Shown here piece by piece: positions 1 through 64,000 of a DNA stretch of 64,000 nucleotides. Location: the NCBI GenBank assembly GCA_021324465.1, contig JAJPJB010000069.1, positions 1 through 64,000 of the forward strand, read 5' to 3'. The notes beneath the pieces are model-generated. The model was not told the DNA's origin. It did no database searches and saw nothing but the letters and a program-made list of their open reading frames with translations. Source of the DNA: Hyphomicrobiaceae bacterium (lineage in GTDB: Bacteria; Pseudomonadota; Alphaproteobacteria; Rhizobiales; Xanthobacteraceae). Made by a program: the position numbers and the translations under genes. The stretch's first letter is position 1. Every line of letters begins with the position of its first letter.

Positions 1-201
1 AATCCCGGCAAGCTTTGCCACGAAATGATCCTTAGCTGGCCGTAACGCTTCGATCTCAAACACGCGGCCGTCCGCGGTTTCGAGCGGACCGTAATCGGCG
101 ATCGCCGCGGGATCGGCGGTGAACGAATGCAGGCGCACTTCGCCGCGCACGCCGTGGGCGGCGCCGATTTGTCCGAGACAAACGCGACTGCCGCCCGCCA
201 T
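1..201 (-). CDS. rimM: Ribosome maturation factor RimM, N-terminal part (cut by window edge)
   Basis: The reverse strand from ATG at 201 gives 67 residues ([20 protein letters not shown]...) with no stop before the window edge, so only the N-terminal part is seen. The [20 protein letters not shown] stretch is typical of the RimM N-terminal beta-barrel; RimM binds S19 and helps 30S head maturation. It starts 20 bases after the rpsP stop on the same strand, the usual rpsP-rimM order, so the two are probably co-transcribed. The C-terminal PRC-barrel half lies outside the window. The identification rests on this motif and on synteny. Confidence 0.9.
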
Positions 202-221
202 CGCTCTCTACCGCCGCCGCG

Positions 222-599
222 TCAGCTCGCTGCCGCACCCTCGGCAGCGGGAGCGCTGCCCCCGGCCGCCGCAGCCTTGGCGGCTTCGGCGCGTGCTTTG
301 CGCTCTTTGCGCGGGATCGCCTTTTCCGGATTGTTGCGCGGCTTGCGCTTCATGACGCCCGCGGCGTCCAGGAAGCGCATGACGCGGTCCGACGGCTGCG
401 CGCCTTTGGCGATCCAGACCTTGGCCTTTTCCAAGTCCCATTTCAGCCGCTCGGTCTTATCCTTGGGCAGAAGCGGGTTGAAATAGCCGAGCCGCTCAAT
501 GAACCTTCCGTCGCGGGGCGCGCGGCTGTCGGCGACGACAATGTGATAAAACGGCCGCTTCTTGGTGCCGGCGCGGGCCAGGCGGATGACCAGGGACAT
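222..599 (-). CDS. rpsP: 30S ribosomal protein S16
   Basis: A 125-residue protein beginning [20 protein letters not shown], the standard S16 N-terminus, followed by [22 protein letters not shown]. The S16 core occupies about residues 1-85. The rest is a Lys/Arg- then Ala/Gly-rich low-complexity tail, longer than in gammaproteobacteria but usual in alphaproteobacteria. S16 is a primary 30S assembly protein that binds 16S rRNA. It lies between ffh upstream and rimM downstream on the same strand, so an ffh-rpsP-rimM operon is likely. The ATG at 599 is preceded on the coding strand by an AAAGGAAA-type ribosome binding site. Confidence 0.97.
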
Positions 600-638
600 T
601 CAATTTCCTTTCGCTGCGTTGAGGTATGGAACCAAAAA

Positions 639-2192
639 TTACTTCTTCTTGCCCAAGCCGGGCAGTCCGCTTGGAAATTTCGGACCGAGCCCCGGCAGAC
701 CCGGAAAATTCGGCGGCAAGGTCGACGCGCCGGGCATTTTCGGTGGCGGAGCGGGAGCGCCGGGCAGCCCGGGCGGCAAGCCATCCGGCATTTTCTTGGC
801 GAGTTCCGCCATCTGCTCGGGGCTCGGCATGCTGCCGCCGAAACCGAGCATATTGGCAAGCCCCGCCATCGGACCGCGCTTGGCACCGCCTGATGTGCGA
901 CCCATGGCCTTCATCACGTCGGCCATGGTGCGATGCATTTTCAAGAGCCGGTTGATGTCCTCCGGCCTGGTGCCGGAGCCGGCGGCGATGCGGCGCTTGC
1001 GGCTCGCTTTGAGAATATCGGGATGGCGCCGTTCGGCCGGCGTCATCGAGTCGATGATCGCCATTTGGCGCTTTAGGACTTTTTCGTCGAGATTACGCTC
1101 GGCGAGCTGATTTTTGATTTTGGCAATGCCCGGCAGCATGGCCATCAGGCCGGTCATGCCGCCCATATGCTGCATCTGCGCCAACTGCTCGCGCAGGTCG
1201 GCGAGATCGAACGCGCCCTTGCGCATCTTCTCGGCGACGCGCGCCGCTTTTTCAGCATCGATGGTGGCTGCGGCCTTCTCGACCAGCGACACGATATCGC
1301 CCATGCCCAGAATGCGGTCGGCGATGCGCTGCGGGTAGAAATCCTCAATCGCGTCGAGCTTTTCGCCAGTGCCGATGAGCTTGATCGGCTTGCCCGTCAC
1401 CGCGCGCATCGACAAGGCGGCGCCGCCGCGCCCATCGCCATCGATGCGGGTGAGCACGATGCCGGTGAGGTCAAGCCGCTCATTGAAGGCGCGCGCCAGA
1501 TTGACCGCATCCTGACCGGTGAGCGCGTCGGCGACCAGCAGCACTTCGTGCGGCGCCGCGGCGCGGCGCACGTCGGCCGCTTCGCGCATCAACTCGTCGT
1601 CGAGCGTGAGCCGGCCCGCAGTGTCGAGCAGCACGACATCATAGCCGCCGAGCCGCGCCGCCGTCTGCGCGCGCGTTGCGATCTGCACCGGCGTCTGGCC
1701 GGCGACGATCGGCAGCGTCTCGACGCCCACCTGCCGGCCGAGCACCGCCAACTGCTCCATGGCGGCGGGCCGTCGCGTGTCGAGCGACGCCATCAGCACT
1801 TTGCGCTTTTGCTGATCAGTGAGCCGTTTGGCGATCTTCGCCGTGGTCGTGGTTTTGCCCGAGCCTTGCAGGCCCACCATCATGATCACGACCGGCGCCG
1901 GCGCATTGAGATCGATCGGTTCAGCGCTAGCACCAAGCGTCTCGACCAGTTGGTCGTGCACGATCTTGACGACCATCTGGCCCGGCGTCACCGACCTGAT
2001 CACATCGACGCCGACCGCGCGCTGCTTCACCTGCTCGGTAAAAGCGCGAGCGACGTCGAGCGCGACGTCGGCTTCGAGCAGCGCGCGCCGCACCTCGCGC
2101 AGCGCCGCTTCGACATCGGCCTCCGACAGCGCGCCGCGGCGAGTGAGGCGATCGAGAATGCCGTTTAGGCGTTCGGACAGATTGTCGAACAT
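639..2192 (-). CDS. ffh: Signal recognition particle GTPase Ffh
   Basis: A 517-residue protein starting MFDNLSERLNGILDRL. It shows the NG domain of SRP GTPases: an N-terminal helical bundle, the P-loop GLQGSGKTTTTAKIAKRL at about residues 104-121, DTAGR, TRIDGDGRGGA, and the GTGEKLDAIEDF region. The C-terminal M domain is methionine-rich (MQHMGGMTGLMAMLPG) and ends in a Gly/Pro/Leu tail. With 4.5S RNA it binds signal sequences of nascent membrane proteins and docks to FtsY, encoded 4.7 kb away. The ATG at 2192 is chosen because the family starts at MFDNLS; the frame is open further upstream but runs through a tandem repeat with no homology expected. Confidence 0.97.
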   Translation of the reverse strand: MFDNLSERLNGILDRLTRRGALSEADVEAALREVRRALLEADVALDVARAFTEQVKQRAVGVDVIRSVTPGQMVVKIVHDQLVETLGASAEPIDLNAPAPVVIMMVGLQGSGKTTTTAKIAKRLTDQQKRKVLMASLDTRRPAAMEQLAVLGRQVGVETLPIVAGQTPVQIATRAQTAARLGGYDVVLLDTAGRLTLDDELMREAADVRRAAAPHEVLLVADALTGQDAVNLARAFNERLDLTGIVLTRIDGDGRGGAALSMRAVTGKPIKLIGTGEKLDAIEDFYPQRIADRILGMGDIVSLVEKAAATIDAEKAARVAEKMRKGAFDLADLREQLAQMQHMGGMTGLMAMLPGIAKIKNQLAERNLDEKVLKRQMAIIDSMTPAERRHPDILKASRKRRIAAGSGTRPEDINRLLKMHRTMADVMKAMGRTSGGAKRGPMAGLANMLGFGGSMPSPEQMAELAKKMPDGLPPGLPGAPAPPPKMPGASTLPPNFPGLPGLGPKFPSGLPGLGKKK

Positions 2193-2193
2193 G

Positions 2194-2235
2194 ATGGTCT
2201 TTCTACCGGACCATATGGTCTTTCTACCGGACGAT
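2194..2235. repeat. 21-bp tandem duplication in the ffh leader
   Basis: Two adjacent 21-base copies (2194-2214 and 2215-2235) differ at one position. Each starts ATGGTCTTTCTACCGGAC on the plus strand. On the ffh coding strand this duplicates the purine-rich GGTAGAAAGACC segment just before the ffh ATG, which is the only ribosome-binding-site candidate there. Confidence 0.85.
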
Positions 2236-2397
2236 GTCCGGCAATGACAAATGACGCCCGAGGGCGCATCGCGCTGTCGGGCGGGGACCTCCGGCCTCAA
2301 GGACCGGTCGGCGATCAGGAATTTCAGTCTCTTACGAGAGTGGGCGGAACGTAGTGACGGTGCGCTACCCTGTCAACCCGACCGAAAACCGCCGGAA

Positions 2398-3099
2398 CTA
2401 GCCCGGCGACGTCGGCTGCTTGATCAGGACATAGACGTTAACGACCAGCTTGTTCACGTCGGCCGTGACCGGATCGGTCACATATTCCTCGATGAACAGG
2501 TCCTTGGCCTCGAGCCTCTTGTCGTCGAGATAGTTGGTGATCGCCTCGTAAGTATTGTCGAGATCGTCGTAGGAGCCGCGATGGACGAATTTAAGCGCCG
2601 CGCCTTCCGGCGATTGCCCGACGCCCATGTCGCCATGCGGCGGATTTTTGGGCGCCTCCACGACAGGGACCGCAGCCTCGTATTCGAAGCCGGTATCGTC
2701 GGTCGCGGTAAAGATGGTCATCGGGAGGCCAGCCGGCCTGATGCCTTCCTTGTCGAGGTAAGTCTCGATCTTGCGGAACGCGCTGCTGATGGTGGCAAAC
2801 GCCTTGTCCCAGGTGCCGGAGCCTTTGACGTAGACGATGGTCTTGGCGGTCAGCGAGGTATCCTGGCCGAACGCATCGCCCGGCTGGTTCTGGGTCGCAT
2901 CAGTCGCCGCCGGCGCGGCCGGTGTTGCGGCGGGGGCAGGTGCAGCCGGCGCGGAAGCGGATGGCGTTTGCGCTCCGGGCTGCGGCAAGGCTTGAGTCAT
3001 TAAGACTTGCGCGGATGTTCGCTGTGGAATCGCGGCCGCGCCGGATAGAATCGTAACAAGGCTTAAAGCCGCTAGGCTGGCGCGAAGGCGGAACGGCAT
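2398..3099 (-). CDS. Secreted GyrI-like (AraC effector-binding fold) protein
   Basis: A 233-residue protein with an N-terminal signal peptide (MPFRLRASLAALSLVTILSG, then a small-residue stretch to about residue 25). An Ala/Pro-rich linker follows (about 40-75), then a GyrI-like/effector-binding domain: TAKTIVYVKGSGTWDKAFATI at the first strand-helix unit and GAALKFVHRGSYDDLDNTYEAI at the second, the internal two-fold repeat of this fold. The domain usually binds small molecules, or inhibits gyrase in the cytosol; here the leader places it in the periplasm, so a periplasmic ligand-binding role is inferred. ATG 3099 is chosen for its AGGAGAA site and the signal peptide. It is transcribed away from dapF. 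Confidence 0.8.
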   Translation of the reverse strand: MPFRLRASLAALSLVTILSGAAAIPQRTSAQVLMTQALPQPGAQTPSASAPAAPAPAATPAAPAATDATQNQPGDAFGQDTSLTAKTIVYVKGSGTWDKAFATISSAFRKIETYLDKEGIRPAGLPMTIFTATDDTGFEYEAAVPVVEAPKNPPHGDMGVGQSPEGAALKFVHRGSYDDLDNTYEAITNYLDDKRLEAKDLFIEEYVTDPVTADVNKLVVNVYVLIKQPTSPG

Positions 3100-3309
3100 T
3101 TCAGATTCTCCTCGGCGCGAAGGTGCCCGCGGCCGCACCGTCGCGCAATTCGTCGCCCGAAACGACTTTACCACGATCGCGCGCATATGCCCGCGGAATG
3201 TGCCAGTTTGCTCATGCCTCGGCGGCTTCGGCGGCCTAACCGAGCACTGGCGCCAAGTGCCCAAATCCTCATATAAGTCGCCAATATCGAAGCGAACTTT
3301 GGAGTTTCT

Positions 3310-4197
3310 GTGGGCGCGCTGGCGAATAGGGACTTCGTCAAAATGAACGGCCTCGGTAACGAGATCGTCATTGTCGATCTGCGCGCCGCGCCGGCTGAAA
3401 TCGATGCCGCGGAGGCCCGCGCCGCGGCGAGCCAGGAGCCATACGACCAGCTTATGGTGCTCTATCCGCCACGGACTGACGTCGACGCCTCGATCCGCAT
3501 CTACAATAATGATGGCTCGGAAGCCGGCGCCTGCGGCAACGGCATGCGCTGCCTCGCCGCGCTAGTCGGCGAACAAACCGGCCGTAGCGCGTTCAAATTC
3601 CAAACGCCGGCCGGCGTCATTCCATGCTGGCGCACCCAAGGCGGTCTCTACACCGTCGATATGGGGCCGCCGCGCTTGCGCTGGGACGAGATTCCTTTGG
3701 CCGAGGAATTCGCCAATACGCGCGTGATCGAGCTCGAAATCGGGCCGCGCGGGGCGCCGATTCTGCACTCGCCCTCGGTCGTGAGCATGGGCAATCCGCA
3801 TGCGATTTTCTGGGTCGAGGATCCGGGGGCTGTCGATCTCGCCGAGGTCGGCCCGCTCTTGGAACATCATCCGATGTTTCCGGAGCGCGCCAATATCACC
3901 GTCGCGGCAACGCCGGCGCGCGACCACATCGTGATGCGGACCTGGGAGCGCGGTGCGGGTCTCACCAAAGCATGCGGTTCAGCGGCCTGCGCGACGGCCG
4001 TCGCTGCGGCGCGGCTGCGCCGCAGCGGTCGCAAAGTGAGGGTGACGCTGCCCGGCGGCGATCTCACCGTCGAATGGCGCGACAGCGACGATCATGTGCT
4101 GATGACCGGGCCGGTCGAATACGAGCACCGTGGGCGGTTTGGCGGTCGCTTTGATGCGGTGCCGCCCGCTGGCGAGCCCATCGGCGTCACAAAATGA
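3310..4197 (+). CDS. dapF: Diaminopimelate epimerase
   Basis: A 295-residue PLP-independent epimerase that converts LL- to meso-diaminopimelate for lysine and peptidoglycan synthesis. Both catalytic cysteine motifs are present: [11 protein letters not shown] at about residues 72-82 and [10 protein letters not shown] at about 220-229. [15 protein letters not shown] is the family N-terminus. The listed start is a GTG at 3310; the ATG of MNGLGNE (3343) is possible but would remove part of the first strand. It is followed 10 bases later by mtaB on the same strand, a pairing often seen in alphaproteobacteria. Confidence 0.96.
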
Positions 4198-4207
4198 GTA
4201 TCGCGAA

Positions 4208-5464
4208 ATGAGCGTCGAGGTTGTCACTTTCGGCTGCCGGCTTAATGCCGCCGAATCCGAAGTCATCCGGCGCGAAGCGCAACGCGCTGGGTTTACCGAT
4301 ACTGTGGTGGTGAACACCTGCGCCGTGACGGGGGAGGCCGTGCGCCAGGCGCGGCAAGCCATTCGCGCGCTGCGGCGCGAGCGCCCGCACGCCAAGATCG
4401 TCGTCACCGGCTGCGCCGCGCAGACCGAGCCGCGCACCTTCGTCGCTATGGCCGAAGCCGATCTCGTCCTTGGCAATGCCGAGAAAGTCACCGCTGAAGG
4501 CTGGGCCAAAGTGCGCGCGGCCTTCGCCGCGGACAATGCGCCGAAGACGATCCTCAATGACATCATGGCGGCAAAGGAAACCGCGGCGCATCTGGTCGAT
4601 GAATTCGCCGGCCGCACCCGCGCTTTCGTCCAGGTGCAGAACGGCTGCGATCACCGCTGCACTTTCTGCATCATTCCCTACGGCCGCGGCAATTCGCGCT
4701 CGGTGCCGATGGGCGCGGTCGTCGAGGATGTGCGGCGGCTCGCGGCCAATGGCTATTGTGAGATCGTGCTGACCGGCGTCGACATCACGAGCTATGGCGC
4801 CGATCTGCCGGGCGCGCCTAAGCTTGGCACGCTGGTGAAGCAGGTTCTCAAGCACGTGCCGGAGCTGAAGCGGTTGCGGCTGTCGTCGATCGATTCGGTC
4901 GAGGCCGATCGCGACCTGCTCGATGCGTTGGCGTCGGAGGCACGGCTGATGCCGCATCTGCACTTGTCTCTGCAGGCCGGCGATGATCTCATTCTCAAGC
5001 GCATGAAGCGGCGGCATTTGCGGGCCGACGCGATTGCGTTCTGCGAGACGGTGCGGCGGCTGCGGCCTGACATAGTATTCGGTGCCGATCTGATCGCCGG
5101 CTTCCCGACCGAGAGCGAGGCCATGTTCAAGAATTCGCTGACGCTGATCGAGGACTGCGGGCTCATCCATCTGCATGTCTTTCCATTCTCACCGCGTCCG
5201 GGAACGCCGGCGGCGCGCATGCCGCAGCTTGACCGCGCTGTCGTGAAAGACCGCGCTTGGCGTTTGCGCGCGGCCGGCGCGCTGGCGCTGACGCGCCATC
5301 TCGAGGCGGAAGTTGGCCAAACGCGGCGCGTTCTCACCGAGTCTGACAAGGTCGGCCGGACCGAGCAGTTCACGCCGGTGAAGCTTGCGGCGCCCGCCCC
5401 GCCGGGGAGCATCGTCGATCTGAAAATGGCCGGGCATGATGGCAGACAATTGCTGGCCGCCTAG
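4208..5464 (+). CDS. mtaB: tRNA t6A37 methylthiotransferase MtaB
   Basis: A 418-residue radical-SAM methylthiotransferase that makes ms2t6A at tRNA position 37. The N-terminal UPF0004 domain carries its three cluster cysteines (TFGCRLN, NTCAVT, VTGCAAQ). The radical-SAM CxxxCxxC motif is CDHRCTFC, followed by IIPYGRGNSRSVP, at about residues 149-168. A TRAM-like C-terminal domain follows. The MtaB rather than MiaB assignment rests on the TFGCRLNAAES and IIPYGRG signatures and the neighbouring dapF. ATG 4208 is used because the frame upstream overlaps the dapF coding region. Confidence 0.92.
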   Translation: MSVEVVTFGCRLNAAESEVIRREAQRAGFTDTVVVNTCAVTGEAVRQARQAIRALRRERPHAKIVVTGCAAQTEPRTFVAMAEADLVLGNAEKVTAEGWAKVRAAFAADNAPKTILNDIMAAKETAAHLVDEFAGRTRAFVQVQNGCDHRCTFCIIPYGRGNSRSVPMGAVVEDVRRLAANGYCEIVLTGVDITSYGADLPGAPKLGTLVKQVLKHVPELKRLRLSSIDSVEADRDLLDALASEARLMPHLHLSLQAGDDLILKRMKRRHLRADAIAFCETVRRLRPDIVFGADLIAGFPTESEAMFKNSLTLIEDCGLIHLHVFPFSPRPGTPAARMPQLDRAVVKDRAWRLRAAGALALTRHLEAEVGQTRRVLTESDKVGRTEQFTPVKLAAPAPPGSIVDLKMAGHDGRQLLAA

Positions 5465-5495
5465 GTTAATCTTGTCCGAAATCGGAGGACACGCG

Positions 5496-6125
5496 ATGGA
5501 CGGCAGCCAAGATCATCTGATCAAGACGACCGCCGAGCTTGAACAGCTCTATAGCGATCCGCCCTACGGCCCCGCCGTTGTTAAGGAAGCCGACCGCGTC
5601 ACGCCGCAATATCGCAAGCTGATCGAAGCGGCGCCGTTTGTGGTGCTCGCGACCTGCGGGCCGGAAGGGCTCGACTGCTCGCCGCGCGGCGATCCGCCCG
5701 GCTTCGTGCGCGTGGTCGACGAGCAAACGCTGCTCATTCCCGACCGACGCGGCAATAATCGCATCGACAGTCTGCGCAATCTGGTGCGTGATCCGCGCAT
5801 TGCGCTCTTGTTCCTTATTCCCGGCGTCGGCGAGACGATGCGTGTCATCGGTCGAGCAAAGATTTCGACTGACCCGAAGCTGACCGAAAGCTTTGCCTTC
5901 AATGGCAAGGTGCCGAAATGCGTTCTCATCGTCACCGTCGAGCGCGCTTATTTCCAATGCACCAAGGCGGTCATCCGCTCGAAACTGTGGGATCCGGCGA
6001 CGCAGGTCGACCGCCAGACGCTGCCTACGCCAGGGTCAATTCTAGCCGAGTTGACCGACGGCAAAATGGGCGGGCCGGAGCACGACCGGCTTGCTCCGGA
6101 GCGCATCAAAGCGACAATCTATTGA
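5496..6125 (+). CDS. PPOX-class FMN-dependent flavoprotein (MSMEG_1061-like)
   Basis: A 209-residue protein of the pyridoxamine-5'-phosphate-oxidase-like split-barrel family. Recognisable parts are the IEAAPFVVLATCGPEGLDCSPRGDPPGFV strand-turn region (about residues 44-72), the FMN-facing DRRGNNRIDSLRNLV segment, and LLFLIPGVGETMRVIGRA. This subfamily probably reduces or oxidises small molecules with FMN or F420-like cofactors; the substrate cannot be read from sequence. ATG 5496 has a GGAGGA site 8 bases upstream. Its stop overlaps the stop of the convergent pseudouridine synthase by 7 bases. Confidence 0.85.
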   Translation: MDGSQDHLIKTTAELEQLYSDPPYGPAVVKEADRVTPQYRKLIEAAPFVVLATCGPEGLDCSPRGDPPGFVRVVDEQTLLIPDRRGNNRIDSLRNLVRDPRIALLFLIPGVGETMRVIGRAKISTDPKLTESFAFNGKVPKCVLIVTVERAYFQCTKAVIRSKLWDPATQVDRQTLPTPGSILAELTDGKMGGPEHDRLAPERIKATIY

Positions 6126-6865
6126 TCATTGAGGGATGCTTCGCCGGCACATTCCAGCGCCGGGGCAGTTTCTTCGCCAGGCCAGCCGCACCGTGCCAAG
6201 CGCTCGCGCATATGCGGCGGGAGCGGCGCGACGACACGGATCGGCGCACGGTTCTTGTATAACGGTACGACGATTTCACGAGCATGCAAATGCAATGGAG
6301 GTCCGCCAGTGCGCGGTGCGGTGCCGTAGATCGTGTCGCCGACGATCGGCCAGCCCATTTCGGCGCAGTGCACGCGAAGCTGATGCGTTCGCCCGGTCAC
6401 CGGCTCGAGCGCCAGCCAAGTCAGGTGCTCGGCGGCTGATGAGGTGCGTCCCATCACCTTCCATTTGCTGACCGCCGGCTGGCCTCTCGGATCGTGCTTC
6501 ATCCACCAGCCACGCGTCACGTCGAGGCGGCCGAGCGGCAGATCAATGATTCCTTCGTCCGGCTCGGGACCGGTCTCGACCACGGCCCAATAGATCTTGT
6601 CGATGGCGCCGCTCTTGAACAATTTTCCCAGCATTGCCAGCGCTTTGCGATGGCGGCCGAGCACCAGGCAGCCGGATGTATCGCGGTCGAGCCGATGCGC
6701 CAGTGCAGGCGCGCGCGGCAGCCCAAAGCGCAGCACATCGAAATGATCCTCAAGGCTTTCGCCGCCTTTAGGGCCCTTATGCACGGCGAAACCGGCCGGT
6801 TTGTCGATCACCAGCATCAGCCCATCGCGATAAAGCAGCCGCGACACCATCTCTTTCGGGGTCAT
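6119..6865 (-). CDS. RluA-family RNA pseudouridine synthase
   Basis: A 248-residue protein. The RluA catalytic motif HRLDRDTSGCLVLG is at about residues 57-70, with the conserved catalytic Asp in RLDRDTSG. PVTGRTHQLRVHCAEMGWPIVGD is the conserved RNA-binding/active-site segment further on. VIDKPAGFAVHKG is the family N-terminal motif. There is no N-terminal S4 domain, so it resembles the short RluA/TruC-type enzymes; the target uridine in rRNA or tRNA is not determinable. It converges on the PPOX gene and is divergent from ftsY. Confidence 0.92.
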   Translation of the reverse strand: MTPKEMVSRLLYRDGLMLVIDKPAGFAVHKGPKGGESLEDHFDVLRFGLPRAPALAHRLDRDTSGCLVLGRHRKALAMLGKLFKSGAIDKIYWAVVETGPEPDEGIIDLPLGRLDVTRGWWMKHDPRGQPAVSKWKVMGRTSSAAEHLTWLALEPVTGRTHQLRVHCAEMGWPIVGDTIYGTAPRTGGPPLHLHAREIVVPLYKNRAPIRVVAPLPPHMRERLARCGWPGEETAPALECAGEASLNDQ

Positions 6866-6912
6866 GACGAAACCGCTATCACGGGTGCGACATTGGGGAC
6901 AGCGTTACCGAA

Positions 6913-7875
6913 ATGGACGACAGCGCAACACAGACAACCGAAACCGCCGGCGCCGAAAAGAAAGGCTGGTGGCAGCGCCTGACCGGCGGGCTCAAGCGCA
7001 GTTCCTCGGCGCTGAGCGCGATCTCGGACCTTGTCACCATGCGCAGGCTCGATGATGCGGTGCTGGACGAGATCGATGATGCGCTCATTCGCGCCGATCT
7101 CGGGCTCGACACCTCGCACCGGATTGTGGCGGCGCTTAGCGAAGCGCGTCACAAGGCCGCGATTTCACCCGACGAGGTCAAAGCGGTTGTCGCTGCCGAG
7201 GTCGAGAAGGCGCTTGCGCCGGTGGCGCAGCCGCTTGTCATCGATGCGACGAAAAGGCCGTTCATCATTTTGGTCGCCGGCGTCAATGGTTCCGGCAAGA
7301 CGACGACCATTGGCAAGCTTGCGGCCAAGCTGCGCGCCGAAGGCCGCTCGGTGATGCTTGCGGCGGGTGATACCTTTCGTGCCGCCGCCATCGAGCAGCT
7401 GAAGATCTGGTCGGAGCGCAGCGGCGCCGCCTTCATTGCACACAAGGCCGGCGCCGACGCCGCCGGCCTTGTCTTCGATGCGGTGACCGCGGCCAGGCAG
7501 CGCGGCAGCGACGTTCTGCTCATCGACACCGCGGGCCGCCTGCAGAACCGTGCCGAGCTGATGGACGAATTGCAAAAGATCGTCCGGGTGATCAAAAAGA
7601 TCGATGCGCAGGCGCCGCATGCCGTGCTGCTTGTGCTCGATGCGACGGTCGGGCAGAACGCGCTCTCGCAGGTCGAGATTTTCAAGAAGGCTGTCGGCGT
7701 GACCGGACTGGTGATGACCAAGCTCGACGGCACGGCACGCGGCGGCATTCTGGTTGCGCTCGCGGCGAAATTCGCGGTTCCCGTTCACTTCATCGGCGTC
7801 GGCGAAAGCATCGACGATCTTTCGCCATTTTCGGCGCGCGATTTTGCCCGCGCCATCGCCGGACTCGAATCATGA
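6913..7875 (+). CDS. ftsY: Signal recognition particle receptor FtsY
   Basis: A 320-residue SRP receptor GTPase. Visible motifs are the N-domain helices, the P-loop GVNGSGKTTTIGKLAAKL (about residues 124-141), AAGDTFRAAAIEQL, IDTAGRLQNRAELMDEL, TKLDGTARGG and GVGESIDDLSPF. The acidic A domain is very short, as is usual in alphaproteobacteria. KKGWWQRLTGGLKRSS near residue 20 is the membrane-binding amphipathic segment. It works with Ffh at 639-2192. Its stop overlaps the start of the next gene (ATGA at 7872), so the two are translationally coupled. Confidence 0.97.
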   Translation: MDDSATQTTETAGAEKKGWWQRLTGGLKRSSSALSAISDLVTMRRLDDAVLDEIDDALIRADLGLDTSHRIVAALSEARHKAAISPDEVKAVVAAEVEKALAPVAQPLVIDATKRPFIILVAGVNGSGKTTTIGKLAAKLRAEGRSVMLAAGDTFRAAAIEQLKIWSERSGAAFIAHKAGADAAGLVFDAVTAARQRGSDVLLIDTAGRLQNRAELMDELQKIVRVIKKIDAQAPHAVLLVLDATVGQNALSQVEIFKKAVGVTGLVMTKLDGTARGGILVALAAKFAVPVHFIGVGESIDDLSPFSARDFARAIAGLES

Positions 7876-8450
7876 CACCGACCACCAAAGCGACCAAGCC
7901 GCGGGTCAATCCATTGTTGAAGCTTGTGCTCGATTTCGGGCCGCTGGCGGTATTCTTCCTCGCCAATGCCCATTACGGCATTTTCACCGCCACCGCCGCT
8001 TTCATGGTCGGGGTGCTGACGGCGCTGGGCGTGTCATACGCGCTGACGCGGCATTTCCCCATCATGGCTGTCGTCACCGCGATCATTGTCGTGGTGTTCG
8101 GCGGGCTGACGCTGATGCTGCATGATGCGACCTTCATCAAGGTCAAACCGACCATCATCTATGCACTGTTCGGCGCGGTGCTGCTCGGCGGGCTCGTTCT
8201 CAACAAGCCACTGCTTGGCGTCGTATTGGATTCGCTGTTCCACCTCACCGACGAAGGCTGGCGCAAGCTGACGCTGCGCTGGGCAATGTTCTTTTTCGCT
8301 CTTGCCGTGCTCAACGAGATTGTGTGGCGCAATGTTTCGACGAATGTGTGGGTCGATTTCAAAGTGTTCGGTGTGATGCCGCTCACGTTTCTGTTCGGCG
8401 CGCTGCAAGTGCCGCTCGTGAAAAAGTATGCGGTAGAGCCGGCGGAATAG
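7872..8450 (+). CDS. Inner-membrane septation protein A (IspZ/YciB family)
   Basis: A 192-residue protein with about five membrane segments and the YciB family signatures: NPLLKLVLDFGPLAVFFLAN at the N-terminus, IKVKPTIIYALFGAVLLGG in the middle, LTLRWAMFFFALAVLNEIVW, and a C-terminal KVFGVMPLTFLFG. The family is linked to intracellular septation and envelope integrity. The start codon overlaps the ftsY stop by four bases, a ftsY-yciB coupling common in rhizobia. A convergent ccmG ends 22 bases downstream. Confidence 0.92.
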   Translation: MTPTTKATKPRVNPLLKLVLDFGPLAVFFLANAHYGIFTATAAFMVGVLTALGVSYALTRHFPIMAVVTAIIVVVFGGLTLMLHDATFIKVKPTIIYALFGAVLLGGLVLNKPLLGVVLDSLFHLTDEGWRKLTLRWAMFFFALAVLNEIVWRNVSTNVWVDFKVFGVMPLTFLFGALQVPLVKKYAVEPAE

Positions 8451-8472
8451 GGCGCACTGCTCCGGAATGACA

Positions 8473-9066
8473 CTACGACCCCGCCAGCGCTTTTTCGATC
8501 TGCGGCTTGAGCACAGTTTCCAGATTGTCCGGGGTGATCGGCCCGACGAGCTTGTAGGCAATGCGGGCATCGCGGCCGACGACGAAAGTTTCCGGCACGC
8601 CATAGACGCCCCATTCGATGCCGGCGCGGCCGTTTTGGTCGGCCCCAGCGGCGGCAAAAGGATTGCCATAGCGGCCCAGGAAGCGCCGGGCATTATCGGG
8701 CGCATCCTTGTAATTGATGCCGACGAGACGGAAACGATTGTCCTGCGACAGTTGCATCAGAAGCGGTGCTTCGTCGTGACAGGGCACGCACCAAGACGCC
8801 CAGACATTGACGACGGTGACCGCGCCTTTGAAGTTGGCCGGATCGAAGCCCGGCACCGGCGCGCCGTCGCGTTCAAGGCCGGCAATCGGCGGCAGCACGG
8901 TTTGCGGTGCCGGATGGCCGATCAACGCCGAGGGAATCAGCGAGGGATCGCCGGCATAAAGGCCAACCCAGAACAATGCGGCCAGTCCAAGAAACACCGC
9001 GAGCGGCAAAATGAGAATGATGCGCCGCCGGGCAATCGTGCCGCCGTCATTGGTCGTTACGCTCAC
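8473..9066 (-). CDS. ccmG: Thiol:disulfide interchange protein CcmG/DsbE
   Basis: A 197-residue periplasmic thioredoxin-like protein anchored by an N-terminal membrane segment (RRRIILILPLAVFLGLAALF, about residues 13-32). The active site is WASWCVPCHDEAP, a CxxC with the CcmG-type VPC. It reduces apocytochrome c cysteines before haem ligation. The start is a GTG that overlaps the ccmD stop by four bases (GTGA), showing coupling. It is the last gene of the minus-strand ccmA-B-C-D-G run. Confidence 0.95.
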   Translation of the reverse strand: MSVTTNDGGTIARRRIILILPLAVFLGLAALFWVGLYAGDPSLIPSALIGHPAPQTVLPPIAGLERDGAPVPGFDPANFKGAVTVVNVWASWCVPCHDEAPLLMQLSQDNRFRLVGINYKDAPDNARRFLGRYGNPFAAAGADQNGRAGIEWGVYGVPETFVVGRDARIAYKLVGPITPDNLETVLKPQIEKALAGS

Positions 9067-9287
9067 GCTTGTTCCTTTGCCGGCTGTTTCGACGTGCCTG
9101 TAGCGGCTCCGATGGCTCCGTCGCCCCGCAGGCTCGGGCGGCGGGCAAAGCCCTGCGATTCGAGATCGGCAAGTGTGCGCCGCTGCGCCCGGTAATCAAG
9201 CGTCACCCAGGCCACCAAAACGCCGACCACAATCACGGCGGCGGCATAAGCCGCTGCGATGAAGTCGATGTGCGCCGTCGCTTCCAT
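9063..9287 (-). CDS. ccmD: Haem exporter protein CcmD
   Basis: A small 74-residue protein with one membrane segment (FIAAAYAAAVIVVGVLVAWVTLDYRAQRRTLADLE, about residues 9-43). It has the CcmD pattern: helix, then a Tyr-Arg motif, then a basic cytoplasmic tail. CcmD helps release the CcmE-haem intermediate from CcmC. It lies between ccmC and ccmG and overlaps ccmG by four bases. The Arg-rich, Gly/Ala C-terminal tail is longer than in Escherichia coli. Confidence 0.93.
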   Translation of the reverse strand: MEATAHIDFIAAAYAAAVIVVGVLVAWVTLDYRAQRRTLADLESQGFARRPSLRGDGAIGAATGTSKQPAKEQA

Positions 9288-9315
9288 TATTCGCTCGCGT
9301 CCAATCGGCTCCTTG

Positions 9316-10044
9316 TCAGCTTACGGCGCTCGCCTGCAGCAGATGCAGGGTGCGCACGCGCCGGCGCAGAATCTCGTTGCGCATGGCCGCCACGAGCAGC
9401 GTGACGAACAACAAGGTGAAGGCGCCGGCCATGGTCAGCAGCGGAGTAAGAATCGATGGATCGATGGTCGAGCCGCCGATGCGAAACACCGAGGAACCCT
9501 GATGCAAGGTATTCCACCAGTCGACAGAGAACTTGACAATGGGCAGATCGATGGCGCCCACGAGGGTCAAAATAGCGGCGGCGCGGGCCGCGCGTGAAGG
9601 GTCGTCGACCGTGTGCCACAGCGCGATGACCGCGAGATAAAGCAGAAACAGAATCAGCTCCGACGTGAGACGGGCGTCCCACACCCAATAGGTGCCCCAT
9701 TCCGGGCGTCCCCATAGCGAGCCGGTGATCAGGCACAACAGTGTGAAGGCGGCTCCGATCGGCGCCGCCGCTTTGGCGGTCACATCGGCGAGCGGGTGCC
9801 GCCATACCAGGGTACCGAGCGCAGCGACCGTCATCACGCCCCAGGCCAGCATGCCGAGCCAGGCCGATGGCACGTGCAGGAACATGATCTTAACCGTGGC
9901 ACCCTGCTGGTAATCCTCCGGCGCGAGCATGGCTTGCTCGATGCCGAAGGCGAAAGCCAGCACCGTCAAACCGCTGAGCCAGGGAATGGTGCTGTCAGCG
10001 AGCTTGAGAAAGCGCGAAGGATTGGCAAGGTCGATCAGCGGCAT
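9316..10044 (-). CDS. ccmC: Haem-handling membrane protein CcmC
   Basis: A 242-residue integral membrane protein with six predicted helices and the tryptophan-rich periplasmic signature WGRPEWGTYWVWDARLTSE (about residues 110-128), the WWD domain that presents haem to CcmE. Conserved histidines sit in the flanking periplasmic loops (FLHVPSAWLGML and NTLHQGSSV). It forms the membrane part of CcmABCD. A 74-base gap separates it from ccmB, so the operon continues across it. Confidence 0.96.
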   Translation of the reverse strand: MPLIDLANPSRFLKLADSTIPWLSGLTVLAFAFGIEQAMLAPEDYQQGATVKIMFLHVPSAWLGMLAWGVMTVAALGTLVWRHPLADVTAKAAAPIGAAFTLLCLITGSLWGRPEWGTYWVWDARLTSELILFLLYLAVIALWHTVDDPSRAARAAAILTLVGAIDLPIVKFSVDWWNTLHQGSSVFRIGGSTIDPSILTPLLTMAGAFTLLFVTLLVAAMRNEILRRRVRTLHLLQASAVS

Positions 10045-10118
10045 CGGCAGTCCTAACCGGCAATTTGCGGCAGTGTTCGGTCACTTTACGTGAGCAGGCC
10101 GACCATTTCATTGACGGA

Positions 10119-10787
10119 TTACTCTATTTCCTGGCGTAAAGCCGCCGCAGCGGCAAATGGTCCGACCACAACGCTCATAAGCGTGAGCGCACACAGAATC
10201 GTGAACGGCGTGCCGAACGGGACCGGCCCGGTTATGGCGGCATTGGCCGCGGCCACGCCGAAGATCAGGACGGGTACGGTCAGCGGCAACACAATGATCG
10301 CGAGCAGTAGACCGCCGCGCCGCAGCGTCACGGATATGGCGGCGCCGATCAGGCCTATAAAGGTCAAAGCCGGGGTGCCGACGAGGAGCGTGAGCACCAG
10401 GGCGCCTTCCGCCGGCGCATCGATGTTGAGGAATAGACCGATCAAAGGCGCCACAATCACCAGCGGCAATCCGGTGGTGAGCCAATGTGCCAGCCCCTTC
10501 ATCGCAACCACGAGTTCGAGCGGCGCATGCCCCGTGAGGATGAGGTCGAGCGAACCGTCCTCATGATCGCTTGCAAACAGCCGATCGAGTGCCAGCAGGC
10601 TCGCCAACAGTGCCGCCAGCCACAGGATCGCCGGGCCGATGCGCTTGAGCAGCGCAAGATCGGGCCCGACCGCAAAAGGCGTGAGCGCCACGACGACAAG
10701 GAAGAACAACACGCCCATCAGCGCGCCGCCGCCGACCCGCACCGCGATCCGCATGTCGCGCACGAGAATGGCCGCAAGCGGCCTCAT
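10119..10787 (-). CDS. ccmB: Haem ABC exporter permease CcmB
   Basis: A 222-residue six-helix membrane protein starting [20 protein letters not shown]. It carries the CcmB signature [28 protein letters not shown] (about residues 67-94). It pairs with the CcmA ATPase. Its start overlaps the ccmA stop by four bases (10784-10787), giving coupled translation. In the CcmABCD complex it supports ATP-driven release of holo-CcmE, not haem transport itself. Confidence 0.96.
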
Positions 10788-11428
10788 AATCGACCCTCGC
10801 CGATGAGAGCCTTGGCGTCAGCGGGCCGAACCTCATCGAGTCGCAGTTCGAGCGCCTTGGCGAGCCCGATGGGGCCATGCGCTGCGGCGACGATCAGACC
10901 GCCATCGGCCAAATGCGCTCGCATCAATTCGGCAAGCCGGGCCTGCGCGGCAGCATCGAGCGCGCTGGTCGGCTCGTCGAGCAGCCAGATCGGTCGTTTC
11001 ACCGCAAGCAGGCGCGCGATCGACAGCCGCCGCCGCTGGCCGGCCGAGAGATAGGCGGCCGGCAGTGTCGCCAGCGAGTCGAGACCGAGTGCAACCAGCG
11101 CATCGCGGCTATCGGCAGCGGGAGAGCCGAAGAACCCGGCCCAGAAGCATAGATTTTCGGCAACCGAGAGCGAGGGCTTGATGGCGTCCTGATGTCCCAG
11201 ATAGTGGGCTTGCTCGCCGATGCTCAGTTCCGGGTCGCCGCCCTCAAGCGTAATCCGGCCATGCGCGCTGCGCAGAAGCCCAGTGATGATGCGCAGCAGC
11301 GACGACTTCCCGGCGCCATTACGGCCGGTGACGACCAGGGCTTCCCCGGAACCGACGTTAAAGCTGACGCCCGAGAAAACCTCGCGGCCGCCGCGGCGGC
11401 AATCCAGATCGACAGCGGTGAGCCGCAT
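10784..11428 (-). CDS. ccmA: Haem ABC exporter ATP-binding protein CcmA
   Basis: A 214-residue ABC ATPase: Walker [14 protein letters not shown] (about residues 34-46), signature [15 protein letters not shown], Walker [14 protein letters not shown], and a switch histidine in AAAHGPIG. It is short, as CcmA usually is. ATG 11428 ([10 protein letters not shown]) fits the family start; the frame is open upstream to 11515 but that part is Arg/Gly-rich and not conserved. It is the first gene of the ccm run. Confidence 0.95.
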
Positions 11429-11742
11429 CAAGCCTACCTTCAACCCGAGACCGGCGCCGAAGGCGCGACCCCTCGTCGGCCGCAGAGCCGAGTCGGTCCG
11501 GTCAATTCGGCGCAATGCGGCATGTTACCGGACCATTTCTTGCCGAACTGGCACAACATCAGAAAAGACCCTATAAGCCCCCGGTGTCGGAATGCGGCGC
11601 GCCGGTGATGCTTGCCCGTCCGATTTCCCTCTTCTTTCCCCTCCCGTCTTGCGGGGGAGCGAAGGAGGGGGATTGCCCCCGGTTCCGGCAATCATTGCTC
11701 CGTTTTGCACCGGCGCTCCGCCGGCAGCATAGGAAAAAAGTC

Positions 11743-14448
11743 ATGGTCTCGCTCGACAGCTTCAAATGTCTCCGGCCGCTCAAGGTCGGCTCCAGAACCT
11801 ACGCCTATTACAGTCTGCCTGTTGCCGAAAAGAACGGGTTGAAAGGAATTTCGCGGCTGCCGTTTTCGCTCAAGGTCCTGCTGGAAAATCTGTTGCGCAA
11901 TGAGGATGGCCGCACGGTCACCAAGGAGGACATTCAGGCTGTCGCGCAGTGGCTCAAGACTAAGACCTCGGATCGCGAGATCGCGTTCCGCCCCGCGCGC
12001 GTGCTGATGCAGGATTTCACCGGCGTGCCGGCGGTCGTCGATCTCGCCGCCATGCGCGACGCCATGGAGCATCTCTCCGGCGATCCGAAGAAGATCAATC
12101 CGCTGGTTCCGGTCGACCTCGTCATCGACCATTCGGTGGCGGTGAACTTTTTCGGCCATCGCGATTCGTTTAAGAAGAATGTCGAAGAGGAATACAAACA
12201 GAACCAGGAGCGCTATCGCTTCCTGAAATGGGCGCAAGGCTCGTTCCAGAATTTTCGCGTGGTGCCGCCCGGAACGGGCATCTGCCATCAGGTCAATCTC
12301 GAATATCTGTCGCAAACGGTCTGGACGTCGAAGCTGAAGATCACCTTCCCGGACAAGACCACCGCCGGCGAGCTTGCTTATCCCGACACGCTGGTCGGTA
12401 CCGACTCGCATACGACGATGGTCAACGGCCTCTCGGTGGTCGGCTGGGGCGTCGGCGGCATCGAAGCAGAGGCCGCCATGCTCGGCCAGCCCTATTCCAT
12501 GCTGTTGCCGGAAGTGATCGGCGTGCGCTTGAACGGCAAGCTCAAGGAAGGGGTCACCGCGACCGACCTCGTCCTCACCGTCACGCAGATGCTGCGCAAG
12601 CGGGGCGTCGTTGGGAAGTTTGTCGAATATTTCGGCCCTGGCCTGGCCGACCTCACCATTGCGGATCGCGCCACGCTCGGCAACATGGCGCCGGAATATG
12701 GTGCGACCTGCGGCTTCTTCCCGATCGACGATGACACGGTGCGCTATCTGCGCGAGACCGGCCGCAGCGCCGAGCGCATTGCCCTCGTGCTCGCTTATGC
12801 CAAGGCGCAGGGCATGTACCGCACCAAGAACACGCCGGATCCGGTCTTCACCGATGTGCTCAAGCTCGAGCTCGGCTCCGTCGAGCCGTCCCTCGCCGGA
12901 CCGAAGCGCCCGCAGGATCGCGTGGCGCTCAAGGACGTCAAGAACGGCTTCGCGCAGGCCATGGACAAGGAATTCAACAAGGCGGGCGAAATGGACAAGC
13001 GCGTGCCGGTCGAAGGCCGCAAGCATACGCTTGGGCACGGCGACGTTGTCATCGCCGCGATCACCTCCTGCACCAACACGTCGAATCCGAGCGTGATGCT
13101 GGCGGCAGGTCTGGTCGCGCGCAAAGCGGTGCAGAAGGGCCTTACGGTGAAGCCATGGGTAAAGACCTCGCTCGCTCCCGGTTCGCAAGTGGTCGCCGAA
13201 TATCTCGACAAATCCGGCCTGCAGAAGGATCTCGATGCGCTCGGCTTCAATCTGGTCGGCTTCGGCTGCACCACCTGCATCGGCAATTCCGGCCCGCTAC
13301 CGGAGGAGATTTCCGAGGCGATCAACAAAAATGATCTGGTTGCGGCGGCGGTGCTGTCCGGCAATCGCAATTTCGAAGGCCGCGTCAACGCCGATGTGCG
13401 CGCCAATTATCTGGCCTCGCCGCCGCTCGTCGTTGCCTACGCGATCGCGGGCTCGATGCAGGTCGACGTCGCCAAGCAGCCGCTTGGCATCGATCAGAAA
13501 GGCCGCAAGGTCTATCTACGCGATCTGTGGCCGTCGAGCCGCGAGATAGCGGATGCGATGCGCAAGAACATCAATAAGCAGATGTTCACCAAGAAATACG
13601 GCAATGTGTTCAAGGGTGACGCCAATTGGCGCAAGATCGCGGTGAAGGGTGGACTCACCTACAAGTGGGATGACCGCTCCACCTACGTGCAGAACCCGCC
13701 CTATTTCGAAGGCATGCAGAAACGCAGTCAACCGATCGAAGACATCGTCGATGCGCGCATTCTCGGCCTGTTCCTAGACTCGATCACAACCGACCACATT
13801 TCGCCGGCGGGATCGATCAAGGAAGAAAGCCCGGCCGGCGAATATCTGCGCGATCATCAGGTGCGGCCGAAGGATTTCAATCAATACGGCACGCGGCGCG
13901 GCAATCATCAGGTGATGATGCGCGGCACTTTCGCCAATATCCGCATCAAGAACCAGATGGTACCTGGTGTCGAAGGCGGCTACACGATTCACTATCCGTC
14001 CAAGCAGCGCATGCCGATCTACGACGCGGCGATGCGCTACAAGAGCGAGGGCGTGCCGCTGGTCGTTTTTGCCGGCAAGGAATACGGCACCGGCTCCTCG
14101 CGCGACTGGGCGGCCAAGGGTACGATTCTGCTCGGCGTGCGCGCCGTCATCGCGCAGAGCTTTGAGCGCATTCATCGCTCGAACCTGGTCGGCATGGGCG
14201 TCATTCCTCTGGTGTTCGAGGAAGGCACATCTTGGCAGACGCTCGGCTTGAAGGGCGACGAGCAAGTCACGATCCGCGGCTTGCACGGCGATCTCAAGCC
14301 GCATCAGCGCCTTCAGGCCGAGATCGTCGCGTCGGACGGCGGCCTCAAGCGCGTGCCGCTGATCTGCCGCATCGATACGCTCGAGGAACTGGACTATTAC
14401 CGGAACGGCGGCATCCTGCAGTATGTCTTGCGCCGCCTTGCGGCTTAG
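11743..14448 (+). CDS. acnA: Aconitate hydratase A
   Basis: A 901-residue aconitase that interconverts citrate and isocitrate. Cluster ligands are seen in [11 protein letters not shown] and [14 protein letters not shown]. Other active-site segments are [18 protein letters not shown], and [15 protein letters not shown] in the C-terminal swivel domain. Length matches the AcnA/IRP1 type. ATG 11743 has AGGAAAAAAG upstream. The frame is open back to 11515 through a low-complexity repeat-like leader (about 11635-11690) that is not expected to be coding. AcnA-type enzymes in this group are usually monocistronic, as here. Confidence 0.97.
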
Positions 14449-14682
14449 TGCGGATCGGTGGCGAACATGTTACCTCCGCGTAAATTTTGCAGCCCGTCCG
14501 CTCATTTTGACCGGTCGGAGCGTGGTTATGCGCTGCGACGGGGCATGCCGCAGTCTCGCCCTCTTCTCGCCTCACCGCGAAGTGAGTGGTAGGTGAATGC
14601 CAGCGCCTCTAAACATGACGCCTTCACGACAGCGTCACCGGGGGAGCAAATCATCGCTCGGGCTGGGGTGGAGATAGTTAGA

Positions 14683-15468
14683 ATGCTGCGTTGCCCTCTC
14701 GCATCGGCGCCCCTGATTGCAACGTTGTTGATTGCAAGCTTCACCGTTGCGCGCGCCGGCGAGCGGCGGGCGCTGCTCGAATTGTTCACCAGCCAAGGCT
14801 GCTCGTCCTGTCCTGCCGCCGACAGGCTCCTCGGCGAATTTGCGACCGATCCGTCGCTGGTCGCGCTCAGCGTGCCAATCGACTATTGGGACTATCTCGG
14901 CTGGAAGGATACACTCGCGAGCCCCGCGCATACAGCGCGCCAGCGCGCCTATGCGCGCGTTCGCGGCGATCGCCAAGTCTATACGCCGCAGATGGTGATC
15001 AACGGCGCAACGCATGCGCTCGGCAGCGATCGTGCGGCGATCGAGCGCGCTATTATGCAAACCGATCAAAAGCCCGACGTGATGTCGCTGCCCGTCTTGA
15101 TGTCGATGGGCAGCAGCGGATTAAACGTCCAACTGCAGTCGACGGAAAGCGGCCGTCCCAATGGCGAAGTTTGGCTCTGCCCGCTTGCCAAAGCCGTCCA
15201 GGTCAGCATAGCGCGCGGCGAGAATCACGGACGCACCATCACCTATCACAACGTCGTGCGGAACTGGCTCAAGCTCGGCGACTGGACTGGAAGTCAGGTG
15301 ACATGGAACATACCGATTTCCGAGATTGAAAGCGAAGGCGTCGATGCGGCTGCCGTCATGGTGCAGGAAGGCACGCGGGAGAAGCCTGGGATCATTCTTG
15401 GTGCCGCCTATATGCCGCTTGATCATCGCGCAACATTCGACAGCGGCCTGACGTCGCAGGCGCGATAG
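14683..15468 (+). CDS. DUF1223 thioredoxin-fold secreted protein
   Basis: A 261-residue protein with an N-terminal signal/anchor (LRCPLASAPLIATLLIASFTVARA, about residues 2-25), then the DUF1223 core. LLELFTSQGCSSCPAADRLL holds a CxxC motif at about residues 37-40, PIDYWDYLGWKDTLASP follows, and QVYTPQMVINGATHALGSDR contains the cis-Pro equivalent. The fold is thioredoxin-like and export to the periplasm is likely; a redox role is inferred from CxxC. ATG 14683 follows a GGAG site and gives a clean signal peptide. It stands alone downstream of acnA. Confidence 0.88.
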   Translation: MLRCPLASAPLIATLLIASFTVARAGERRALLELFTSQGCSSCPAADRLLGEFATDPSLVALSVPIDYWDYLGWKDTLASPAHTARQRAYARVRGDRQVYTPQMVINGATHALGSDRAAIERAIMQTDQKPDVMSLPVLMSMGSSGLNVQLQSTESGRPNGEVWLCPLAKAVQVSIARGENHGRTITYHNVVRNWLKLGDWTGSQVTWNIPISEIESEGVDAAAVMVQEGTREKPGIILGAAYMPLDHRATFDSGLTSQAR

Positions 15469-15573
15469 CTCGCGAATCCCCTACCTACTGCAATGAGCGG
15501 CGTCAAACTGCGGACTGTGCCCGCGTCCTTAAGAAACGGTTCGACGCTTTCCCGCTGCGCCATGCCATAAACA

Positions 15574-15603
15574 ACAAAAAGGCCGGCGACATGCCGGCCT
15601 TCC
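15574..15603 (-). terminator. Intrinsic terminator of a minus-strand transcript
   Basis: A perfect 7-bp stem GGCCGGC/GCCGGCC (15581-15587 with 15593-15599). On the minus strand it is followed directly by TTTTTGTTGTTT, a good uridine tract. On the plus strand the following bases are not T-rich. No protein gene on the minus strand ends here, so the terminator implies a short non-coding transcript to its right. Confidence 0.7.
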
Positions 15604-15775
15604 GCCTTTTGGAGGCACCTTTCGGAGCATTGAACCAAACGGTGGCCCGGTCCGATCGCGCCCCGGGGGGCTGGGGGGCTGAGGAATCCGGAACGCCAAC
15701 CGAACCGGGCCCTGAGGCAACAGGTTACTGGTTCGCATTTTAGCTTGGCGCGTGCTTGGCCGAAATAGGGCCGCA
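15580..15775 (-). ncRNA. Candidate structured small RNA (6S-like shape?)
   Basis: The 590-base gap between the DUF1223 gene and DUF2794 has no convincing protein. On the minus strand, ahead of the terminator at 15574-15603, two nested helices can be drawn: GCGAACCA pairs with TGGTTC plus a flank (around 15737 and 15632), and GGCCCGGTT with AACCGGGCC-type sequence (around 15710 and 15645). Unpaired stretches lie between them and a G/C-rich top follows. Closing stem, bubble and apical stem recall 6S RNA, but I see no diagnostic primary-sequence motif, and SRP RNA and RNase P motifs are absent. The ends are approximate. Confidence 0.35.
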
Positions 15776-16058
15776 TTATGATTCATTTAACGAAAGCGTG
15801 ATTCCGGCAGCTCAAAATGTCGCAGGCACGACAATACTTTCCCGCCGGTGCCGGAATTTGCCCTTGGGTCCGACGACAGCCATTCCTGCGGCATTTTTGG
15901 AGCACAAAAGCGGCATCGGGAGAGGCCTTGCCGCCGCCACCGACTGGCGCGATCATGAAGCTGCAATGACACCGAACCGCGAATAGGAAGGTCCGACGAG
16001 GCGGGTCCGGGACGCTGTGACCGGGGAGACGAGGTGGCGGACCAAATGGAGGCGCCGT

Positions 16059-16424
16059 ATGGATTTCGGCGAGACTGAACCCAGCGTGTGGCGCGGGAGC
16101 GAGGCGCGTCCGCCCGTTCCCGCAAGCAAGGTCACCTTCAGCCGTCGTGAGCTCGACCGTATTCTGGGGCTATATGGCCGCAAAGTCGCCGCCGGCGAAT
16201 GGCGCGATTACGCAATCGATTTTCTGAAAGATCGCGCAGTCTTTTCCGTGTTCCGGCGCGCTTCGGAAATCCCGATCTACCGCATCGAGAAGAATCCCAA
16301 GCTGGCCCGCCGCCAGGGCGCCTATAGCGTGATTTCGGCGACTGGCCACATCCTGCGCCGCAGTCATGAGCTCGACCGCGTCCTGGGCGCGCTCGATCGT
16401 TCGCTGCGCGTGGTGGCGAGCTAG
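16059..16424 (+). CDS. DUF2794 family protein
   Basis: A 121-residue soluble protein with the DUF2794 pattern: KVTFSRRELDRILGLYGRKVAAGEWRDYAIDFLKDRAVFSVFRRASEIPIYRIEKNPKLARRQGAYSVI covers about residues 26-94. The family is confined mainly to alphaproteobacteria and has no assigned function. Many Arg/Lys and aromatic residues alternate in a compact alpha/beta arrangement. ATG 16059 has GGAGG upstream. It is monocistronic and converges on a GNAT gene. Confidence 0.88.
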   Translation: MDFGETEPSVWRGSEARPPVPASKVTFSRRELDRILGLYGRKVAAGEWRDYAIDFLKDRAVFSVFRRASEIPIYRIEKNPKLARRQGAYSVISATGHILRRSHELDRVLGALDRSLRVVAS

Positions 16425-16429
16425 CCGGT

Positions 16430-16972
16430 TCAGGGCGGCATTGCGTCGCCTTTGCCGAGTGCGATCTGCATCAGTGGCGTGTCGAGCCATCTGCCGTGCT
16501 TGAAGCCGACGGCGCGCAGGGTGCCAACCGATTCAAAGCCTGCCGCCGCATGCAGCGCGATCGAGGGTATCTGCGCGGAGTCGCCGATCACGGCGATCAT
16601 CTGGCGAAAGCCGCGATGCGCGGCTTCGGCGATCAGATGTCTGAGCAAGAGCAAGCCGATGCCGCGGCGTTGGAATTGCGGTGCGACATAAATCGAATTT
16701 TCCACGGTCCATTTGTAGGCTGGCCGCGCCCGATATGGCCCGGCATAAGCATAGCCGGCGACGACGCCCGCGGCGTCGGCGACAAGATAGGGATAACCGC
16801 TGGCCAAGAGGGTCTGCTGTCGCCGCGCCATTTCCGTTTCATCCGGCGGCTCCAGTTCGAACGAGGCGGTGCCATGGATAACGGCATCGGCATAGATGGC
16901 CGTGATGGCCGCGACATCGCCGGCAGTAGATGCCCTGACGACGATGCCGGCAATCGGTTCTGCATCAACCAT
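16430..16972 (-). CDS. GNAT N-acetyltransferase (phosphinothricin acetyltransferase-like)
   Basis: A 180-residue GNAT protein. VRASTAGDVAAITAIYADAV is the N-terminal motif. Next come AGYAYAGPYRARPAYKWTVENSIYVAPQFQRRGIGLLLL, with the acetyl-CoA site Q/RxxGxG as QRRGIG (about residues 114-119), and GFRQMIAVIGDSAQIPSIALHAAAGFESVGTLRAVGFKHGRWLDT. The YAGPYRARPAY pattern matches the pat/bar-like subfamily that N-acetylates phosphinothricin or methionine sulfoximine; the true substrate is inferred only. Its start overlaps the LysR stop by eight bases, so both are one transcription unit. Confidence 0.88.
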   Translation of the reverse strand: MVDAEPIAGIVVRASTAGDVAAITAIYADAVIHGTASFELEPPDETEMARRQQTLLASGYPYLVADAAGVVAGYAYAGPYRARPAYKWTVENSIYVAPQFQRRGIGLLLLRHLIAEAAHRGFRQMIAVIGDSAQIPSIALHAAAGFESVGTLRAVGFKHGRWLDTPLMQIALGKGDAMPP

Positions 16973-17903
16973 TCCGTTCAGTCCTCAATTTGCGCCGCAC
17001 CGGCTGGGCCGATCGCGTTGCAGCGAAGCTGCGCATCGCGCCGACGAGCTCGCGCAGGCCACGGTGCAGCGTCTTATCGCGTCGCATGACGATCGCAAGT
17101 TTCCGCGACAGCCTTGGACTGAGAAATCGAACGACGAGACGACGGCGCGATGCGGCAGCCGTTACTGCCATTTTCGGTACCACGCCACAGCCGAGCCCGG
17201 CGCCGACGATCTCCTTGATCGCTTCAACGCTGTCGAGCTCCATCACCGGCTTGAGCGAGACGCCGGCCCCTGTCGCCCATTGATCGATGAGATGCCGGGT
17301 ATTGGCGCCGGATCCCGCAAGAACGAGCGGGCGCTTGAGGAGATCGGTGGCCGTTATGCGTTCGGGCAGCCCGGTGGCGTCTGGCGCAGCGATCGCAACG
17401 AATTCGTCCTCCAGCAATGGCTGAACTTCGAAAAAGCGTCCACTCACCGGCAGCGTGACAAGTCCGATGTCGAGCGCATTGTCCTCGATCATCTTGAGAA
17501 CGTCTGATGTGTTGCCGGTGCTGACGACGACATCCAGCGCGGGAAAACGGCTACGCAGCGTGCGCAGAATGGGAGGCAGAAAATAAATACAGGCGGTCGC
17601 GCCGATGCCAATCCGAATGCGGCCGATCGTGCCATTGGCATGCCGCGCCATGGCATCGAGCGCCGCCTCGACGCCGGCATGGATGCGCCGTGCATGAACG
17701 AGCAATTCCTCGCCCGCAGCGGTCGGCGCCGCGCGGCGGCCGATTCTTTCGATCAGCCGCACGCCGACATTCTTCTCGAGCTCACGGATCTGAAGGCTGA
17801 TTGCGGGCTGCGACACATCGAGGCGCTCAGCGGCCGCCGAGAAACTGCCGAGCTCGATGACATAGACAAAGGCACGCAGCCGATCGAGGTTCAGCCCGGG
17901 CAT
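16965..17903 (-). CDS. LysR-family transcriptional regulator
   Basis: A 312-residue LysR regulator. The helix-turn-helix lies at residues 3-62 (LDRLRAFVYVIELGSFSAAAERLDVSQPAISLQIRELEKNVGVRLIER), and the substrate-binding domain (about 90-295) contains GIGATACIYFLPPILRTLRSRFP. It is divergent from an MFS transporter across a 99-bp AT-rich region, and its stop overlaps the start of a GNAT acetyltransferase. The natural reading is that it controls the transporter and perhaps the acetyltransferase in response to an unknown small molecule. Confidence 0.93.
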   Translation of the reverse strand: MPGLNLDRLRAFVYVIELGSFSAAAERLDVSQPAISLQIRELEKNVGVRLIERIGRRAAPTAAGEELLVHARRIHAGVEAALDAMARHANGTIGRIRIGIGATACIYFLPPILRTLRSRFPALDVVVSTGNTSDVLKMIEDNALDIGLVTLPVSGRFFEVQPLLEDEFVAIAAPDATGLPERITATDLLKRPLVLAGSGANTRHLIDQWATGAGVSLKPVMELDSVEAIKEIVGAGLGCGVVPKMAVTAAASRRRLVVRFLSPRLSRKLAIVMRRDKTLHRGLRELVGAMRSFAATRSAQPVRRKLRTERNG

Positions 17904-18002
17904 TAAAAGAATTACTTATCACAATTATAATCTGTACAAGCAAAACTTATACTACTCCAGCCCATTAATTTCTGCAAAACTCCTGCAGGGAAGGCAGGCC
18001 GG
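17904..18002. promoter_or_regulatory. LysR/MFS divergent control region with TTAT-N7-ATAA operator candidate
   Basis: This 99-bp intergenic stretch is strikingly AT-rich for the window. It contains an inverted repeat TTAT-N7-ATAA at 17916-17930, close to the T-N11-A pattern bound by LysR-type proteins. It lies just upstream of the LysR ATG and about 70 bases before the MFS start. No clear -35/-10 pair is claimed. Confidence 0.45.
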
Positions 18003-19217
18003 TTGAGCAAAACCGAACCAAATAACGCGTCACGGCAAAACGCCCAGCCAATTCGTTCGCGTCGCGTGGTGATTGCAGCGCTCGGAATCACTCAGACACT
18101 TGCCTGGGCGTCGAGCTATTATTTGCCGGCGATCCTTGCCGACCCAATCAGCGCGAGCCTGCACGTCTCACGTTCGCTCGTCTTTGCCGCCTTCTCCATG
18201 GCTTTGCTGATTGCCGCCTTCGCCGGGCCGCGGGTCGGGCGCTTCATCGATCGCCACGGCGGCCGCGGCGTGCTGGCGCTATCCAATCTCGTGCTTGCCG
18301 CCGGACTGGTGATGCTCGCAGCCGCCAATGGGCTTACGACCCTGTTTGCCGCCTGGGCAATTCTCGGGTTCGGCATGGCGCTCGGCCTATACGATGCGGG
18401 CTTTGCCGCGTTGGCGGCGCTCTATGGCCAAGCCGCGCGCGGCCCGATCACCGGTGTCACGTTGTTCGCCGGCTTCGCGTCGACGGTGAGCTGGCCGGTC
18501 TCGACTCTGCTCAACGACGCGCTGGGCTGGCGCGAGACGGTGCTGGTCTGGGCCGTGCTCAATCTTGTTCTCGGGCTGCCGCTCAACCGCTTTGTCTTGC
18601 CGCAGCCGGCACAGCCGGCGCATCTTTCGCCCGCCGCGAAATCCTCGATCGGCTGGACGCCGCGCAAGGAGATGTTGCTCCTGGCCTTTGTCTTCGCCGC
18701 TGCCTGGTTCGTCACCGGCGCCATGGCCGCGCAGCTGCCGGCGCTGCTCCAGCGCGCCGGCTCGACGCAGGCGCAGGCGGTGGCAGCTGCTGCTTTGGTC
18801 GGACCGGCGCAGGTTGCGGCGCGGCTCGCCGAGTTTATCGTGCTGCGCCGTGTTCATCCGCTGGTGTCGGCGCGGATTGCCGCATCGCTGCATCCGCTGG
18901 GCGCGGCGCTGTTCGCGATCCTTGGCGCTCCGGCAGCGGCGGCTTTCGCGATTCTCTATGGCGCCGGCAACGGCCTCCTGACGATTGCGCGCGGCACGGT
19001 GCCGCTCGCGGTGTTCGGCCCGGAAGGCTATGGCGAGCGGACCGGCCTTTTGGGTGCGCCGGCGCGTGCCGCACAGGCCTTTGCGCCTTTACTGTTTGGG
19101 CTATTGCTCGACGTCATCGGGCTGTGGACCATCGCCGTTTCGGTGGCGCTGTGCCTTGCCGCGCTCGGCGCGCTGTTGTGCCTGCCGATTGCAAAACCAC
19201 GCGGTGAGCCCAAATAA
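18003..19217 (+). CDS. MFS transporter
   Basis: A 404-residue major facilitator with 12 predicted helices. The first half holds VVIAALGITQTLAWASSYYLPAILADPI and the loop 2-3 motif GPRVGRFIDRHGGRGVLALSN (GxxxGRxxDRxGxR, about residues 77-97). The second half includes LPALLQRAGSTQAQAVAAAALVGPAQVAARLAEF. The substrate is unknown. The start is a TTG at 18003 following GGGAAGGCAGG; no ATG gives a better N-terminus. It is divergent from the LysR gene, which probably regulates it. Confidence 0.9.
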   Translation: MSKTEPNNASRQNAQPIRSRRVVIAALGITQTLAWASSYYLPAILADPISASLHVSRSLVFAAFSMALLIAAFAGPRVGRFIDRHGGRGVLALSNLVLAAGLVMLAAANGLTTLFAAWAILGFGMALGLYDAGFAALAALYGQAARGPITGVTLFAGFASTVSWPVSTLLNDALGWRETVLVWAVLNLVLGLPLNRFVLPQPAQPAHLSPAAKSSIGWTPRKEMLLLAFVFAAAWFVTGAMAAQLPALLQRAGSTQAQAVAAAALVGPAQVAARLAEFIVLRRVHPLVSARIAASLHPLGAALFAILGAPAAAAFAILYGAGNGLLTIARGTVPLAVFGPEGYGERTGLLGAPARAAQAFAPLLFGLLLDVIGLWTIAVSVALCLAALGALLCLPIAKPRGEPK

Positions 19218-19218
19218 A

Positions 19219-19244
19219 ACGCCCCGGGGTTTGACCCGGGGCGT
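19219..19244 (-). terminator. Intrinsic terminator between MFS and Bax-inhibitor genes
   Basis: A perfect 10-bp stem ACGCCCCGGG/CCCGGGGCGT with a six-base loop lies between two convergent genes. On the minus strand it is followed by TTTTATTT, so it best serves the Bax-inhibitor gene; on the plus strand it has no T tract. Confidence 0.8.
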
Positions 19245-19266
19245 CGGCACAAACTGCCTGTTGCGA

Positions 19267-20022
19267 TTAGCGGCGGTCGCCGAACAGGCGCAGCAGCATC
19301 AGGAAAAGGTTGATGAAATCGAGATAGAGCGACAGGGCGCCCATCACGGCCTTGCGGCCGGCGACGGAGCCGTCGTCCATCGGCGAATACATTTCCTTGA
19401 TCCGCTGCGTGTCCCAGCCGGTCAAGCCAGCGAACACGATGACGCCGATCACCGAGATTGCCCAATCAAGACCGGTCGAGTGCAGGAAGATGTTGACCAG
19501 GCTCGCGATGATGATGCCGACCAGGCCCATGAACATGAAGGAGCCGACGCCGCTGAGATCGCGTCGCGTGGTGTAGCCCCATAGACTCAGCGCGCCGAAC
19601 GTCGCCGCCGAGATGAAGAACACTCGCGTGATCGATGCTCCGGTATAGATCAGGAAGATCGATGCCAGCGACAGGCCAAGTAGGCCGGCATAGACGAAAA
19701 ACAGCGTCAGCGCCGTGCTGGGCTCCAGCCGGTTGATGCCGTAGCTGATGGCAAAGACCAGTGCGAGCGGCGCCAGCACCAGCACCCACAAGAGTGGGCT
19801 CTGGAAGATCAGGTGGCCGAACGACGTCAGCTGCAGTCCGGCGCCGGTGTCGGTCACCGCGGCCGAAAAGGTGAACCACGCCACCAGTCCGGTCAGCGCG
19901 ACGCCGGCGGCCATATAATTGTAGACGCGGACCATATAGGCGCGCAGGCCCGCGTCGATCGTGACCTGGTCCGCGCCATAGCCAGACCTCACGGTCGCGA
20001 AATTCCGATCAAAGTCGGACAT
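19267..20022 (-). CDS. Bax inhibitor-1 / YccA-family membrane protein
   Basis: A 251-residue protein with seven predicted helices and the BI-1 signatures: LRAYMVRVYNYMAAGVALTGLVAWF (about residues 25-49), SLWGYTTRRDLSGVGSFMFMGLVGIIIA, and VIVFAGLTGWDTQRIKEMY near the C-terminus with the conserved Asp. Bacterial members (YbhL/YccA) are pH-sensitive calcium leak channels or FtsH modulators. It ends ALSLYLDFINLFLMLLRLFGDRR, the conserved tail. ATG 20022 is the family start; the open frame upstream is rejected. Confidence 0.94.
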   Translation of the reverse strand: MSDFDRNFATVRSGYGADQVTIDAGLRAYMVRVYNYMAAGVALTGLVAWFTFSAAVTDTGAGLQLTSFGHLIFQSPLLWVLVLAPLALVFAISYGINRLEPSTALTLFFVYAGLLGLSLASIFLIYTGASITRVFFISAATFGALSLWGYTTRRDLSGVGSFMFMGLVGIIIASLVNIFLHSTGLDWAISVIGVIVFAGLTGWDTQRIKEMYSPMDDGSVAGRKAVMGALSLYLDFINLFLMLLRLFGDRR

Positions 20023-20208
20023 GGAAATACCCCTGGGTTGTCCCGGCACTGCGCCGGGTCTGGGCGTTAGACGAACGCCACGTGGTTCCGAATCTAGTGC
20101 CAAAGTCTTACCCGCGCCAGATGGGTGCGACCCCATATTCGCGGCAGTTACAAACTTTTCATGGTGCTTAATGGAGCGCTCCCGGGCAGCGCCTCAGGCC
20201 TTGACTTT

Positions 20209-22779
20209 TCAAAGATTTCGCAACACCGCCGCGGGCTTGCGGCCGAGCGCCGAGACTGTACCTGCGAGTCCCACCACAACCACAACGAGCAGCGCGGACA
20301 GCGCCGCACCGGCTGCCGCGCCGGCCACAAAGATGAACGGAAAGTCCATGATCCGCGTCACCACCACCCCCGCCGCAAGGGAACCGGCCGCCACGCCGAA
20401 CACCACCGTGGCCAATCCAACCAGAAAATATTCGAGCGCATAAGCCGCGGTGAGTTGCCGGCGCGTGGCGCCGAGCGTTTTGAGCACGACTGCGTCGTAG
20501 ATGCGAAAGCGTTGACTGGCGGCGAGGGCGCCGCCAAGCACCAGGGCCGCGGCAACCAGGGTGATAGAGCTCGCGCCGCGCAGCGCCAGGACCAGGTTGC
20601 CGATGAGCGTATCAACCGCGTCGAGCGCATCTTTCACCCGCACCGCAGTCACTGTTGGAAAGGCCTCGGCGAGTGCCTTGACCATCGCCGTCTCCTCGGC
20701 CGGCGTGCCGCCGTCGGCGAAGGTCAGCGTCGCGATATCGGTATGCGGCGCGCTTTCGAATGTGCCGGGCGAAAACACCAGAACGAAATTGATGCCGAGA
20801 TTCTCCCAATCGACCGCGCGCAGATTGGCGATCCGCGCCGTGATATTGCGGCCGAGCACGTTGACGGTGATGGTCTCGCCGATTTTCAGATCGAGATCGC
20901 GGGCAGTGCGGCTTTCGAGTGAAACCAGGGGCTCGCCGGAATAGTTGGCACTCCACCACTGTCCCTCGACAATGCGCGAGCCGGCCGGCACGGCGCGCGC
21001 ATAAGTGATGCCGCGATCGCCGCGCAGTACCCAGCGCGAGCCTTCCGCCGCCTTGAGCTCGTCCGCCTTGATCCCCTTGGCGGCGACGATACGGCCGCGC
21101 AGCATCGGCACCTGCTCGATGGTCGCGTTCGGAGCTTGCGCGCGAACGAAGCCGTCGAAACGATCGGCCTCGGCCGCCGGCACATCGAGAAAAAAGAACG
21201 AGGGCGCATGCTCCGGCAGCGCAGCGGAGAATTCACGATGCAGATTGCCGTCGATCTCGATCACCGTCACAAGCAGAGCAAGCCCCAAGCCGAGCGATAG
21301 CACCACGCTCGGCGTCAGCGCGCCGGGCCGATGAATATTCGCTATGGCGAGCCGCCAGATCGCCGAGCGCGGACGGGGCAGTCGGCGGGCGAGCGCCATC
21401 GTCAATTGCGCGATCAGCCGCAAGAGCAAGAACACCACGCACGCGGCGAGCATGAAATAGGCGGCGAGGCGCTGCTCATAGCTTGTCAGGATTGCGAGCG
21501 CGACCAAGGCCGCGGCGACCGCGGCGCTTGCCGCGAGATAGCGGCGCCGCGGCCAAACACGTTCCGGCGCGACCTGGTCGCGAAACAGCATGGTGACCGA
21601 AATGTCGTGCGCGCGACCGAGCGGCCAAAGCGCAAACGCAAGCGCGGTAAGCAGGCCATAGCCAATTGCCAGAACAAGCACGGCAGGATGCAGCGATGGT
21701 GCGACCGGAAGCGGAATGACGCTGCCGAACCCTACTGCGATGACGTACGGCAAGGCGGCCCCGAGCACCGCGCCAAGGAGCGTGGCGAAAAAAGCGACCA
21801 GCAAAGTCTGGCTGCAATAGATGGCAAAGACATCTCCCCCGCCGGCGCCGAGCGCCTTCATAGTGGCGATCGTGTCGCGCTTGCGGCCTAGATGGCTTGC
21901 GACGGCATTGGCGACCCCGACGCCGCCGACGAGAAGCGTTGTCAGCCCGACCAGCGTCAGAAATTGCGTGAAGCGCTCGACGCTGCGTTGCAGCTGCGGC
22001 GAGGCCTTATTGCGTGTGCGAATCTCCCAGCCTGCATCGGGGAACTTCCCTTGGGCCTGATTTTGCAGAGCCACGACCGCGGTGTCAGTCGTCCCCTCGG
22101 GCAGGCGCAACCGATATTGCCAACGCACCAGGCTGCCGGGCTGCAAAAGGCCGGTCGCACGCAGGGCCGCTTCGCTGATCAGCACGCGCGGCCCAAGCCC
22201 GATGCTGCCGGTGATCTTGTCCGGCTCGTTGCGCAGAGCCGCCCGCAACTCGATGGTGGTCGCGCCGATCGTAACATGATCGCCGGTTTTCAGATCGAGC
22301 CGCGCCAAAAGCGTCGGATCCACAGCGGCGCCGAAGGCGCCATTGCTCTGCGCAAACAGCCGCGGCAGCGGCATCGTCGGATCGCTTACGACCGCGCCGA
22401 ACAACGGATAATTGCCGTCGACCGCCTTGAGCTCCACCAAGGTGGAGCGCCCATCGGCCGTGCGTGCCATAGCGCGCAGCGTACCAACGACCGAGACGGT
22501 GCCCTGCGAATCGAGGAAGCTGCGCTCGGCTGGGTTGGCCTCGCGCTGAATGAGCGCAAAATCGAGATCGCCGCCGAGGATCAGGCGGCCGGCGCTGGCG
22601 AGCCCGTCCTTGAGGCTTGCCCCGACGGAACCGATGCCGGCGATCGCCATGACGCCGAGCGCGATACAGGCGACGAAGACGCCAAAGCCGCGCAGGCCGC
22701 CGCGCAGATCGCGCAGGGCATAGCGCAATGCATTGCGCGGCAGCAACAAGCGACTTGGCTGCGACAAGGGTGCCAGCAT
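20209..22779 (-). CDS. FtsX-family ABC transporter permease (YbbP-like)
   Basis: An 856-residue permease with the YbbP/LolE-type layout. An N-terminal helix (FGVFVACIALGVMAIAGIGSVG) leads into a large periplasmic domain. A first FtsX block (VERFTQFLTLVGLTTLLVGGVGVANAV...) follows, then a middle set of helices, a second periplasmic domain, and a C-terminal FtsX block ending VSALGRKPAAVLRNL. With the upstream ATPase it should form a mechanotransmission or lipid/lipoprotein-handling exporter; the substrate is unknown. The start at 22779 shares a base with the stop of the 48-residue ORF (TGATG), which supports it over an upstream in-frame ATG. Confidence 0.88.
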   Translation of the reverse strand: MLAPLSQPSRLLLPRNALRYALRDLRGGLRGFGVFVACIALGVMAIAGIGSVGASLKDGLASAGRLILGGDLDFALIQREANPAERSFLDSQGTVSVVGTLRAMARTADGRSTLVELKAVDGNYPLFGAVVSDPTMPLPRLFAQSNGAFGAAVDPTLLARLDLKTGDHVTIGATTIELRAALRNEPDKITGSIGLGPRVLISEAALRATGLLQPGSLVRWQYRLRLPEGTTDTAVVALQNQAQGKFPDAGWEIRTRNKASPQLQRSVERFTQFLTLVGLTTLLVGGVGVANAVASHLGRKRDTIATMKALGAGGGDVFAIYCSQTLLVAFFATLLGAVLGAALPYVIAVGFGSVIPLPVAPSLHPAVLVLAIGYGLLTALAFALWPLGRAHDISVTMLFRDQVAPERVWPRRRYLAASAAVAAALVALAILTSYEQRLAAYFMLAACVVFLLLRLIAQLTMALARRLPRPRSAIWRLAIANIHRPGALTPSVVLSLGLGLALLVTVIEIDGNLHREFSAALPEHAPSFFFLDVPAAEADRFDGFVRAQAPNATIEQVPMLRGRIVAAKGIKADELKAAEGSRWVLRGDRGITYARAVPAGSRIVEGQWWSANYSGEPLVSLESRTARDLDLKIGETITVNVLGRNITARIANLRAVDWENLGINFVLVFSPGTFESAPHTDIATLTFADGGTPAEETAMVKALAEAFPTVTAVRVKDALDAVDTLIGNLVLALRGASSITLVAAALVLGGALAASQRFRIYDAVVLKTLGATRRQLTAAYALEYFLVGLATVVFGVAAGSLAAGVVVTRIMDFPFIFVAGAAAGAALSALLVVVVVGLAGTVSALGRKPAAVLRNL

Positions 22780-22925
22780 CAGCGCACTCGCGGCATGAAG
22801 CGCGCCAGCACAAAATGGGTGAGCGCAAACACGATGAGCGGAAGCCCGATCAGCAATCCGGCAAGCCAAGCAACTTTCAGGAAAAGCGGCGCACGCGATG
22901 CGGTCAGCGTCAGGATCGCTGTCAT
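22779..22925 (-). CDS. 48-residue single-pass membrane microprotein embedded in an ABC exporter operon
   Basis: A short gene not obvious by length alone. Its ATG (22925-22923) overlaps the ATPase stop by four bases (ATGA), and its TGA shares a base with the permease ATG (TGATG). It reads [20 protein letters not shown] and continues LAGLLIGLPLIVFALTHFVLARF, ending in MPRVR. That gives one membrane helix (about residues 16-42) with a positive C-terminal tail. The double overlap puts three frames in a coupled ribosomal relay, which is strong evidence of translation. A regulatory or assembly subunit of the transporter is inferred; I do not recognise a named family. Confidence 0.72.
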   Translation of the reverse strand: MTAILTLTASRAPLFLKVAWLAGLLIGLPLIVFALTHFVLARFMPRVR

Positions 22926-23641
22926 GACACGCTCGCGGCCTCGTTGCGGTTTTCGATCTGGCCGGAGCGCAACCGGATCACCCGGTCGCAGCGTGCGGCG
23001 AGCGAATTGTCGTGCGTCACCAGCACCAGCGTGGTGTCGCGCTCCTTGTGGCCGCGAAACAGAAGCTCGATGATATCGTGACCGGTCGCCTCGTCGAGGT
23101 TGCCGGTGGGTTCATCGGCCACGATGATCGCCGGATCGGGCGCGAGCGCCCGCGCCAGCGCCACGCGCTGCTGCTCGCCGCCGGACAGCTCGGCGGGATA
23201 ATGATGGAGCCGCTCTCCCAATCCAACGGCCACGAGCTCGCGCTCGGCGCGGGCAAGCGCGTCCGCCATGCCGGAAAGTTCGAGCGGCACAGCGACATTT
23301 TCCAGCGCCGTCATGGTCGGAATCAGATGAAAGGCCTGAAACACAATGCCGACATGCGTGCCGCGAAAGCGCGCGAGCGCGTCCTCGTCGAGCTGCGACA
23401 GCTCCCTGCCGGCAACGACGACACTGCCGGTATCGGGCCGCTCCAGGCCGGTCATGATCATGAGCAAAGTGGACTTCCCGGAGCCCGAGGGACCGAGCAA
23501 GCCAACTGCCTCGCCGCGCCCTATATGAAGATCGATGTCGCGCAGGATATGAACGCGGCCGGCGCCCCGGCCGAGCGACAGATTGACGCCGCTCAGCACA
23601 ATGGCTTCGGCGCTAAAAGGAGACCGCGAAATGTCGTTCAT
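22922..23641 (-). CDS. ABC transporter ATP-binding protein (YbbA/LolD-like)
   Basis: A 239-residue ABC ATPase: Walker [24 protein letters not shown] (about residues 48-70), Q-loop [22 protein letters not shown], signature [36 protein letters not shown], and switch His in [10 protein letters not shown]. These are the MacB/LolD/YbbA class hallmarks. ATG 23641 follows GGGAGA on the coding strand. Its first codons overlap, head to head, the first codons of the esterase gene. The order esterase/ATPase/permease matches the tesA-ybbA-ybbP arrangement known in Escherichia coli. Confidence 0.92.
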
Positions 23642-24365
23642 GCCTTTGACCGGTCTCCCAAGATGCGCCTGCTCATATGGGGAGCGACGCCCGATTCGCC
23701 ACATCGCGGCGGGGGCGCTTTGTACCTTGGCGCTTCTGTCGCCGCCAATCGAACGCTCCGGCTTTGCGCAAACGCCGGACCGACAAACCCCGATCCAAAT
23801 CGTCGCGCTGGGCGATTCTTTGACTGCCGGGCTCGGCCTTCCTGAAAGGGATGGCTTCGTGCCGCGGCTGCAGGCGGCGCTCGCCTTGAACGGCATCGCG
23901 GCCAATGTGACCAATGCCGGCGTCTCCGGCGATACCGCCACCGACGGGCTTGCGCGGCTCGACTGGTCGGTGCCGGAGAGCACCAATGCGGTCATCGTCG
24001 AGCTCGGCGCCAATGACATGTTGCGCGGTATCAAGCCGGACGTGACGCGCAGCGCGCTCGACTCGATCGTGAAAAGGCTCCGCCAACGTCACATTGCTGT
24101 CATGCTGTGCGGCATGCGGGCGGCGCCGAATCTCGGCACCGATTACGCGCAAGGTTTTGAACCGATCTATCCGGAGCTGGCGGCGAAATACGGCGCTTTG
24201 CTCTATCCGTTTTTTCTGGACGGCGTCGCCGGCAACCTCAAATTGACGCAGCCCGACGGCATGCATCCCAATGCCGAGGGCGTCGCCATTATTGTCGCGC
24301 GCATTCTGCCGAAAGTTTTGGAACTTGTCGGGCAAATCCATAGTCAAGCGCAACACCCCTCATAG
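23631..24365 (+). CDS. TesA-like SGNH arylesterase/thioesterase
   Basis: A 244-residue secreted hydrolase with SGNH blocks: block I IVALGDSLTAGLGLPERDGF (Ser in GDSL), block II NAGVSGDTATDGLARLDW, block III VIVELGANDMLRGI, block V DGMHPNAEGV (Asp-x-x-His). Family members are lysophospholipase/thioesterase/arylesterases of the periplasm. A leader (IRHIAAGALCTLALLSPPIERSGFAQ) precedes the domain. The start at 23631 is chosen for AAAGGAGA eight bases upstream; ATG 23640 is an alternative and overlaps the ATPase ATG in a CATG palindrome. Confidence 0.9.
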   Translation: MSFMPLTGLPRCACSYGERRPIRHIAAGALCTLALLSPPIERSGFAQTPDRQTPIQIVALGDSLTAGLGLPERDGFVPRLQAALALNGIAANVTNAGVSGDTATDGLARLDWSVPESTNAVIVELGANDMLRGIKPDVTRSALDSIVKRLRQRHIAVMLCGMRAAPNLGTDYAQGFEPIYPELAAKYGALLYPFFLDGVAGNLKLTQPDGMHPNAEGVAIIVARILPKVLELVGQIHSQAQHPS

Positions 24366-24436
24366 TGGTTGCGTCGCCCTTCCATTCACAGCATTGTGTG
24401 GATGCGGCGAATCGCTAACACGAGCCGGAGTTTGTC

Positions 24437-25003
24437 ATGCCTCGCTTGTTTACCGGCCTCGAGATCCCGCCCTCAGTCGCCCAATCGCTCGCCTTGATGC
24501 GCGGCGGCCTGCCAGGCGCCCGTTGGATCGATCCCGAAAATTACCATCTTACGCTGCGCTTCATCGGCGATATCGACGACGCGCTGGCAGGCGAGATCGC
24601 CGGCATGCTTGCGCGTGTGCATCGCCGACCGTTCGAGCTTCGGCTCGACGGCCTGTCGTCGTTTGGCGGTCGAAAGCCACGTGCAGTCGTTGCACCGGCG
24701 GCGCAGGTCCCGCCGCTTATGGAATTGCAGGCCGAGCACGACCGCATTCTGCAACGGCTCGGGCTCGAGCCGGAGGGCCGCAAATACACGCCGCATGTGA
24801 CACTCGCGCGTCTACGCGATTCTTCGAGCCATCAGGTCGCCGATTATCTTGCCGCCCGCGGCCATTATCGCTCGGCACCATTCGAAGTATCGCGCTTCGT
24901 CCTATTTTCCTCGCGTGCTTCGATCGGCGGCGGCCCTTATGTCGTGGAGGAGGCCTATCCGCTCGTCGCCAACGAGCTCAGATGGGCGCAGCGCGCAAGC
25001 TGA
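24437..25003 (+). CDS. thpR: RNA 2',3'-cyclic phosphodiesterase
   Basis: A 188-residue 2H phosphoesterase starting MPRLFTGLEIPPSVAQSLAL. Both HxT motifs are present: YHLTLRFIGDI (about residues 36-46) and PHVTLARLRD (about 120-129). The family opens 2',3'-cyclic phosphates on RNA ends; the physiological target is uncertain. Length is typical. It has its own leader after the esterase and converges on a GNAT gene, with a palindromic hairpin between them. Confidence 0.93.
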   Translation: MPRLFTGLEIPPSVAQSLALMRGGLPGARWIDPENYHLTLRFIGDIDDALAGEIAGMLARVHRRPFELRLDGLSSFGGRKPRAVVAPAAQVPPLMELQAEHDRILQRLGLEPEGRKYTPHVTLARLRDSSSHQVADYLAARGHYRSAPFEVSRFVLFSSRASIGGGPYVVEEAYPLVANELRWAQRAS

Positions 25004-25114
25004 AACACCGTTCCCCCGAGGGAGGTCGACAAGCGAAGTGAAGCCGGGGTGGCGATTTCGTATCGGACTAGAACCCCGCGCGCCGGCTTCACGCACTTCT
25101 TCCGTTTAGCGGCG

Positions 25115-25136
25115 ACCCTCCCCTGCAGGGGAGGGT
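25115..25136. terminator. 22-bp perfect palindrome between convergent genes
   Basis: A perfect 22-base palindrome centred on CTGCAG (ACCCTCCCC arms) lies between the ends of thpR and a GNAT gene. It could terminate both transcripts, though neither side has a long T tract (TTAAG on the plus side). CCTCCCC...GGGGAGGG boxes recur in intergenic DNA of this bacterial order, so a repeat-family origin is also possible. Confidence 0.5.
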
Positions 25137-25143
25137 TAAGAGA

Positions 25144-25716
25144 TCACGCCCGCAGCATGCGTGTTTGTAGATCGAGCATGGCAGTCGCGAAGCCGTGGCT
25201 GTCGGACATCAGTTCGCGCATCACGGACATCGGTGTCGGCCGCGACGATTCCACTTCGCCGACGGCGCTCTCAAAATCGAATGAGATGTCGGCGTCGAAT
25301 TTGCGCGCGAGCTGCTGCATGCGCTGATTCTCGGCGAGGCAGGCCATGTGCAGAAGTCGGTAGCCGCGATTGCGCGCCGTTAGCAGGACGCGCCCCAGCA
25401 AAGCCGAGCCGACGCCATGCGATTGCCACGGCTTTTCCACGCTGATCGCCGCTTCGGCCTCGCGCACAAGTCTTACGCCGAGCGGCCGCAGTTCGGCGGC
25501 ACCGCGCATCACACCGTTGACGAAAAAGCCATAGATGACCGCGTCGAGCGAATTCGCCAATTCAACATATTTGCGGATGAAGTCGTCGGAGACGCCGCCG
25601 GCAAACCGGTTGCGCCGGCTTTCCGGGTCGAGACGAAGGATGTGCTCGCGGTATTTGGCGGTTTCGCCGATCCACAGTTTGCGGATCACGCCGCCTTCGG
25701 GAAGGACTTCCTGCAT
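25144..25716 (-). CDS. GNAT-family N-acetyltransferase
   Basis: A 190-residue protein. VIRKLWIGETAKYREHILRLDPESRRNRFAGGVSDDFIRKYVE resembles the N-terminal half of GNAT domains of the Pat/YfiQ-like stress-linked group. VEKPWQSHGVGSALLGRVLLTARNRGYRLLHMACLAENQRMQQLARKF is the acetyl-CoA motif A/B region, with the pyrophosphate loop HGVGSA at about residue 109. The substrate is unknown. ATG 25716 has AGGAG eight bases before it; an open frame continues far upstream without domain content and is not included. Confidence 0.85.
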   Translation of the reverse strand: MQEVLPEGGVIRKLWIGETAKYREHILRLDPESRRNRFAGGVSDDFIRKYVELANSLDAVIYGFFVNGVMRGAAELRPLGVRLVREAEAAISVEKPWQSHGVGSALLGRVLLTARNRGYRLLHMACLAENQRMQQLARKFDADISFDFESAVGEVESSRPTPMSVMRELMSDSHGFATAMLDLQTRMLRA

Positions 25717-26042
25717 TCCAAGAGCTCCTGACGTTGCTTCGTCAAAAACCCTCCTTGAAGCCTTCCTCCCAGAAAGCGAAACGGGCGAAGCGAAGAATCG
25801 CACGCCCGCCGAATCGCAATCTAATGTTGGTGTCATGCAAGATTTTGGCAAGCCAAAGGATTGAGCAACATGCCTATATTCCGTATACGCATGGCTCTGG
25901 ACAACTTTGCGACTGTTTGACGACAACAAAGCCCGACTTGCCTGGACATGAGTTTGATTTGGCAGGCAGGCTGCAACGCCTCTTGCGCCTGCTGCGCCAG
26001 GCCCGTGCATCTTCCAGAATGTTAATCTGCCGTTAACCATCC
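25717..26042. other. Intergenic region, 326 bp, promoters for divergent GNAT and zapE
   Basis: There is no credible gene here. The stretch is lower in GC than its surroundings between about 25800 and 25920 and separates two divergent genes, so it should hold both promoters. Open frames crossing it are low-complexity and lack ribosome binding sites. The zapE side ends in TTAACCATCC directly before ATG, without a clear Shine-Dalgarno sequence. Confidence 0.6.
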
Positions 26043-27221
26043 ATGCCGAGCTCGGTCACCGCGCAATATGCAGCCGGCGTCGCCGCCGGCCGGGTCGAGG
26101 AAGACTCCGCTCAACTCGCCATCATCAAGAGGATGGCGCAGCTCGAAGCCCGCATTGTCGAGCATCGGCTGGCGCGAAAATCATCGGCGCTCGGCTGGCT
26201 GTTCGCCGGCCGCGAGAGCGCGCTGCCGCCGATCAAAGGCCTCTATATCTACGGCGAGGTCGGCCGCGGCAAGACCATGCTGATGGATTTCTTCTTCGAA
26301 TCGAGTCCGGTCGTGCGCAAGCGCCGTGCGCATTTCCACGAATTCATGCTTGACGTGCACGAACGCCTGCGCGCGATCCGCCAGAAAATGAAATTTGGCG
26401 AGTATCAGGGTGAGGATCCGATCCGGCGCGTCGCCGATGATCTTGCGGCGGAGGCTTGGCTGCTTTGCTTCGACGAGTTTCATGTCACTGACATCGCCGA
26501 CGCCATGATCCTCGGCCGGCTGTTCACGCATTTGTTCGGCCAAGGCATCGTCATGATGGCGACCTCAAACGTAGCGCCGGAAGATCTTTACAAGGACGGA
26601 TTGAACCGCGCGTTGTTCGTGCCGTTCATCGGCATGTTGGTGGAGCATATGGACGTGGTGCGGCTTGATGCACGCACCGATTTCCGTTTGGAGAAGCTCG
26701 CCGGCCTGCCGGTGTGGTATGTGCCGGCCGATGCGGCTGCGGACAAAGCGCTGGATGACGCCTGGCGGCGGCTGACGGGCGGCGAGAAAGATGGCGCGCA
26801 CGATCTGCTCGTGCACGGTCGTTGGGTGCATGTACCGCGCGCCGCCATGGGCGTCGCGCGATTTAGATTTCACGATCTGTGCGAGGAGCCGCTTGCAGCC
26901 GCCGATTATCTGCGTATCGCGCACGAATATCACACCCTCATTCTCGACCACGTGCCGGCAATGACCTACGACAACCGTAACGCGGCAAAGCGCTTCATCA
27001 TTCTGATCGACACGCTCTACGACATGAATGTGAAGCTGATCGCGTCGGCGGCGGCGGAACCCGATGCGCTGTACAGGGCAGATCGGGGTTACGAGGCGCT
27101 GGAATTCAAGCGCACCGCTTCGCGGCTGATCGAGATGGGCTCGCGCGATTATCTGGCGCGCCCACACGGCGCGGCGCATGGGCAAGCTTCCGGCTCCGCG
27201 GAAGGGATTGTCGAGACCTAA
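26043..27221 (+). CDS. zapE: Cell division ATPase ZapE (AFG1 family)
   Basis: A 392-residue AFG1/ZapE-type P-loop ATPase. Walker A is YIYGEVGRGKTMLMDFFF (about residues 69-86), then HFHEFMLDVHERL, Walker B WLLCFDEFHVTDIADAMILGRLF, and the sensor MATSNVAPEDLYKDGLNR. The C-terminal part includes HTLILDHVPAMTYDNRNAAKRFIILIDTLYD. The family acts at the Z-ring under stress in gammaproteobacteria, and in mitochondrial protein quality control. Its placement just before mdh-sucCDAB is frequent in rhizobia. Confidence 0.93.
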   Translation: MPSSVTAQYAAGVAAGRVEEDSAQLAIIKRMAQLEARIVEHRLARKSSALGWLFAGRESALPPIKGLYIYGEVGRGKTMLMDFFFESSPVVRKRRAHFHEFMLDVHERLRAIRQKMKFGEYQGEDPIRRVADDLAAEAWLLCFDEFHVTDIADAMILGRLFTHLFGQGIVMMATSNVAPEDLYKDGLNRALFVPFIGMLVEHMDVVRLDARTDFRLEKLAGLPVWYVPADAAADKALDDAWRRLTGGEKDGAHDLLVHGRWVHVPRAAMGVARFRFHDLCEEPLAAADYLRIAHEYHTLILDHVPAMTYDNRNAAKRFIILIDTLYDMNVKLIASAAAEPDALYRADRGYEALEFKRTASRLIEMGSRDYLARPHGAAHGQASGSAEGIVET

Positions 27222-27324
27222 ACACAGCCCTCTCGATGCTGGCATCGGCCCATCGTCTGGTCTTGGGGCGACCGTCGTTGCGCCGCGGCAGTCGGCGACC
27301 TGGCCTGAACCTGGCCCGACTTGA

Positions 27325-28359
<1,035 letters not shown>

Positions 28360-28368
28360 GAAGGCGGC

Positions 28369-28404
28369 ATTTCCGGGGTGCCGTGGAGTGGCGAGCCCGG
28401 AAAT
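28369..28404. repeat. Hairpin in the mdh-sucC gap
   Basis: An inverted repeat ATTTCCGGG (28369-28377) / CCCGGAAAT (28396-28404) lies ten bases after the mdh stop. It has no T tract, so it is more likely an mRNA-stabilising or processing hairpin than a terminator; mdh and sucC may still be co-transcribed. Confidence 0.5.
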
Positions 28405-28516
28405 CCGCGAGCTCGAGCCAAGACGCCATTTGCTCCGCAAGAGAAATTCGGCACGCAGGGATTAGGCATTCCGGGACTCGTTCACTGGGCCGGAACAACG
28501 ACAGACGGGCAATCAA

Positions 28517-29686
28517 ATGAACATCCACGAATATCAGGCCAAAGCGGTATTGCGCGAATTCGGCGTGCCGGTGCCGCGCGGCATTCCCGCATTCACCGTT
28601 GCCGAAGCCGAGAAGGCCGCCGGCGAGCTCGGTGGGCCGGTCTGGGTGGTGAAAGCGCAGATCCATGCCGGTGGCCGCGGCAAGGCCGGCGGCGTCAAAG
28701 TCGTGAAATCGGTCGCCGACGTGAAGCGCGAGGCCGAGCGGCTCCTCGGCGCAACGCTGGTTACGCATCAGACCGGCCCGCACGGCAAGGAGGTGCGTCG
28801 CCTTTATATCGAAGAAGGCTCGGCGATCGAGCGCGAATATTATCTCTCGGTACTGGTGGACCGCGCGACATCGCGTGTCGCTTTCGTCGCCTCCACCGAG
28901 GGCGGCATGGATATCGAAGAAGTCGCGCACAGGACGCCGGACAAGATCGCGAGCTTTTCAGTCGATCCGGCGACCGGCTTCATGCCGCATCACGCGCGCT
29001 ATGTAGCGCGCGTGCTCGGCTTCAACCGCGCGCTGACCAAGCAGGCCGAGGGCGTGCTGCCGAAGCTTTATGCGGCCTTTGTCACGAAAGATATGAGTCT
29101 GCTGGAGATCAATCCGCTGGTCGTCACCAAATCCGGTAATCTGATCTGTCTCGATGCCAAGATCGGCTTCGACGACAACGCGCTCTATCGTCATCCGGAC
29201 ATCGTGGCGCTGCGCGATTTGGCCGAAGAAGACACCAAGGAGATCGAAGCGTCACGCTATGATCTCAACTATGTCGCGCTCGACGGCACCATCGGTTGCA
29301 TGGTGAACGGTGCGGGCCTTGCCATGGCGACCATGGACATCATCAAGCTCTATGGCGAGACGCCCGCGAACTTTTTGGATGTCGGCGGCAGTGCCACCAA
29401 AGAGAAAGTTGCGGCTGCCTTCAAGATCATCACCTCCGACCACAATGTGAAAGGCATCCTGGTCAATATCTTCGGCGGCATCATGAAATGCGACGTCATC
29501 GCCGAAGGCGTGGTCGCAGCGGTGAAGGAAGTCGGCCTGCGCGTGCCGCTCGTGGTGCGGCTCGAAGGCACCAATGTCGCGCTCGGCAAGGAGATCATCG
29601 CCAAATCGAATCTGAACGTCACGTCGGGCGACGACCTCGACGACGCCGCGCAGAAGATCGTCAAAGCGGTGCGGGAGGCCGCCTAA
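28517..29686 (+). CDS. sucC: Succinyl-CoA ligase, beta subunit
   Basis: A 389-residue ATP-grasp subunit: [22 protein letters not shown] is the classic N-terminus, [20 protein letters not shown] the ATP-grasp loop (about residues 38-57), DLEINPL-type LLEINPLVV, and [15 protein letters not shown] plus [11 protein letters not shown] in the C-terminal CoA-ligase domain. Together with SucD it makes succinate and ATP/GTP from succinyl-CoA. Its TAA shares a base with the sucD ATG (TAATG), so the two are coupled. Confidence 0.98.
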
Positions 29687-30567
29687 TGTCCATCCTCATC
29701 GACAAGAGTACAAAAGTCATCTGCCAGGGCTTTACCGGCAAGAACGGCACGTTTCATTCCGAGCAGGCGATCGCCTATGGCACCAAGATGGTCGGTGGTA
29801 CGTCGCCCGGCAAAGGCGGCACCACACATCTCGGCCTCCCGGTTTTTGAGACGGTCGCCGAGGCGCGTGAAAAAACCGGCTGCGAGGCCAGCGTCATCTA
29901 TGTGCCGCCGCCGGGCGCGGCGGACGCGATCTGCGAATCGATCCAGGCAGAGATTCCGCTGATCGTCTGCATCACCGAAGGCATTCCGGTCGCCGACATG
30001 GTGAAGGTCAAGCGCGCGCTCACGGGATCGAAGTCGCGGCTCATTGGGCCCAATTGTCCGGGCGTGATGACGGCGGGCGCATGCAAGATCGGCATCATGC
30101 CGGCCAGTATCTTCAACCCCGGCAAGGTCGGAATCGTCTCGCGCTCCGGGACACTCACCTATGAAGCCGTATTTCAGACCACGCAGGAAGGGCTCGGCCA
30201 GACCACCGCGGTCGGCATTGGCGGCGATCCGGTCAAGGGAACCGATTTTATTGAAATGCTGGAAATGTTCCTGGCCGATAAAGCGACGGAAGCCATCATC
30301 ATGATTGGCGAGATCGGCGGCTCCTCGGAAGAGGATGCGGCGCAGTTCATCAAGGATGAAGCCAAGCGGGGACGAAAGAAGCCGATGGTCGGCTTTATTG
30401 CCGGCCGCACCGCGCCGTCCGGCCGCCGCATGGGACATGCCGGCGCCATCATCGCCGGCGGCAAAGGCGACGCCGCGTCCAAGATTGCCGCCATGGAATC
30501 CGCCGGGATCAAGGTTTCGCCTTCGCCGGCGCGGCTCGGCAAGACGCTCGCTGAAATATGGAAATAG
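29686..30567 (+). CDS. sucD: Succinyl-CoA ligase, alpha subunit
   Basis: A 293-residue alpha subunit. [32 protein letters not shown] is the family N-terminus with the CoA-binding loop. [23 protein letters not shown] follows, and the active-site phosphohistidine lies in [16 protein letters not shown] (about residues 243-258). It overlaps sucC by one base. A 168-base gap with a GC hairpin precedes sucA. Confidence 0.98.
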
Positions 30568-30653
30568 GGATTCATTCTTTCGAACTTTTCCCTGCCGCAT
30601 CCAATGATTAAATAAGGTAAAAGAGAATTCCCGAGCGCCGGGCCGGGCCGATT

Positions 30654-30684
30654 CGCTGCGTTCCCCGCAGCGAGGCGGGCTTTT
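30654..30684 (+). terminator. Possible weak terminator or attenuator between sucD and sucA
   Basis: A 7-bp stem CGCTGCG/CGCAGCG with a five-base loop is followed by AGGCGGGCTTTT. The T tract is short and set back from the stem, so partial termination separating sucCD from sucAB is possible but not certain. Confidence 0.4.
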
Positions 30685-30735
30685 GCGCTCTGCTTCCACC
30701 ATTCGTTCGGGGATCGCTTGCCAAGGACCCGTATG

Positions 30736-33693
30736 ATGTCTCGTCAGGACGCGAACACCGCTTTCGCCCTCACTTCCTTTCTCTACAGCGGCAATGCCGC
30801 TTACATCGAAGACCTCTACGCCCGGTTCGAGACCGATCCGAAAGCGCTCGATGCCGAGTGGCAGTCGTTCTTCCAGAGCCTGAAAGACGATCCGCGCGAT
30901 GTCGAGAAGAGCGCGCGCGGCCCGTCCTGGGAGCGGCCGGGTTGGCCGGTGCCGGAGCGTAATGAACTGGTTGCCGCGCTGGACGGCGATTGGACCGAGA
31001 TCGGCAAGACACTCGGCACCAAAATGAAGGCGCAGGCGCAGACCCGCGGCGTCGATCTGGCCTCGGCCGATATCGAGCGTGCCACGCGCGATTCAATCCG
31101 CGCCCTGATGCTGATCCGCGCCTATCGCGCGCGGGGGCATTTTCACGCCAAGCTCGATCCGCTCGGCCTGGCTGCGCCGAACAACGAGGCAGAGCTCGAC
31201 CCCGGCACCTATGGCTTTTCCGACGCCGATCTCGACCGGCCGATCTTCCTCGACAAGGTGCTCGGGCTTGAATTCGGCACCGTCCGTCAGATCGTCGGCA
31301 TTCTGCGCCGCACTTACTGCCAGACGCTCGGCGTCGAGTTCCTGCATCTCTCCAACGGCGCGCAGAAAGGCTGGATCCAGGAGCGTATCGAAGGGCCCGA
31401 CAAGGAGATTTCGTTTACCCGCGAAGGCAAGCGGGCGATCTTGAACAAGCTGGTCGAAGCGGAAGGCTTTGAAAAATTCTGCGACCTGAAATTCACCGGC
31501 ACAAAACGCTTCGGTCTGGACGGCGGCGAGGCGATGATCCCGGCGCTCGAGCAGATCATCAAGCGCGGCGGCGCGCTCGGCGTGCGCGAAATCGTCATCG
31601 GCATGCCGCATCGCGGCCGCCTCAATGTGCTGGCGCAGGTGATGGCCAAGCCGCATCGGGCTATCTTTCATGAATTCAAGGGCGGTTCCTCGACACCGGA
31701 CGCGGTCGAAGGCTCGGGCGACGTCAAATACCATTTGGGTGCTTCGTCGGATCGCGAATTCGACAACAACAAAGTGCACCTGTCGCTTACCGCCAATCCG
31801 TCGCATCTGGAAATCGTCGACCCCGTAGTGCTGGGCAAGGTGCGCGCCAAGCAGGACCATCTCGGTGCCACGCCGGAAGATCGCACCATGGTTATGCCGC
31901 TGCTTATTCACGGCGATGCGTCATTTGCAGGCCAGGGCGTGGTTGCCGAGTGTTTTGGACTCTCCGGCCTGCGCGGTCACCGCACCGGCGGTTCGGTGCA
32001 TTTCATCGTCAACAATCAGATCGGCTTCACCACTGATCCGCGCTATTCGCGCTCATCGCCCTATCCTTCCGACGTCGCCAAGATGATCGAAGCGCCGATC
32101 TTTCACGTCAACGGCGATGATCCGGAAGCCGTCGTCTTCGCCGCCAAGATTGCCACCGAATTCCGGCAGAAATTCCAGAAGCCCGTGGTGATCGACATGT
32201 TCTGCTATCGTCGCCATGGCCACAACGAAGGCGACGAACCGTCGTTCACCCAGCCCTTGATGTACAAGGCGATCGCCAATCATCCGACAACGCTGCAGAT
32301 CTACAGCGACAAGCTCCTCGGCGAGGGCGTGGTTACAGGCGATGAAATCGATAAGATGAAGGCCGACTGGCGCGCCAAGCTCGATACCGAGTTCGAAGCG
32401 GCGCAGAGTTATCGCGCCAACAAAGCCGACTGGCTCGACGGCCGCTGGTCGGGATTTAAGACTGCCGGCGATACCGATGACCCGCGCCGCGGCAGGACGG
32501 GTGTCGAGCTCACGACACTGAAAGAGATTGGCGAGCGAATCACGGCGCTGCCGCCGGGGTTCCACTTGCACCGCACGCTCAATCGCTTCTTCGACAGCCG
32601 GCGCAAGGCCATCGCCAGCGGTGAGGGCATCGATTGGGCGACCGCCGAAGCGTTGGCGTTTTGCTCGCTGTTGCTCGAAGGCCATCGCGTGCGGCTGTCA
32701 GGCCAGGATTCCGAACGCGGCACTTTTTCGCAGCGCCACTCCGTGCGGATCGATCAGGAGACCGAGCAGCGCTACACGCCCTTCAACAATTTGCGCGAAG
32801 GCCAGGCCCGCTTCGAAGTCATCAATTCGATGCTCTCGGAGGAAGCCGTGCTCGGCTTCGAATATGGCTATTCGCTTGCCGAGCCCAATGCGCTAACGAT
32901 GTGGGAGGCGCAGTTCGGCGATTTTGCCAATGGCGCGCAGGTCGTATTCGATCAGTTCATCTCCTCCGGCGAGCGCAAATGGCTGCGCATGTCGGGCCTC
33001 GTCTGCCTGTTGCCGCATGGCTATGAGGGGCAGGGACCGGAACATTCCTCCGCAAGGCTCGAGCGCTATCTGCAGATGTGTGCCGAAGACAATATGCAGG
33101 TCGCCAACTGCACCACGCCGGCAAACTACTTTCACATCCTGCGCCGTCAGCTCAAGCGCGATTTCCGAAAGCCCCTCATCCTGATGACGCCGAAGTCGCT
33201 GTTGCGACACAAGCGGGCAGTTTCGAAGCTCAACGATATGGGGCCGGGCACTTCGTTCCATCGCCTGCTGTGGGACGATGCGCAGCTTGTGCCGGGCGAG
33301 AAGATCAAGCTCGTTTCCGATGCCAACATCCGCCGCGTCGTAATCTGCTCGGGCAAGGTCTATTACGACCTCTATGAGGAGCGCGAGAAGCGCGGCATCG
33401 ATGACATTTATCTCTTGCGTATCGAGCAGCTCTATCCGTTTCCAACCAAGGCGCTGATGGCGGAGCTGTCGCGCTTCAAGGAAGCCGAGATCGTGTGGTG
33501 CCAGGAAGAGCCGCGCAATATGGGCGCGTGGGTCTTTGTCGATATCTTTCTTGAGTGGGTGCTCAACCAGATCGGCGCCAAGAATCGCCGCGCCCGCTAT
33601 GCCGGACGGCCGGCTTCCGCTTCGACCGCGGTCGGGCAGATGTCGCAGCATCTGGCGCAGCTGAAGCAGTTCTTAGAAGACGCGTTGGGTTAA
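30736..33693 (+). CDS. sucA: 2-oxoglutarate dehydrogenase E1 component
   Basis: A 985-residue thiamine-diphosphate enzyme that decarboxylates 2-oxoglutarate in the OGDH complex. It shows the E1o N-terminal segment FLYSGNAAYIEDLYARFETDPKALDAEWQSFF, EIVIGMPHRGRLNVLAQVM (about residues 289-307), HLGASSDREFDNNKVHLSLTANPSHLE, the ThDP-binding GDASFAGQGVVAE, and YRRHGHNEGDEPSFTQPLMY. The start at 30736 (MSRQDANTAF) is favoured: an AAGGA site is about eight bases upstream and it matches Bradyrhizobium-type SucA. An ATG three bases earlier and a TTG at 30718 are in frame. Confidence 0.97.
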   Translation: MSRQDANTAFALTSFLYSGNAAYIEDLYARFETDPKALDAEWQSFFQSLKDDPRDVEKSARGPSWERPGWPVPERNELVAALDGDWTEIGKTLGTKMKAQAQTRGVDLASADIERATRDSIRALMLIRAYRARGHFHAKLDPLGLAAPNNEAELDPGTYGFSDADLDRPIFLDKVLGLEFGTVRQIVGILRRTYCQTLGVEFLHLSNGAQKGWIQERIEGPDKEISFTREGKRAILNKLVEAEGFEKFCDLKFTGTKRFGLDGGEAMIPALEQIIKRGGALGVREIVIGMPHRGRLNVLAQVMAKPHRAIFHEFKGGSSTPDAVEGSGDVKYHLGASSDREFDNNKVHLSLTANPSHLEIVDPVVLGKVRAKQDHLGATPEDRTMVMPLLIHGDASFAGQGVVAECFGLSGLRGHRTGGSVHFIVNNQIGFTTDPRYSRSSPYPSDVAKMIEAPIFHVNGDDPEAVVFAAKIATEFRQKFQKPVVIDMFCYRRHGHNEGDEPSFTQPLMYKAIANHPTTLQIYSDKLLGEGVVTGDEIDKMKADWRAKLDTEFEAAQSYRANKADWLDGRWSGFKTAGDTDDPRRGRTGVELTTLKEIGERITALPPGFHLHRTLNRFFDSRRKAIASGEGIDWATAEALAFCSLLLEGHRVRLSGQDSERGTFSQRHSVRIDQETEQRYTPFNNLREGQARFEVINSMLSEEAVLGFEYGYSLAEPNALTMWEAQFGDFANGAQVVFDQFISSGERKWLRMSGLVCLLPHGYEGQGPEHSSARLERYLQMCAEDNMQVANCTTPANYFHILRRQLKRDFRKPLILMTPKSLLRHKRAVSKLNDMGPGTSFHRLLWDDAQLVPGEKIKLVSDANIRRVVICSGKVYYDLYEEREKRGIDDIYLLRIEQLYPFPTKALMAELSRFKEAEIVWCQEEPRNMGAWVFVDIFLEWVLNQIGAKNRRARYAGRPASASTAVGQMSQHLAQLKQFLEDALG

Positions 33694-33704
33694 TTTCTTG
33701 CATC

Positions 33705-33824
33705 GCATGCCCGGACATAGGCGCGCGAGGCGTCGTTCTTCGAACGGCTGTGTGCCGGGCATCCACGTCTTAGCGACGTGAGGCAAACAAGGACGTGGGT
33801 GGCCGCGCCAAGCGCGGCCATGAC
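33705..33824. repeat. Palindromic intergenic repeat between sucA and sucB
   Basis: This element shares the boxes GCCGGGCATCCACGTC (33754-33769), GGACGTGG-TGGCCGCG and CGCGGCCATGACG with the element at 35089-35170. Its parts are self-complementary (CCACGTC with GACGTGG; GGCCGCG with CGCGGCC), so the transcript would fold into consecutive hairpins. Such REP-like units are typical of intergenic DNA in this bacterial order. Confidence 0.75.
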
Positions 33825-33836
33825 GAAGAGGACATC

Positions 33837-35084
33837 ATGGCTGAGATTCGCGTGCCGACGCTCGGAGAATCGGTGACCGAGGCGACGATCGGCAAATGGT
33901 TCAAGCAGGCGGGCGATGCGGTCGCCGTTGACGAGCCGCTGGTCGAACTCGAGACCGACAAGGTCACCATCGAGGTGCCGGCTCCCGCCGCCGGCGTCTT
34001 GAGCGAGATCGCCGCCAAGGACGGCGAAACTGTCGCCGTGGGCGCCATTCTCGGCCAGATCAAAGAAGGCACTGCGGCCGCGCCGAAAGCGGCGCCGGTC
34101 CAGCCGGCGGCCAAAGCCGCGCCCGCTCCGCCAGCGCCGCACACGCCGCCGAGGTCCGCGCCGGCAACGGCGAAGCCGTCCGAGGCGCCGCTTGCACCCT
34201 CCGTCCGCAGGCTCTCGGCCGAATCGGGCATCGATGCCGCAACCATGCCGGGCAGCGGCAAGGACGGTCGTGTCACCAAAGGCGACATGCTGGCCGCGAT
34301 CGAGCGCGCCGCGGCGCAGCCGACGCCCCTCGCCGCGCCTGCCGCCGCCGTGCAGGTTCGCGCGCCGTCGCCGCCGGACGATGCCTCGCGCGAGGAGCGC
34401 GTGCGCATGACCCGGCTGCGCGCGACCATCGCCAAGCGGCTCAAAGACGCGCAGAACACTGCCGCTATGCTGACGACCTTCAACGAGGTCGACATGAGCC
34501 ATGTCATGGCGCTGCGGGCGCAATATCGCGATCTGTTCGAAAAGAAACACGGCGTCAAGCTCGGCTTCATGGGCTTCTTTGTGCGCGCCTGCGTGCAGGC
34601 GCTCAAAGAAATCCCTGCCGTCAATGCCGAGATCGATGGCCCCGACATCATCTACAAGAACTATTATCATCTCGGCATCGCGGTCGGCACCGAGCGCGGT
34701 TTGGTCGTGCCGGTGGTCCGCGACTGCGATCAAAAATCGCTCGCCGAAATCGGAAAGACCATCGCCGACTTCGGCCGCCGCGCCCGCGACGGCTCGCTTA
34801 AGCTCGAGGAGATGCAGGGCGGCACCTTCACCATCACCAACGGCGGCATCTACGGCTCGCTGATGTCGACGCCGATCCTCAACGCGCCGCAATCCGGCAT
34901 TCTCGGCATGCACAAGATTCAGGAGCGGCCGATGGTGGTCGGCGGCAAAGTCGAAGTGCGCCCCATGATGTATCTGGCACTGTCCTACGACCATCGCATC
35001 GTCGACGGTCGTGAGGCGGTGACCTTCCTGGTACGCGTGAAAGAATGCTTGGAAGAGCCGGCGCGGCTGGTACTGGACCTGTGA
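33837..35084 (+). CDS. sucB: Dihydrolipoyl succinyltransferase (OGDH E2)
   Basis: A 415-residue E2. The lipoyl domain starts [21 protein letters not shown], with the lipoylated Lys in [12 protein letters not shown] (about residue 43). An Ala/Pro-rich linker (about 80-118) and a peripheral-subunit-binding domain ([33 protein letters not shown], about 120-152) follow. The catalytic domain ends [20 protein letters not shown] with the His/Asp pair. It carries succinyl groups between SucA and CoA. REP-like elements flank it on both sides. Confidence 0.97.
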
Positions 35085-35088
35085 TTCC

Positions 35089-35170
35089 GTCATACCCGGC
35101 TTTTATGCCGGGCATCCACGTCCTTGCTTTACCGAAGGACGTGGATGGCCGCGACGAGCGCGGCCATGAC
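35089..35170. repeat. Palindromic intergenic repeat between sucB and lpd
   Basis: Three hairpins in a row: ACCCGGC/GCCGGGC, the perfect CATCCACGTCCTT/AAGGACGTGGATG with a nine-base loop, and TGGCCGC/GCGGCCA. The ends GTCAT and ATGAC mirror each other. It is the same family as 33705-33824 and partly like 41179-41295. Confidence 0.8.
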
Positions 35171-35193
35171 GATTGCGACTACGGAGTTTCTTC

Positions 35194-36594
35194 ATGGCTT
35201 ACGACCTGATTGTCATCGGCACCGGTCCCGGCGGCTATGTCTGCGCCATTCGCGGCGCGCAACTGGGCATGAAGACCGCCGTGGTCGAGAAGATGGCAAC
35301 CTTCGGCGGCACCTGTCTCAATGTCGGCTGCATCCCGTCGAAGGCGATGCTGAATGCATCGGAGCTCTACGAAGAAGCCGCGCACAAATTCAGCGCTATG
35401 GGCATCAAGATCGGCAAGCCCGCGGTTGATCTCGCCGCCATGCTGAAATACAAGCAGCAGGGCGTCGACGGCAACGTCAAAGGCGTCGATTATCTGTTCA
35501 AGAAGAACAAGATCGAGCCATTTATCGGCACCGGCCGCATCATCGCACCAGGCAAAGTCGAGGTGAAAGCTGGCGACGGCAAGACGCAGGTCCTCGAGAC
35601 CAAGGCTATCGTGATCGCCACCGGCTCCGACGCAGCGCGCTTAAACGGTATCGAGATCGACGAAAAACGCGTGGTCTCCTCGACCGGCGTGCTCGAGCTG
35701 CAAAAAGTGCCGCAGAAGCTGCTGATTGTCGGCGCCGGGATTATCGGGCTGGAGCTCGGCTCGGTATGGCGCCGCCTCGGCGCCGAGGTCACTGTCGTCG
35801 AATTTTTGGATCACATCTTGCCCGGCATTGACGGCGAGGTGGCGAGGCAGTTCCATCGCATGCTGCAGAAGCAAGGGCTCAGCTTCAAACTCTCATCCAA
35901 AGTCACCGCGGTGGACGCGTCGGGCAAGACGCTCAAGGTGAAGGTCGAGCCGGCTTCCGGCGGCACCGCCGAGATGCTCGAGACCGACATCGTGCTCGTC
36001 GCCATCGGCCGGGTGCCCTATACCGAAGGCCTCGGTCTTGAAGCGGTTGGCGTGAAAAAAGACAATCGCGGTCGCGTCATTGTCGATGCGCATTTCCGCA
36101 CCAATGTCGATGGCATCTATGCGATCGGCGACGTGATCGCCGGGCCGATGCTGGCACACAAGGCGGAAGAGGAGGGCGCCGCGGTCGCCGAGATTCTCGC
36201 CGGCAAGGCCGGCCACGTGAACTACGACGTGATCCCAAACGTCGTCTATACCTATCCCGAAATCGCCTCGGTCGGCAAAAGCGAGGAGGAGCTGAAAGCG
36301 GCCGGTGTCGCCTACAATGTCGGCAAGTTTCCGTTCACCGCCAACGGCCGCGCCAGGGTCAATCTCACAACCGACGGCTTTGTCAAAATCCTCGCCGACG
36401 CCAAGACCGACCGGGTGCTCGGCGTGCATATTCTCGGGCCCGATGCCGGCAACATGATCGGCGAGGCGGCTGTCGCCATGGAATTCGGCGCGTCGGCGGA
36501 AGACATCGCACGCACCTGTCACGCCCATCCGACCTTGACCGAGGCGATCAAGGAAGCGGCCCTCGCGGTCGATAAGCGCGCGATAAACCTTTAG
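35194..36594 (+). CDS. lpd: Dihydrolipoyl dehydrogenase (E3)
   Basis: A 466-residue FAD flavoenzyme. FAD-binding MAYDLIVIGTGPGGYVCAIRGAQLG, redox disulfide GGTCLNVGCIPSKAML (about residues 40-55), NAD-binding LLIVGAGIIGLELGSVWRRLGAEVTVVE, and the C-terminal His-Glu in ARTCHAHPTLTEAIKEAAL. It reoxidises the lipoyl group of E2. Last gene of the sucA-sucB-lpd set. ATG 35194 is used; an in-frame ATG 21 bases earlier would add a non-conserved leader. Confidence 0.97.
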   Translation: MAYDLIVIGTGPGGYVCAIRGAQLGMKTAVVEKMATFGGTCLNVGCIPSKAMLNASELYEEAAHKFSAMGIKIGKPAVDLAAMLKYKQQGVDGNVKGVDYLFKKNKIEPFIGTGRIIAPGKVEVKAGDGKTQVLETKAIVIATGSDAARLNGIEIDEKRVVSSTGVLELQKVPQKLLIVGAGIIGLELGSVWRRLGAEVTVVEFLDHILPGIDGEVARQFHRMLQKQGLSFKLSSKVTAVDASGKTLKVKVEPASGGTAEMLETDIVLVAIGRVPYTEGLGLEAVGVKKDNRGRVIVDAHFRTNVDGIYAIGDVIAGPMLAHKAEEEGAAVAEILAGKAGHVNYDVIPNVVYTYPEIASVGKSEEELKAAGVAYNVGKFPFTANGRARVNLTTDGFVKILADAKTDRVLGVHILGPDAGNMIGEAAVAMEFGASAEDIARTCHAHPTLTEAIKEAALAVDKRAINL

Positions 36595-36608
36595 TCTAAA
36601 TCAACTCG

Positions 36609-36696
36609 CGTCATCGCGAGCGAAGCGAAGCAATCCACGCGGTACTGCCGCAAGTGGATTGCTTTGTTTCGTCGCTCATGCTCCTCGCAATGACGG
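36609..36696. repeat. Large imperfect palindrome after lpd
   Basis: The left arm contains GCGAGCGAAGCGAAGCAATC and the right arm GATTGCTTTGTTTCGTCGCT, flanked by CGTCAT and ATGACG. The whole 88 bases fold back on themselves around GCGGTACTGCCGC. Repeats of this design occur in many GC-rich proteobacteria. It lies between the convergent ends of lpd and the DUF4337 gene and may act as a terminator. Confidence 0.75.
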
Positions 36697-36705
36697 GCCA
36701 CGAGC

Positions 36706-37305
36706 CTACAATGTCGCAATCAGCGGCACCGCATGCGGTGCATAGAGCCCGAGCGCCAATAATCCGAGTCCAAGCAAGCCAAGGACGCCTGCCAACCAGA
36801 CCAGCGCCGCCATGCCAGTGATCACGGCGGCGGAGGCGAGCACGATGCCGATTTGAAACGCGGCCGACGACAGCTCGTAATGGTGATATTTTGCCGTTGC
36901 CAGGTCGCGCTCCTCCTCGGCAGCCATCGCGCGTTCCTGCAGCTCCCTGCGGCCTTCATGGGTCGAAGGCTCGGAATCATAGCGCGCCGCCGTTTTCTTC
37001 CAGGCATCGATCTGCTTGGTCATGGCGTCTTTCGCCGCCGGATCGGTGACGCCTGCAGCGGCCACTGTCATCTCCTCGGCCGCGGTATTGAGCTGCGTCA
37101 TGCGGATCGTTTTGGCCTGGAAGAACGCCCACAGGTCGGAGGCTTCGATATTCTTGGTTGTCACCTCGGTTTGCGCGCTTTTGCCCAATGTCTCGGCGAA
37201 CGACAAAAACAGCGCCAGTACGGCAATGACCAAGGCGACCTTCTTGTTGAAGCCTTCGCCGATCCCTTCGTGTGCCTTTTCGATGGCTTCGCTCAATTCC
37301 GACAT
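36706..37305 (-). CDS. DUF4337 membrane protein
   Basis: A 199-residue protein. A helix near the N-terminus (KKVALVIAVLALFLSFAETLG, about residues 21-41) precedes a soluble, charged helical middle (about 42-145). A long hydrophobic C-terminal stretch of two helices (AFQIGIVLASAAVITGMAALVWLAGVLGLLGLGLLALGLYA) ends the protein. TEVTTKNIEASDLWAFFQAKTIR is characteristic of DUF4337. Function is unknown; the middle part probably forms a coiled coil on one membrane face. It is downstream of xerC on the same strand. Confidence 0.85.
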   Translation of the reverse strand: MSELSEAIEKAHEGIGEGFNKKVALVIAVLALFLSFAETLGKSAQTEVTTKNIEASDLWAFFQAKTIRMTQLNTAAEEMTVAAAGVTDPAAKDAMTKQIDAWKKTAARYDSEPSTHEGRRELQERAMAAEEERDLATAKYHHYELSSAAFQIGIVLASAAVITGMAALVWLAGVLGLLGLGLLALGLYAPHAVPLIATL

Positions 37306-37454
37306 GATGGCCCCCTATGTTCGTGCGGCAGGCCGGGTTAGCCGAACGCGCAACCCGCCGCAAGCGGCTGGCGTTACGCTTCGCACATGCGCCCTTCGCG
37401 CCGGACGCTCGCTTCCGCGCCCTGCCCCGCAATGACGAATAGCAGAAATTCTGC

Positions 37455-38465
37455 TTAGGCGCGCGGATGGGCGGCGCGGTAGGCCTCGACCAGCCGCTCG
37501 GCATCCACCTCAGTGTAGATCTGCGTGGTTGAGAGCGAAGCATGGCCCAGAAGTTCCTGGATCGAGCGCAGGTCACCGCCGCGCGCCAGCAGATGCGTAG
37601 CGAAGGAGTGGCGCAGCGCATGCGGCGTCGCGGTTTCGGGCAGGCCCAGCGCGCCGCGCAGCCGCGCCATGGCGAGCTGCACGATGCGCGGCGACAGCGG
37701 ACCGCCTTTGGCGCCGACGAATAGTGGGCCGGTCTCGGCCAGGTCGTAAGGGCACAGCGCGATATAGTCGGTGATGAGGTTCGCGACGGCTGGGATCAGC
37801 GGCACTATTCGCTGTTTGCGGCCCTTGCCAAGCACGGTGAGCACATCGCGCGGGCCGAACTCGGCGCGTTTTAGTCCCAGCGCCTCGGAGATGCGAAGAC
37901 CGCAGCCGTAGAGCAGGCCCAGCACCGCGGCGTCACGCGCATGAATCCACGGCGCACGGCCATCGCCGGCAGCGATATGGGGATCAGCCACAGACTTGGC
38001 GCCGGATACCGGCAGCGGGCGCGGCAAAGTCTTTGCGATTTTCGGCGCGCGCACCGCGGCGAGTGCGCTGATGCGGCCCTTGCCGGTTTTCTCAAGATGG
38101 CGTGCAAATGCACGCATCCCTGCAAGCATGCGCATCAGCGATCGGCTGCCAATGCCGTCGGCGCGGCGCGCCGCCATGAAGGCGCGAACATCGGCAGGCG
38201 TAAGCGCTTCCAGGTTTTTGAGCGTCGGCGCGCCGCCCAGATGCTCGGCGAGGAAAGCGAGGAACTGCAGCACATCGCGGCGATACGCCTCTATCGTTTT
38301 TGGCGACATGCGCCGCTCGGCGTCGAGATGTTTGAGCCAGGTTGCGATCTCGGCAGCGACTCTTGCCTGGAGAAACGTCAGCGCCTCTCCACCTCGCCCT
38401 GAAAGGCCGAAGTCGACGGTCGAAGACCGTCGGGCGGGGGTCCGCTTGGACAACAGCTTTGTCAC
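37455..38465 (-). CDS. xerC: Tyrosine recombinase XerC
   Basis: A 336-residue site-specific recombinase. The SAM-like core-binding domain includes WLKHLDAERRMSPKTIEAYRRDVLQFL. Catalytic residues: Arg in YGCGLRISEALGL, Lys in LGKGRKQRIVPL, His-x-x-Arg in THALRHSFATHLLARGGDL, second His in LLGHASLSTTQIY with the nucleophilic Tyr. It resolves chromosome dimers at dif with XerD. The listed GTG start (38465) adds about 30 residues translated from a repeat-like sequence (Pro/Arg/Ser-rich); the true start may be later, near residue 30. Confidence 0.92.
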   Translation of the reverse strand: MTKLLSKRTPARRSSTVDFGLSGRGGEALTFLQARVAAEIATWLKHLDAERRMSPKTIEAYRRDVLQFLAFLAEHLGGAPTLKNLEALTPADVRAFMAARRADGIGSRSLMRMLAGMRAFARHLEKTGKGRISALAAVRAPKIAKTLPRPLPVSGAKSVADPHIAAGDGRAPWIHARDAAVLGLLYGCGLRISEALGLKRAEFGPRDVLTVLGKGRKQRIVPLIPAVANLITDYIALCPYDLAETGPLFVGAKGGPLSPRIVQLAMARLRGALGLPETATPHALRHSFATHLLARGGDLRSIQELLGHASLSTTQIYTEVDAERLVEAYRAAHPRA

Positions 38466-38608
38466 ACGACCCCCCTTCTCAATGCACTTCGCGCGGTTAA
38501 CCCCCTTTGCGGGGGAAGGTGCTTATTTGGCCATTGCATCATGGGCCAGATTAAGGGCGTTCTTCTTTACCCTTCCTAAATCCCCCGGAATCGGCCCACA
38601 TTCACTGC

Positions 38609-40795
38609 ATGGCCAGACGTGTCGTTGATGTCCTTGTACCCGTCGCGTTGGATCGGGCGTATTCATACCGGGTGCCGGATAAGTTCGATGTGGCGCCGGG
38701 CGACATCGTCTGTGTGCCGCTCGGTCCGCGCGAGGCGACCGCGGTGGTCTGGGCCGAAAATCCGAAACCCAGTCCGCGGCTCGACAATCGGCTCAAGGAG
38801 GTCGAGGAGAAGCTCGATTATCCGCCGCTGCGCCCGGAATTGCGCAGCTTCGTCGAGTGGGTCGCCAATTACACGCTATCCTCGCGCGGCATGGTGATGC
38901 GCATGTGCCTGCGCATGGGCGAGCATCTGCCCGAGGAGCGCGAACGCGTCGGCGTGCGCCTTTCGGGCTCGGCGCCGCGCCGCGTGACGCCGGCGCGGCA
39001 ACGCGTTTTGAATCTCCTGGCTGACGGCATGGCGCGCGGCAAGAGCGAGGCGGCGCGCGAGGCCGGCGTTTCGACAAGCGTCATCGATAGCCTCATCGAC
39101 GATGGCGCCGTGGAAGCGGTGGCCCTGCCGCCGGAGCGGGTCGCGGAAAAGCCTGATCCAGATTTTGTGCAGCCGGAATTCACCGCCGCGCAACCCGCCG
39201 CTGCGGCGGCTCTGAAGACGACCGTCGCGCAAGGCGGCTTTTCGGTGACGCTGCTCGATGGCGTCACCGGCTCGGGCAAGACCGAGGTCTATTTCGAGGC
39301 GGTGGCGGATACGATCCGCGCCGGGCGCCAGGCGCTCATTCTGATGCCGGAGATCGCGCTCACGGCGCAATTCCTTGACCGCTTCGCCGCGCGCTTTGGC
39401 GTGCGCCCGGCGGAATGGCATTCCGAATTGTCGCCGCGCAAACGCGCGCGCACCTGGGCCGCGGTGGCCAAGGGCGATGTCCCGGTCGTGGTCGGCGCGC
39501 GCTCGGCTTTGTTTCTTCCCTTTGCCGATCTCGGCTTGATCGTGGTCGATGAAGAGCACGACCCGGCCTACAAGCAGGAAGACGGCGTGCATTATCACGC
39601 CCGCGACATGGCGGTAGTGCGCGGCCACGTCGCGAAAATCCCGGTGGTGCTGTCATCGGCGACACCATCGGTCGAGAGCGAAGTCAATGCGCGGCGTGGC
39701 CGTTATGCGCGGCTTGCCTTGCCAGAACGTTTCGGCGGCCAGCGGCTGCCGTCGGTCGAGGCGATCGATCTGCGGCGGGCGCCGCCGCCGCGCGGGCGAT
39801 TTATCTCACCGGTTCTTGCCGAAGCGGTGAAGACCGTGCTCGAGCGGCGCGAGCAGGCACTGCTGTTTCTCAATCGCCGGGGCTATGCGCCGCTCACCTT
39901 GTGCCGGTGTTGCGGTTTTCGCTTCTCCTGTCCGAATTGCGACGCGTGGCTGGTCGATCATCGTTTCCGCAGGCATCTGGTCTGTCATCATTGCGGCTTC
40001 GCTATGCCGCATCCGCCGAACTGCCCGAAATGCGGCGCGCAGGCTTCTTTTGTTGCCTGCGGGCCCGGCGCCGAGCGGCTCGAAGAGGAAGTGCATGTGC
40101 TGTTTCCCGACGCGCGCGTGCTGGTGCTGTCGAGCGATCTGGTCGCCTCCGTCGAGCGCATGCGCGAAGAATTCGCCGATGTCGCCGCTGGTCGCTTCGA
40201 CATCGTCATTGGCACACAGCTTGTCGCCAAAGGCCATCACTTCCCGATGCTCAATCTGGTCGGCGTGGTCGATGCCGATCTGGGCCTGAGCAATGGCGAT
40301 CCGCGCGCCGCCGAGCGTACCTTTCAGCTCTTGCATCAGGTGGTCGGACGCGCGGGGCGCGATGCCGGCGTCGGCCATGGTTTGCTGCAGACGCATCAGC
40401 CCGATCATCCCGTGCTGCGTGCGCTGATCGCGCAGGACCGCGAAGCCTTCTACAATGCCGAGATCGATCTGCGCGAGCGCACGCATTATCCGCCGTTCGG
40501 GCGGCTCGCCTCGATCATCGTCTCCGGTCCGGACAGGCACGACACGGCGGCCTATGCGCGCGAAATCGCCCGCGCCGCGCCGATCAACGAGAACGCAACC
40601 CAAGGCGTGCGCGTGCTTGGCCCGGCCGAAGCGCCGCTCGCGCTCATTCGCGGCCGACACCGCATGCGCCTGCTCATCAAGGCGCCGCGCAACTACGATC
40701 TATCCGCCTATCTGCGGCGGCTCCTGGCCAAGGCGCCGAAGCGGCGCGGGGCGATCAAGCTCGAGATCGACGTCGACCCGCAGAGCTTTTTGTGA
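38609..40795 (+). CDS. priA: Primosomal replication helicase PriA
   Basis: A 728-residue helicase for replication restart. N-terminal 3'-DNA-end binding domain (RVVDVLVPVALDRAYSYRVPDKFD), Walker A LDGVTGSGKTEVYFEA (about residues 214-229), DEEH box VVDEEHDPAYKQEDGVHYHARDMA, and a zinc-binding cysteine cluster CRCCGFRFSCPNCDAWLVDH...CHHCGF...CPKCG (about 431-476). Helicase motifs V/VI are in FDIVIGTQLVAKGHHFP and HQVVGRAGRDAG. Its 3' end overlaps the convergent TfoX-like gene by 41 bases. Confidence 0.96.
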   Translation: MARRVVDVLVPVALDRAYSYRVPDKFDVAPGDIVCVPLGPREATAVVWAENPKPSPRLDNRLKEVEEKLDYPPLRPELRSFVEWVANYTLSSRGMVMRMCLRMGEHLPEERERVGVRLSGSAPRRVTPARQRVLNLLADGMARGKSEAAREAGVSTSVIDSLIDDGAVEAVALPPERVAEKPDPDFVQPEFTAAQPAAAAALKTTVAQGGFSVTLLDGVTGSGKTEVYFEAVADTIRAGRQALILMPEIALTAQFLDRFAARFGVRPAEWHSELSPRKRARTWAAVAKGDVPVVVGARSALFLPFADLGLIVVDEEHDPAYKQEDGVHYHARDMAVVRGHVAKIPVVLSSATPSVESEVNARRGRYARLALPERFGGQRLPSVEAIDLRRAPPPRGRFISPVLAEAVKTVLERREQALLFLNRRGYAPLTLCRCCGFRFSCPNCDAWLVDHRFRRHLVCHHCGFAMPHPPNCPKCGAQASFVACGPGAERLEEEVHVLFPDARVLVLSSDLVASVERMREEFADVAAGRFDIVIGTQLVAKGHHFPMLNLVGVVDADLGLSNGDPRAAERTFQLLHQVVGRAGRDAGVGHGLLQTHQPDHPVLRALIAQDREAFYNAEIDLRERTHYPPFGRLASIIVSGPDRHDTAAYAREIARAAPINENATQGVRVLGPAEAPLALIRGRHRMRLLIKAPRNYDLSAYLRRLLAKAPKRRGAIKLEIDVDPQSFL

Positions 40796-41153
40796 GCCGG
40801 CGCTTGGATCGCCTCCGCGGCGCCATCATTTTTGCTTGCGCTACGTCGAATGCACGGCGCGCCCAGGCTGCGAGCTCGTCAGGATCGTCATAGAGCCGCT
40901 CCGGCAGGCGCCAATAGGGCAGCACGCGCCGGCTCGGCCGGCCTTTGCTCTTGCCGCGCGTATAAGCGAAAGGGCCGGAGCCTTCCCGCGCGAAATCCGC
41001 GCTGCTGGCCTCGTCGGCCTTCAGATAGATTGCCCCGCGCACCACCAGACCGAACATCAGGCCGTCGTAAAAAATGCCGGCGCCGGAGAACATGCGCTTC
41101 ACCGTCACCGGGCCGAATTGTGCGAACAGATCGCGGATGAAATCCGGGTCCAA
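40755..41153 (-). CDS. TfoX/Sxy N-terminal domain protein
   Basis: A 132-residue protein. MDPDFIRDLFAQFGPVTVKRMFSGAGIFYDGLMFGLVVRGAIYLKADEASSADF is the TfoX N-terminal domain (residues 1-55), followed by PYWRLPERLYDDPDELAAWARRAFDVA. The C-terminal 25 residues are very basic (RRRSKRRL...GRRRSR). Only the N-terminal domain of Sxy is present, as in most non-competent proteobacteria; the role is unknown. It overlaps the 3' end of priA on the other strand. Confidence 0.88.
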   Translation of the reverse strand: MDPDFIRDLFAQFGPVTVKRMFSGAGIFYDGLMFGLVVRGAIYLKADEASSADFAREGSGPFAYTRGKSKGRPSRRVLPYWRLPERLYDDPDELAAWARRAFDVAQAKMMAPRRRSKRRLTKSSAGRRRSRA

Positions 41154-41178
41154 AACTCAGCCTCCGCATCACCCGCTT

Positions 41179-41295
41179 CGTCATGGCCGGGCTTGACCCG
41201 GCCATCCATGCTCGGTCCGGTATCACTAGACTTGCAGTAAGTCTCCACCTTGCGGCACCTCAGCTTGGACCGCCGGGTCAAGCCTGGCGGTGACG
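41179..41295. repeat. Pair of inverted hairpins (REP-like element)
   Basis: Two hairpins, GGCCGGG-CTTGA-CCCGGCC (about 41185-41203) and ACCGCCGGG-TCAAG-CCTGGCGGT (about 41270-41291), enclose 65 bases. The outer ends CGTCATGG and GGTGACGG mirror each other. It lies between the divergent TfoX-like and DUF4403 genes. Confidence 0.65.
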
Positions 41296-41380
41296 GGGAG
41301 CGAGAGGCGGGGACAACAAAAAGACGCTGGGACAAGCTCCGCGATCGCTTCTAAGATCGGGCCCCGGGGGGCGATTCGCC

Positions 41381-42946
41381 ATGCGCCTGCGCCATCTCTT
41401 GCTGGGCGTGCTGGTCCTGGTCGGCTCGTTTGTCGGCGCGCTTTTGCTCATGAATGTAATGTGGCCGCCTATGCCGCAGCAGCAGGCGCGGCCGGCGCTC
41501 GTCGCCATGCCGCCGCTGCAGCCGCTGACCGGCAATTCGGTGGTGCTGGCGCCGGCGGCCATCGCGCTGTCCGCGATCAGCGAAGCGCTGGAGCGGGAGG
41601 CGCCGCGGAATCTGTCCGGCAAGCCGCAAAATCCGGTGTCGAAACTGCTCTCAAACACGCAGCTCAACTTCACCGTCAACCGCGGCCCGTTCGCGGTGAG
41701 CGGCCAGCCCGGCGTGCTGACGGTCACCACGCCGCTCACCGGCCAATTCCAAGCGCTCGGCACGCTGACCGGCGGTGTCGGCACCGGAGTCGCGGCGGCG
41801 GGCGGCGCCATCGGCAATTTGCTCGGCGGCAATCTCGGCCAGCAGGTGCAAAATCTCGCCGGCAAGGCGTTCGACGAGCACACCGATATTTCCGGCACGG
41901 TGACGACCACGGCGCGGCCGACCATCGCAGCGAACTGGCGGCTTGCGCCCAATCTCGCCGCGCAGGTCAATGTCGTCGACGTGGTGCTGCCGATCGGCGG
42001 GCTGAAACTGAGCGTCGCCAATGAGGTGAAGCCGGTGCTGGACACGCTGGTGCATCAGCAGACCGGCGCCTTGGAGGGTGCGCTGCGTGCCAATCCGTTC
42101 ATCGAAAATGCCGCACGCGCCGAGTGGGCCAAGATCTGCCGGGCCATTTCGCTGGGCGCCGCCGGGCAGGGGATGCCGAATCTGTGGCTCGAAATCCGAC
42201 CGCGCCGCGCTATTGCGGCGCAGCCGCAGATCGACAGCAGAGCGGTGACGCTTCTGGTCGGCGTACAGGCCGAAACGCGCATCGTGCCGAGCGAGACCAA
42301 GCCCGCTTGCCCGTTTCCGCAACAACTCGATCTGGTGCCGCAAAGCGATCAGGGTCACGTCGCCATTGCGGTGCCGATCGATATTCCCTTCACCGAAGTC
42401 AGCCGGCTCTTGGAGACGCAGTTTGCTGGCAAAACCTTCCCCGAAGACGGCTCGAGCGCCTTTGCAGTCACCGTCAAGCAGGCAAGCATCGCGGCTGCCG
42501 GCGACCGCCTGCTGATCTCGCTGTTGGCGCACGTCAAGAAGAGCGGCTTATTCTCCATCGGCGCCGATGCCAACATCTATGTCTGGGGCCGCCCGGTGCT
42601 CGATCAGGATCGGCAGATCCTGCGCTTCGCCGATGTCGCGCTCGACGTGCAATCGCAAGCCGCCTTCGGTCTTCTTGGTGCGGCCGCGCAAGCCGCGGCG
42701 CCGTATTTGCAAAAGCTGCTGGCCGAGCGTGCGATGATTGATCTCAAGCCGTTCGCTGCCGACGCCAAGAAGCGCATCGCGACCGCGGTCGGCAATCTGG
42801 CCGCGCAGGCGCCGGGCCTGCGCGCGAGCGCCACGGTCGACGATCTGCGTCTGGTCGGCATCGCCTACGATAACAAGACCCTGCGCGTCATCGCCAATGC
42901 CAATGGCAGCGTGAGCGTCGCGATCTCATCGCTTTCGATGCAGTGA
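41381..42946 (+). CDS. DUF4403 membrane-anchored protein
   Basis: A 521-residue protein with an N-terminal signal-anchor (HLLLGVLVLVGSFVGALLLMNVMW, about residues 5-28). A long mostly beta extracytoplasmic body includes QARPALVAMPPLQPLTGNSVVLAPAAIALSAISEALEREAP and FTEVSRLLETQFAGKTFPEDG, with LISLLAHVKKSGLFSIGADANIYVWGRPVLDQDRQILRFADV. It fits DUF4403, whose members are predicted BPI/TULIP-like lipid-binding folds; lipid handling in the periplasm is an inference. It has its own leader and converges on DUF2277. Confidence 0.82.
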   Translation: MRLRHLLLGVLVLVGSFVGALLLMNVMWPPMPQQQARPALVAMPPLQPLTGNSVVLAPAAIALSAISEALEREAPRNLSGKPQNPVSKLLSNTQLNFTVNRGPFAVSGQPGVLTVTTPLTGQFQALGTLTGGVGTGVAAAGGAIGNLLGGNLGQQVQNLAGKAFDEHTDISGTVTTTARPTIAANWRLAPNLAAQVNVVDVVLPIGGLKLSVANEVKPVLDTLVHQQTGALEGALRANPFIENAARAEWAKICRAISLGAAGQGMPNLWLEIRPRRAIAAQPQIDSRAVTLLVGVQAETRIVPSETKPACPFPQQLDLVPQSDQGHVAIAVPIDIPFTEVSRLLETQFAGKTFPEDGSSAFAVTVKQASIAAAGDRLLISLLAHVKKSGLFSIGADANIYVWGRPVLDQDRQILRFADVALDVQSQAAFGLLGAAAQAAAPYLQKLLAERAMIDLKPFAADAKKRIATAVGNLAAQAPGLRASATVDDLRLVGIAYDNKTLRVIANANGSVSVAISSLSMQ

Positions 42947-42948
42947 GT

Positions 42949-43215
42949 TCAAGCAAAGCGTTCCCTCGCCCGAGCGCGCGCTTTCATCGCTTCGATCTCA
43001 CGGTTCTTGGCTGGACTTGCCGTTTCCAGCGAGCCGAGAAGCCGCCGTGCCGCCGCTGCCACCTCATCGACCGCGCGATTGAACGCCGCCTCGTTGACAC
43101 GCGATGGATGGGTGAAGCCGGAGAGCTTGCGCACGAATTGCAGGGCCGAGGCGCGAATCTCTTCCTCCGTCGCCGGCGGCTCGAAATTGAAGAGGGTACG
43201 AATATTGCGGCACAT
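42949..43215 (-). CDS. DUF2277 family protein
   Basis: An 88-residue protein starting MCRNIRTLFNFEPPATEEEI, the invariant start of DUF2277, followed by RASALQFVRKLSGFTHPSRVNEAAFNRAVDEVAAAARRLLGSLET. It is all-helical and small, with no known function. It ends two bases from the convergent DUF4403 stop. Confidence 0.93.
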   Translation of the reverse strand: MCRNIRTLFNFEPPATEEEIRASALQFVRKLSGFTHPSRVNEAAFNRAVDEVAAAARRLLGSLETASPAKNREIEAMKARARARERFA

Positions 43216-43362
43216 GGGTCTTTGCTCCGAGTCTGTTGGCCAAGCTTACACAGGTTCGGCCTCCGGCACCGGCACATTGAAGCCGGTGAGCGTGTCACCG
43301 AGACCAGTCAGCAGAGGTCGACGAGATAAATCAACTCGGTCGCGCTTGCGCGCGTTTTACTA

Positions 43363-44607
43363 TCACATGAACGCCTGAATGCCGGTCTGCGCGCGGCCGA
43401 GCACCAGCGTGTGGATGTCGTGCGTGCCCTCGTAGGTGTTGACGGTCTCGAGATTGCACAGCACGCGCATGACGTGGAATTCCTCGGAAATGCCGTTGCC
43501 GCCATGCATGTCGCGGGCGAGCCGCGCCACTTCCAGCGCCTTGCCGCAATTGTTGCGCTTGAGCATGGAAATCGCCGGCGGCGACGCCTTGCCCTGATCG
43601 ATCAGACGCGACAGCCGCAGCGCCGCATGGAGTCCGAGTGTGATCTCGGTCTGCATATCGGCGAGCTTTTTCTGTATCAGCTGATTGGCCGCGAGCGGCC
43701 GGCCGAACTGCTTTCGATTGAGCACGTAATCGCGCGCGCGATGCCAGCAGAATTCGGCGGCGCCGATCGCCCCCCAGGCGATGCCGGTACGCGCCACATT
43801 GAGGCAGCCGAACGGTCCCGCAAGCCCGGAAGCGTTGGGCAAGATGTTGCCTTCCGGCACGAAAGCGCCGTCGAGCACAATCTCGCCGGTGATCGAGGCG
43901 CGCAGGGAGAGCTTGCCTTCGATCTTCGGCGTGGAAAAGCCTTTGGTGCCGCGCTCGACGATGAAGCCGCGGATCTTGCCGTCGAGCTTGGCCCACACGA
44001 CGGCGATATCGGCAACCGGTGCATTGGTGATCCAGGTCTTTGCGCCGGTCAGGCTATAGCCGCCCGGCACTTTCACGGCGCGTGTCACCATCGAGCCCGG
44101 ATCGGAACCGTGATCGGGCTCGGTCAAGCCGAAGCAGCCGATCAGTTCGCCCTTGGCCAGCTTGGGCAGATATTTGCGGCGCTGCGCCTCGCTGCCATAG
44201 GCGTGGATCGGATGCATAACCAGCGATGAGATCACCGACATCAAGGATCGATAGCCGGAGTCCGCGCGCTCGATCTCGCGCGCGATCAGTCCGTAGCAGA
44301 CATAATTGAGACCGGCGCCGCCATACTCTTCTGGAATGGTGGAGCCGAGCAAACCGAGTTCGCCCATTTCCCTGAGCACGTCCGGATTGAATTTCTAGTC
44401 GCGATTGGCGGCGATCACGCGCGGAAACAGCTTCTCCTGCGCATAATCGCGCGCGGTATCGCGCACCATACGCTCTTCGTCGGTCAGCTCGCCCTCAAGA
44501 TCGAGCGGGTCGTCCCACTTGAAGGCGGCGTCCCTGATCTTGGCGGCAATCGACTCGTGCTTGTCCTTGCGGTCGGCTTTTGCGGTCTTCTCGGCCAATT
44601 GCGACAT
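43363..44607 (-). pseudogene. gcdH: Glutaryl-CoA dehydrogenase gene interrupted by an in-frame TAG
   Basis: One reading frame runs from ATG 44607 ([16 protein letters not shown]) to the stop at 43363, 414 codons plus stop, but codon 71 (44397-44395) is TAG. The upstream part ends [11 protein letters not shown]; the downstream part resumes [26 protein letters not shown] with no frame change. Acyl-CoA dehydrogenase motifs follow ([34 protein letters not shown]), and the C-terminus [18 protein letters not shown] is the GCDH signature with its catalytic Glu. A Glu codon (GAG to TAG) is the simplest ancestor. GTG 44379 could restart translation but would lack the first helices. It may be a real nonsense mutation, an assembly error or a suppressed codon. 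Confidence 0.85.
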
Positions 44608-44700
44608 GGGGTGCTCCGTGCGTTGCCGCAAGCTTAGGAGCCGTGCGGACCGCCGGCAAGCCGGCCGTTCTGCACGGCCCAGCGCTGTCAAGCCCGCAGT

Positions 44701-44750
44701 TTAGAATAGGGAGGTTGCCTGCCGCTTAGAATAGGGAGGTTGCCTGCCGC
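44701..44750. repeat. Perfect 25-bp tandem duplication upstream of tRNA-Arg
   Basis: The unit TTAGAATAGGGAGGTTGCCT plus GCCGC occurs twice without a mismatch (44701-44725, 44726-44750). A partial GGAGGCTGCCGCC follows. It lies between the gcdH start and the tRNA gene, about 80 bases upstream of the latter. Confidence 0.9.
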
Positions 44751-44829
44751 GGAGGCTGCCGCCACTGGCTAAGCCGATTGCCGGGCGGCTCTGCTTTGGC
44801 TATCTAGAGCGCACCAAACCGCCCTTTGC

Positions 44830-44906
44830 GCGCCCGTAGCTCAGCTGGATAGAGCGTTGCCCTCCGAAGGCAGAGGTCACAGGTTCGAATCCTGTCGGGC
44901 GCGCCA
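44830..44906 (+). tRNA. tRNA-Arg (CCG anticodon)
   Basis: A 77-base cloverleaf. Acceptor GCGCCCG pairs with CGGGCGC, D-arm GCTCAGCTGGATAGAGC, anticodon stem TTGCC/GGCAG with loop CTCCGAA (anticodon CCG, reading CGG), variable AGGTC, T-arm ACAGG-TTCGAAT-CCTGT, discriminator G and an encoded CCA. All stems pair fully or by standard wobble. Confidence 0.97.
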
Positions 44907-45068
44907 AATTTCAAAGTGCTCTCGCAAAAAGCCCGATTGTGTAACCCCATGCCTTCGGAATATTGGAGCATCAAAATACTGCAGCACTCGATATGCCAAT
45001 AGGCCGCTTGCACGGGTGCTGCTAGCATTAGGCGAGAGTGTTCCGCGACGGCAAAAAAGAGGGGCGCC

Positions 45069-45458
45069 ATGCAGCAGTCCAGAAATTACGTGCTTCTGCT
45101 CGCACGCATTCTCATGTCCGGATTGTTTGTCTGGGACGGCGTCATTCAGCTTCGCGACCCCGCCGGTACCGTGGAATATTTCGCGAGCGTTCACATTCCG
45201 TTGCCGCAGATTGCGGTCTGGGTCTCGATTGCGGTGCACATTCTCGGCGGGCTCGCCGTCTTGGTCGGTTTCAAAATCCGCTGGGCCGCGGCCGCGCTGA
45301 TTCTGCTGTGCCTGGGGACTGCCTTCGGCGTGCACCTGCCGAGCGGAGATCCCGACGACATGACTCATTTCTACAAGAATTTGGTGATGGCGGGCGGCTT
45401 CCTTTACACGCTGAGCTACGGCGCGGGCGCCTTCAGCTTCGACAGAGAGCCGGCGTAG
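45069..45458 (+). CDS. DoxX-family membrane protein
   Basis: A 129-residue protein with four predicted helices. VLLLARILMSGLFVWDGVIQLRDPAGTVEYFASVHIPLP is the DoxX N-terminal signature (about residues 8-46), then VWVSIAVHILGGLAVLVGFKIRWAAAALILLCLGTAFGVHLP and an amphipathic C-terminus. DoxX proteins associate with redox stress handling or quinone-linked oxidation, but no partner gene is adjacent. ATG 45069 follows GAGG. It sits between the tRNA and a convergent hydrolase gene. Confidence 0.88.
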   Translation: MQQSRNYVLLLARILMSGLFVWDGVIQLRDPAGTVEYFASVHIPLPQIAVWVSIAVHILGGLAVLVGFKIRWAAAALILLCLGTAFGVHLPSGDPDDMTHFYKNLVMAGGFLYTLSYGAGAFSFDREPA

Positions 45459-45587
45459 CGAGCGGCGATCGGGGCGCATCCCGTGACAATGTATCGGGAT
45501 CAGCTTTGATTCATTGCTTGGGCGCATGCCCTGTTCGGAAAGCCGGTTCCATTCTTTGGCGACATACGCCAGTTTGAGGGAAGTCGA

Positions 45588-46376
45588 TCAAAACTCCGCC
45601 ACTGCGTGAATCAGCCGCTCGATGTCTTCCGGCCGTGACAGGCGGTGGTCGCCGTCCTTGATCAAAGTCAGCACCACGTCGTCGCTGGCGAGCCGGGCGG
45701 CCAGAGCTTTGGCGTGCTGCCACGGCACATCGGGGTCTTCGACGCCTTGCAGAATGCGTACCGGGCAGCCGGTCTCGATCATGCCGCCAAACAGGAGATG
45801 GTTGCGGCCTTCTTCGATCAGTTCGCGGGTCACCAGATAAGGCTCGGGCGAGTATTGCGATGGCCGCGCCCATACGCCTTTTTCGGCAAGTTCGCGCTTG
45901 ATTTCGGGCGTAAAGCGCTTCCACATCAGTTCCTCGGTGAAGTCGACCGCCGGCGCGACCAGTACCACGCCGGCGACATTGGTCGGCGCCGCAGTCTCCT
46001 CCGCGGCCTTGCGGCGGCGCAATTCGCGGATCAGGAGAAGCGCCAGCCAGCCGCCCATTGACGAGCCGACGAGTATCTGCGGTCCGCGGCAGAAGGCGTC
46101 GAACACCGCGAGGGTTTCGCCAAGCCAGCGGCCGATTGTGCCCTCGGTGAAGGCGCCTTCCGATTCGCCGTGGCCAGAATAATCGAAGCGAAGGCAAGCC
46201 CGGCCATGCGCCGCCGCCCAATCGGCAAGCGCCTGCGCCTTGGTGCCCTTCATGTCGGATTTGTAGCCGCCCAGCCAGAACAGGCCCGGTGGGCCGCCGG
46301 CGGTTTCGCGCACGGCAATGCCGCGGCGGTCCGCGCCTTCACCAATATGAAGGAATTTCAGGCCATTATCACTCAT
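45588..46376 (-). CDS. Alpha/beta hydrolase (ABHD10-like thioesterase/carboxylesterase)
   Basis: A 262-residue alpha/beta hydrolase. GLFWLGGYKSDMKGTKAQALADWAAAHGRACLRFDYSGHGESEG holds the oxyanion region and the SGHGES motif (about residues 33-76). ILVGSSMGGWLALL is the nucleophile elbow with Ser (about 101). The Asp is probably in ILQGVEDPDVPW and the His in LIKDGDHRLSRPEDIERL. It resembles the ABHD10 palmitoyl-protein thioesterase group; the bacterial substrate is unknown. ATG 46376 is chosen because the family starts just before LKFLHIGEG. Confidence 0.88.
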   Translation of the reverse strand: MSDNGLKFLHIGEGADRRGIAVRETAGGPPGLFWLGGYKSDMKGTKAQALADWAAAHGRACLRFDYSGHGESEGAFTEGTIGRWLGETLAVFDAFCRGPQILVGSSMGGWLALLLIRELRRRKAAEETAAPTNVAGVVLVAPAVDFTEELMWKRFTPEIKRELAEKGVWARPSQYSPEPYLVTRELIEEGRNHLLFGGMIETGCPVRILQGVEDPDVPWQHAKALAARLASDDVVLTLIKDGDHRLSRPEDIERLIHAVAEF

Positions 46377-46482
46377 TACGGCTTCGCTTGAGGTCGTGAC
46401 TGGCAGGTCAGGGTGACGGAACATAAATCATAACGTGCGTGTTATCCCGCCTGCTTTAGCCGCAACAAAATGCGCATTGGCG

Positions 46483-46516
46483 TTGACTTGAAGCGAAAAA
46501 CTCCCGATTCTCTATG
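46483..46516 (+). promoter_or_regulatory. Candidate infC promoter
   Basis: TTGACT at 46483-46488 is a good -35 match. The best downstream -10-like bases are GATTCT or ATTCTC at a spacing of 17-18; TCTATG is further away. It lies about 150 bases before the infC start, so the mRNA would have a long leader. The -10 is weak, hence low confidence. Confidence 0.3.
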
Positions 46517-46634
46517 TTCGCCTCGACCATCGTCCGATAAGAGCCCATCGTATCGCGCGATGTCGATGTTGGTGTGCCTTGAAGTCCGCCTAAGCTAAAA
46601 CCACGCGTCGCAACCACCGAAGGAGACAATACCC

Positions 46635-47174
46635 ATTCGTCGCCCGATTAGAGCCGCGCAGCCCAGTCCGAAGGAAGGGCCGCGCATCAACGAGGAGATC
46701 CGCGTCCGCGAGGTCCAACTCATCGACAAAGACGGCGCCAATAAGGGCGTCACCGACATCAACGCAGCGCTTGCCATGGCGCAAGAGGCTGGCCTCGATC
46801 TGGTCGAGATCGCACCAAACTCGGTTCCGCCGGTCTGCAAAATTCTCGATTTTGGCAAATACAAATATCAGGCCCAGAAGAAAGCCGCCGAGGCGCGCAA
46901 GAAGCAGAAGGTTGTCGAGATCAAGGAGATCAAACTCCGGCCGATGATCGACGATCACGACTACGATGTGAAAATGCGCTCGATCCAGCGGTTTTTCGAG
47001 GAAGGTGACAAGGTCAAAGTGACCTTGCGGTTCCGCGGCCGCGAAATGGCGCATCAGGAGCTCGGCTATAAGCTCCTCGACCGGGTCAAGGGCGATACGG
47101 CCAAGATCGCCAAGATCGAGCAGGAGCCCCGTTTCGAGGGCCGTCAGGTCGTCATGGTGCTGGCGCCGCGCTGA
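46635..47174 (+). CDS. infC: Translation initiation factor IF-3, AUU start codon
   Basis: A 179-residue IF-3. The protein begins at ATT (46635-46637), the rare start used by infC in most bacteria: AAGGAGA lies eight to ten bases upstream, and the frame ([38 protein letters not shown]) supplies the N-terminal domain that would be lost from the first ATG (46776). The C-terminal domain [48 protein letters not shown] follows. IF-3 rejects non-AUG starts, so AUU gives autoregulation. It is unlinked from rpmI here by one intervening gene. Confidence 0.95.
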
Positions 47175-47361
47175 GCGGCGCCGTCACGGCGTCGCCGCGC
47201 GGAACCGGCTCCGGCCGCTTGCGTCCCGCCTGACGGGAATCTGCAACGCCGCCCGGCGACGAGGGTCGGAAAGAATAGACATCGAGTCGGGGAGGCGCGT
47301 GCGTGCCTGCCCCTCTGCTCGTTGGCAAGTCTTCGTAACTCATCAATGGGAGGAAACGAGC

Positions 47362-47655
47362 ATGCCGACATTCATCCTCGCAATGAACTGGACCGATCAG
47401 GGAATTCGCACCGTCAAGGACTGGCCCAAGCGCAACGCCGCGGCGCGTGAGCTCGGCAAAAAACTCAACGTCGACATCAAGCAGGTTTTCTTGACATCCG
47501 GAGAATCGGATGTCTTGGCTATCGTGGAAGCGCCCGGCGACGACAATGTCGCCAAGTTCTGCATGGCGATCGGCGGGCATGGAAACGTCCGCACCCGGAC
47601 GATGCGCGCCTGGTCCGAGGCCGAACTGGTAAAAATGGTGGGTGAGCTGCCGTAG
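47362..47655 (+). CDS. GYD domain protein
   Basis: A 97-residue ferredoxin-like-fold protein. MPTFILAMNWTDQGIRTVKDWPKRNAAARELGKKLNVDIKQVFLTSGESDVLAIVEAPGDDNVAKFCMAIGGHGNVRTRTMRAW matches the GYD family (PF08734 type). TSGESDVLAIVEAPGDD replaces the eponymous Gly-Tyr-Asp with Glu-Ser-Asp. Function unknown. ATG 47362 has GGGAGGAAA upstream. It stands between infC and rpmI, which are adjacent in many bacteria. Confidence 0.88.
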   Translation: MPTFILAMNWTDQGIRTVKDWPKRNAAARELGKKLNVDIKQVFLTSGESDVLAIVEAPGDDNVAKFCMAIGGHGNVRTRTMRAWSEAELVKMVGELP

Positions 47656-47845
47656 GTCGGTGGACCGGATTTCGGTCGGGTTTTGCCTTGCCGCGCGCGA
47701 CCTGTGTGGGCGGCACACCAGACATTTGCCAATTGCGGCAAGCTCTGCCATAACCGCGCCCTTCCCGCCGCCCGGCTGATTCAGGGCTGCCGTGGCGGCG
47801 AGGTGCTCATTAGCGATCATAAACGGTCGCCGGCGTTGCCCTCGG

Positions 47846-47866
47846 CCTTTCGCGCAAGCGAAAAGG
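47846..47866 (+). promoter_or_regulatory. Leader hairpin ahead of rpmI-rplT
   Basis: CCTTTCGC-GCAA-GCGAAAAGG forms a GNRA-capped hairpin about 40 bases before rpmI in a 249-base leader. Ribosomal protein L20 represses rpmI-rplT by binding leader structures in several bacteria; whether this hairpin has that role is a guess. Confidence 0.3.
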
Positions 47867-47904
47867 GGTCGAGCGGGGCAGCGTGTATCTTTAAGGAGAG
47901 CCAA

Positions 47905-48105
47905 ATGCCCAAGATCAAGACCAAGTCGGGCGCGAAAAAGCGCTTCAAGGTGACGGGGTCCGGAAAGGTCCTCTATCAGCAATCGCGCAAGCGCCACGGC
48001 ATGATCAAGCGCACCAAGAAGCAGATCCGCCAGTTGCGCGGCACCAACGTGCTGTTCAAGACCGACGGCGACAACGTCAAGAAATACTTTCTGCCGAACG
48101 GCTGA
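47905..48105 (+). CDS. rpmI: 50S ribosomal protein L35
   Basis: A 66-residue basic protein, [51 protein letters not shown], the full L35 pattern. AAGGAGAG lies six to seven bases before the ATG. It is followed after 61 bases by rplT in the usual pair. Confidence 0.98.
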
Positions 48106-48166
48106 AAGGGGCCGCGCCAGCAGCCCTTAAGCGTTTGCAGATATTCTTCCGCACAGGAGATCAGTC

Positions 48167-48523
48167 ATGGCTCGCGTCAAACGCGGCGTCACCGCTCATG
48201 CCAAGCACAAGAAAGTGCTCAAAGCCGCCAAAGGCTATTACGGCCGGCGCAAGAACACGATCCGCATCGCCAAACAGGCGGTCGAGAAGGCCAATCAATA
48301 TGCCTATCGCGATCGCAAGCGCCGCAAGCGTACCTTCCGCGCGCTCTGGATCCAGCGTCTCAATGCGGCAGTGCGTCCCTTCGGCCTCAATTACAGCCGC
48401 TTCATCGCTGGCCTCGACAAAGCCGGCATCACGGTCGATCGCAAGGTGCTTTCCGACCTCGCGATCCGGGAGCCGGCTGCGTTCGAAGCCATCGTAGGGC
48501 AAGCGAAGTCGGCGCTGGCGTAA
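48167..48523 (+). CDS. rplT: 50S ribosomal protein L20
   Basis: A 118-residue protein: [80 protein letters not shown] is canonical L20. It is essential for early 50S assembly and in many bacteria represses its own operon. Standard length and placement after rpmI. Confidence 0.98.
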
Positions 48524-48613
48524 AGGAGGAGGGACGACGGACGGCAGACGACAGATGACGGCGTCCCGTGATCTTCCGTCCTCTGTCCTCTGCTGTCCGC
48601 CGTCCGGCAGGCC

Positions 48614-49114
48614 ATGATCGACCGGGCTTATGTGCAGCGCATGGCGCGCTACAATCGCTGGCAGAATCTGAATCTCTACAGCGTAGCCGACCAGCTCTCC
48701 GCAGAGGAGCGTCAGCGCGAGCGCGGCGCCTTCTTCGGCTCCATTCAAAAGACGCTGAGCCACTTGTTGTGGGGCGATCGGACCTGGATGAGCCGTTTCG
48801 GCGACATGCCGAAGCCGCCCGGCGGGATTGCGGAATCCGTCACGCTCTATGCGGACTGGGAGAACCTGAAGTTCGAGCGGGCCGCCTTCGATGAGAAAAT
48901 CATCGCTTGGGCGGATACGGTCGATAACGCCTGGCTCGCTGGCGAGATGACCTATTTTTCCGGCGCTACCAAGCGCGAATGGACGCGGCCGCGCTGGATG
49001 CTGGTCACGCATATGTTCAATCATCAAACCCATCATCGGGGTCAGGTGCATTGCATGTTGACCCAGGCCGGCGGCAAGCCCTCCGACACCGACCTGCCGT
49101 TCATGCCGGATTGA
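48614..49114 (+). CDS. DinB-family metal-dependent protein
   Basis: A 166-residue four-helix-bundle protein. MIDRAYVQRMARYNRWQNLNLYSVADQLSAEER opens the family. The three metal-binding His are likely in KTLSHLLWGDRTWMSRF (about residue 53) and MFNHQTHHRGQVHCMLTQAG (about 136-144). DinB/YfiT proteins are thiol-S-transferase-like enzymes; the substrate is unknown. It is inserted between rplT and pheS and ends three bases before the pheS ATG, so it is transcribed with pheST. A 90-base low-complexity spacer separates it from rplT. Confidence 0.92.
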   Translation: MIDRAYVQRMARYNRWQNLNLYSVADQLSAEERQRERGAFFGSIQKTLSHLLWGDRTWMSRFGDMPKPPGGIAESVTLYADWENLKFERAAFDEKIIAWADTVDNAWLAGEMTYFSGATKREWTRPRWMLVTHMFNHQTHHRGQVHCMLTQAGGKPSDTDLPFMPD

Positions 49115-49117
49115 CGC

Positions 49118-50200
49118 ATGTTGGATATCGCACAGCTCGAACGACAGATCTTAAGCGACGTCGAGCGCGCTCAGGATGAGAGCGCTCTTGAGGCGGTGCG
49201 CATCGCCGCTTTGGGCAAGAGCGGTTCCGTCACTGCGCTCCTCAAAACGCTCGGTGCGCTGACGCCCGAGGAGCGCAAGCGTCGCGGGCCGCTGATCAAT
49301 GGGCTCAAGGACAGGGTCAATTCAGCGCTTTCGGCGCGCCGGGAAGCATTTAAGCAGGCCGCCTTGCAGGCTCGCCTCAATACCGAGTCCATCGACGTCA
49401 CCTTGCCGGTGCGCGAAGCGCCGTTCGAGATCGGTCGAGTGCATCCGATTACGCAGGTCACCGACGAGCTCACGGCGATTTTTGCCGATATGGGCTTTGC
49501 CGTCGCCGAAGGGCCCGACATCGAGACCGACGATTACAATTTCACCAAACTCAATTTCCCGGAGGATCATCCGGCGCGGGATATGCACGACACGTTCTTC
49601 TTCCACCCGAAGCCGGACGGCTCGCGCCTATTGTTGCGCACGCATACCTCGCCGGTGCAGGTACGCACCATGCTGACACAGAAGCCGCCGATTCGCGTCA
49701 TCATCCCGGGCCGCACTTACCGCTGCGACTCCGACCAGACCCATACGCCGATGTTCCATCAGGTCGAAGGCCTAGTCATCGACAGGAAATCGCATCTCGG
49801 TCATCTGAAATGGATTTTGCAGGAATTCTGCAAGGCCTTTTTCGAGGTCGACAAGGTCGGCATGCGCTTTCGGCCGTCGTTCTTTCCGTTCACCGAGCCG
49901 TCGCTCGAAGTCGATATCCAATGCCGACGCGACAAAGGCGACATCCGTTTCGGCGAAGGCGACGATTGGCTGGAAATTTTGGGCTGCGGCATGGTGCATC
50001 CCAATGTCCTGAAGAATTGCGGGCTCGATCCGGACGAGTTTCAGGGCTTTGCCTGGGGGATGGGCATCGACCGCATTGCCATGCTCAAATACGGAATGTC
50101 TGACCTGCGCGCCTTTTTCGAAGCCGACATTCGCTGGCTGTCGCATTACGGCTTCCGGCCGCTCGATTTCCCGACACTTGCCGGCGGACTGTCTCCGTGA
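49118..50200 (+). CDS. pheS: Phenylalanyl-tRNA synthetase alpha subunit
   Basis: A 360-residue class II synthetase subunit. The N-terminal coiled coil binds tRNA (residues about 1-95). Catalytic motifs are [11 protein letters not shown] (after motif 1), [44 protein letters not shown] (motif 2), and [17 protein letters not shown] (motif 3). Its TGA overlaps the GTG start of the following membrane protein (50197-50200). Confidence 0.98.
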
Positions 50201-50712
50201 TCACGGATGCTGTGCCCATGATCAGGATGACAATCCAAAGTTTTGATCGGTTTTTGCGCCGGACAATGACGCGCGGCTGGACGGCCGGTCGCATCCAGTG
50301 TGAAACCGAGCTGCTCGCCGTCGACCGCGACGGCACTTTCGGTCCCGATCCGGTCAGCCGCAGTTTCCAGATTCTGGATAACGAGGCCGGCAACCTTCTT
50401 ACGCATACATCGATGATGATTGCTGCGCTCGGCGTCTCGGCGCCGGTCGTCGCCGACAATCATTTCGAGCAGGGTGTGATCGTCATCGCGATCATGCTGT
50501 TTCCGCTCGTGGTGCTCGGCTGCTTGCGTTGTCTGTCAATGTTCGATCGTGACTACAAGCGCCCGCTGCAGGCGGCGGCGCAGGAAGACCTCATTATCAG
50601 GCGCGAGCTGTTCCAAGGGAACAATCACGGCGCCATTTTTCTGGCTGCCTTGGCCTTCGTCAGCCTGCCGCTCCTTTATCTCTACGTCCCTGACAAAGGT
50701 GCCGGCCCATGA
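50197..50712 (+). CDS. 171-residue membrane protein translated between pheS and pheT
   Basis: A GTG-started frame overlapping the pheS stop by four bases (GTGA) and overlapping the pheT start by four (ATGA at 50709). The soluble N-terminal half (about residues 1-85) includes [66 protein letters not shown]. Helices lie at about 93-113 ([21 protein letters not shown]) and about 145-163 ([20 protein letters not shown]). I do not recognise a named family. The tight overlaps at both ends indicate real, coupled translation with the two synthetase subunits. Confidence 0.75.
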
Positions 50713-53129
50713 TGAAGTTCACCTTCGGCTGGCTGAAGGAGCACCTCGAGACCGATCAGCCGGTCGAGGTGATCGCCGACAAGCTCACCATGATCGGACT
50801 CGAGGTCGAGCGCATCGAGGACAAAGGCAAGCTGCTGGAGCCTTTTGTCATCGCCAAAGTGGTCGAAGCCAGGCAGCATCCCAATGCCGATCGGCTGCGC
50901 GTTTGCATGGTGGATACCGGTGACGGCAAGCCAATTCAGGTCGTCTGCGGTGCGCCGAATGCGCGGACCGGCATGACGGGCGTGTTTGCGCCGCCGGGCG
51001 CCTTTATCCCGGGCAAGAACATCACTCTCGGCGTGGGCAAGATCCGCGATGTCGAGAGCCGCGGCATGCTGGTGTCGGGCTTCGAGCTGCAAATCTCCGG
51101 CGATCACGACGGCATCATCGAATTGCCGGAGGACGCTCCTATCGGGGAAAGCTACGCGCAATGGGCGAGGCTCGGCGATCCGGTGATCGAGATCAATCTG
51201 ACACCAAATCGGCCGGATTGCACCGGCGTGCACGGCATCGCCCGCGATCTCGCCGCCGCCGACATGGGCAAGTTCAAAGACCCGACGATCAAGCCGATAA
51301 AAGGCGAGTTTCCCTGTCCAGTAAGGGTGCGTCTCGATTTCGGCACGACGCCGCCATTATGTCCTGCTTTCGCTCTGCGGCTGGTGCGCGGCGTGAAGAA
51401 CGGCCCGTCGCCGGAATGGCTGCAAAAGCGGCTGACGGCAATTGGGCTGCGACCGATCAATGCGCTGGTCGATATCACCAATTTTGTCACCTATGATCGC
51501 GGTCGGCCGCTGCATGTGTTCGACGCCCGCAAAGTCCGCGGCAATCTCACCGTACGCCGTGCCCGCGCCGGCGAAACGCTCCTGGCGCTTGATGGCCGCA
51601 ACTACACGCTCGACGACACGATCTGTGTCATTGCCGATGACGAGGGCGTGGAATCGCTCGCCGGCATCATGGGCGGCGAGAAGACTGGCTGCGATGAGAC
51701 GACAACCGATGTGCTGATCGAGTCGGCGCTGTGGGTGCCGGTCAATATCGCGCAGACCGGGCGTAGGCTCGGCATCAATTCCGATGCGCGCTATCGCTTC
51801 GAGCGCGGTGTCGACCCCGCCTTCATGCTGCCAGGGCTGGAACTGGCAACCGGGATGGTGCTCGATTTGTGCGGCGGCACGCCGTCGGAGGTGACGGTCG
51901 CGGGCAGCGCCGAGCCGCCTGAGCGCGTCATCGACTTTCCGCTGTCCGAGCTCGAGCGACTCGCCGGCCTCGATGTGTCGCTCCCCGACATCCGGCGCGT
52001 GCTTAATCATCTCGGCTTTTTCGTCGCCGGCCAGGGCGAGCGCGTGAAAGTCGCCGTGCCGTCATGGCGACCGGATGTGCAGGGCAGGGCCGACATCGTC
52101 GAAGAGGTGGTGCGCATCCTTGGGCTCGATCGCGTGCCGGCGACGCCGTTCGATCGCGGCGAGGCGCCGCGCAAGCCGGTGCTTACTCCGATTCAGGTGC
52201 GCACGCGCAAGGCCAAGCGCGCGCTCGCCGCGCGCAATCTGGTCGAAGCGGTGACGTGGTCGTTTATTTCCAAGCGACAGGCCGAATTGTTCGGCGGCGG
52301 CAAGCCTGAACTCGCACTTGCCAATCCCATTGCCGCAGAACTGTCCGACATGCGGCCGAGCCTCGTTCCCGGCCTGGTGGCGGCGGCGCGCCGCAATGCC
52401 GATCGCGGCTTTCCCGATATTGGCCTGTTCGAGGTTGGGCAAATATTCCGTGGCGACCGCCCCGAGGATCAGCTCACTGCGGCTGCCGGCGTGCGGCGTG
52501 CTTTGGCCAAGCCTGCCGGTATCGGCCGGCACTGGTCGAAGCGGGACGGTGAGGTCGACGCCCTTGACGCCAAGACCGATGCGCTTGCGGTGCTCACGGC
52601 GTCCGGCGCGCCCGCGTCCGCGCTGCAAGTCGTAGCGGGCGGGCCGGCCTGGTTTCATCCCGGCCGTGCGGGAACGATTCAGATCGGCCCACAAAATGTG
52701 CTGGGGTTTTTCGGCGAGCTGCATCCAAGCGCACTCGAAGCGCTCGACGTCGAAGGTCCGCTCGTTGCCTTCGAGGTCATTCTCGATCGCATTCCCGAGC
52801 CGAAGGCGAAGCCCACTCGTGCCAAACCCGCCCTTGATCTCTCGCCGTTCCAGCCGGTCGAGCGCGACTTTGCCTTTGTCGTCGAGCGTGACGTCAAGGC
52901 CGCGGATATCGTGCGCGCCGCGCAAGGCGCCGATCGCAAGCTTATCACCGGCGTCAACGTGTTCGATCTGTATGAGGGCCCCGGCATCCCGCCCGGCAAG
53001 AAATCAATCGCCATCGCCGTCACCTTGCAGCCGCGCGAGAGGACAATGACCGATGCCGAGATCGAGGCGCTGGCGGCGAAAATCGTTGCGGAAGTCGGCA
53101 AGCGTACCGGCGGCGTGCTGCGCGCCTGA
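50709..53129 (+). CDS. pheT: Phenylalanyl-tRNA synthetase beta subunit
   Basis: An 806-residue beta subunit in the standard order: B1, then tRNA-binding EMAP-like B2 ([24 protein letters not shown]...[11 protein letters not shown]), B3/B4 editing domain ([46 protein letters not shown]), B5, catalytic-like B6/B7, and the C-terminal FDX-ACB anticodon-recognition domain ([26 protein letters not shown]). Length is typical. It is the last gene of the pheST run and is followed by a 284-base gap with a stress-promoter-like motif. Confidence 0.98.
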
Positions 53130-53248
53130 TCGCAAGCCGCGCCTCCAGCTCAAACCATGCGCAAAGTTGCAGGGCTGAACGGCACTCGTCACAGCGGAGC
53201 AGCCGCACGCGCACTTGCGCCGCAGGCGTTTGAAAAACGCAGCATTGT

Positions 53249-53273
53249 GGAACCGATGCCTGGTTCTGCCGTT
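53249..53273 (+). promoter_or_regulatory. EcfG-type (general stress) promoter candidate for the TOMM cluster
   Basis: GGAAC (53249-53253), a 16-base spacer, then CGTT (53270-53273) matches the alphaproteobacterial EcfG/PhyR general-stress promoter consensus GGAAC-N16/17-CGTT exactly. Transcription would begin near 53280, giving a leader of about 134 bases before the precursor ATG. It is in the 284-base pheT-precursor gap, on the right strand. Confidence 0.5.
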
Positions 53274-53413
53274 GGATTCGGTCGAAAGGTAAAAATGTAT
53301 TGATGTCGTTCCCGATTCGTCGTTGCTTGCCTATTGGCTTGCGTGAAGCGTAAAATGATTTTGCGCTTCGAACAATTTGAGCAAACATACCCAACGGTAT
53401 GGGAGGACTCTCA

Positions 53414-53806
53414 ATGGCGCGCAGTAAGAAAGCGGCAAAACGAAGTCGCGGAAGCAAGGCCATACCGGTCGTTGGAATTGCCGGCGTGTCTTTCGCGATG
53501 GCCGGCGGCGCTTCGGCGTCGACCTCCGGAGCCGTGGCCGATGTAACGGCGCAAAACGCCTCACCTCAGCACCAGCTCTTTCTCGGCGAGGAAGAGATTT
53601 CCGATGTAAGCTTGTCGACCTTCTATGTGTTCGACAAGGAACACGCCGTGCCAGAGCAGAGTGGCGTAAAGACGGCCTGGTGGGGCTGCCGCTGCGGCGG
53701 ATGCCGGTGCGGTGGCTGCCGATGCGGCTGGCGACGCTGCTGGGGTTGCGGCTGTGGCGGTTGTGGCGGCTGTTGCTGGTCCTGGGGTCGTTGCGGCGCC
53801 TGCTAG
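53414..53806 (+). CDS. TOMM/LAP RiPP precursor peptide, Cys-rich core
   Basis: A 130-residue peptide. Residues 1-15 are Lys/Arg-rich, 16-35 hydrophobic and ending GGASAS, like a Sec signal peptide with an AxA site. Residues 59-76 (EEEISDVSLSTFYVFDKE) form an acidic/aromatic segment that probably binds the modifying enzyme. From W89-W90 to the end lies the core: 14 Cys among residues 92-130 in CxC, CGGC, CC and CxxC patterns with Arg, Gly and four more Trp after W90. Heterocyclisation of Cys to thiazoles is expected from the YcaO and SagB genes downstream. ATG 53414 has GGGAGGA seven bases upstream; an earlier in-frame ATG at 53399 lacks such a site. CxxC-repeat cores recall the heterocycloanthracin type of Bacillus, but the leader is different. 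Confidence 0.88.
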   Translation: MARSKKAAKRSRGSKAIPVVGIAGVSFAMAGGASASTSGAVADVTAQNASPQHQLFLGEEEISDVSLSTFYVFDKEHAVPEQSGVKTAWWGCRCGGCRCGGCRCGWRRCWGCGCGGCGGCCWSWGRCGAC

Positions 53807-53862
53807 GCGCGACAGCGCTCCGACGCTTGCGATTGAACTTGCGATTTGAGACAGGTTTTGAT

Positions 53863-53888
53863 GGGCCGGGCCTGACTTGACCCGGCCC
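53863..53888 (+). terminator. Hairpin between precursor and modification genes (attenuator candidate)
   Basis: GGGCCGGG (53863-53870) pairs perfectly with CCCGGCCC (53881-53888) over a ten-base loop. It is followed by AATCTGTGTTGTT, only weakly T-rich. Placed 57 bases after the precursor stop, it would let most transcripts end after the precursor while a fraction reads into the enzymes, the usual stoichiometry for RiPP operons. Confidence 0.6.
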
Positions 53889-53979
53889 AATCTGTGTTGT
53901 TCGCTGCGCTTATCTGCAGACAGTCGCGTGCGCGGTGCATGGGCGATGCTACCGCTCCAGCAGTAAACAGTTACCCGCG

Positions 53980-56316
53980 ATGGCGATTCATACCGGCAGA
54001 AAAGCTGAAGCGCCGCGCGCGAAGCTTACGACGGCCGAGCGCAGTGACGGGCTTGCGCCGTTCAAGCCCAAAGACATTCCGCAATTTGCGCCGAATTTCT
54101 CGGTCTATGTGTTGTCGCCCGATGTCGTATGCCTCTATTCCGAGGACCGGAAATTCTTTTTGCACGGCGAACTCTATTGTGCGGTGGCCGACGCAATCGG
54201 AGCCCGCAAAAGTTTCGCTCAGATCATTCGCCAGCTCGGCAAAAAATACCCGGCTGACGCTATCCATGAAGCGTTCAAGCGTCTGATCGATCGCCATCAT
54301 ATCGTTTCAAGGCGGCGCAGCGATGTCGCTGGCGCCTATTGGGCCAGCCTCGGCCTGCCGCTGGCCGCGGTAGAGACGAATCTTCGCAAGTGCCGCGTGC
54401 GCATTCAATCGATCGATGCGAAGGGCGCAAACGTCCTCCGTAATGCGCTGAGCAAGCTCGGCATTCGCGTCGTACAGGGCGGCCGCGCCGAACTCACCCT
54501 CGTTGTGGTGAACGACTATCTCGACGCGCGGCTCGAGAAATTAAATCGCAAGCATCTGTCGGACCGCACCCACTGGCTGTTGGTGCAGCCTTCCGGCATT
54601 TTTCCGCTCGTGGGCCCGGTCTTGATGCCCGGTCAAACGGCTTGCTGGAGATGTCTCGCTGATCGCATGGCGCGCAATCGTGAGATCAAGGCGCTGCTTG
54701 ATCGCAGACAGGCGCGCCGCATTGTGACCTCACCGCTCGCTCATGACACGCTGGGCCATGGCGGCTTTGCCCTTGCGGCCACCGAGATCGGCAAAGCCAT
54801 TGCGACCGGCTTTCGCACTGATTTGCGCGATCACATCGTCAGCCTCGACCTCTTGGGCGCAAGCATCGCTAGGCACTATGTTACACGTCGTCCGCAATGC
54901 CCGGCTTGCGGCAGCAAGAAGCTGCGCGACCCGGGCAGAGCGCCGCAGCCGATCACGCTTGCGGTCGGCGCCAAACTGATCATGACGAGCGGCGGCTACC
55001 GTTCCGTCACATCGCGGGCGACGGTGGCGCGCAATCGCAAACATATCAGCGCATTGACCGGCGTCGTGTCGCGGCTCGAGCGCCTCGAGGTCGATTTGCC
55101 CCTCAACACCAATTATTACGCCGACCACAATTTCTCCGGCACCGCAGATACGCTCGATGAATTGCGGGCCGGGCGCAGCGGCGGCAGCTTCGGTAAGGGC
55201 AGCACCGCTGAACAGGGCGAGGCCAGTGCGCTGATGGAGGCGATCGAGCGCTATTCCGGGATTTATCAAGGCGACGAGATCCGCATAGCTCGGCGTTTCA
55301 CCGACTTTGCACCCGGTGAGGCCATTTTGCCGAACGACGTGCTGCTGTTCAGCGATGCCCAATATCGCCGCGGCCGGGGGTGGCAGGAGGAGCATGATCA
55401 TCACGGCACCCCGGTACCGCCGCCATTCGATCCATCGGCAAAGATGGATTGGTCGCCGGTCTGGTCGCTGCGCGATCAGCGCTTCAGATATCTGCCGACC
55501 AGCCTGTTATATTTTTTCTATCGCGGCGGGCCGTCGCCCGAACAGATCATCCATGCAGATTCCAATGGTTGCGCCGCCGGCAATACGCGCGAGGAGGCGA
55601 TCGTCCAGGGCTTTCTCGAACTGGTCGAGCGCGATTCCTATGCGATCTGGTGGTACAACCGCCTGAAGCGGACGGAAGTCGATCTCGATCAATTCGACGA
55701 CGCCTACGTCCGCGATCTGAAATCGCAGCTTGCGGAAACCGGACGCCGGGTCTGGGTTATCGACATCACGTCCGATCTTGGCGTTCCGAGCTTCGTGGCC
55801 ATGTCGCACGAGGCGAACAACGGCCACGATTTTGTCGAATATGGCTCCGGCGCGCATTTTGATCCGCGCATCGCGCTGTTGCGCGCGCTGACCGAGCTCA
55901 ATCAGTTTCTCTCTATCGGCCTCCTGGGTGGCCGCGAGCGGATGGAGTCTGACGGGTCGGTTGAGTTTCGCCTGCGGGACCATCCCTATCTGTTGCCGAA
56001 CGGGCCGGGCGCGGTGCGGCCCAATTTCGGCTGCGAATCAAGCGCAGATTTGGCGGCCAAATTCGGCAAGCTTGACACGCGCGAGCAGGTGCTCGCCTGT
56101 GTCGATATCGCGCAACGCGCCGGGCTCGATTTTCTCGTCCTTGATCAGACCCGCCCCGATATCGATGTGCCGGTGGTGCGGGTGATCGTGCCGGGAATGC
56201 GGCATTTCTATCGCCGCTTTGCGCCAGGCCGGCTCTATGATGTTCCGGTTAGGCTCGGGCTACGCGAGCGGCCGCTGGCGGAAGAAGATCTCAACCCGCT
56301 GCATCCGCATACTTGA
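53980..56316 (+). CDS. Fused TOMM cyclodehydratase (E1-like partner plus YcaO)
   Basis: A 778-residue fusion. The N-terminal part (about 1-330) is an E1-ubiquitin-activating-like TOMM 'C' domain, with a winged-helix peptide-binding region (FSVYVLSPDVVCLYSEDRKFFLHGELYCAV) and a zinc tetrad CWRC (about 221-224) and CPACG (about 306-310). The C-terminal part is YcaO, the ATP-using cyclodehydratase: GEASALMEAIERYSG (about 414-428), SNGCAAGNTREEAIVQGFLELVERDSYAIWWY (about 527-558) and ALLRALTELNQF (about 634) give the Mg/ATP-binding Glu residues. It ends NPLHPHT, a variant of the Pro-rich YcaO tail. ATG 53980 has no clear Shine-Dalgarno; an in-frame GTG at 53935 is possible. Its TGA overlaps the next start (TTGA). 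Confidence 0.92.
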   Translation: MAIHTGRKAEAPRAKLTTAERSDGLAPFKPKDIPQFAPNFSVYVLSPDVVCLYSEDRKFFLHGELYCAVADAIGARKSFAQIIRQLGKKYPADAIHEAFKRLIDRHHIVSRRRSDVAGAYWASLGLPLAAVETNLRKCRVRIQSIDAKGANVLRNALSKLGIRVVQGGRAELTLVVVNDYLDARLEKLNRKHLSDRTHWLLVQPSGIFPLVGPVLMPGQTACWRCLADRMARNREIKALLDRRQARRIVTSPLAHDTLGHGGFALAATEIGKAIATGFRTDLRDHIVSLDLLGASIARHYVTRRPQCPACGSKKLRDPGRAPQPITLAVGAKLIMTSGGYRSVTSRATVARNRKHISALTGVVSRLERLEVDLPLNTNYYADHNFSGTADTLDELRAGRSGGSFGKGSTAEQGEASALMEAIERYSGIYQGDEIRIARRFTDFAPGEAILPNDVLLFSDAQYRRGRGWQEEHDHHGTPVPPPFDPSAKMDWSPVWSLRDQRFRYLPTSLLYFFYRGGPSPEQIIHADSNGCAAGNTREEAIVQGFLELVERDSYAIWWYNRLKRTEVDLDQFDDAYVRDLKSQLAETGRRVWVIDITSDLGVPSFVAMSHEANNGHDFVEYGSGAHFDPRIALLRALTELNQFLSIGLLGGRERMESDGSVEFRLRDHPYLLPNGPGAVRPNFGCESSADLAAKFGKLDTREQVLACVDIAQRAGLDFLVLDQTRPDIDVPVVRVIVPGMRHFYRRFAPGRLYDVPVRLGLRERPLAEEDLNPLHPHT

Positions 56317-57809
56317 GGTCGCCTGGCTTGCGCGCCCGCCGAAACAAGGTGAAGCGAAGAGCGACAGGCCTTTGCGTTCGACTGCTCGATCGCGTCACGC
56401 TCCAAGTGCGCAGCGGCGGCGAAATAGTGGCTCGCGTCGACGGCTTTGCGCTTAATCTTGGAAAGGTCAGCGCCGCCGCGGCGGATCGCGCGCAAGAGCT
56501 GCGCTCCGGCGTGCCGTTGAGCTCATTCGCATCTCACAAGACAAGTGCCGAGAAACAATTGGAGCAATTGGTGCGCCGATTGGCTGCACGCGGCCTGATC
56601 GAATACCGGCTCGCCGGTCAAGCGCCGCATAAGGCGCCACATATCGGCGATCACATCATCATCGAACCGCAGCTTCCGGATTATTGGCCACGAATGCAGA
56701 AACTGCGCCAGACGGACAGGCTTGTGCTCTCCCGATTTGCCTATCTGCGCCGCCGCGCCGGCGAGATGGTGTTGGAATCGCCCCGTGCCCCGGCGCTGTT
56801 TCGCATTCGCAATCCCGAAATTGCCGCGCTTCTTGTTGCCCTGTCCACCCCGCAACAGGTCCGCGCGCTGCGCCGGCAGACGAATTTTCCCGGCATCGAG
56901 CTGCTCGCTCTGCTGATCGATAGCCATGTGCTGTTCAAGGTCGGAACGAATGACGAGGGGCTGCGTGCGACCGAAGGTGGCGGCGATCTCGTCGTCTGGG
57001 ACTTCCATGATCTTTTGTTTCACGCGCGCAGCACGGAAGGCCGGCATGCCAATCCGGCGGGCGGCATCTATCCCTATGTTGGGGTGATTGATTCGCCGCC
57101 GGCAGTGCGGCCCGCTTGGCCTGGAGAGAAAATCGATCTGTGCAATCTCTCAGAAGCATCCACGGCAGCGGATTCAGCCGCGGCAAAGCTCCTGCGCGAG
57201 CGACACTCGGTCCGCAATTTCGATGATCGGCGTCCGATTACCCTTGCCGAGCTGGCGCGCTTCCTGGACGCAACGGCGCGCGTCGGTTCGATCGAGAAAA
57301 TCCCGCTTGATCCCGCCCGCCCGGGCGGTCCGATGCTCGCGCATACAATGCGGCCCTATCCTTCGGCAGGCGCCAGTTACGAGCTCGAGCTTTATATCGC
57401 CATCGATAAATGCGAGGGCCTGCCGCGCGGCTTCTATCACTATGATGCCGCCGCGCATGCCCTGACCTTGATTCCTGCCCATCGGCATTGGTGCGAGGCG
57501 TTGCTCAAATCGGCGCAGTCAGCCATGGGCGAGGCTTCGGTGCCGCAGGTTCTGATCACCGTTGCCGCACGCTTCGGTCGAATGTCGTGGAAATACAGCT
57601 CCATTGCCTATGCGCTCATTCTCAAGGATGTCGGCGTCTTGCTGCAGACTTTCTATCTGATGGCGACCGATATGGGACTTGGCGGCTGCGCGATCGGCAC
57701 GGCGAATATCGACCTGTTCGCTAAAATGACCGGCCTCGAATTCCACAGGGAAGGCCCGGTCGGGCAATTTGCGCTTGGCCGCGCTGCCGAGGCGCCCGCC
57801 TCTTCCTGA
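56313..57809 (+). CDS. SagB-type FMN-dependent azoline dehydrogenase
   Basis: A 498-residue protein. Residues about 1-250 form an N-terminal extension with winged-helix-like segments (VTLQVRSGGEIVARVDGFALNLGKV; NPEIAALLVALSTPQQVRALRRQ). Residues about 285-495 are the nitroreductase-like SagB domain: LLRERHSVRNFDDRRPITLAELARFLDATARV, MRPYPSAGASYELELYIAI, RGFYHYDAAAHAL, WKYSSIAYALILKDVGVLLQTFYLMATDMGLGGCAIG. It should oxidise thiazolines to thiazoles with FMN. The start is a TTG overlapping the YcaO stop (TTGA); a GTG near 56351 is an alternative. It ends the TOMM cluster and converges on a VOC gene. Confidence 0.9.
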   Translation: MRSPGLRARRNKVKRRATGLCVRLLDRVTLQVRSGGEIVARVDGFALNLGKVSAAAADRAQELRSGVPLSSFASHKTSAEKQLEQLVRRLAARGLIEYRLAGQAPHKAPHIGDHIIIEPQLPDYWPRMQKLRQTDRLVLSRFAYLRRRAGEMVLESPRAPALFRIRNPEIAALLVALSTPQQVRALRRQTNFPGIELLALLIDSHVLFKVGTNDEGLRATEGGGDLVVWDFHDLLFHARSTEGRHANPAGGIYPYVGVIDSPPAVRPAWPGEKIDLCNLSEASTAADSAAAKLLRERHSVRNFDDRRPITLAELARFLDATARVGSIEKIPLDPARPGGPMLAHTMRPYPSAGASYELELYIAIDKCEGLPRGFYHYDAAAHALTLIPAHRHWCEALLKSAQSAMGEASVPQVLITVAARFGRMSWKYSSIAYALILKDVGVLLQTFYLMATDMGLGGCAIGTANIDLFAKMTGLEFHREGPVGQFALGRAAEAPASS

Positions 57810-57829
57810 CAATCTCTGCGACCAACTCT

Positions 57830-58702
57830 TTACCAGGCCCAGCGCCGTCCTGGGGCGCCCCGTGGGGCGGCGCGCTCGAAATAGCCGGGCGCCTTTTCGT
57901 TCCGCTTCTCTATGAGTGCGAACATGACGCCTTGCGGATCGGCACAGCGGGCAACGCGGCTGCCACCCGTAACGTCGACGGGTCCTTCGAGAATTTCGCC
58001 GCCGCCGGCGATGACTTGCCCGGTGGCGACACCCATGTCGCGAACATTGAAGTAATAAAGCCAAAACGGCTTGGCCACCATTGACGGCTTGGTGAACATG
58101 CCGCCGATCGTCTGCCCGCCGATCGAGAACGGCTGATAAGTGCTGATCGAGCCGTTCTCTTTCTCGATCTCAGGCTCCGCTTTCTGCCAGCCAAAAAGCT
58201 TCTGGTAAAAGGCGAAGGCCAGTTCCGCATCAGCAGCGAGCAATTCGTGCCAACCGACCCGTCCCGGCTTATCCAATGCGTCGGTTGGCGATGGCGCCGG
58301 ATTCGACCATTTAACCAGGGCCAGCGTTGCCGTTTGCGGATCCGCGGCAATCGCAAAGCGGCCGATATCGGGAATGTCGGTTGGCAGGATATACAACGCT
58401 CCGCCGCGCCGCTGGATCTGCGCGGCGGCGGCATCGACATCATCAACCCCGACATAGCCGAGCCAATGCGGCTGCGCCCCCATCGCCATCACTTCGTTCG
58501 GCAGGGTCGTCAGCCCGCCGACCGAAACCTCTCCGGCCATCAGCAGCGTATAGGGCATGGCGGGACTAGGGGCGTCCTGCATGCGCCATCCCATCACCTT
58601 GGCGTAGAAGCGTTTGGCGGCCGCCGTGTCTGTCGTCATGAGCTCGTACCAAAGAAAACGGCCGTGAAGATCGAGCCGATCGGTCATCGCTGTTTCAGCC
58701 AT
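57830..58702 (-). CDS. Two-domain VOC (glyoxalase-fold) protein
   Basis: A 290-residue protein with two VOC repeats. The first is GRFLWYELMTTDTAAAKRFYAKVMGWRMQDAPSPAMPYTLLMAGEVSVGGLTTLP...HWLGYVGVDDVDAAAAQIQRRGG (about residues 13-105). The second is GRVGWHELLAADAELAFAFYQKLFGWQKAE...LYYFNVRDMGVATGQVIAGGGEILEGPVDVTGGSRVARCADPQGVMFALIE (about 148-262). The family includes glyoxalases, ring-cleavage enzymes and resistance proteins; substrate unknown. A Pro/Arg tail ends the protein. It is convergent with sagB and not in that operon. Confidence 0.9.
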   Translation of the reverse strand: MAETAMTDRLDLHGRFLWYELMTTDTAAAKRFYAKVMGWRMQDAPSPAMPYTLLMAGEVSVGGLTTLPNEVMAMGAQPHWLGYVGVDDVDAAAAQIQRRGGALYILPTDIPDIGRFAIAADPQTATLALVKWSNPAPSPTDALDKPGRVGWHELLAADAELAFAFYQKLFGWQKAEPEIEKENGSISTYQPFSIGGQTIGGMFTKPSMVAKPFWLYYFNVRDMGVATGQVIAGGGEILEGPVDVTGGSRVARCADPQGVMFALIEKRNEKAPGYFERAAPRGAPGRRWAW

Positions 58703-58765
58703 GCCTGCTTCTCTGTGCGCCCTGGCGCCGGGGGCGCTCCATCAGCGTTGACGGGCCACTGCGCT

Positions 58766-60313
58766 TCAGCGCTCTTCGCGCATAATGGTCGGCGTGCCGC
58801 CGTAACTTGAGGGCCCCGAAGGCCCACTCGAATATTGCGGCGGGCCGGCTTCGCGGCGCGGTGCACGCCGCTCGGCGCGGGCGCGTTTCGATTTGGATCT
58901 GGGATGAGAGGGTTTCTCGGTAGCCGTTCCGCCCGTTGCCGGCGCCACCGGCCGCGTCGGCCCGGTCTGACGCAGCACAGCGTCGGCCGCACGTTCGCCC
59001 GATTCCCAGGCGCCCCCGACCGTGCCCCACAGCGTCTCGTGCGCCGCTTCGCCCGCATACCAGACACTGTCAGCAATCGGCTCCAGCAATTGCCGCCGCG
59101 CAAATTGACTGCCTGGCACGGCCGCCGACCAGGCGCCGAGCGCATAAGGTTCGCTGTTCCAGCGCGTGGCATGTTTGCGCCCGATTGCGCTTTTGATTTC
59201 GGCGCCAAAAAGCCCAACCAGCCAATTGGTGGCGAAGTCGATCATGGCTGCTTCGCCTTGCCCCGACAAATCGCGCCCGAATGAGCCGGCCACATCGACC
59301 GTGCAGAGTGGCGTGCCGGAGATATTGGCAAGGAGCGCTGCAGTGTGCATGTCCTTTGATTTTTCGAAGACCAGGTCGTCGCTCTCGAGCCCGAGCGGAT
59401 TGCCGACGAGTTCCAACGCGATGTGGTCATAGCTGCCAAGCGACATCCGGCCGAAGGCATCGATTTGTCGATGGCCAAGATCGGGCGTGAATTTCAGGCC
59501 CCCGGAGGTGAGGACATTGGTCGGCACGGTGACGATGGCGGCGCGCGCATTGATCGTTCCTCGCGGCGTCTCGACCGATATTCCGCCCCTGGTGTCGATC
59601 GAGGTCGCGGGTGTGAGAAGCTGTATGGCAAGCCCCTGCCCAAGCCCGGCGAGCAGCGCGCCGAGGCCTTGTTTGCAGAAGGCGGCCGCGTTGCGTTCGG
59701 TGGCCCTGGCAAAATCGAACGAGGACACCTGCGTCAGATCCTTGGCGCAGAAATAAGGGCCGAGTACGAACTCGACCGTGCTTCTCCAGTCGCCGAGATC
59801 GGCCGGCACCGCTTGTTCGGTTGGAACATCGGCCTTGCGCGCGACGTCGCTGATCGCGCGTGTCGCGCGCACTTGTGCAGTCAGGAAGTCCTCAAGTTCG
59901 CCCTCGCGCGCAAAACGCCGGCCGATGCGTACTTTCTGGCTGCGCGGCGCCGGATAGACGTCGGCCCGGGTGCTCGTGAGCCTGGTCAGCGGATTTGATC
60001 CCGGCAGGTAGAGCCAATGCGCGCCCCGATCGTAGGGCACGCCGAAGGTGCGCGTATCGGTGAAGCAGCGTCCGCCGATATGGTCGGTCGCTTCGATCAC
60101 GATATAGCGGCGGCCGGCTGCGGCGATCCGGCGCGCCGCCGCGATACCGGCTGCCCCGGCGCCGATAATGATAACGTCGACGGCTCCCGATATTTCTCCG
60201 GTCGCCGCCCAGGCGGTGGCAGAGGCGAGGTCCCGCGCCGGGCGCAGAGCTAGCGCCGCCGTGGCGAGGAGCAGTGAACGCCGGCTCAATGGCGGAACGG
60301 TTTTAGACGGCAT
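58766..60313 (-). CDS. Tat-exported FAD-dependent amine oxidase-like protein
   Basis: A 515-residue flavoprotein. The leader MPSKTVPPLSRRSLLLATAALALRPARDLASATAWA has the twin-arginine SRRSLLL motif. FAD-binding VDVIIIGAGAAGIAAARRIAAAGRRYIVIEATDHIGGRCFTD (about residues 43-84) and the C-terminal VWYAGEAAHETLWGTVGGAWESGERAADAVL fit the monoamine-oxidase/lysine-specific-demethylase superfamily. The last 60 residues are a Pro/Arg/Ser-rich low-complexity tail. The substrate is unknown. ATG 60313 gives the Tat leader; the frame continues upstream without features. Confidence 0.87.
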   Translation of the reverse strand: MPSKTVPPLSRRSLLLATAALALRPARDLASATAWAATGEISGAVDVIIIGAGAAGIAAARRIAAAGRRYIVIEATDHIGGRCFTDTRTFGVPYDRGAHWLYLPGSNPLTRLTSTRADVYPAPRSQKVRIGRRFAREGELEDFLTAQVRATRAISDVARKADVPTEQAVPADLGDWRSTVEFVLGPYFCAKDLTQVSSFDFARATERNAAAFCKQGLGALLAGLGQGLAIQLLTPATSIDTRGGISVETPRGTINARAAIVTVPTNVLTSGGLKFTPDLGHRQIDAFGRMSLGSYDHIALELVGNPLGLESDDLVFEKSKDMHTAALLANISGTPLCTVDVAGSFGRDLSGQGEAAMIDFATNWLVGLFGAEIKSAIGRKHATRWNSEPYALGAWSAAVPGSQFARRQLLEPIADSVWYAGEAAHETLWGTVGGAWESGERAADAVLRQTGPTRPVAPATGGTATEKPSHPRSKSKRARAERRAPRREAGPPQYSSGPSGPSSYGGTPTIMREER

Positions 60314-60504
60314 GGTTTCCGAAACGCTTATGATGCGACGCACATTGCCCGAAGGGCGCCGACTGCGCAAACCTTGCGCAACGCGGCACCGGTTTCGCAT
60401 CGGGTCGTGAACCAAATTGCAATGGAATTCCGATAAATTGACGACAAAGAAAAGATGCGGCGCAACCGCACACGACGGGTGCCAACGGCTGGGAGGCCAC
60501 CCTG

Positions 60505-61323
60505 ATGAGGCGGATATCGGATGCGGTCGGGCGCTTGATAGCCCACTATTTGCAAAACCCAATACCGGGCTATGAGCCGTTCACGCCGAGCGATCCGGAA
60601 GCTTTGCGCCGGACGCTGCAGCCGGGCGATGTGCTGCTGGTCGAGGGCAATAATCGTATTTCCGGCGTCATCAAATATCTCACTCAGTCGACCTGGTCGC
60701 ATTCTGCGCTTTATGTCGGGCCACTGCCCGGCCGCACGGCCGCCGACGGCGAGCCGCATGTGCTGATCGAAGCCAATGTCGGCGAGGGCGTCGTCTCGGT
60801 GCCGCTGTCGAAATATCTGAAATTCCATACCCGCATCTGCCGCCCGGTTGGCATGACGGCGGCCGATTGCGCCGCGGTCTGTTCCTATGCGATCGATCGC
60901 ATCGGCTTTGCCTATGATCTGAAAAACATCATCGATCTGCTGCGCTACCTCTTGCCGTTGCCGGTGCCGCAACGCTGGCGCCGGCGCCTGATCGCACTAG
61001 GCTCGGGCGATCCAACGCGGCTCATCTGCTCGGCCCTGATCGCCGATGCGTTCCGCGCGGTGCGCTATCCGATTCTGCCCAAGATCAGGCTCGCGGGAAG
61101 CCAGCAGGCGCGCGAGGCGATTCTCGAAATCCGTCATTCCTCGCTGTACTGCCCGCGCGACTTCGACATCTCGCCCTATTTCAATGTGGTGAAGCCGACC
61201 ATCGTATCCGGCTTCGACTACAAGCGGCTCAACTGGGCCGACCGGTCGCCGGCCAAGGATGATGATCGTATTCCGCTGGTTCCGGCAGCTGCGGCGGACG
61301 ACGTCGAGGCAATGGTGGCGTAA
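60505..61323 (+). CDS. YiiX-like permuted papain-fold cysteine hydrolase
   Basis: A 272-residue protein. LQPGDVLLVEGNNRISGVIKYLTQSTWSHSALYVGP contains the catalytic His of the permuted NlpC/P60 (YiiX/YebB) fold (about residue 71). TRLICSALIADAFRAVRYPILP holds the catalytic Cys (about 176). No signal peptide is seen, so it is probably cytosolic. Amidase or peptidase activity on peptidoglycan or lipid-linked substrates is inferred only. ATG 60505 has GGGAGG upstream. It is divergent from the FAD oxidase. Confidence 0.85.
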   Translation: MRRISDAVGRLIAHYLQNPIPGYEPFTPSDPEALRRTLQPGDVLLVEGNNRISGVIKYLTQSTWSHSALYVGPLPGRTAADGEPHVLIEANVGEGVVSVPLSKYLKFHTRICRPVGMTAADCAAVCSYAIDRIGFAYDLKNIIDLLRYLLPLPVPQRWRRRLIALGSGDPTRLICSALIADAFRAVRYPILPKIRLAGSQQAREAILEIRHSSLYCPRDFDISPYFNVVKPTIVSGFDYKRLNWADRSPAKDDDRIPLVPAAAADDVEAMVA

Positions 61324-61328
61324 GCAAG

Positions 61329-61463
61329 GTCATCCCGGCGGGGAACTGTAAGCCGCGCGCCCGGACTCCATATCCATGGAGCGCGAAATAGTGGTAATGC
61401 ACTGCCCGCCTCGGGCGGCGGTGGCTGTGGATTCCAGCTCTCACTTCGCTCGGCCGGAATGAC
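61329..61463. repeat. REP-like intergenic element
   Basis: The stretch begins GTCATCCCGGC and ends GGCCGGAATGAC, which are near reverse complements, and encloses GCGCGCCCGG, ATATCCATGGA and CCCGCCTCGGGCGG hairpins. The ATTCCAGCTCTCACTTCGCTCGGCCGGAATGAC layout recurs in intergenic DNA of this order. It fills the gap between two same-strand genes. Confidence 0.6.
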
Positions 61464-61474
61464 GAGAGGGCGCC

Positions 61475-62200
61475 ATGATTGACGATGCGACCAATGCTAT
61501 CACGCAGATGTTCTCGCCGCCGCTGCGCGCGATTTTGTGGCGCTCGATCGCGCTGGCGCTGGCACTGATCGTCGCCGTCGGTATCGCGTTGGAACGGTTG
61601 ATCGTCTGGATGGTGGACGCCGGCGGCACCTCGGTCGAGACGACGCTTGGGCCGCACGCGCATGCGCCAGTCACTGTGCTCGCTTGGCTGCTGTCAGTCG
61701 CCGCAGGCTTCGGCATCCTGATTGGGAGCGTGATGCTGATGCCGGCGGTAACGGCGGTGGTCGGCAGCTTTTTCGCCGACCGGATCGGTGACGAAGTCGA
61801 GCACGAATATTATCCCGCCGACCCGCCCGGCAAAGCCGTGCCGCTGTCGCTTGCGATCTGGGAGGGTTTCAAAACGGCGCTGCTGGCAGTCGCGATCTAT
61901 CTGATCGCGACGCCGCTCATCCTTTTCCTCGGCTTCGGCGCGGTCATCTTCTTTCTCGCCACCGCCTATATTCTCGGCCGCGAATATTTCGAGTTGGCCG
62001 CCATGCGCTTTCGGCCGCCGCCTGAGGCGAAGGTGCTGCGCAAGCGCAACGCCGCCGTCGTCTATATCGGCGGCCTTCTGATCGCCGCCTTCGTCTCCGT
62101 CCCGATCGTCAATCTGGCGACGCCGATCTTTGCCATGGCGCTGATGGTGCATGTGCACAAGCGGGTGAGCGCGAGGGCGCCGGTAGCTCAGACCGGCTAG
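61475..62200 (+). CDS. EI24/CysZ-like membrane protein
   Basis: A 241-residue protein with four or five hydrophobic helices (about 20-45, 68-95, 125-165, 195-225). The FSPPLRAILWRSIALALALI start, FADRIGDEVEHEYYPADPPG, and LATAYILGREYFELAAMRFR are the EI24/CysZ (DUF540) hallmarks. CysZ imports sulfate in some proteobacteria, but in rhizobia these proteins are usually annotated only as EI24 domain proteins; no sulfate genes are nearby. ATG 61475 follows GAGGG. Confidence 0.88.
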   Translation: MIDDATNAITQMFSPPLRAILWRSIALALALIVAVGIALERLIVWMVDAGGTSVETTLGPHAHAPVTVLAWLLSVAAGFGILIGSVMLMPAVTAVVGSFFADRIGDEVEHEYYPADPPGKAVPLSLAIWEGFKTALLAVAIYLIATPLILFLGFGAVIFFLATAYILGREYFELAAMRFRPPPEAKVLRKRNAAVVYIGGLLIAAFVSVPIVNLATPIFAMALMVHVHKRVSARAPVAQTG

Positions 62201-62262
62201 GTCGGTTACCCGGACGACTGCGTGCCGCCTGCGCGGGCGAGCGGACGTAAACAATCGTCCGC

Positions 62263-63372
62263 TTAGGATGTCCGCCACACGTCGTTGGCCAGTTCGACAA
62301 CCATGCGCAGCTTCGCCCATTGCTCGTCCTCGGCCAGCACATTGCCCTCTTCGGTCGAGGCGAAGCCGCATTGCGGCGACAGGCAGAGCTGCTCGATCGG
62401 CGCATATTTGGTCGCCTCCTCGATGCGCCGCTTGACCTCGTCCTTCTTTTCGAGCGCGCCGGTCTTGGTGGTGATCAGCCCGAGCACGACGATCTTGTTG
62501 CCTTTGGGCAGAAAACGCAGCGGCTCGAAGCCGCCGGCGCGCGCGGTATCGTATTCGAGGAAATAGCCATCGTAATTCAGCTTGCCGAGCAGGGTCTCGG
62601 CGACCGGCTCATAGCCGCCCTCCGATATCCAGGTGGAGCGGAAATTGCCGCGGCAGACATGGGTGGTAATCACCATGTCGGCCGGCTTGCCTTCCAGCGC
62701 GGCATTGATGACCCGGGCATAATCCCGCGCGAGATTGTCGGCATCGAGCCCACGCTCGCGCGCCTTTTTCAGCTCCGCCTGCGAGCATAGATAGGCCCAG
62801 GCGGTATCGTCGAATTGCAGATAGCGACAGCCGACATCGTAGAAGGCGCGGATCGCCTGCTTATAGGTCTTGGCGAGATCGTCGAAGATCGCGTTGCGAT
62901 CGGCATAGTATTTTGTGTCGACCGCGTTCGGCTCGAGGCGAAAATGCATCGTCGCCGGGCTCGGGATGCACATTTTAGGCGTTACCCGCGTATGCGCTTT
63001 GAGGAACTTGAAGTGCTCCAGCATCGGGTGATTGGAGAAGCCGAGCTTGCCGTTGATGCGGATGCTGCGCGGCTTGGTCTGCACGCCCTGGAATTGGATG
63101 CCGTGATCGAGCTCGTAGATCTCCACCCCATCGAGCAGGCCGTAGAAATCGAAATGCCACCAGGATCGGCGGAACTCGCCGTCGGTCGCAACTTTGAGGC
63201 CGACGTCTTCCTGCTTCCTGATGATCTTCTCGATCTCACGATCCTCGACCTCTTTGAGCTGCGCGGCGCTGATCTCGCCTTTCTCGCGCTTGGCGCGCGC
63301 TTCCTTCAGCGGCGCGGTGCGCAAAATGCTGCCGACTATGTCGGCGCGAAACGGCGGCTTGGTCTTTGTCAT
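62263..63372 (-). CDS. Cobalamin-independent methionine synthase-like (MetE C-terminal) protein
   Basis: A 369-residue single-barrel homologue of the MetE C-terminal catalytic domain. FRADIVGSILRTAPLKEARAKREKGEIS and KVATDGEFRRSWWHFDFYGLLDGVE are at the N-terminus. The zinc site is probably His/Cys in MVITTHVCRGNFRS plus LSPQCGFAST near the C-terminus. Such short forms (YxjG/YxjH-like) use other methyl donors or methylcobalamin-linked carriers; the substrate is not known. The N-terminal domain of MetE is absent. ATG 63372 follows GGGAGGATT. Confidence 0.9.
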   Translation of the reverse strand: MTKTKPPFRADIVGSILRTAPLKEARAKREKGEISAAQLKEVEDREIEKIIRKQEDVGLKVATDGEFRRSWWHFDFYGLLDGVEIYELDHGIQFQGVQTKPRSIRINGKLGFSNHPMLEHFKFLKAHTRVTPKMCIPSPATMHFRLEPNAVDTKYYADRNAIFDDLAKTYKQAIRAFYDVGCRYLQFDDTAWAYLCSQAELKKARERGLDADNLARDYARVINAALEGKPADMVITTHVCRGNFRSTWISEGGYEPVAETLLGKLNYDGYFLEYDTARAGGFEPLRFLPKGNKIVVLGLITTKTGALEKKDEVKRRIEEATKYAPIEQLCLSPQCGFASTEEGNVLAEDEQWAKLRMVVELANDVWRTS

Positions 63373-63508
63373 GGCGGCAATCCTCCCGCGAAGTCGTTGG
63401 CAAGAATGGTTGGCTTCTAACAAGCCGGAGCCGCACGGTTCGTCAACTGCAAATCGCCGGGTCGTGCGTTGGGCAATAGCCCAAGCCCGGCAAGAGCATA
63501 GGAGGTGT

Positions 63509-63820
63509 TCACACCTCGACGGTTACGCGACCGTCCACGACGGTGACCGGATAGGTCTTGATCGGGATCATGCAGGGCGGCGAGACGACTTCGCCGGTCC
63601 GGATATTGAACTGTCCGTTGTGGAAGTTGCATTCCACAATGTCGTCCTCGATATAGCCTTCGGACAACGATCCGGGTCCGTGGGTGCACGTGTCATCAGT
63701 GACGTAAAACTCGCCACCGACGTTGAACACCGCCAGTACCAGATCGTCGACCTCGACCTTGAGCGCCGTGCCGGGCGCGACCTCGTCGGTGCCGCAGAGA
63801 TCGATGTGTTTTGCGGACAT
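63509..63820 (-). CDS. Rieske-type [2Fe-2S] ferredoxin
   Basis: A 103-residue protein with both Rieske motifs: CTHGPGSLSEGYIEDDIVECNFHNGQF (CxH at about residues 44-46 and CxxH at about 63-66). It resembles the ferredoxin components of ring-hydroxylating dioxygenases. No oxygenase is visible inside the window, but the gene is near the right edge. ATG 63820 (MSAKHIDLCGTDEV) follows GAGGCTGG. Confidence 0.93.
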   Translation of the reverse strand: MSAKHIDLCGTDEVAPGTALKVEVDDLVLAVFNVGGEFYVTDDTCTHGPGSLSEGYIEDDIVECNFHNGQFNIRTGEVVSPPCMIPIKTYPVTVVDGRVTVEV

Positions 63821-63947
63821 TAGCCAGCCTCGTAATTGGGCCTGTTGTTGGTTTGCCGTCAAGCGGAGGGCCCTTATACAGGACGCGGCCGATAATGAAA
63901 TATCGCCGAATGCCCGTTATATTGCCGAGGGCGTATGAGGAGAGTGC

Positions 63948-64000
63948 ATGATGCAAAGCGAATCGGCCCGGATGAGCTCGGCGGCTGAGGCGAAATTCCG
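63948..64000 (+). CDS. Start of an unidentified gene (cut by window edge)
   Basis: ATGATG at 63948-63953 preceded by GAGGAGAG (a strong ribosome binding site) opens a frame reading MMQSESARMSSAAEAKF to the window end. It is divergent from the Rieske gene. Eighteen residues are too few to identify the product. Confidence 0.6.
   Translation, partial: MMQSESARMSSAAEAKF

Follow-up and report, generated by a model that had tools for sequence, protein, structure and literature searches.

The analysed DNA, a stretch of 64,000 nucleotides referred to here as the window, carries a four-gene TOMM cassette that is accessory, inserted and patchy in occurrence, without a conserved core setting. The genes encode a Cys-rich precursor peptide, a fused E1-like/YcaO cyclodehydratase, a SagB-family dehydrogenase and a two-domain VOC protein, and lie in an insert (53130..58765, no strand assigned) between pheT and an FAD amine-oxidase gene, as delimited by the junctions and by relatives in which the site is empty. 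Nine relatives, out of 18 genomes with a pheT match, were compared at this site; in 7 of them the FAD gene comes immediately after pheT and the four cassette genes are missing. Of the 296 family genomes, 24 have the cassette with an orthologous YcaO, a patchy distribution; the core-genome context proposed in a preliminary description of this DNA is therefore not upheld. In G+C content the insert (0.613) is close to its flanks (0.618 and 0.626), so that composition does not reveal the insertion, and the repeats within the insert, whose matches are short and chance-like, show no target-site or transposon signature.

Three samples were used: 296 genomes of the family, 397 genomes of the order, and 80 named loci which are the best 80 of 506 confirmed relatives, a non-random set of which 15 probably correspond to genomes also in the family sample. 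A profile HMM built from 21 precursors matched in 21 of the 296 family genomes, all of them among the 24 that are YcaO-positive, and in none of the other 272, i.e. those without an orthologous YcaO. The contigs of the three YcaO-positive genomes lacking a precursor match (G049, G117 and G132) stop inside ycaO. Orthologous YcaO and precursor were found in the same 7 of 397 genomes of the order sample, five of which are already in the family sample. At the named loci (best 80 of 506) SagB is present in all 80 and the precursor in 72, the remaining eight having at most 425 bases of contig ahead of the ycaO frame. The co-occurrence of precursor and YcaO is thus more than chance, and the mapping that the preliminary description had called for did not turn up what it regarded as damaging to its reading, namely YcaO/SagB pairs regularly found without an upstream Cys-rich ORF.

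The fused cyclodehydratase (53935..56316, plus strand) starts at GTG 53935, with an alternative ATG at 53980, and scores 248.2 bits with TIGR03604 and 143.8 bits with TIGR03882, both over cut-off, and 327.2 bits with Pfam YcaO. It aligns with LynD (4v1t) over residues 49-789 (E 2.1e-149) and has a wHTH domain at residues 50-119; LynD binds a leader motif. The zinc Cys tetrad noticed earlier was borne out, as C222, C225, C307 and C310 (numbered from ATG 53980) are invariant in 20 of 20 orthologues and align with LynD. The gene for the SagB-family FMN dehydrogenase, which contains a ThcOx domain (56313..57809, plus strand), overlaps the YcaO stop codon TGA with its TTG start; the protein scores 176.6 bits with TIGR03605 (cut-off 78.4) and 108.8 bits with ThcOx, and matches CyaGox (5lq4) with E 1.7e-59. 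Its residues W426-K427-Y428 are invariant in 21 of 21 sequences; a Lys-Tyr pair is a known feature of SagB enzymes, as is a C-terminal PxPxP of YcaO proteins. Solved relatives of the cassette enzymes are LynD, TruD, MusD and CyaGox. Coordinates and domain matches agree with the preliminary description in placing these two genes behind a Cys-rich precursor, as well as in the TOMM reading itself, and assignment to the TOMM/LAP-type clusters is well supported at the sequence level by YcaO with E1-like part, SagB and an adjacent Cys/Gly-rich precursor with a conserved leader.

The precursor gene (53414..53806, plus strand) has its best start at ATG 53414, behind a ribosome-binding site GGGAGGA (53401..53407, plus strand) of a purine-rich kind seen in most of 12 upstream regions, and encodes 130 amino acids with 14 Cys. 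It is a member of a conserved family whose precursors combine a signal-peptide-like N-terminus, an acidic recognition-type motif and a Cys-Gly-Arg core, usually with a CCxSWGxCxxC end; no Pfam or NCBIfam model was found for this family, and its profile matched no solved structure, even at E 10. In the window, residues 1-35 (53414..53518, plus strand) form the signal-peptide-like segment, with a basic n-region, a hydrophobic stretch and A33-S34-A35. Residues 57-73 (53582..53632, plus strand) form the acidic leader motif LGEEEISDVSLSTFYVF, in which E60, E61, D64, L67 and F70 are invariant in all 21 aligned precursors, truncated copies and second precursors being left out of the alignment; this motif is the probable recognition sequence for the cyclodehydratase. 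The core, residues 92-130 (53687..53803, plus strand), holds all 14 Cys and ends in CCWSWGRCGAC. Some other cores in the family are His-rich besides Cys-rich, and second precursors are located away from the enzyme genes.

An AxA near the end of the hydrophobic stretch was found in 74 of 76 distinct precursors, compared to means of 26.0 and 50.8 in two types of shuffled sequence, while just 39 of the 76 N-termini had a hydropathy above the 95th percentile of their shuffled versions. Gly-Gly ahead of AxA is common, not constant, among the 21 precursors. The precursor is under purifying selection, with pN/pS of 0.24 across 93 close pairs that have ancestry in common. Conservation of the core (0.19) is no weaker than that of the leader (0.28), which is unlike an arms-race toxin.

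A promoter-like element upstream (53327..53356, plus strand) consists of TTGCCT (53327-53332), 18 bases and TAAAAT (53351-53356), with GCG before the -10. The pattern CTTGC-N14-19-GCGTA, which was derived from 12 of the same sequences in which it was counted, stands upstream of 41 of 78 precursors and in 2 of 380 random 250-mers, and a loose form of it in 49 of 78 and 9 of 380, respectively. We considered an unusual sigma-factor site and rejected it, since the element reads as an ordinary TTGCNT-N17/18-TANNAT promoter.

The fourth gene (57830..58702, minus strand) encodes a two-domain VOC (glyoxalase/Ble-like) protein with two stretches each of Pfam Glyoxalase and Ble-like_N, and its structure model has a mean pLDDT of 81.7. 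The preliminary description had counted it among the housekeeping neighbours of a compact three-gene cluster, which has to be revised on both points: the gene lies inside the insert, it is found beside the cassette, at either end, in 64 of the 80 named loci (best 80 of 506), and within the genus it was detected (E 1e-20) in 7 of 20 genomes, always at the cassette. It looks like a conserved fourth member of the cassette, dedicated rather than housekeeping. Ten Methylocystis-type loci, in nine of which the contig continues in both directions, have no nearby VOC gene (best 80 of 506), and the VOC protein is thus not needed for the chemistry.

Our preferred reading, to which we assign a probability of roughly 0.4, is that thiazoles are formed in the cytosol, the product leaves by Sec-type export, the VOC protein is a binder serving self-protection and the product is probably antibacterial. 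The fused cyclodehydratase would grip the precursor at EEE(I/L)SDVSLATF via its N-terminal wHTH/E1-like part and turn core cysteines into thiazolines, which SagB would oxidise to thiazoles, the 14 Cys of the window's precursor allowing at most 14 rings; we infer this ring chemistry from the enzyme families. The N-terminus would then act as an ordinary Sec-type signal peptide, cleaved at AxA, and such a route would make a dedicated exporter or Gly-Gly peptidase unnecessary. The VOC protein, which appears cytosolic by sequence reading, would bind the modified peptide, most likely for self-protection in the manner of the VOC proteins that bind bleomycin and confer resistance to it; its nearest solved relative by sequence, Rv0577 (3oxh), is not a known immunity protein. 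The product most likely acts beyond the cell that makes it, with competing bacteria as its probable target. Tying a VOC gene to a ribosomal azole peptide makes the immunity hypothesis testable.

It is also conceivable, if rather doubtful, that the cassette belongs to a TOMM lineage that has abandoned dedicated exporter and leader peptidase, in which a Sec signal stands before the recognition motif, a polythiazole protein of ~95 residues is exported and a cassette-specific VOC protein binds the modified chain intracellularly. If so, it would, to our knowledge, be the first case in which a VOC protein confers immunity to a ribosomal azole peptide. Should a TOMM precursor carry a Sec signal, chains with heavy thiazole modification would have to be able to cross the general secretory pathway, and one would then ask how modification is timed to precede export. 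According to the excerpted text of PMC12452194, Sec signal peptides are highly unusual in RiPP precursors and experimentally shown only for bufferins.

With the same chemistry, the VOC protein might instead be a tailoring enzyme that works on the CCxSWGxCxxC module at the C-terminus, a role we consider unlikely. The VOC gene and the SWG end mostly go together, with this end in 62 of 63 main precursors at VOC loci compared to 0 of 9 at loci without VOC (best 80 of 506); the VOC profile also matches proteins named just 'Glyoxalase' (8eo9, 8stb and 9jt3), and some VOC proteins are biosynthetic enzymes. Nevertheless, the alignment of 20 VOC sequences contains no invariant His column and just two invariant Glu columns, the missing His pointing to a binder rather than a metalloenzyme, and the invariant WYEL/WHEL motifs carry Trp where, as we take it, metal VOC enzymes have a ligand. 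Moreover, L142 (the one exception among those 63) and L031 and L039 (family sample, altered ends) lack the usual SWG end in spite of having the VOC gene, and the link between gene and end may be one of shared ancestry.

A secreted or periplasmic polythiazole or polythiol protein for metal handling, not an antibiotic, is a still less probable product. The analogy is with the MNIO-made bufferins, copper chelators equipped with Sec signal peptides (excerpted text of PMC12452194), and it is favoured by the signal-like N-terminus, the conserved core, the Cys-rich and in some members His-rich composition, and a multicopper oxidase in the vicinity of the Methylovirgula locus. However, thiols are lost on thiazole formation, patchy insertion is a trait more often associated with competition genes, and Pfam revealed no metal gene among the nine other neighbour families of widest occurrence, two of which had no match. 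That the cluster is degraded or silent in the window's genome is very improbable, given four intact frames with catalytic motifs kept, a promoter-like element with ribosome-binding site, and a precursor that is under purifying selection in relatives.

The cassette shares with TOMM/LAP clusters the side-by-side arrangement of precursor, C-D cyclodehydratase and SagB dehydrogenase, its own features being the signal-like N-terminus, the VOC partner and the lack of any exporter or protease shared across the loci. Like heterocycloanthracin precursors, those studied here have Cys-Xaa-Xaa repeats that vary by indels, followed by a conserved C-terminus; the excerpts of PMC2674419 and PMC4603692 state that heterocycloanthracin precursors may lie far from the enzymes, and that of PMC4603692 that their cyclodehydratase is shorter by ~100 residues at the N-terminus and requires an F protein. 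The cassette enzyme, in contrast, aligns with LynD from residue 49 and has its N-terminal recognition part, which together with a precursor score of 16.2 bits for TIGR03601 (cut-off 35) led us to reject this class. Similarity to the cyanobactin enzymes LynD/TruD/MusD extends over nearly the full length of the cyclodehydratase, and that to CyaGox/ThcOx over the last ~360 residues of the dehydrogenase; the cyanobactin class was rejected as the precursor matches no cyanobactin model (TIGR03601 alone in an NCBIfam scan at E 1), and no subtilisin-type protease was seen beside the cassette. Cyclodehydratases of NHLP/Nif11 TOMM systems are 34-40% identical (e.g. Nostoc sp. C057, 37%), with a similar acidic motif of the L-S-E-E-E-L type (compare the excerpted PMC2887384), and this class was rejected because no conserved Gly-Gly follows the acidic motif in 21 precursors and no NHLP exporter exceeds the cut-off in the window's genome.

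The best match to the NHLP exporter model TIGR03796 in that genome reached 457.3 bits (cut-off 853.3), and 14 control genomes likewise all stayed below. TIGR03693 (ocin-ThiF-like F protein) had no match in the window's genome or in any of the 14 controls, and no F protein is among the widespread neighbour families. The sole C39-type domain found in the window's genome belongs to an ABC transporter whose N-terminus, inspected by eye, lacks Cys at what we take to be the catalytic position. Neighbours were surveyed at 89 loci as ORFs of at least 100 aa, mostly within ~6 kb either side of ycaO, with a simple gene caller that missed some known genes (ycaO itself was called in 84 of 89). Beyond the cassette genes no family occurs in more than 15 loci, the 15-locus family being OpgC, and PatA/PatG-type proteases are absent from the cassette genes and the nine other widespread neighbour families. 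An ABC permease (BPD_transp_1) is nearby in 10 of 89 loci and an oligopeptide-type ABC ATPase in 7; this looks like local synteny, with a role in transport also possible.

The preliminary description had suggested that the product and its role may be undescribed, which is right in part. A literature search of partial coverage (titles and abstract starts) found no description of the precursor family or the VOC partner. The excerpted text of Haft 2009 (PMC2674419) does refer to a precursor from Bradyrhizobium japonicum, proposed by Lee et al., whose repeats are of the Cys-Arg-Gly type. Alike in genus and repeat type, and compared by description alone, it is probably a member of the same family. 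Carriers at the named loci (best 80 of 506) include many Bradyrhizobium, which are legume symbionts, and methanotroph-related genera, and the product may thus matter in competition in soil and nodules.

All three genes that the preliminary description had read as a compact TOMM cluster are present in the window with intact frames: a precursor gene (53414-53806 including the stop, ATG start) encoding 130 aa with 14 Cys at residues 92-130, a fused E1-like/YcaO cyclodehydratase (53935-56316) and a SagB-type dehydrogenase (56313-57809), whose TTG start overlaps the ycaO TGA. The YcaO fusion matches the family models TIGR03604, TIGR03882 and Pfam YcaO and aligns with LynD (4v1t) over residues 49-789 (E 2.1e-149), as well as with TruD and MusD; the zinc Cys tetrad and acidic YcaO motifs pointed out earlier are retained in the LynD alignment and in 20 orthologues. 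The dehydrogenase matches the TIGR03605 and ThcOx models, is nearest to CyaGox (5lq4, 8pz5; E 1.7e-59, residues 132-492) and has a W-K-Y that is invariant in 21 sequences. Given the LynD and CyaGox alignments and the conserved Cys tetrad, acidic motifs and W-K-Y, both enzymes look active, their chemistry being taken from that of their families. Many TOMM YcaO proteins have a PxPxP C-terminal end; the cyclodehydratase here ends in NPLHPHT without PxPxP (window 56280-56316), with P776 and T778 conserved without exception across 20 orthologues. In genome G099 (locus L051) the cassette ycaO spans two overlapping frames and is therefore probably broken or misassembled.

At a YcaO threshold of E 1e-60, matches were found in 26 of the 296 genomes of the family sample, 24 of them orthologous (identity at least 63%) and two (G012 and G176) distant only. 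The precursor HMM detected 21 of the 296, every one among the 24 with an orthologous YcaO, and in the remaining three the contigs stop inside ycaO. In the order sample (397 genomes) precursor and orthologous YcaO occur in the same seven genomes, five of which overlap the family sample, and two genomes, G429 and G606, have distant YcaOs and no precursor. The named loci, i.e. the best 80 of 506 relatives, are mostly from Bradyrhizobium, and also from Methylocystis, Methylosinus, Methylocapsa, Methylobacterium crusticola and one Beijerinckiaceae MAG. A check of these best 80 of 506 for YcaO/SagB pairs lacking a Cys-rich ORF upstream found the precursor at 72 loci and, at the other eight, at most 425 bases of sequence ahead of the ycaO frame. 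Co-occurrence of the three genes supports the TOMM reading, with the precursor tracking orthologous YcaO in both samples and SagB present at 80/80 of the named loci. With high confidence we assign the cassette to the TOMMs, as an accessory set of genes that is widespread in Hyphomicrobiales and whose precursors form a conserved family.

A Pfam scan of the precursor at E 1 gave no match, and its sole NCBIfam match, heterocycloanthracin at 16.2 bits, was below the cut-off of 35. The layout is constant across 21 aligned precursors: a KRKR-type basic N-terminus, then a hydrophobic stretch running to near an AxA, an acidic motif (consensus ITLGEEExSDVSLATFYVFDKEN), a spacer, and a Cys/Gly/Arg core of variable length usually ending in CCxSWGxCxxC, exactly so in 60 of 77 precursors of a wider set that includes second precursors. 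Of 76 distinct precursors, 74 have an AxA near where this stretch ends; shuffling the first 60 residues 200 times gave 26.0 on average (maximum 35), and shuffling the hydrophobic stretch alone gave 50.8 (maximum 60). Net charge ahead of this stretch averages +6.4, with a minimum of 0 at locus L142, where the start is uncertain, and hydropathy exceeds the 95th percentile of shuffles in only 39 of 76. The pN/pS values (0.24 overall, 0.28 in the leader and 0.19 in the core; 93 close pairs, which share ancestry) show that the precursor is under purifying selection.

The suggestion that the system may be undescribed holds in part. A proposed Bradyrhizobium japonicum precursor with Cys-Arg-Gly repeats had already been mentioned by Lee et al., according to a passage in Haft 2009 (PMC2674419), and on comparison by description only it probably belongs to this family. 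The literature searched yielded no description of the cassette as an insert, of its VOC partner or of a signal-like N-terminus on the precursor; in the main text of a 2015 TOMM survey (PMC4603692) 'rhizobi' and 'methylo' are absent and neither has a group heading.

The VOC gene, initially counted as housekeeping, is an overlooked cassette member. It adjoins the cassette at 64 of the named loci (best 80 of 506 relatives): at 55 it lies upstream in divergent orientation and at nine downstream in convergent orientation, with about 1.1 kb between it and sagB at L127. Among the 16 of these 80 loci without it, six contigs end early and ten are of the Methylocystis type, nine of the ten being flanked by contig at either end. 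Within the window's genus, 7/20 genomes have a VOC match at E 1e-20, each time at the cassette; the eighth cassette genome, G049, carries it on a 3,220-base contig. The solved structure nearest to the VOC profile is Rv0577 (3oxh, E 1.4e-49), and the protein model has a mean pLDDT of 81.7. No His is invariant among 20 sequences, which makes binding a likelier function than metal-dependent catalysis. The SWG end is present in 62 of 63 main precursors at VOC loci vs. none of nine at VOC-less loci (best 80 of 506), the exception being that of M. crusticola (L142); in the family sample, loci L031 and L039 are two more exceptions, combining the VOC gene with altered precursor ends. Common descent could explain this link. 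Immunity as the VOC role and an antibacterial role of the product are proposed with lower confidence.

The core-genome context originally described was not upheld: of 9 relatives examined, 7 have the FAD amine-oxidase gene immediately after pheT, with the four genes absent. G146 has 2.3 kb of other DNA between the two, and the stretch examined in G002 showed no FAD gene; in these two and G076 the cassette is on another contig. Because the site is empty in 7/9 relatives, window bases 53130-58765, VOC gene included, are an insert. The window neighbours pheT, FAD and C92 were not found at other cassettes, and composition and repeats of the insert gave no trace of an insertion mechanism.

Beyond the four genes, no family of ORFs of at least 100 aa exceeds 15 of the 89 loci. 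Next in frequency, by Pfam, are OpgC (15), ABC permease (10), NDUS4 (9), carboxyltransferase (8), histidine kinase (8), dihydroxy-acid dehydratase (7) and oligopeptide-type ABC ATPase (7); two of nine neighbour families scanned had no Pfam match. By these counts and identities, the 89 loci share no exporter or protease. The ABC permease and ATPase genes (L107:9781-10926, L149:11575-12708), near a minority of loci, are tentatively taken for local synteny; peptide uptake may be tied to the cassette through them. A search of the window's genome turned up one C39-type domain; it belongs to an ABC transporter adjoining a large repeat-rich protein and by eye lacks the catalytic Cys. No NHLP exporter in this genome scored over the cut-off. 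Distant cyclodehydratase relatives (e.g. Nostoc sp. C057) are grouped with Nif11/NHLP precursors and NHLP exporters. Most simply, a signal peptide would have taken over from the dedicated exporter, and we hold Sec export of the precursor with moderate confidence; a passage in PMC12452194 describes Sec signals as rare in RiPPs.

A promoter-like element, TTGCNT-N17/18-TANNAT with GCG ahead of the -10 (window 53327-53356), is found upstream of roughly half of the precursors. It precedes 41/78 precursors (strict) or 49/78 (loose), against 2/380 and 9/380 random 250-mers from the same loci, the pattern having been derived from 12 of these same sequences, with many close relatives among them. A palindrome, TTCATGAA, often within GTTCATGAAGATGAATG, lies at most 200 bases upstream of 37/78 precursors at the named loci (best 80 of 506) and also upstream of a second precursor (L162). 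It may act as an operator; the window did not show it.

Five genomes carry second precursors of this family (L162:7325-7864, L163:6169-6681, L164:6866-7387, L165:912-1421, L048:5685-6104), four on non-cassette contigs and one adjoining the VOC gene. Those of three genomes of the window's genus (G076, G002, G097) have a different common core, in which a short Cys run leads into a GT..Y stretch and then a basic tail rich in Pro and His. Methylocystis-type precursors (L150-L152, L154-L157, L159, L160; L180:6569-6970) share a Cys with which the hydrophobic stretch ends, in a weak lipobox-like site (LAGAAC/LAGAGC); they lack SWG at the C-terminus, and no nearby VOC gene was detected. A plasmid of Bradyrhizobium sp. 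155 encodes a different TOMM-like precursor (L182:5068-5418) with an NHLP-looking leader and a Cys/Pro run at its end; it lies next to a distantly related YcaO/SagB pair, with transposases close by.
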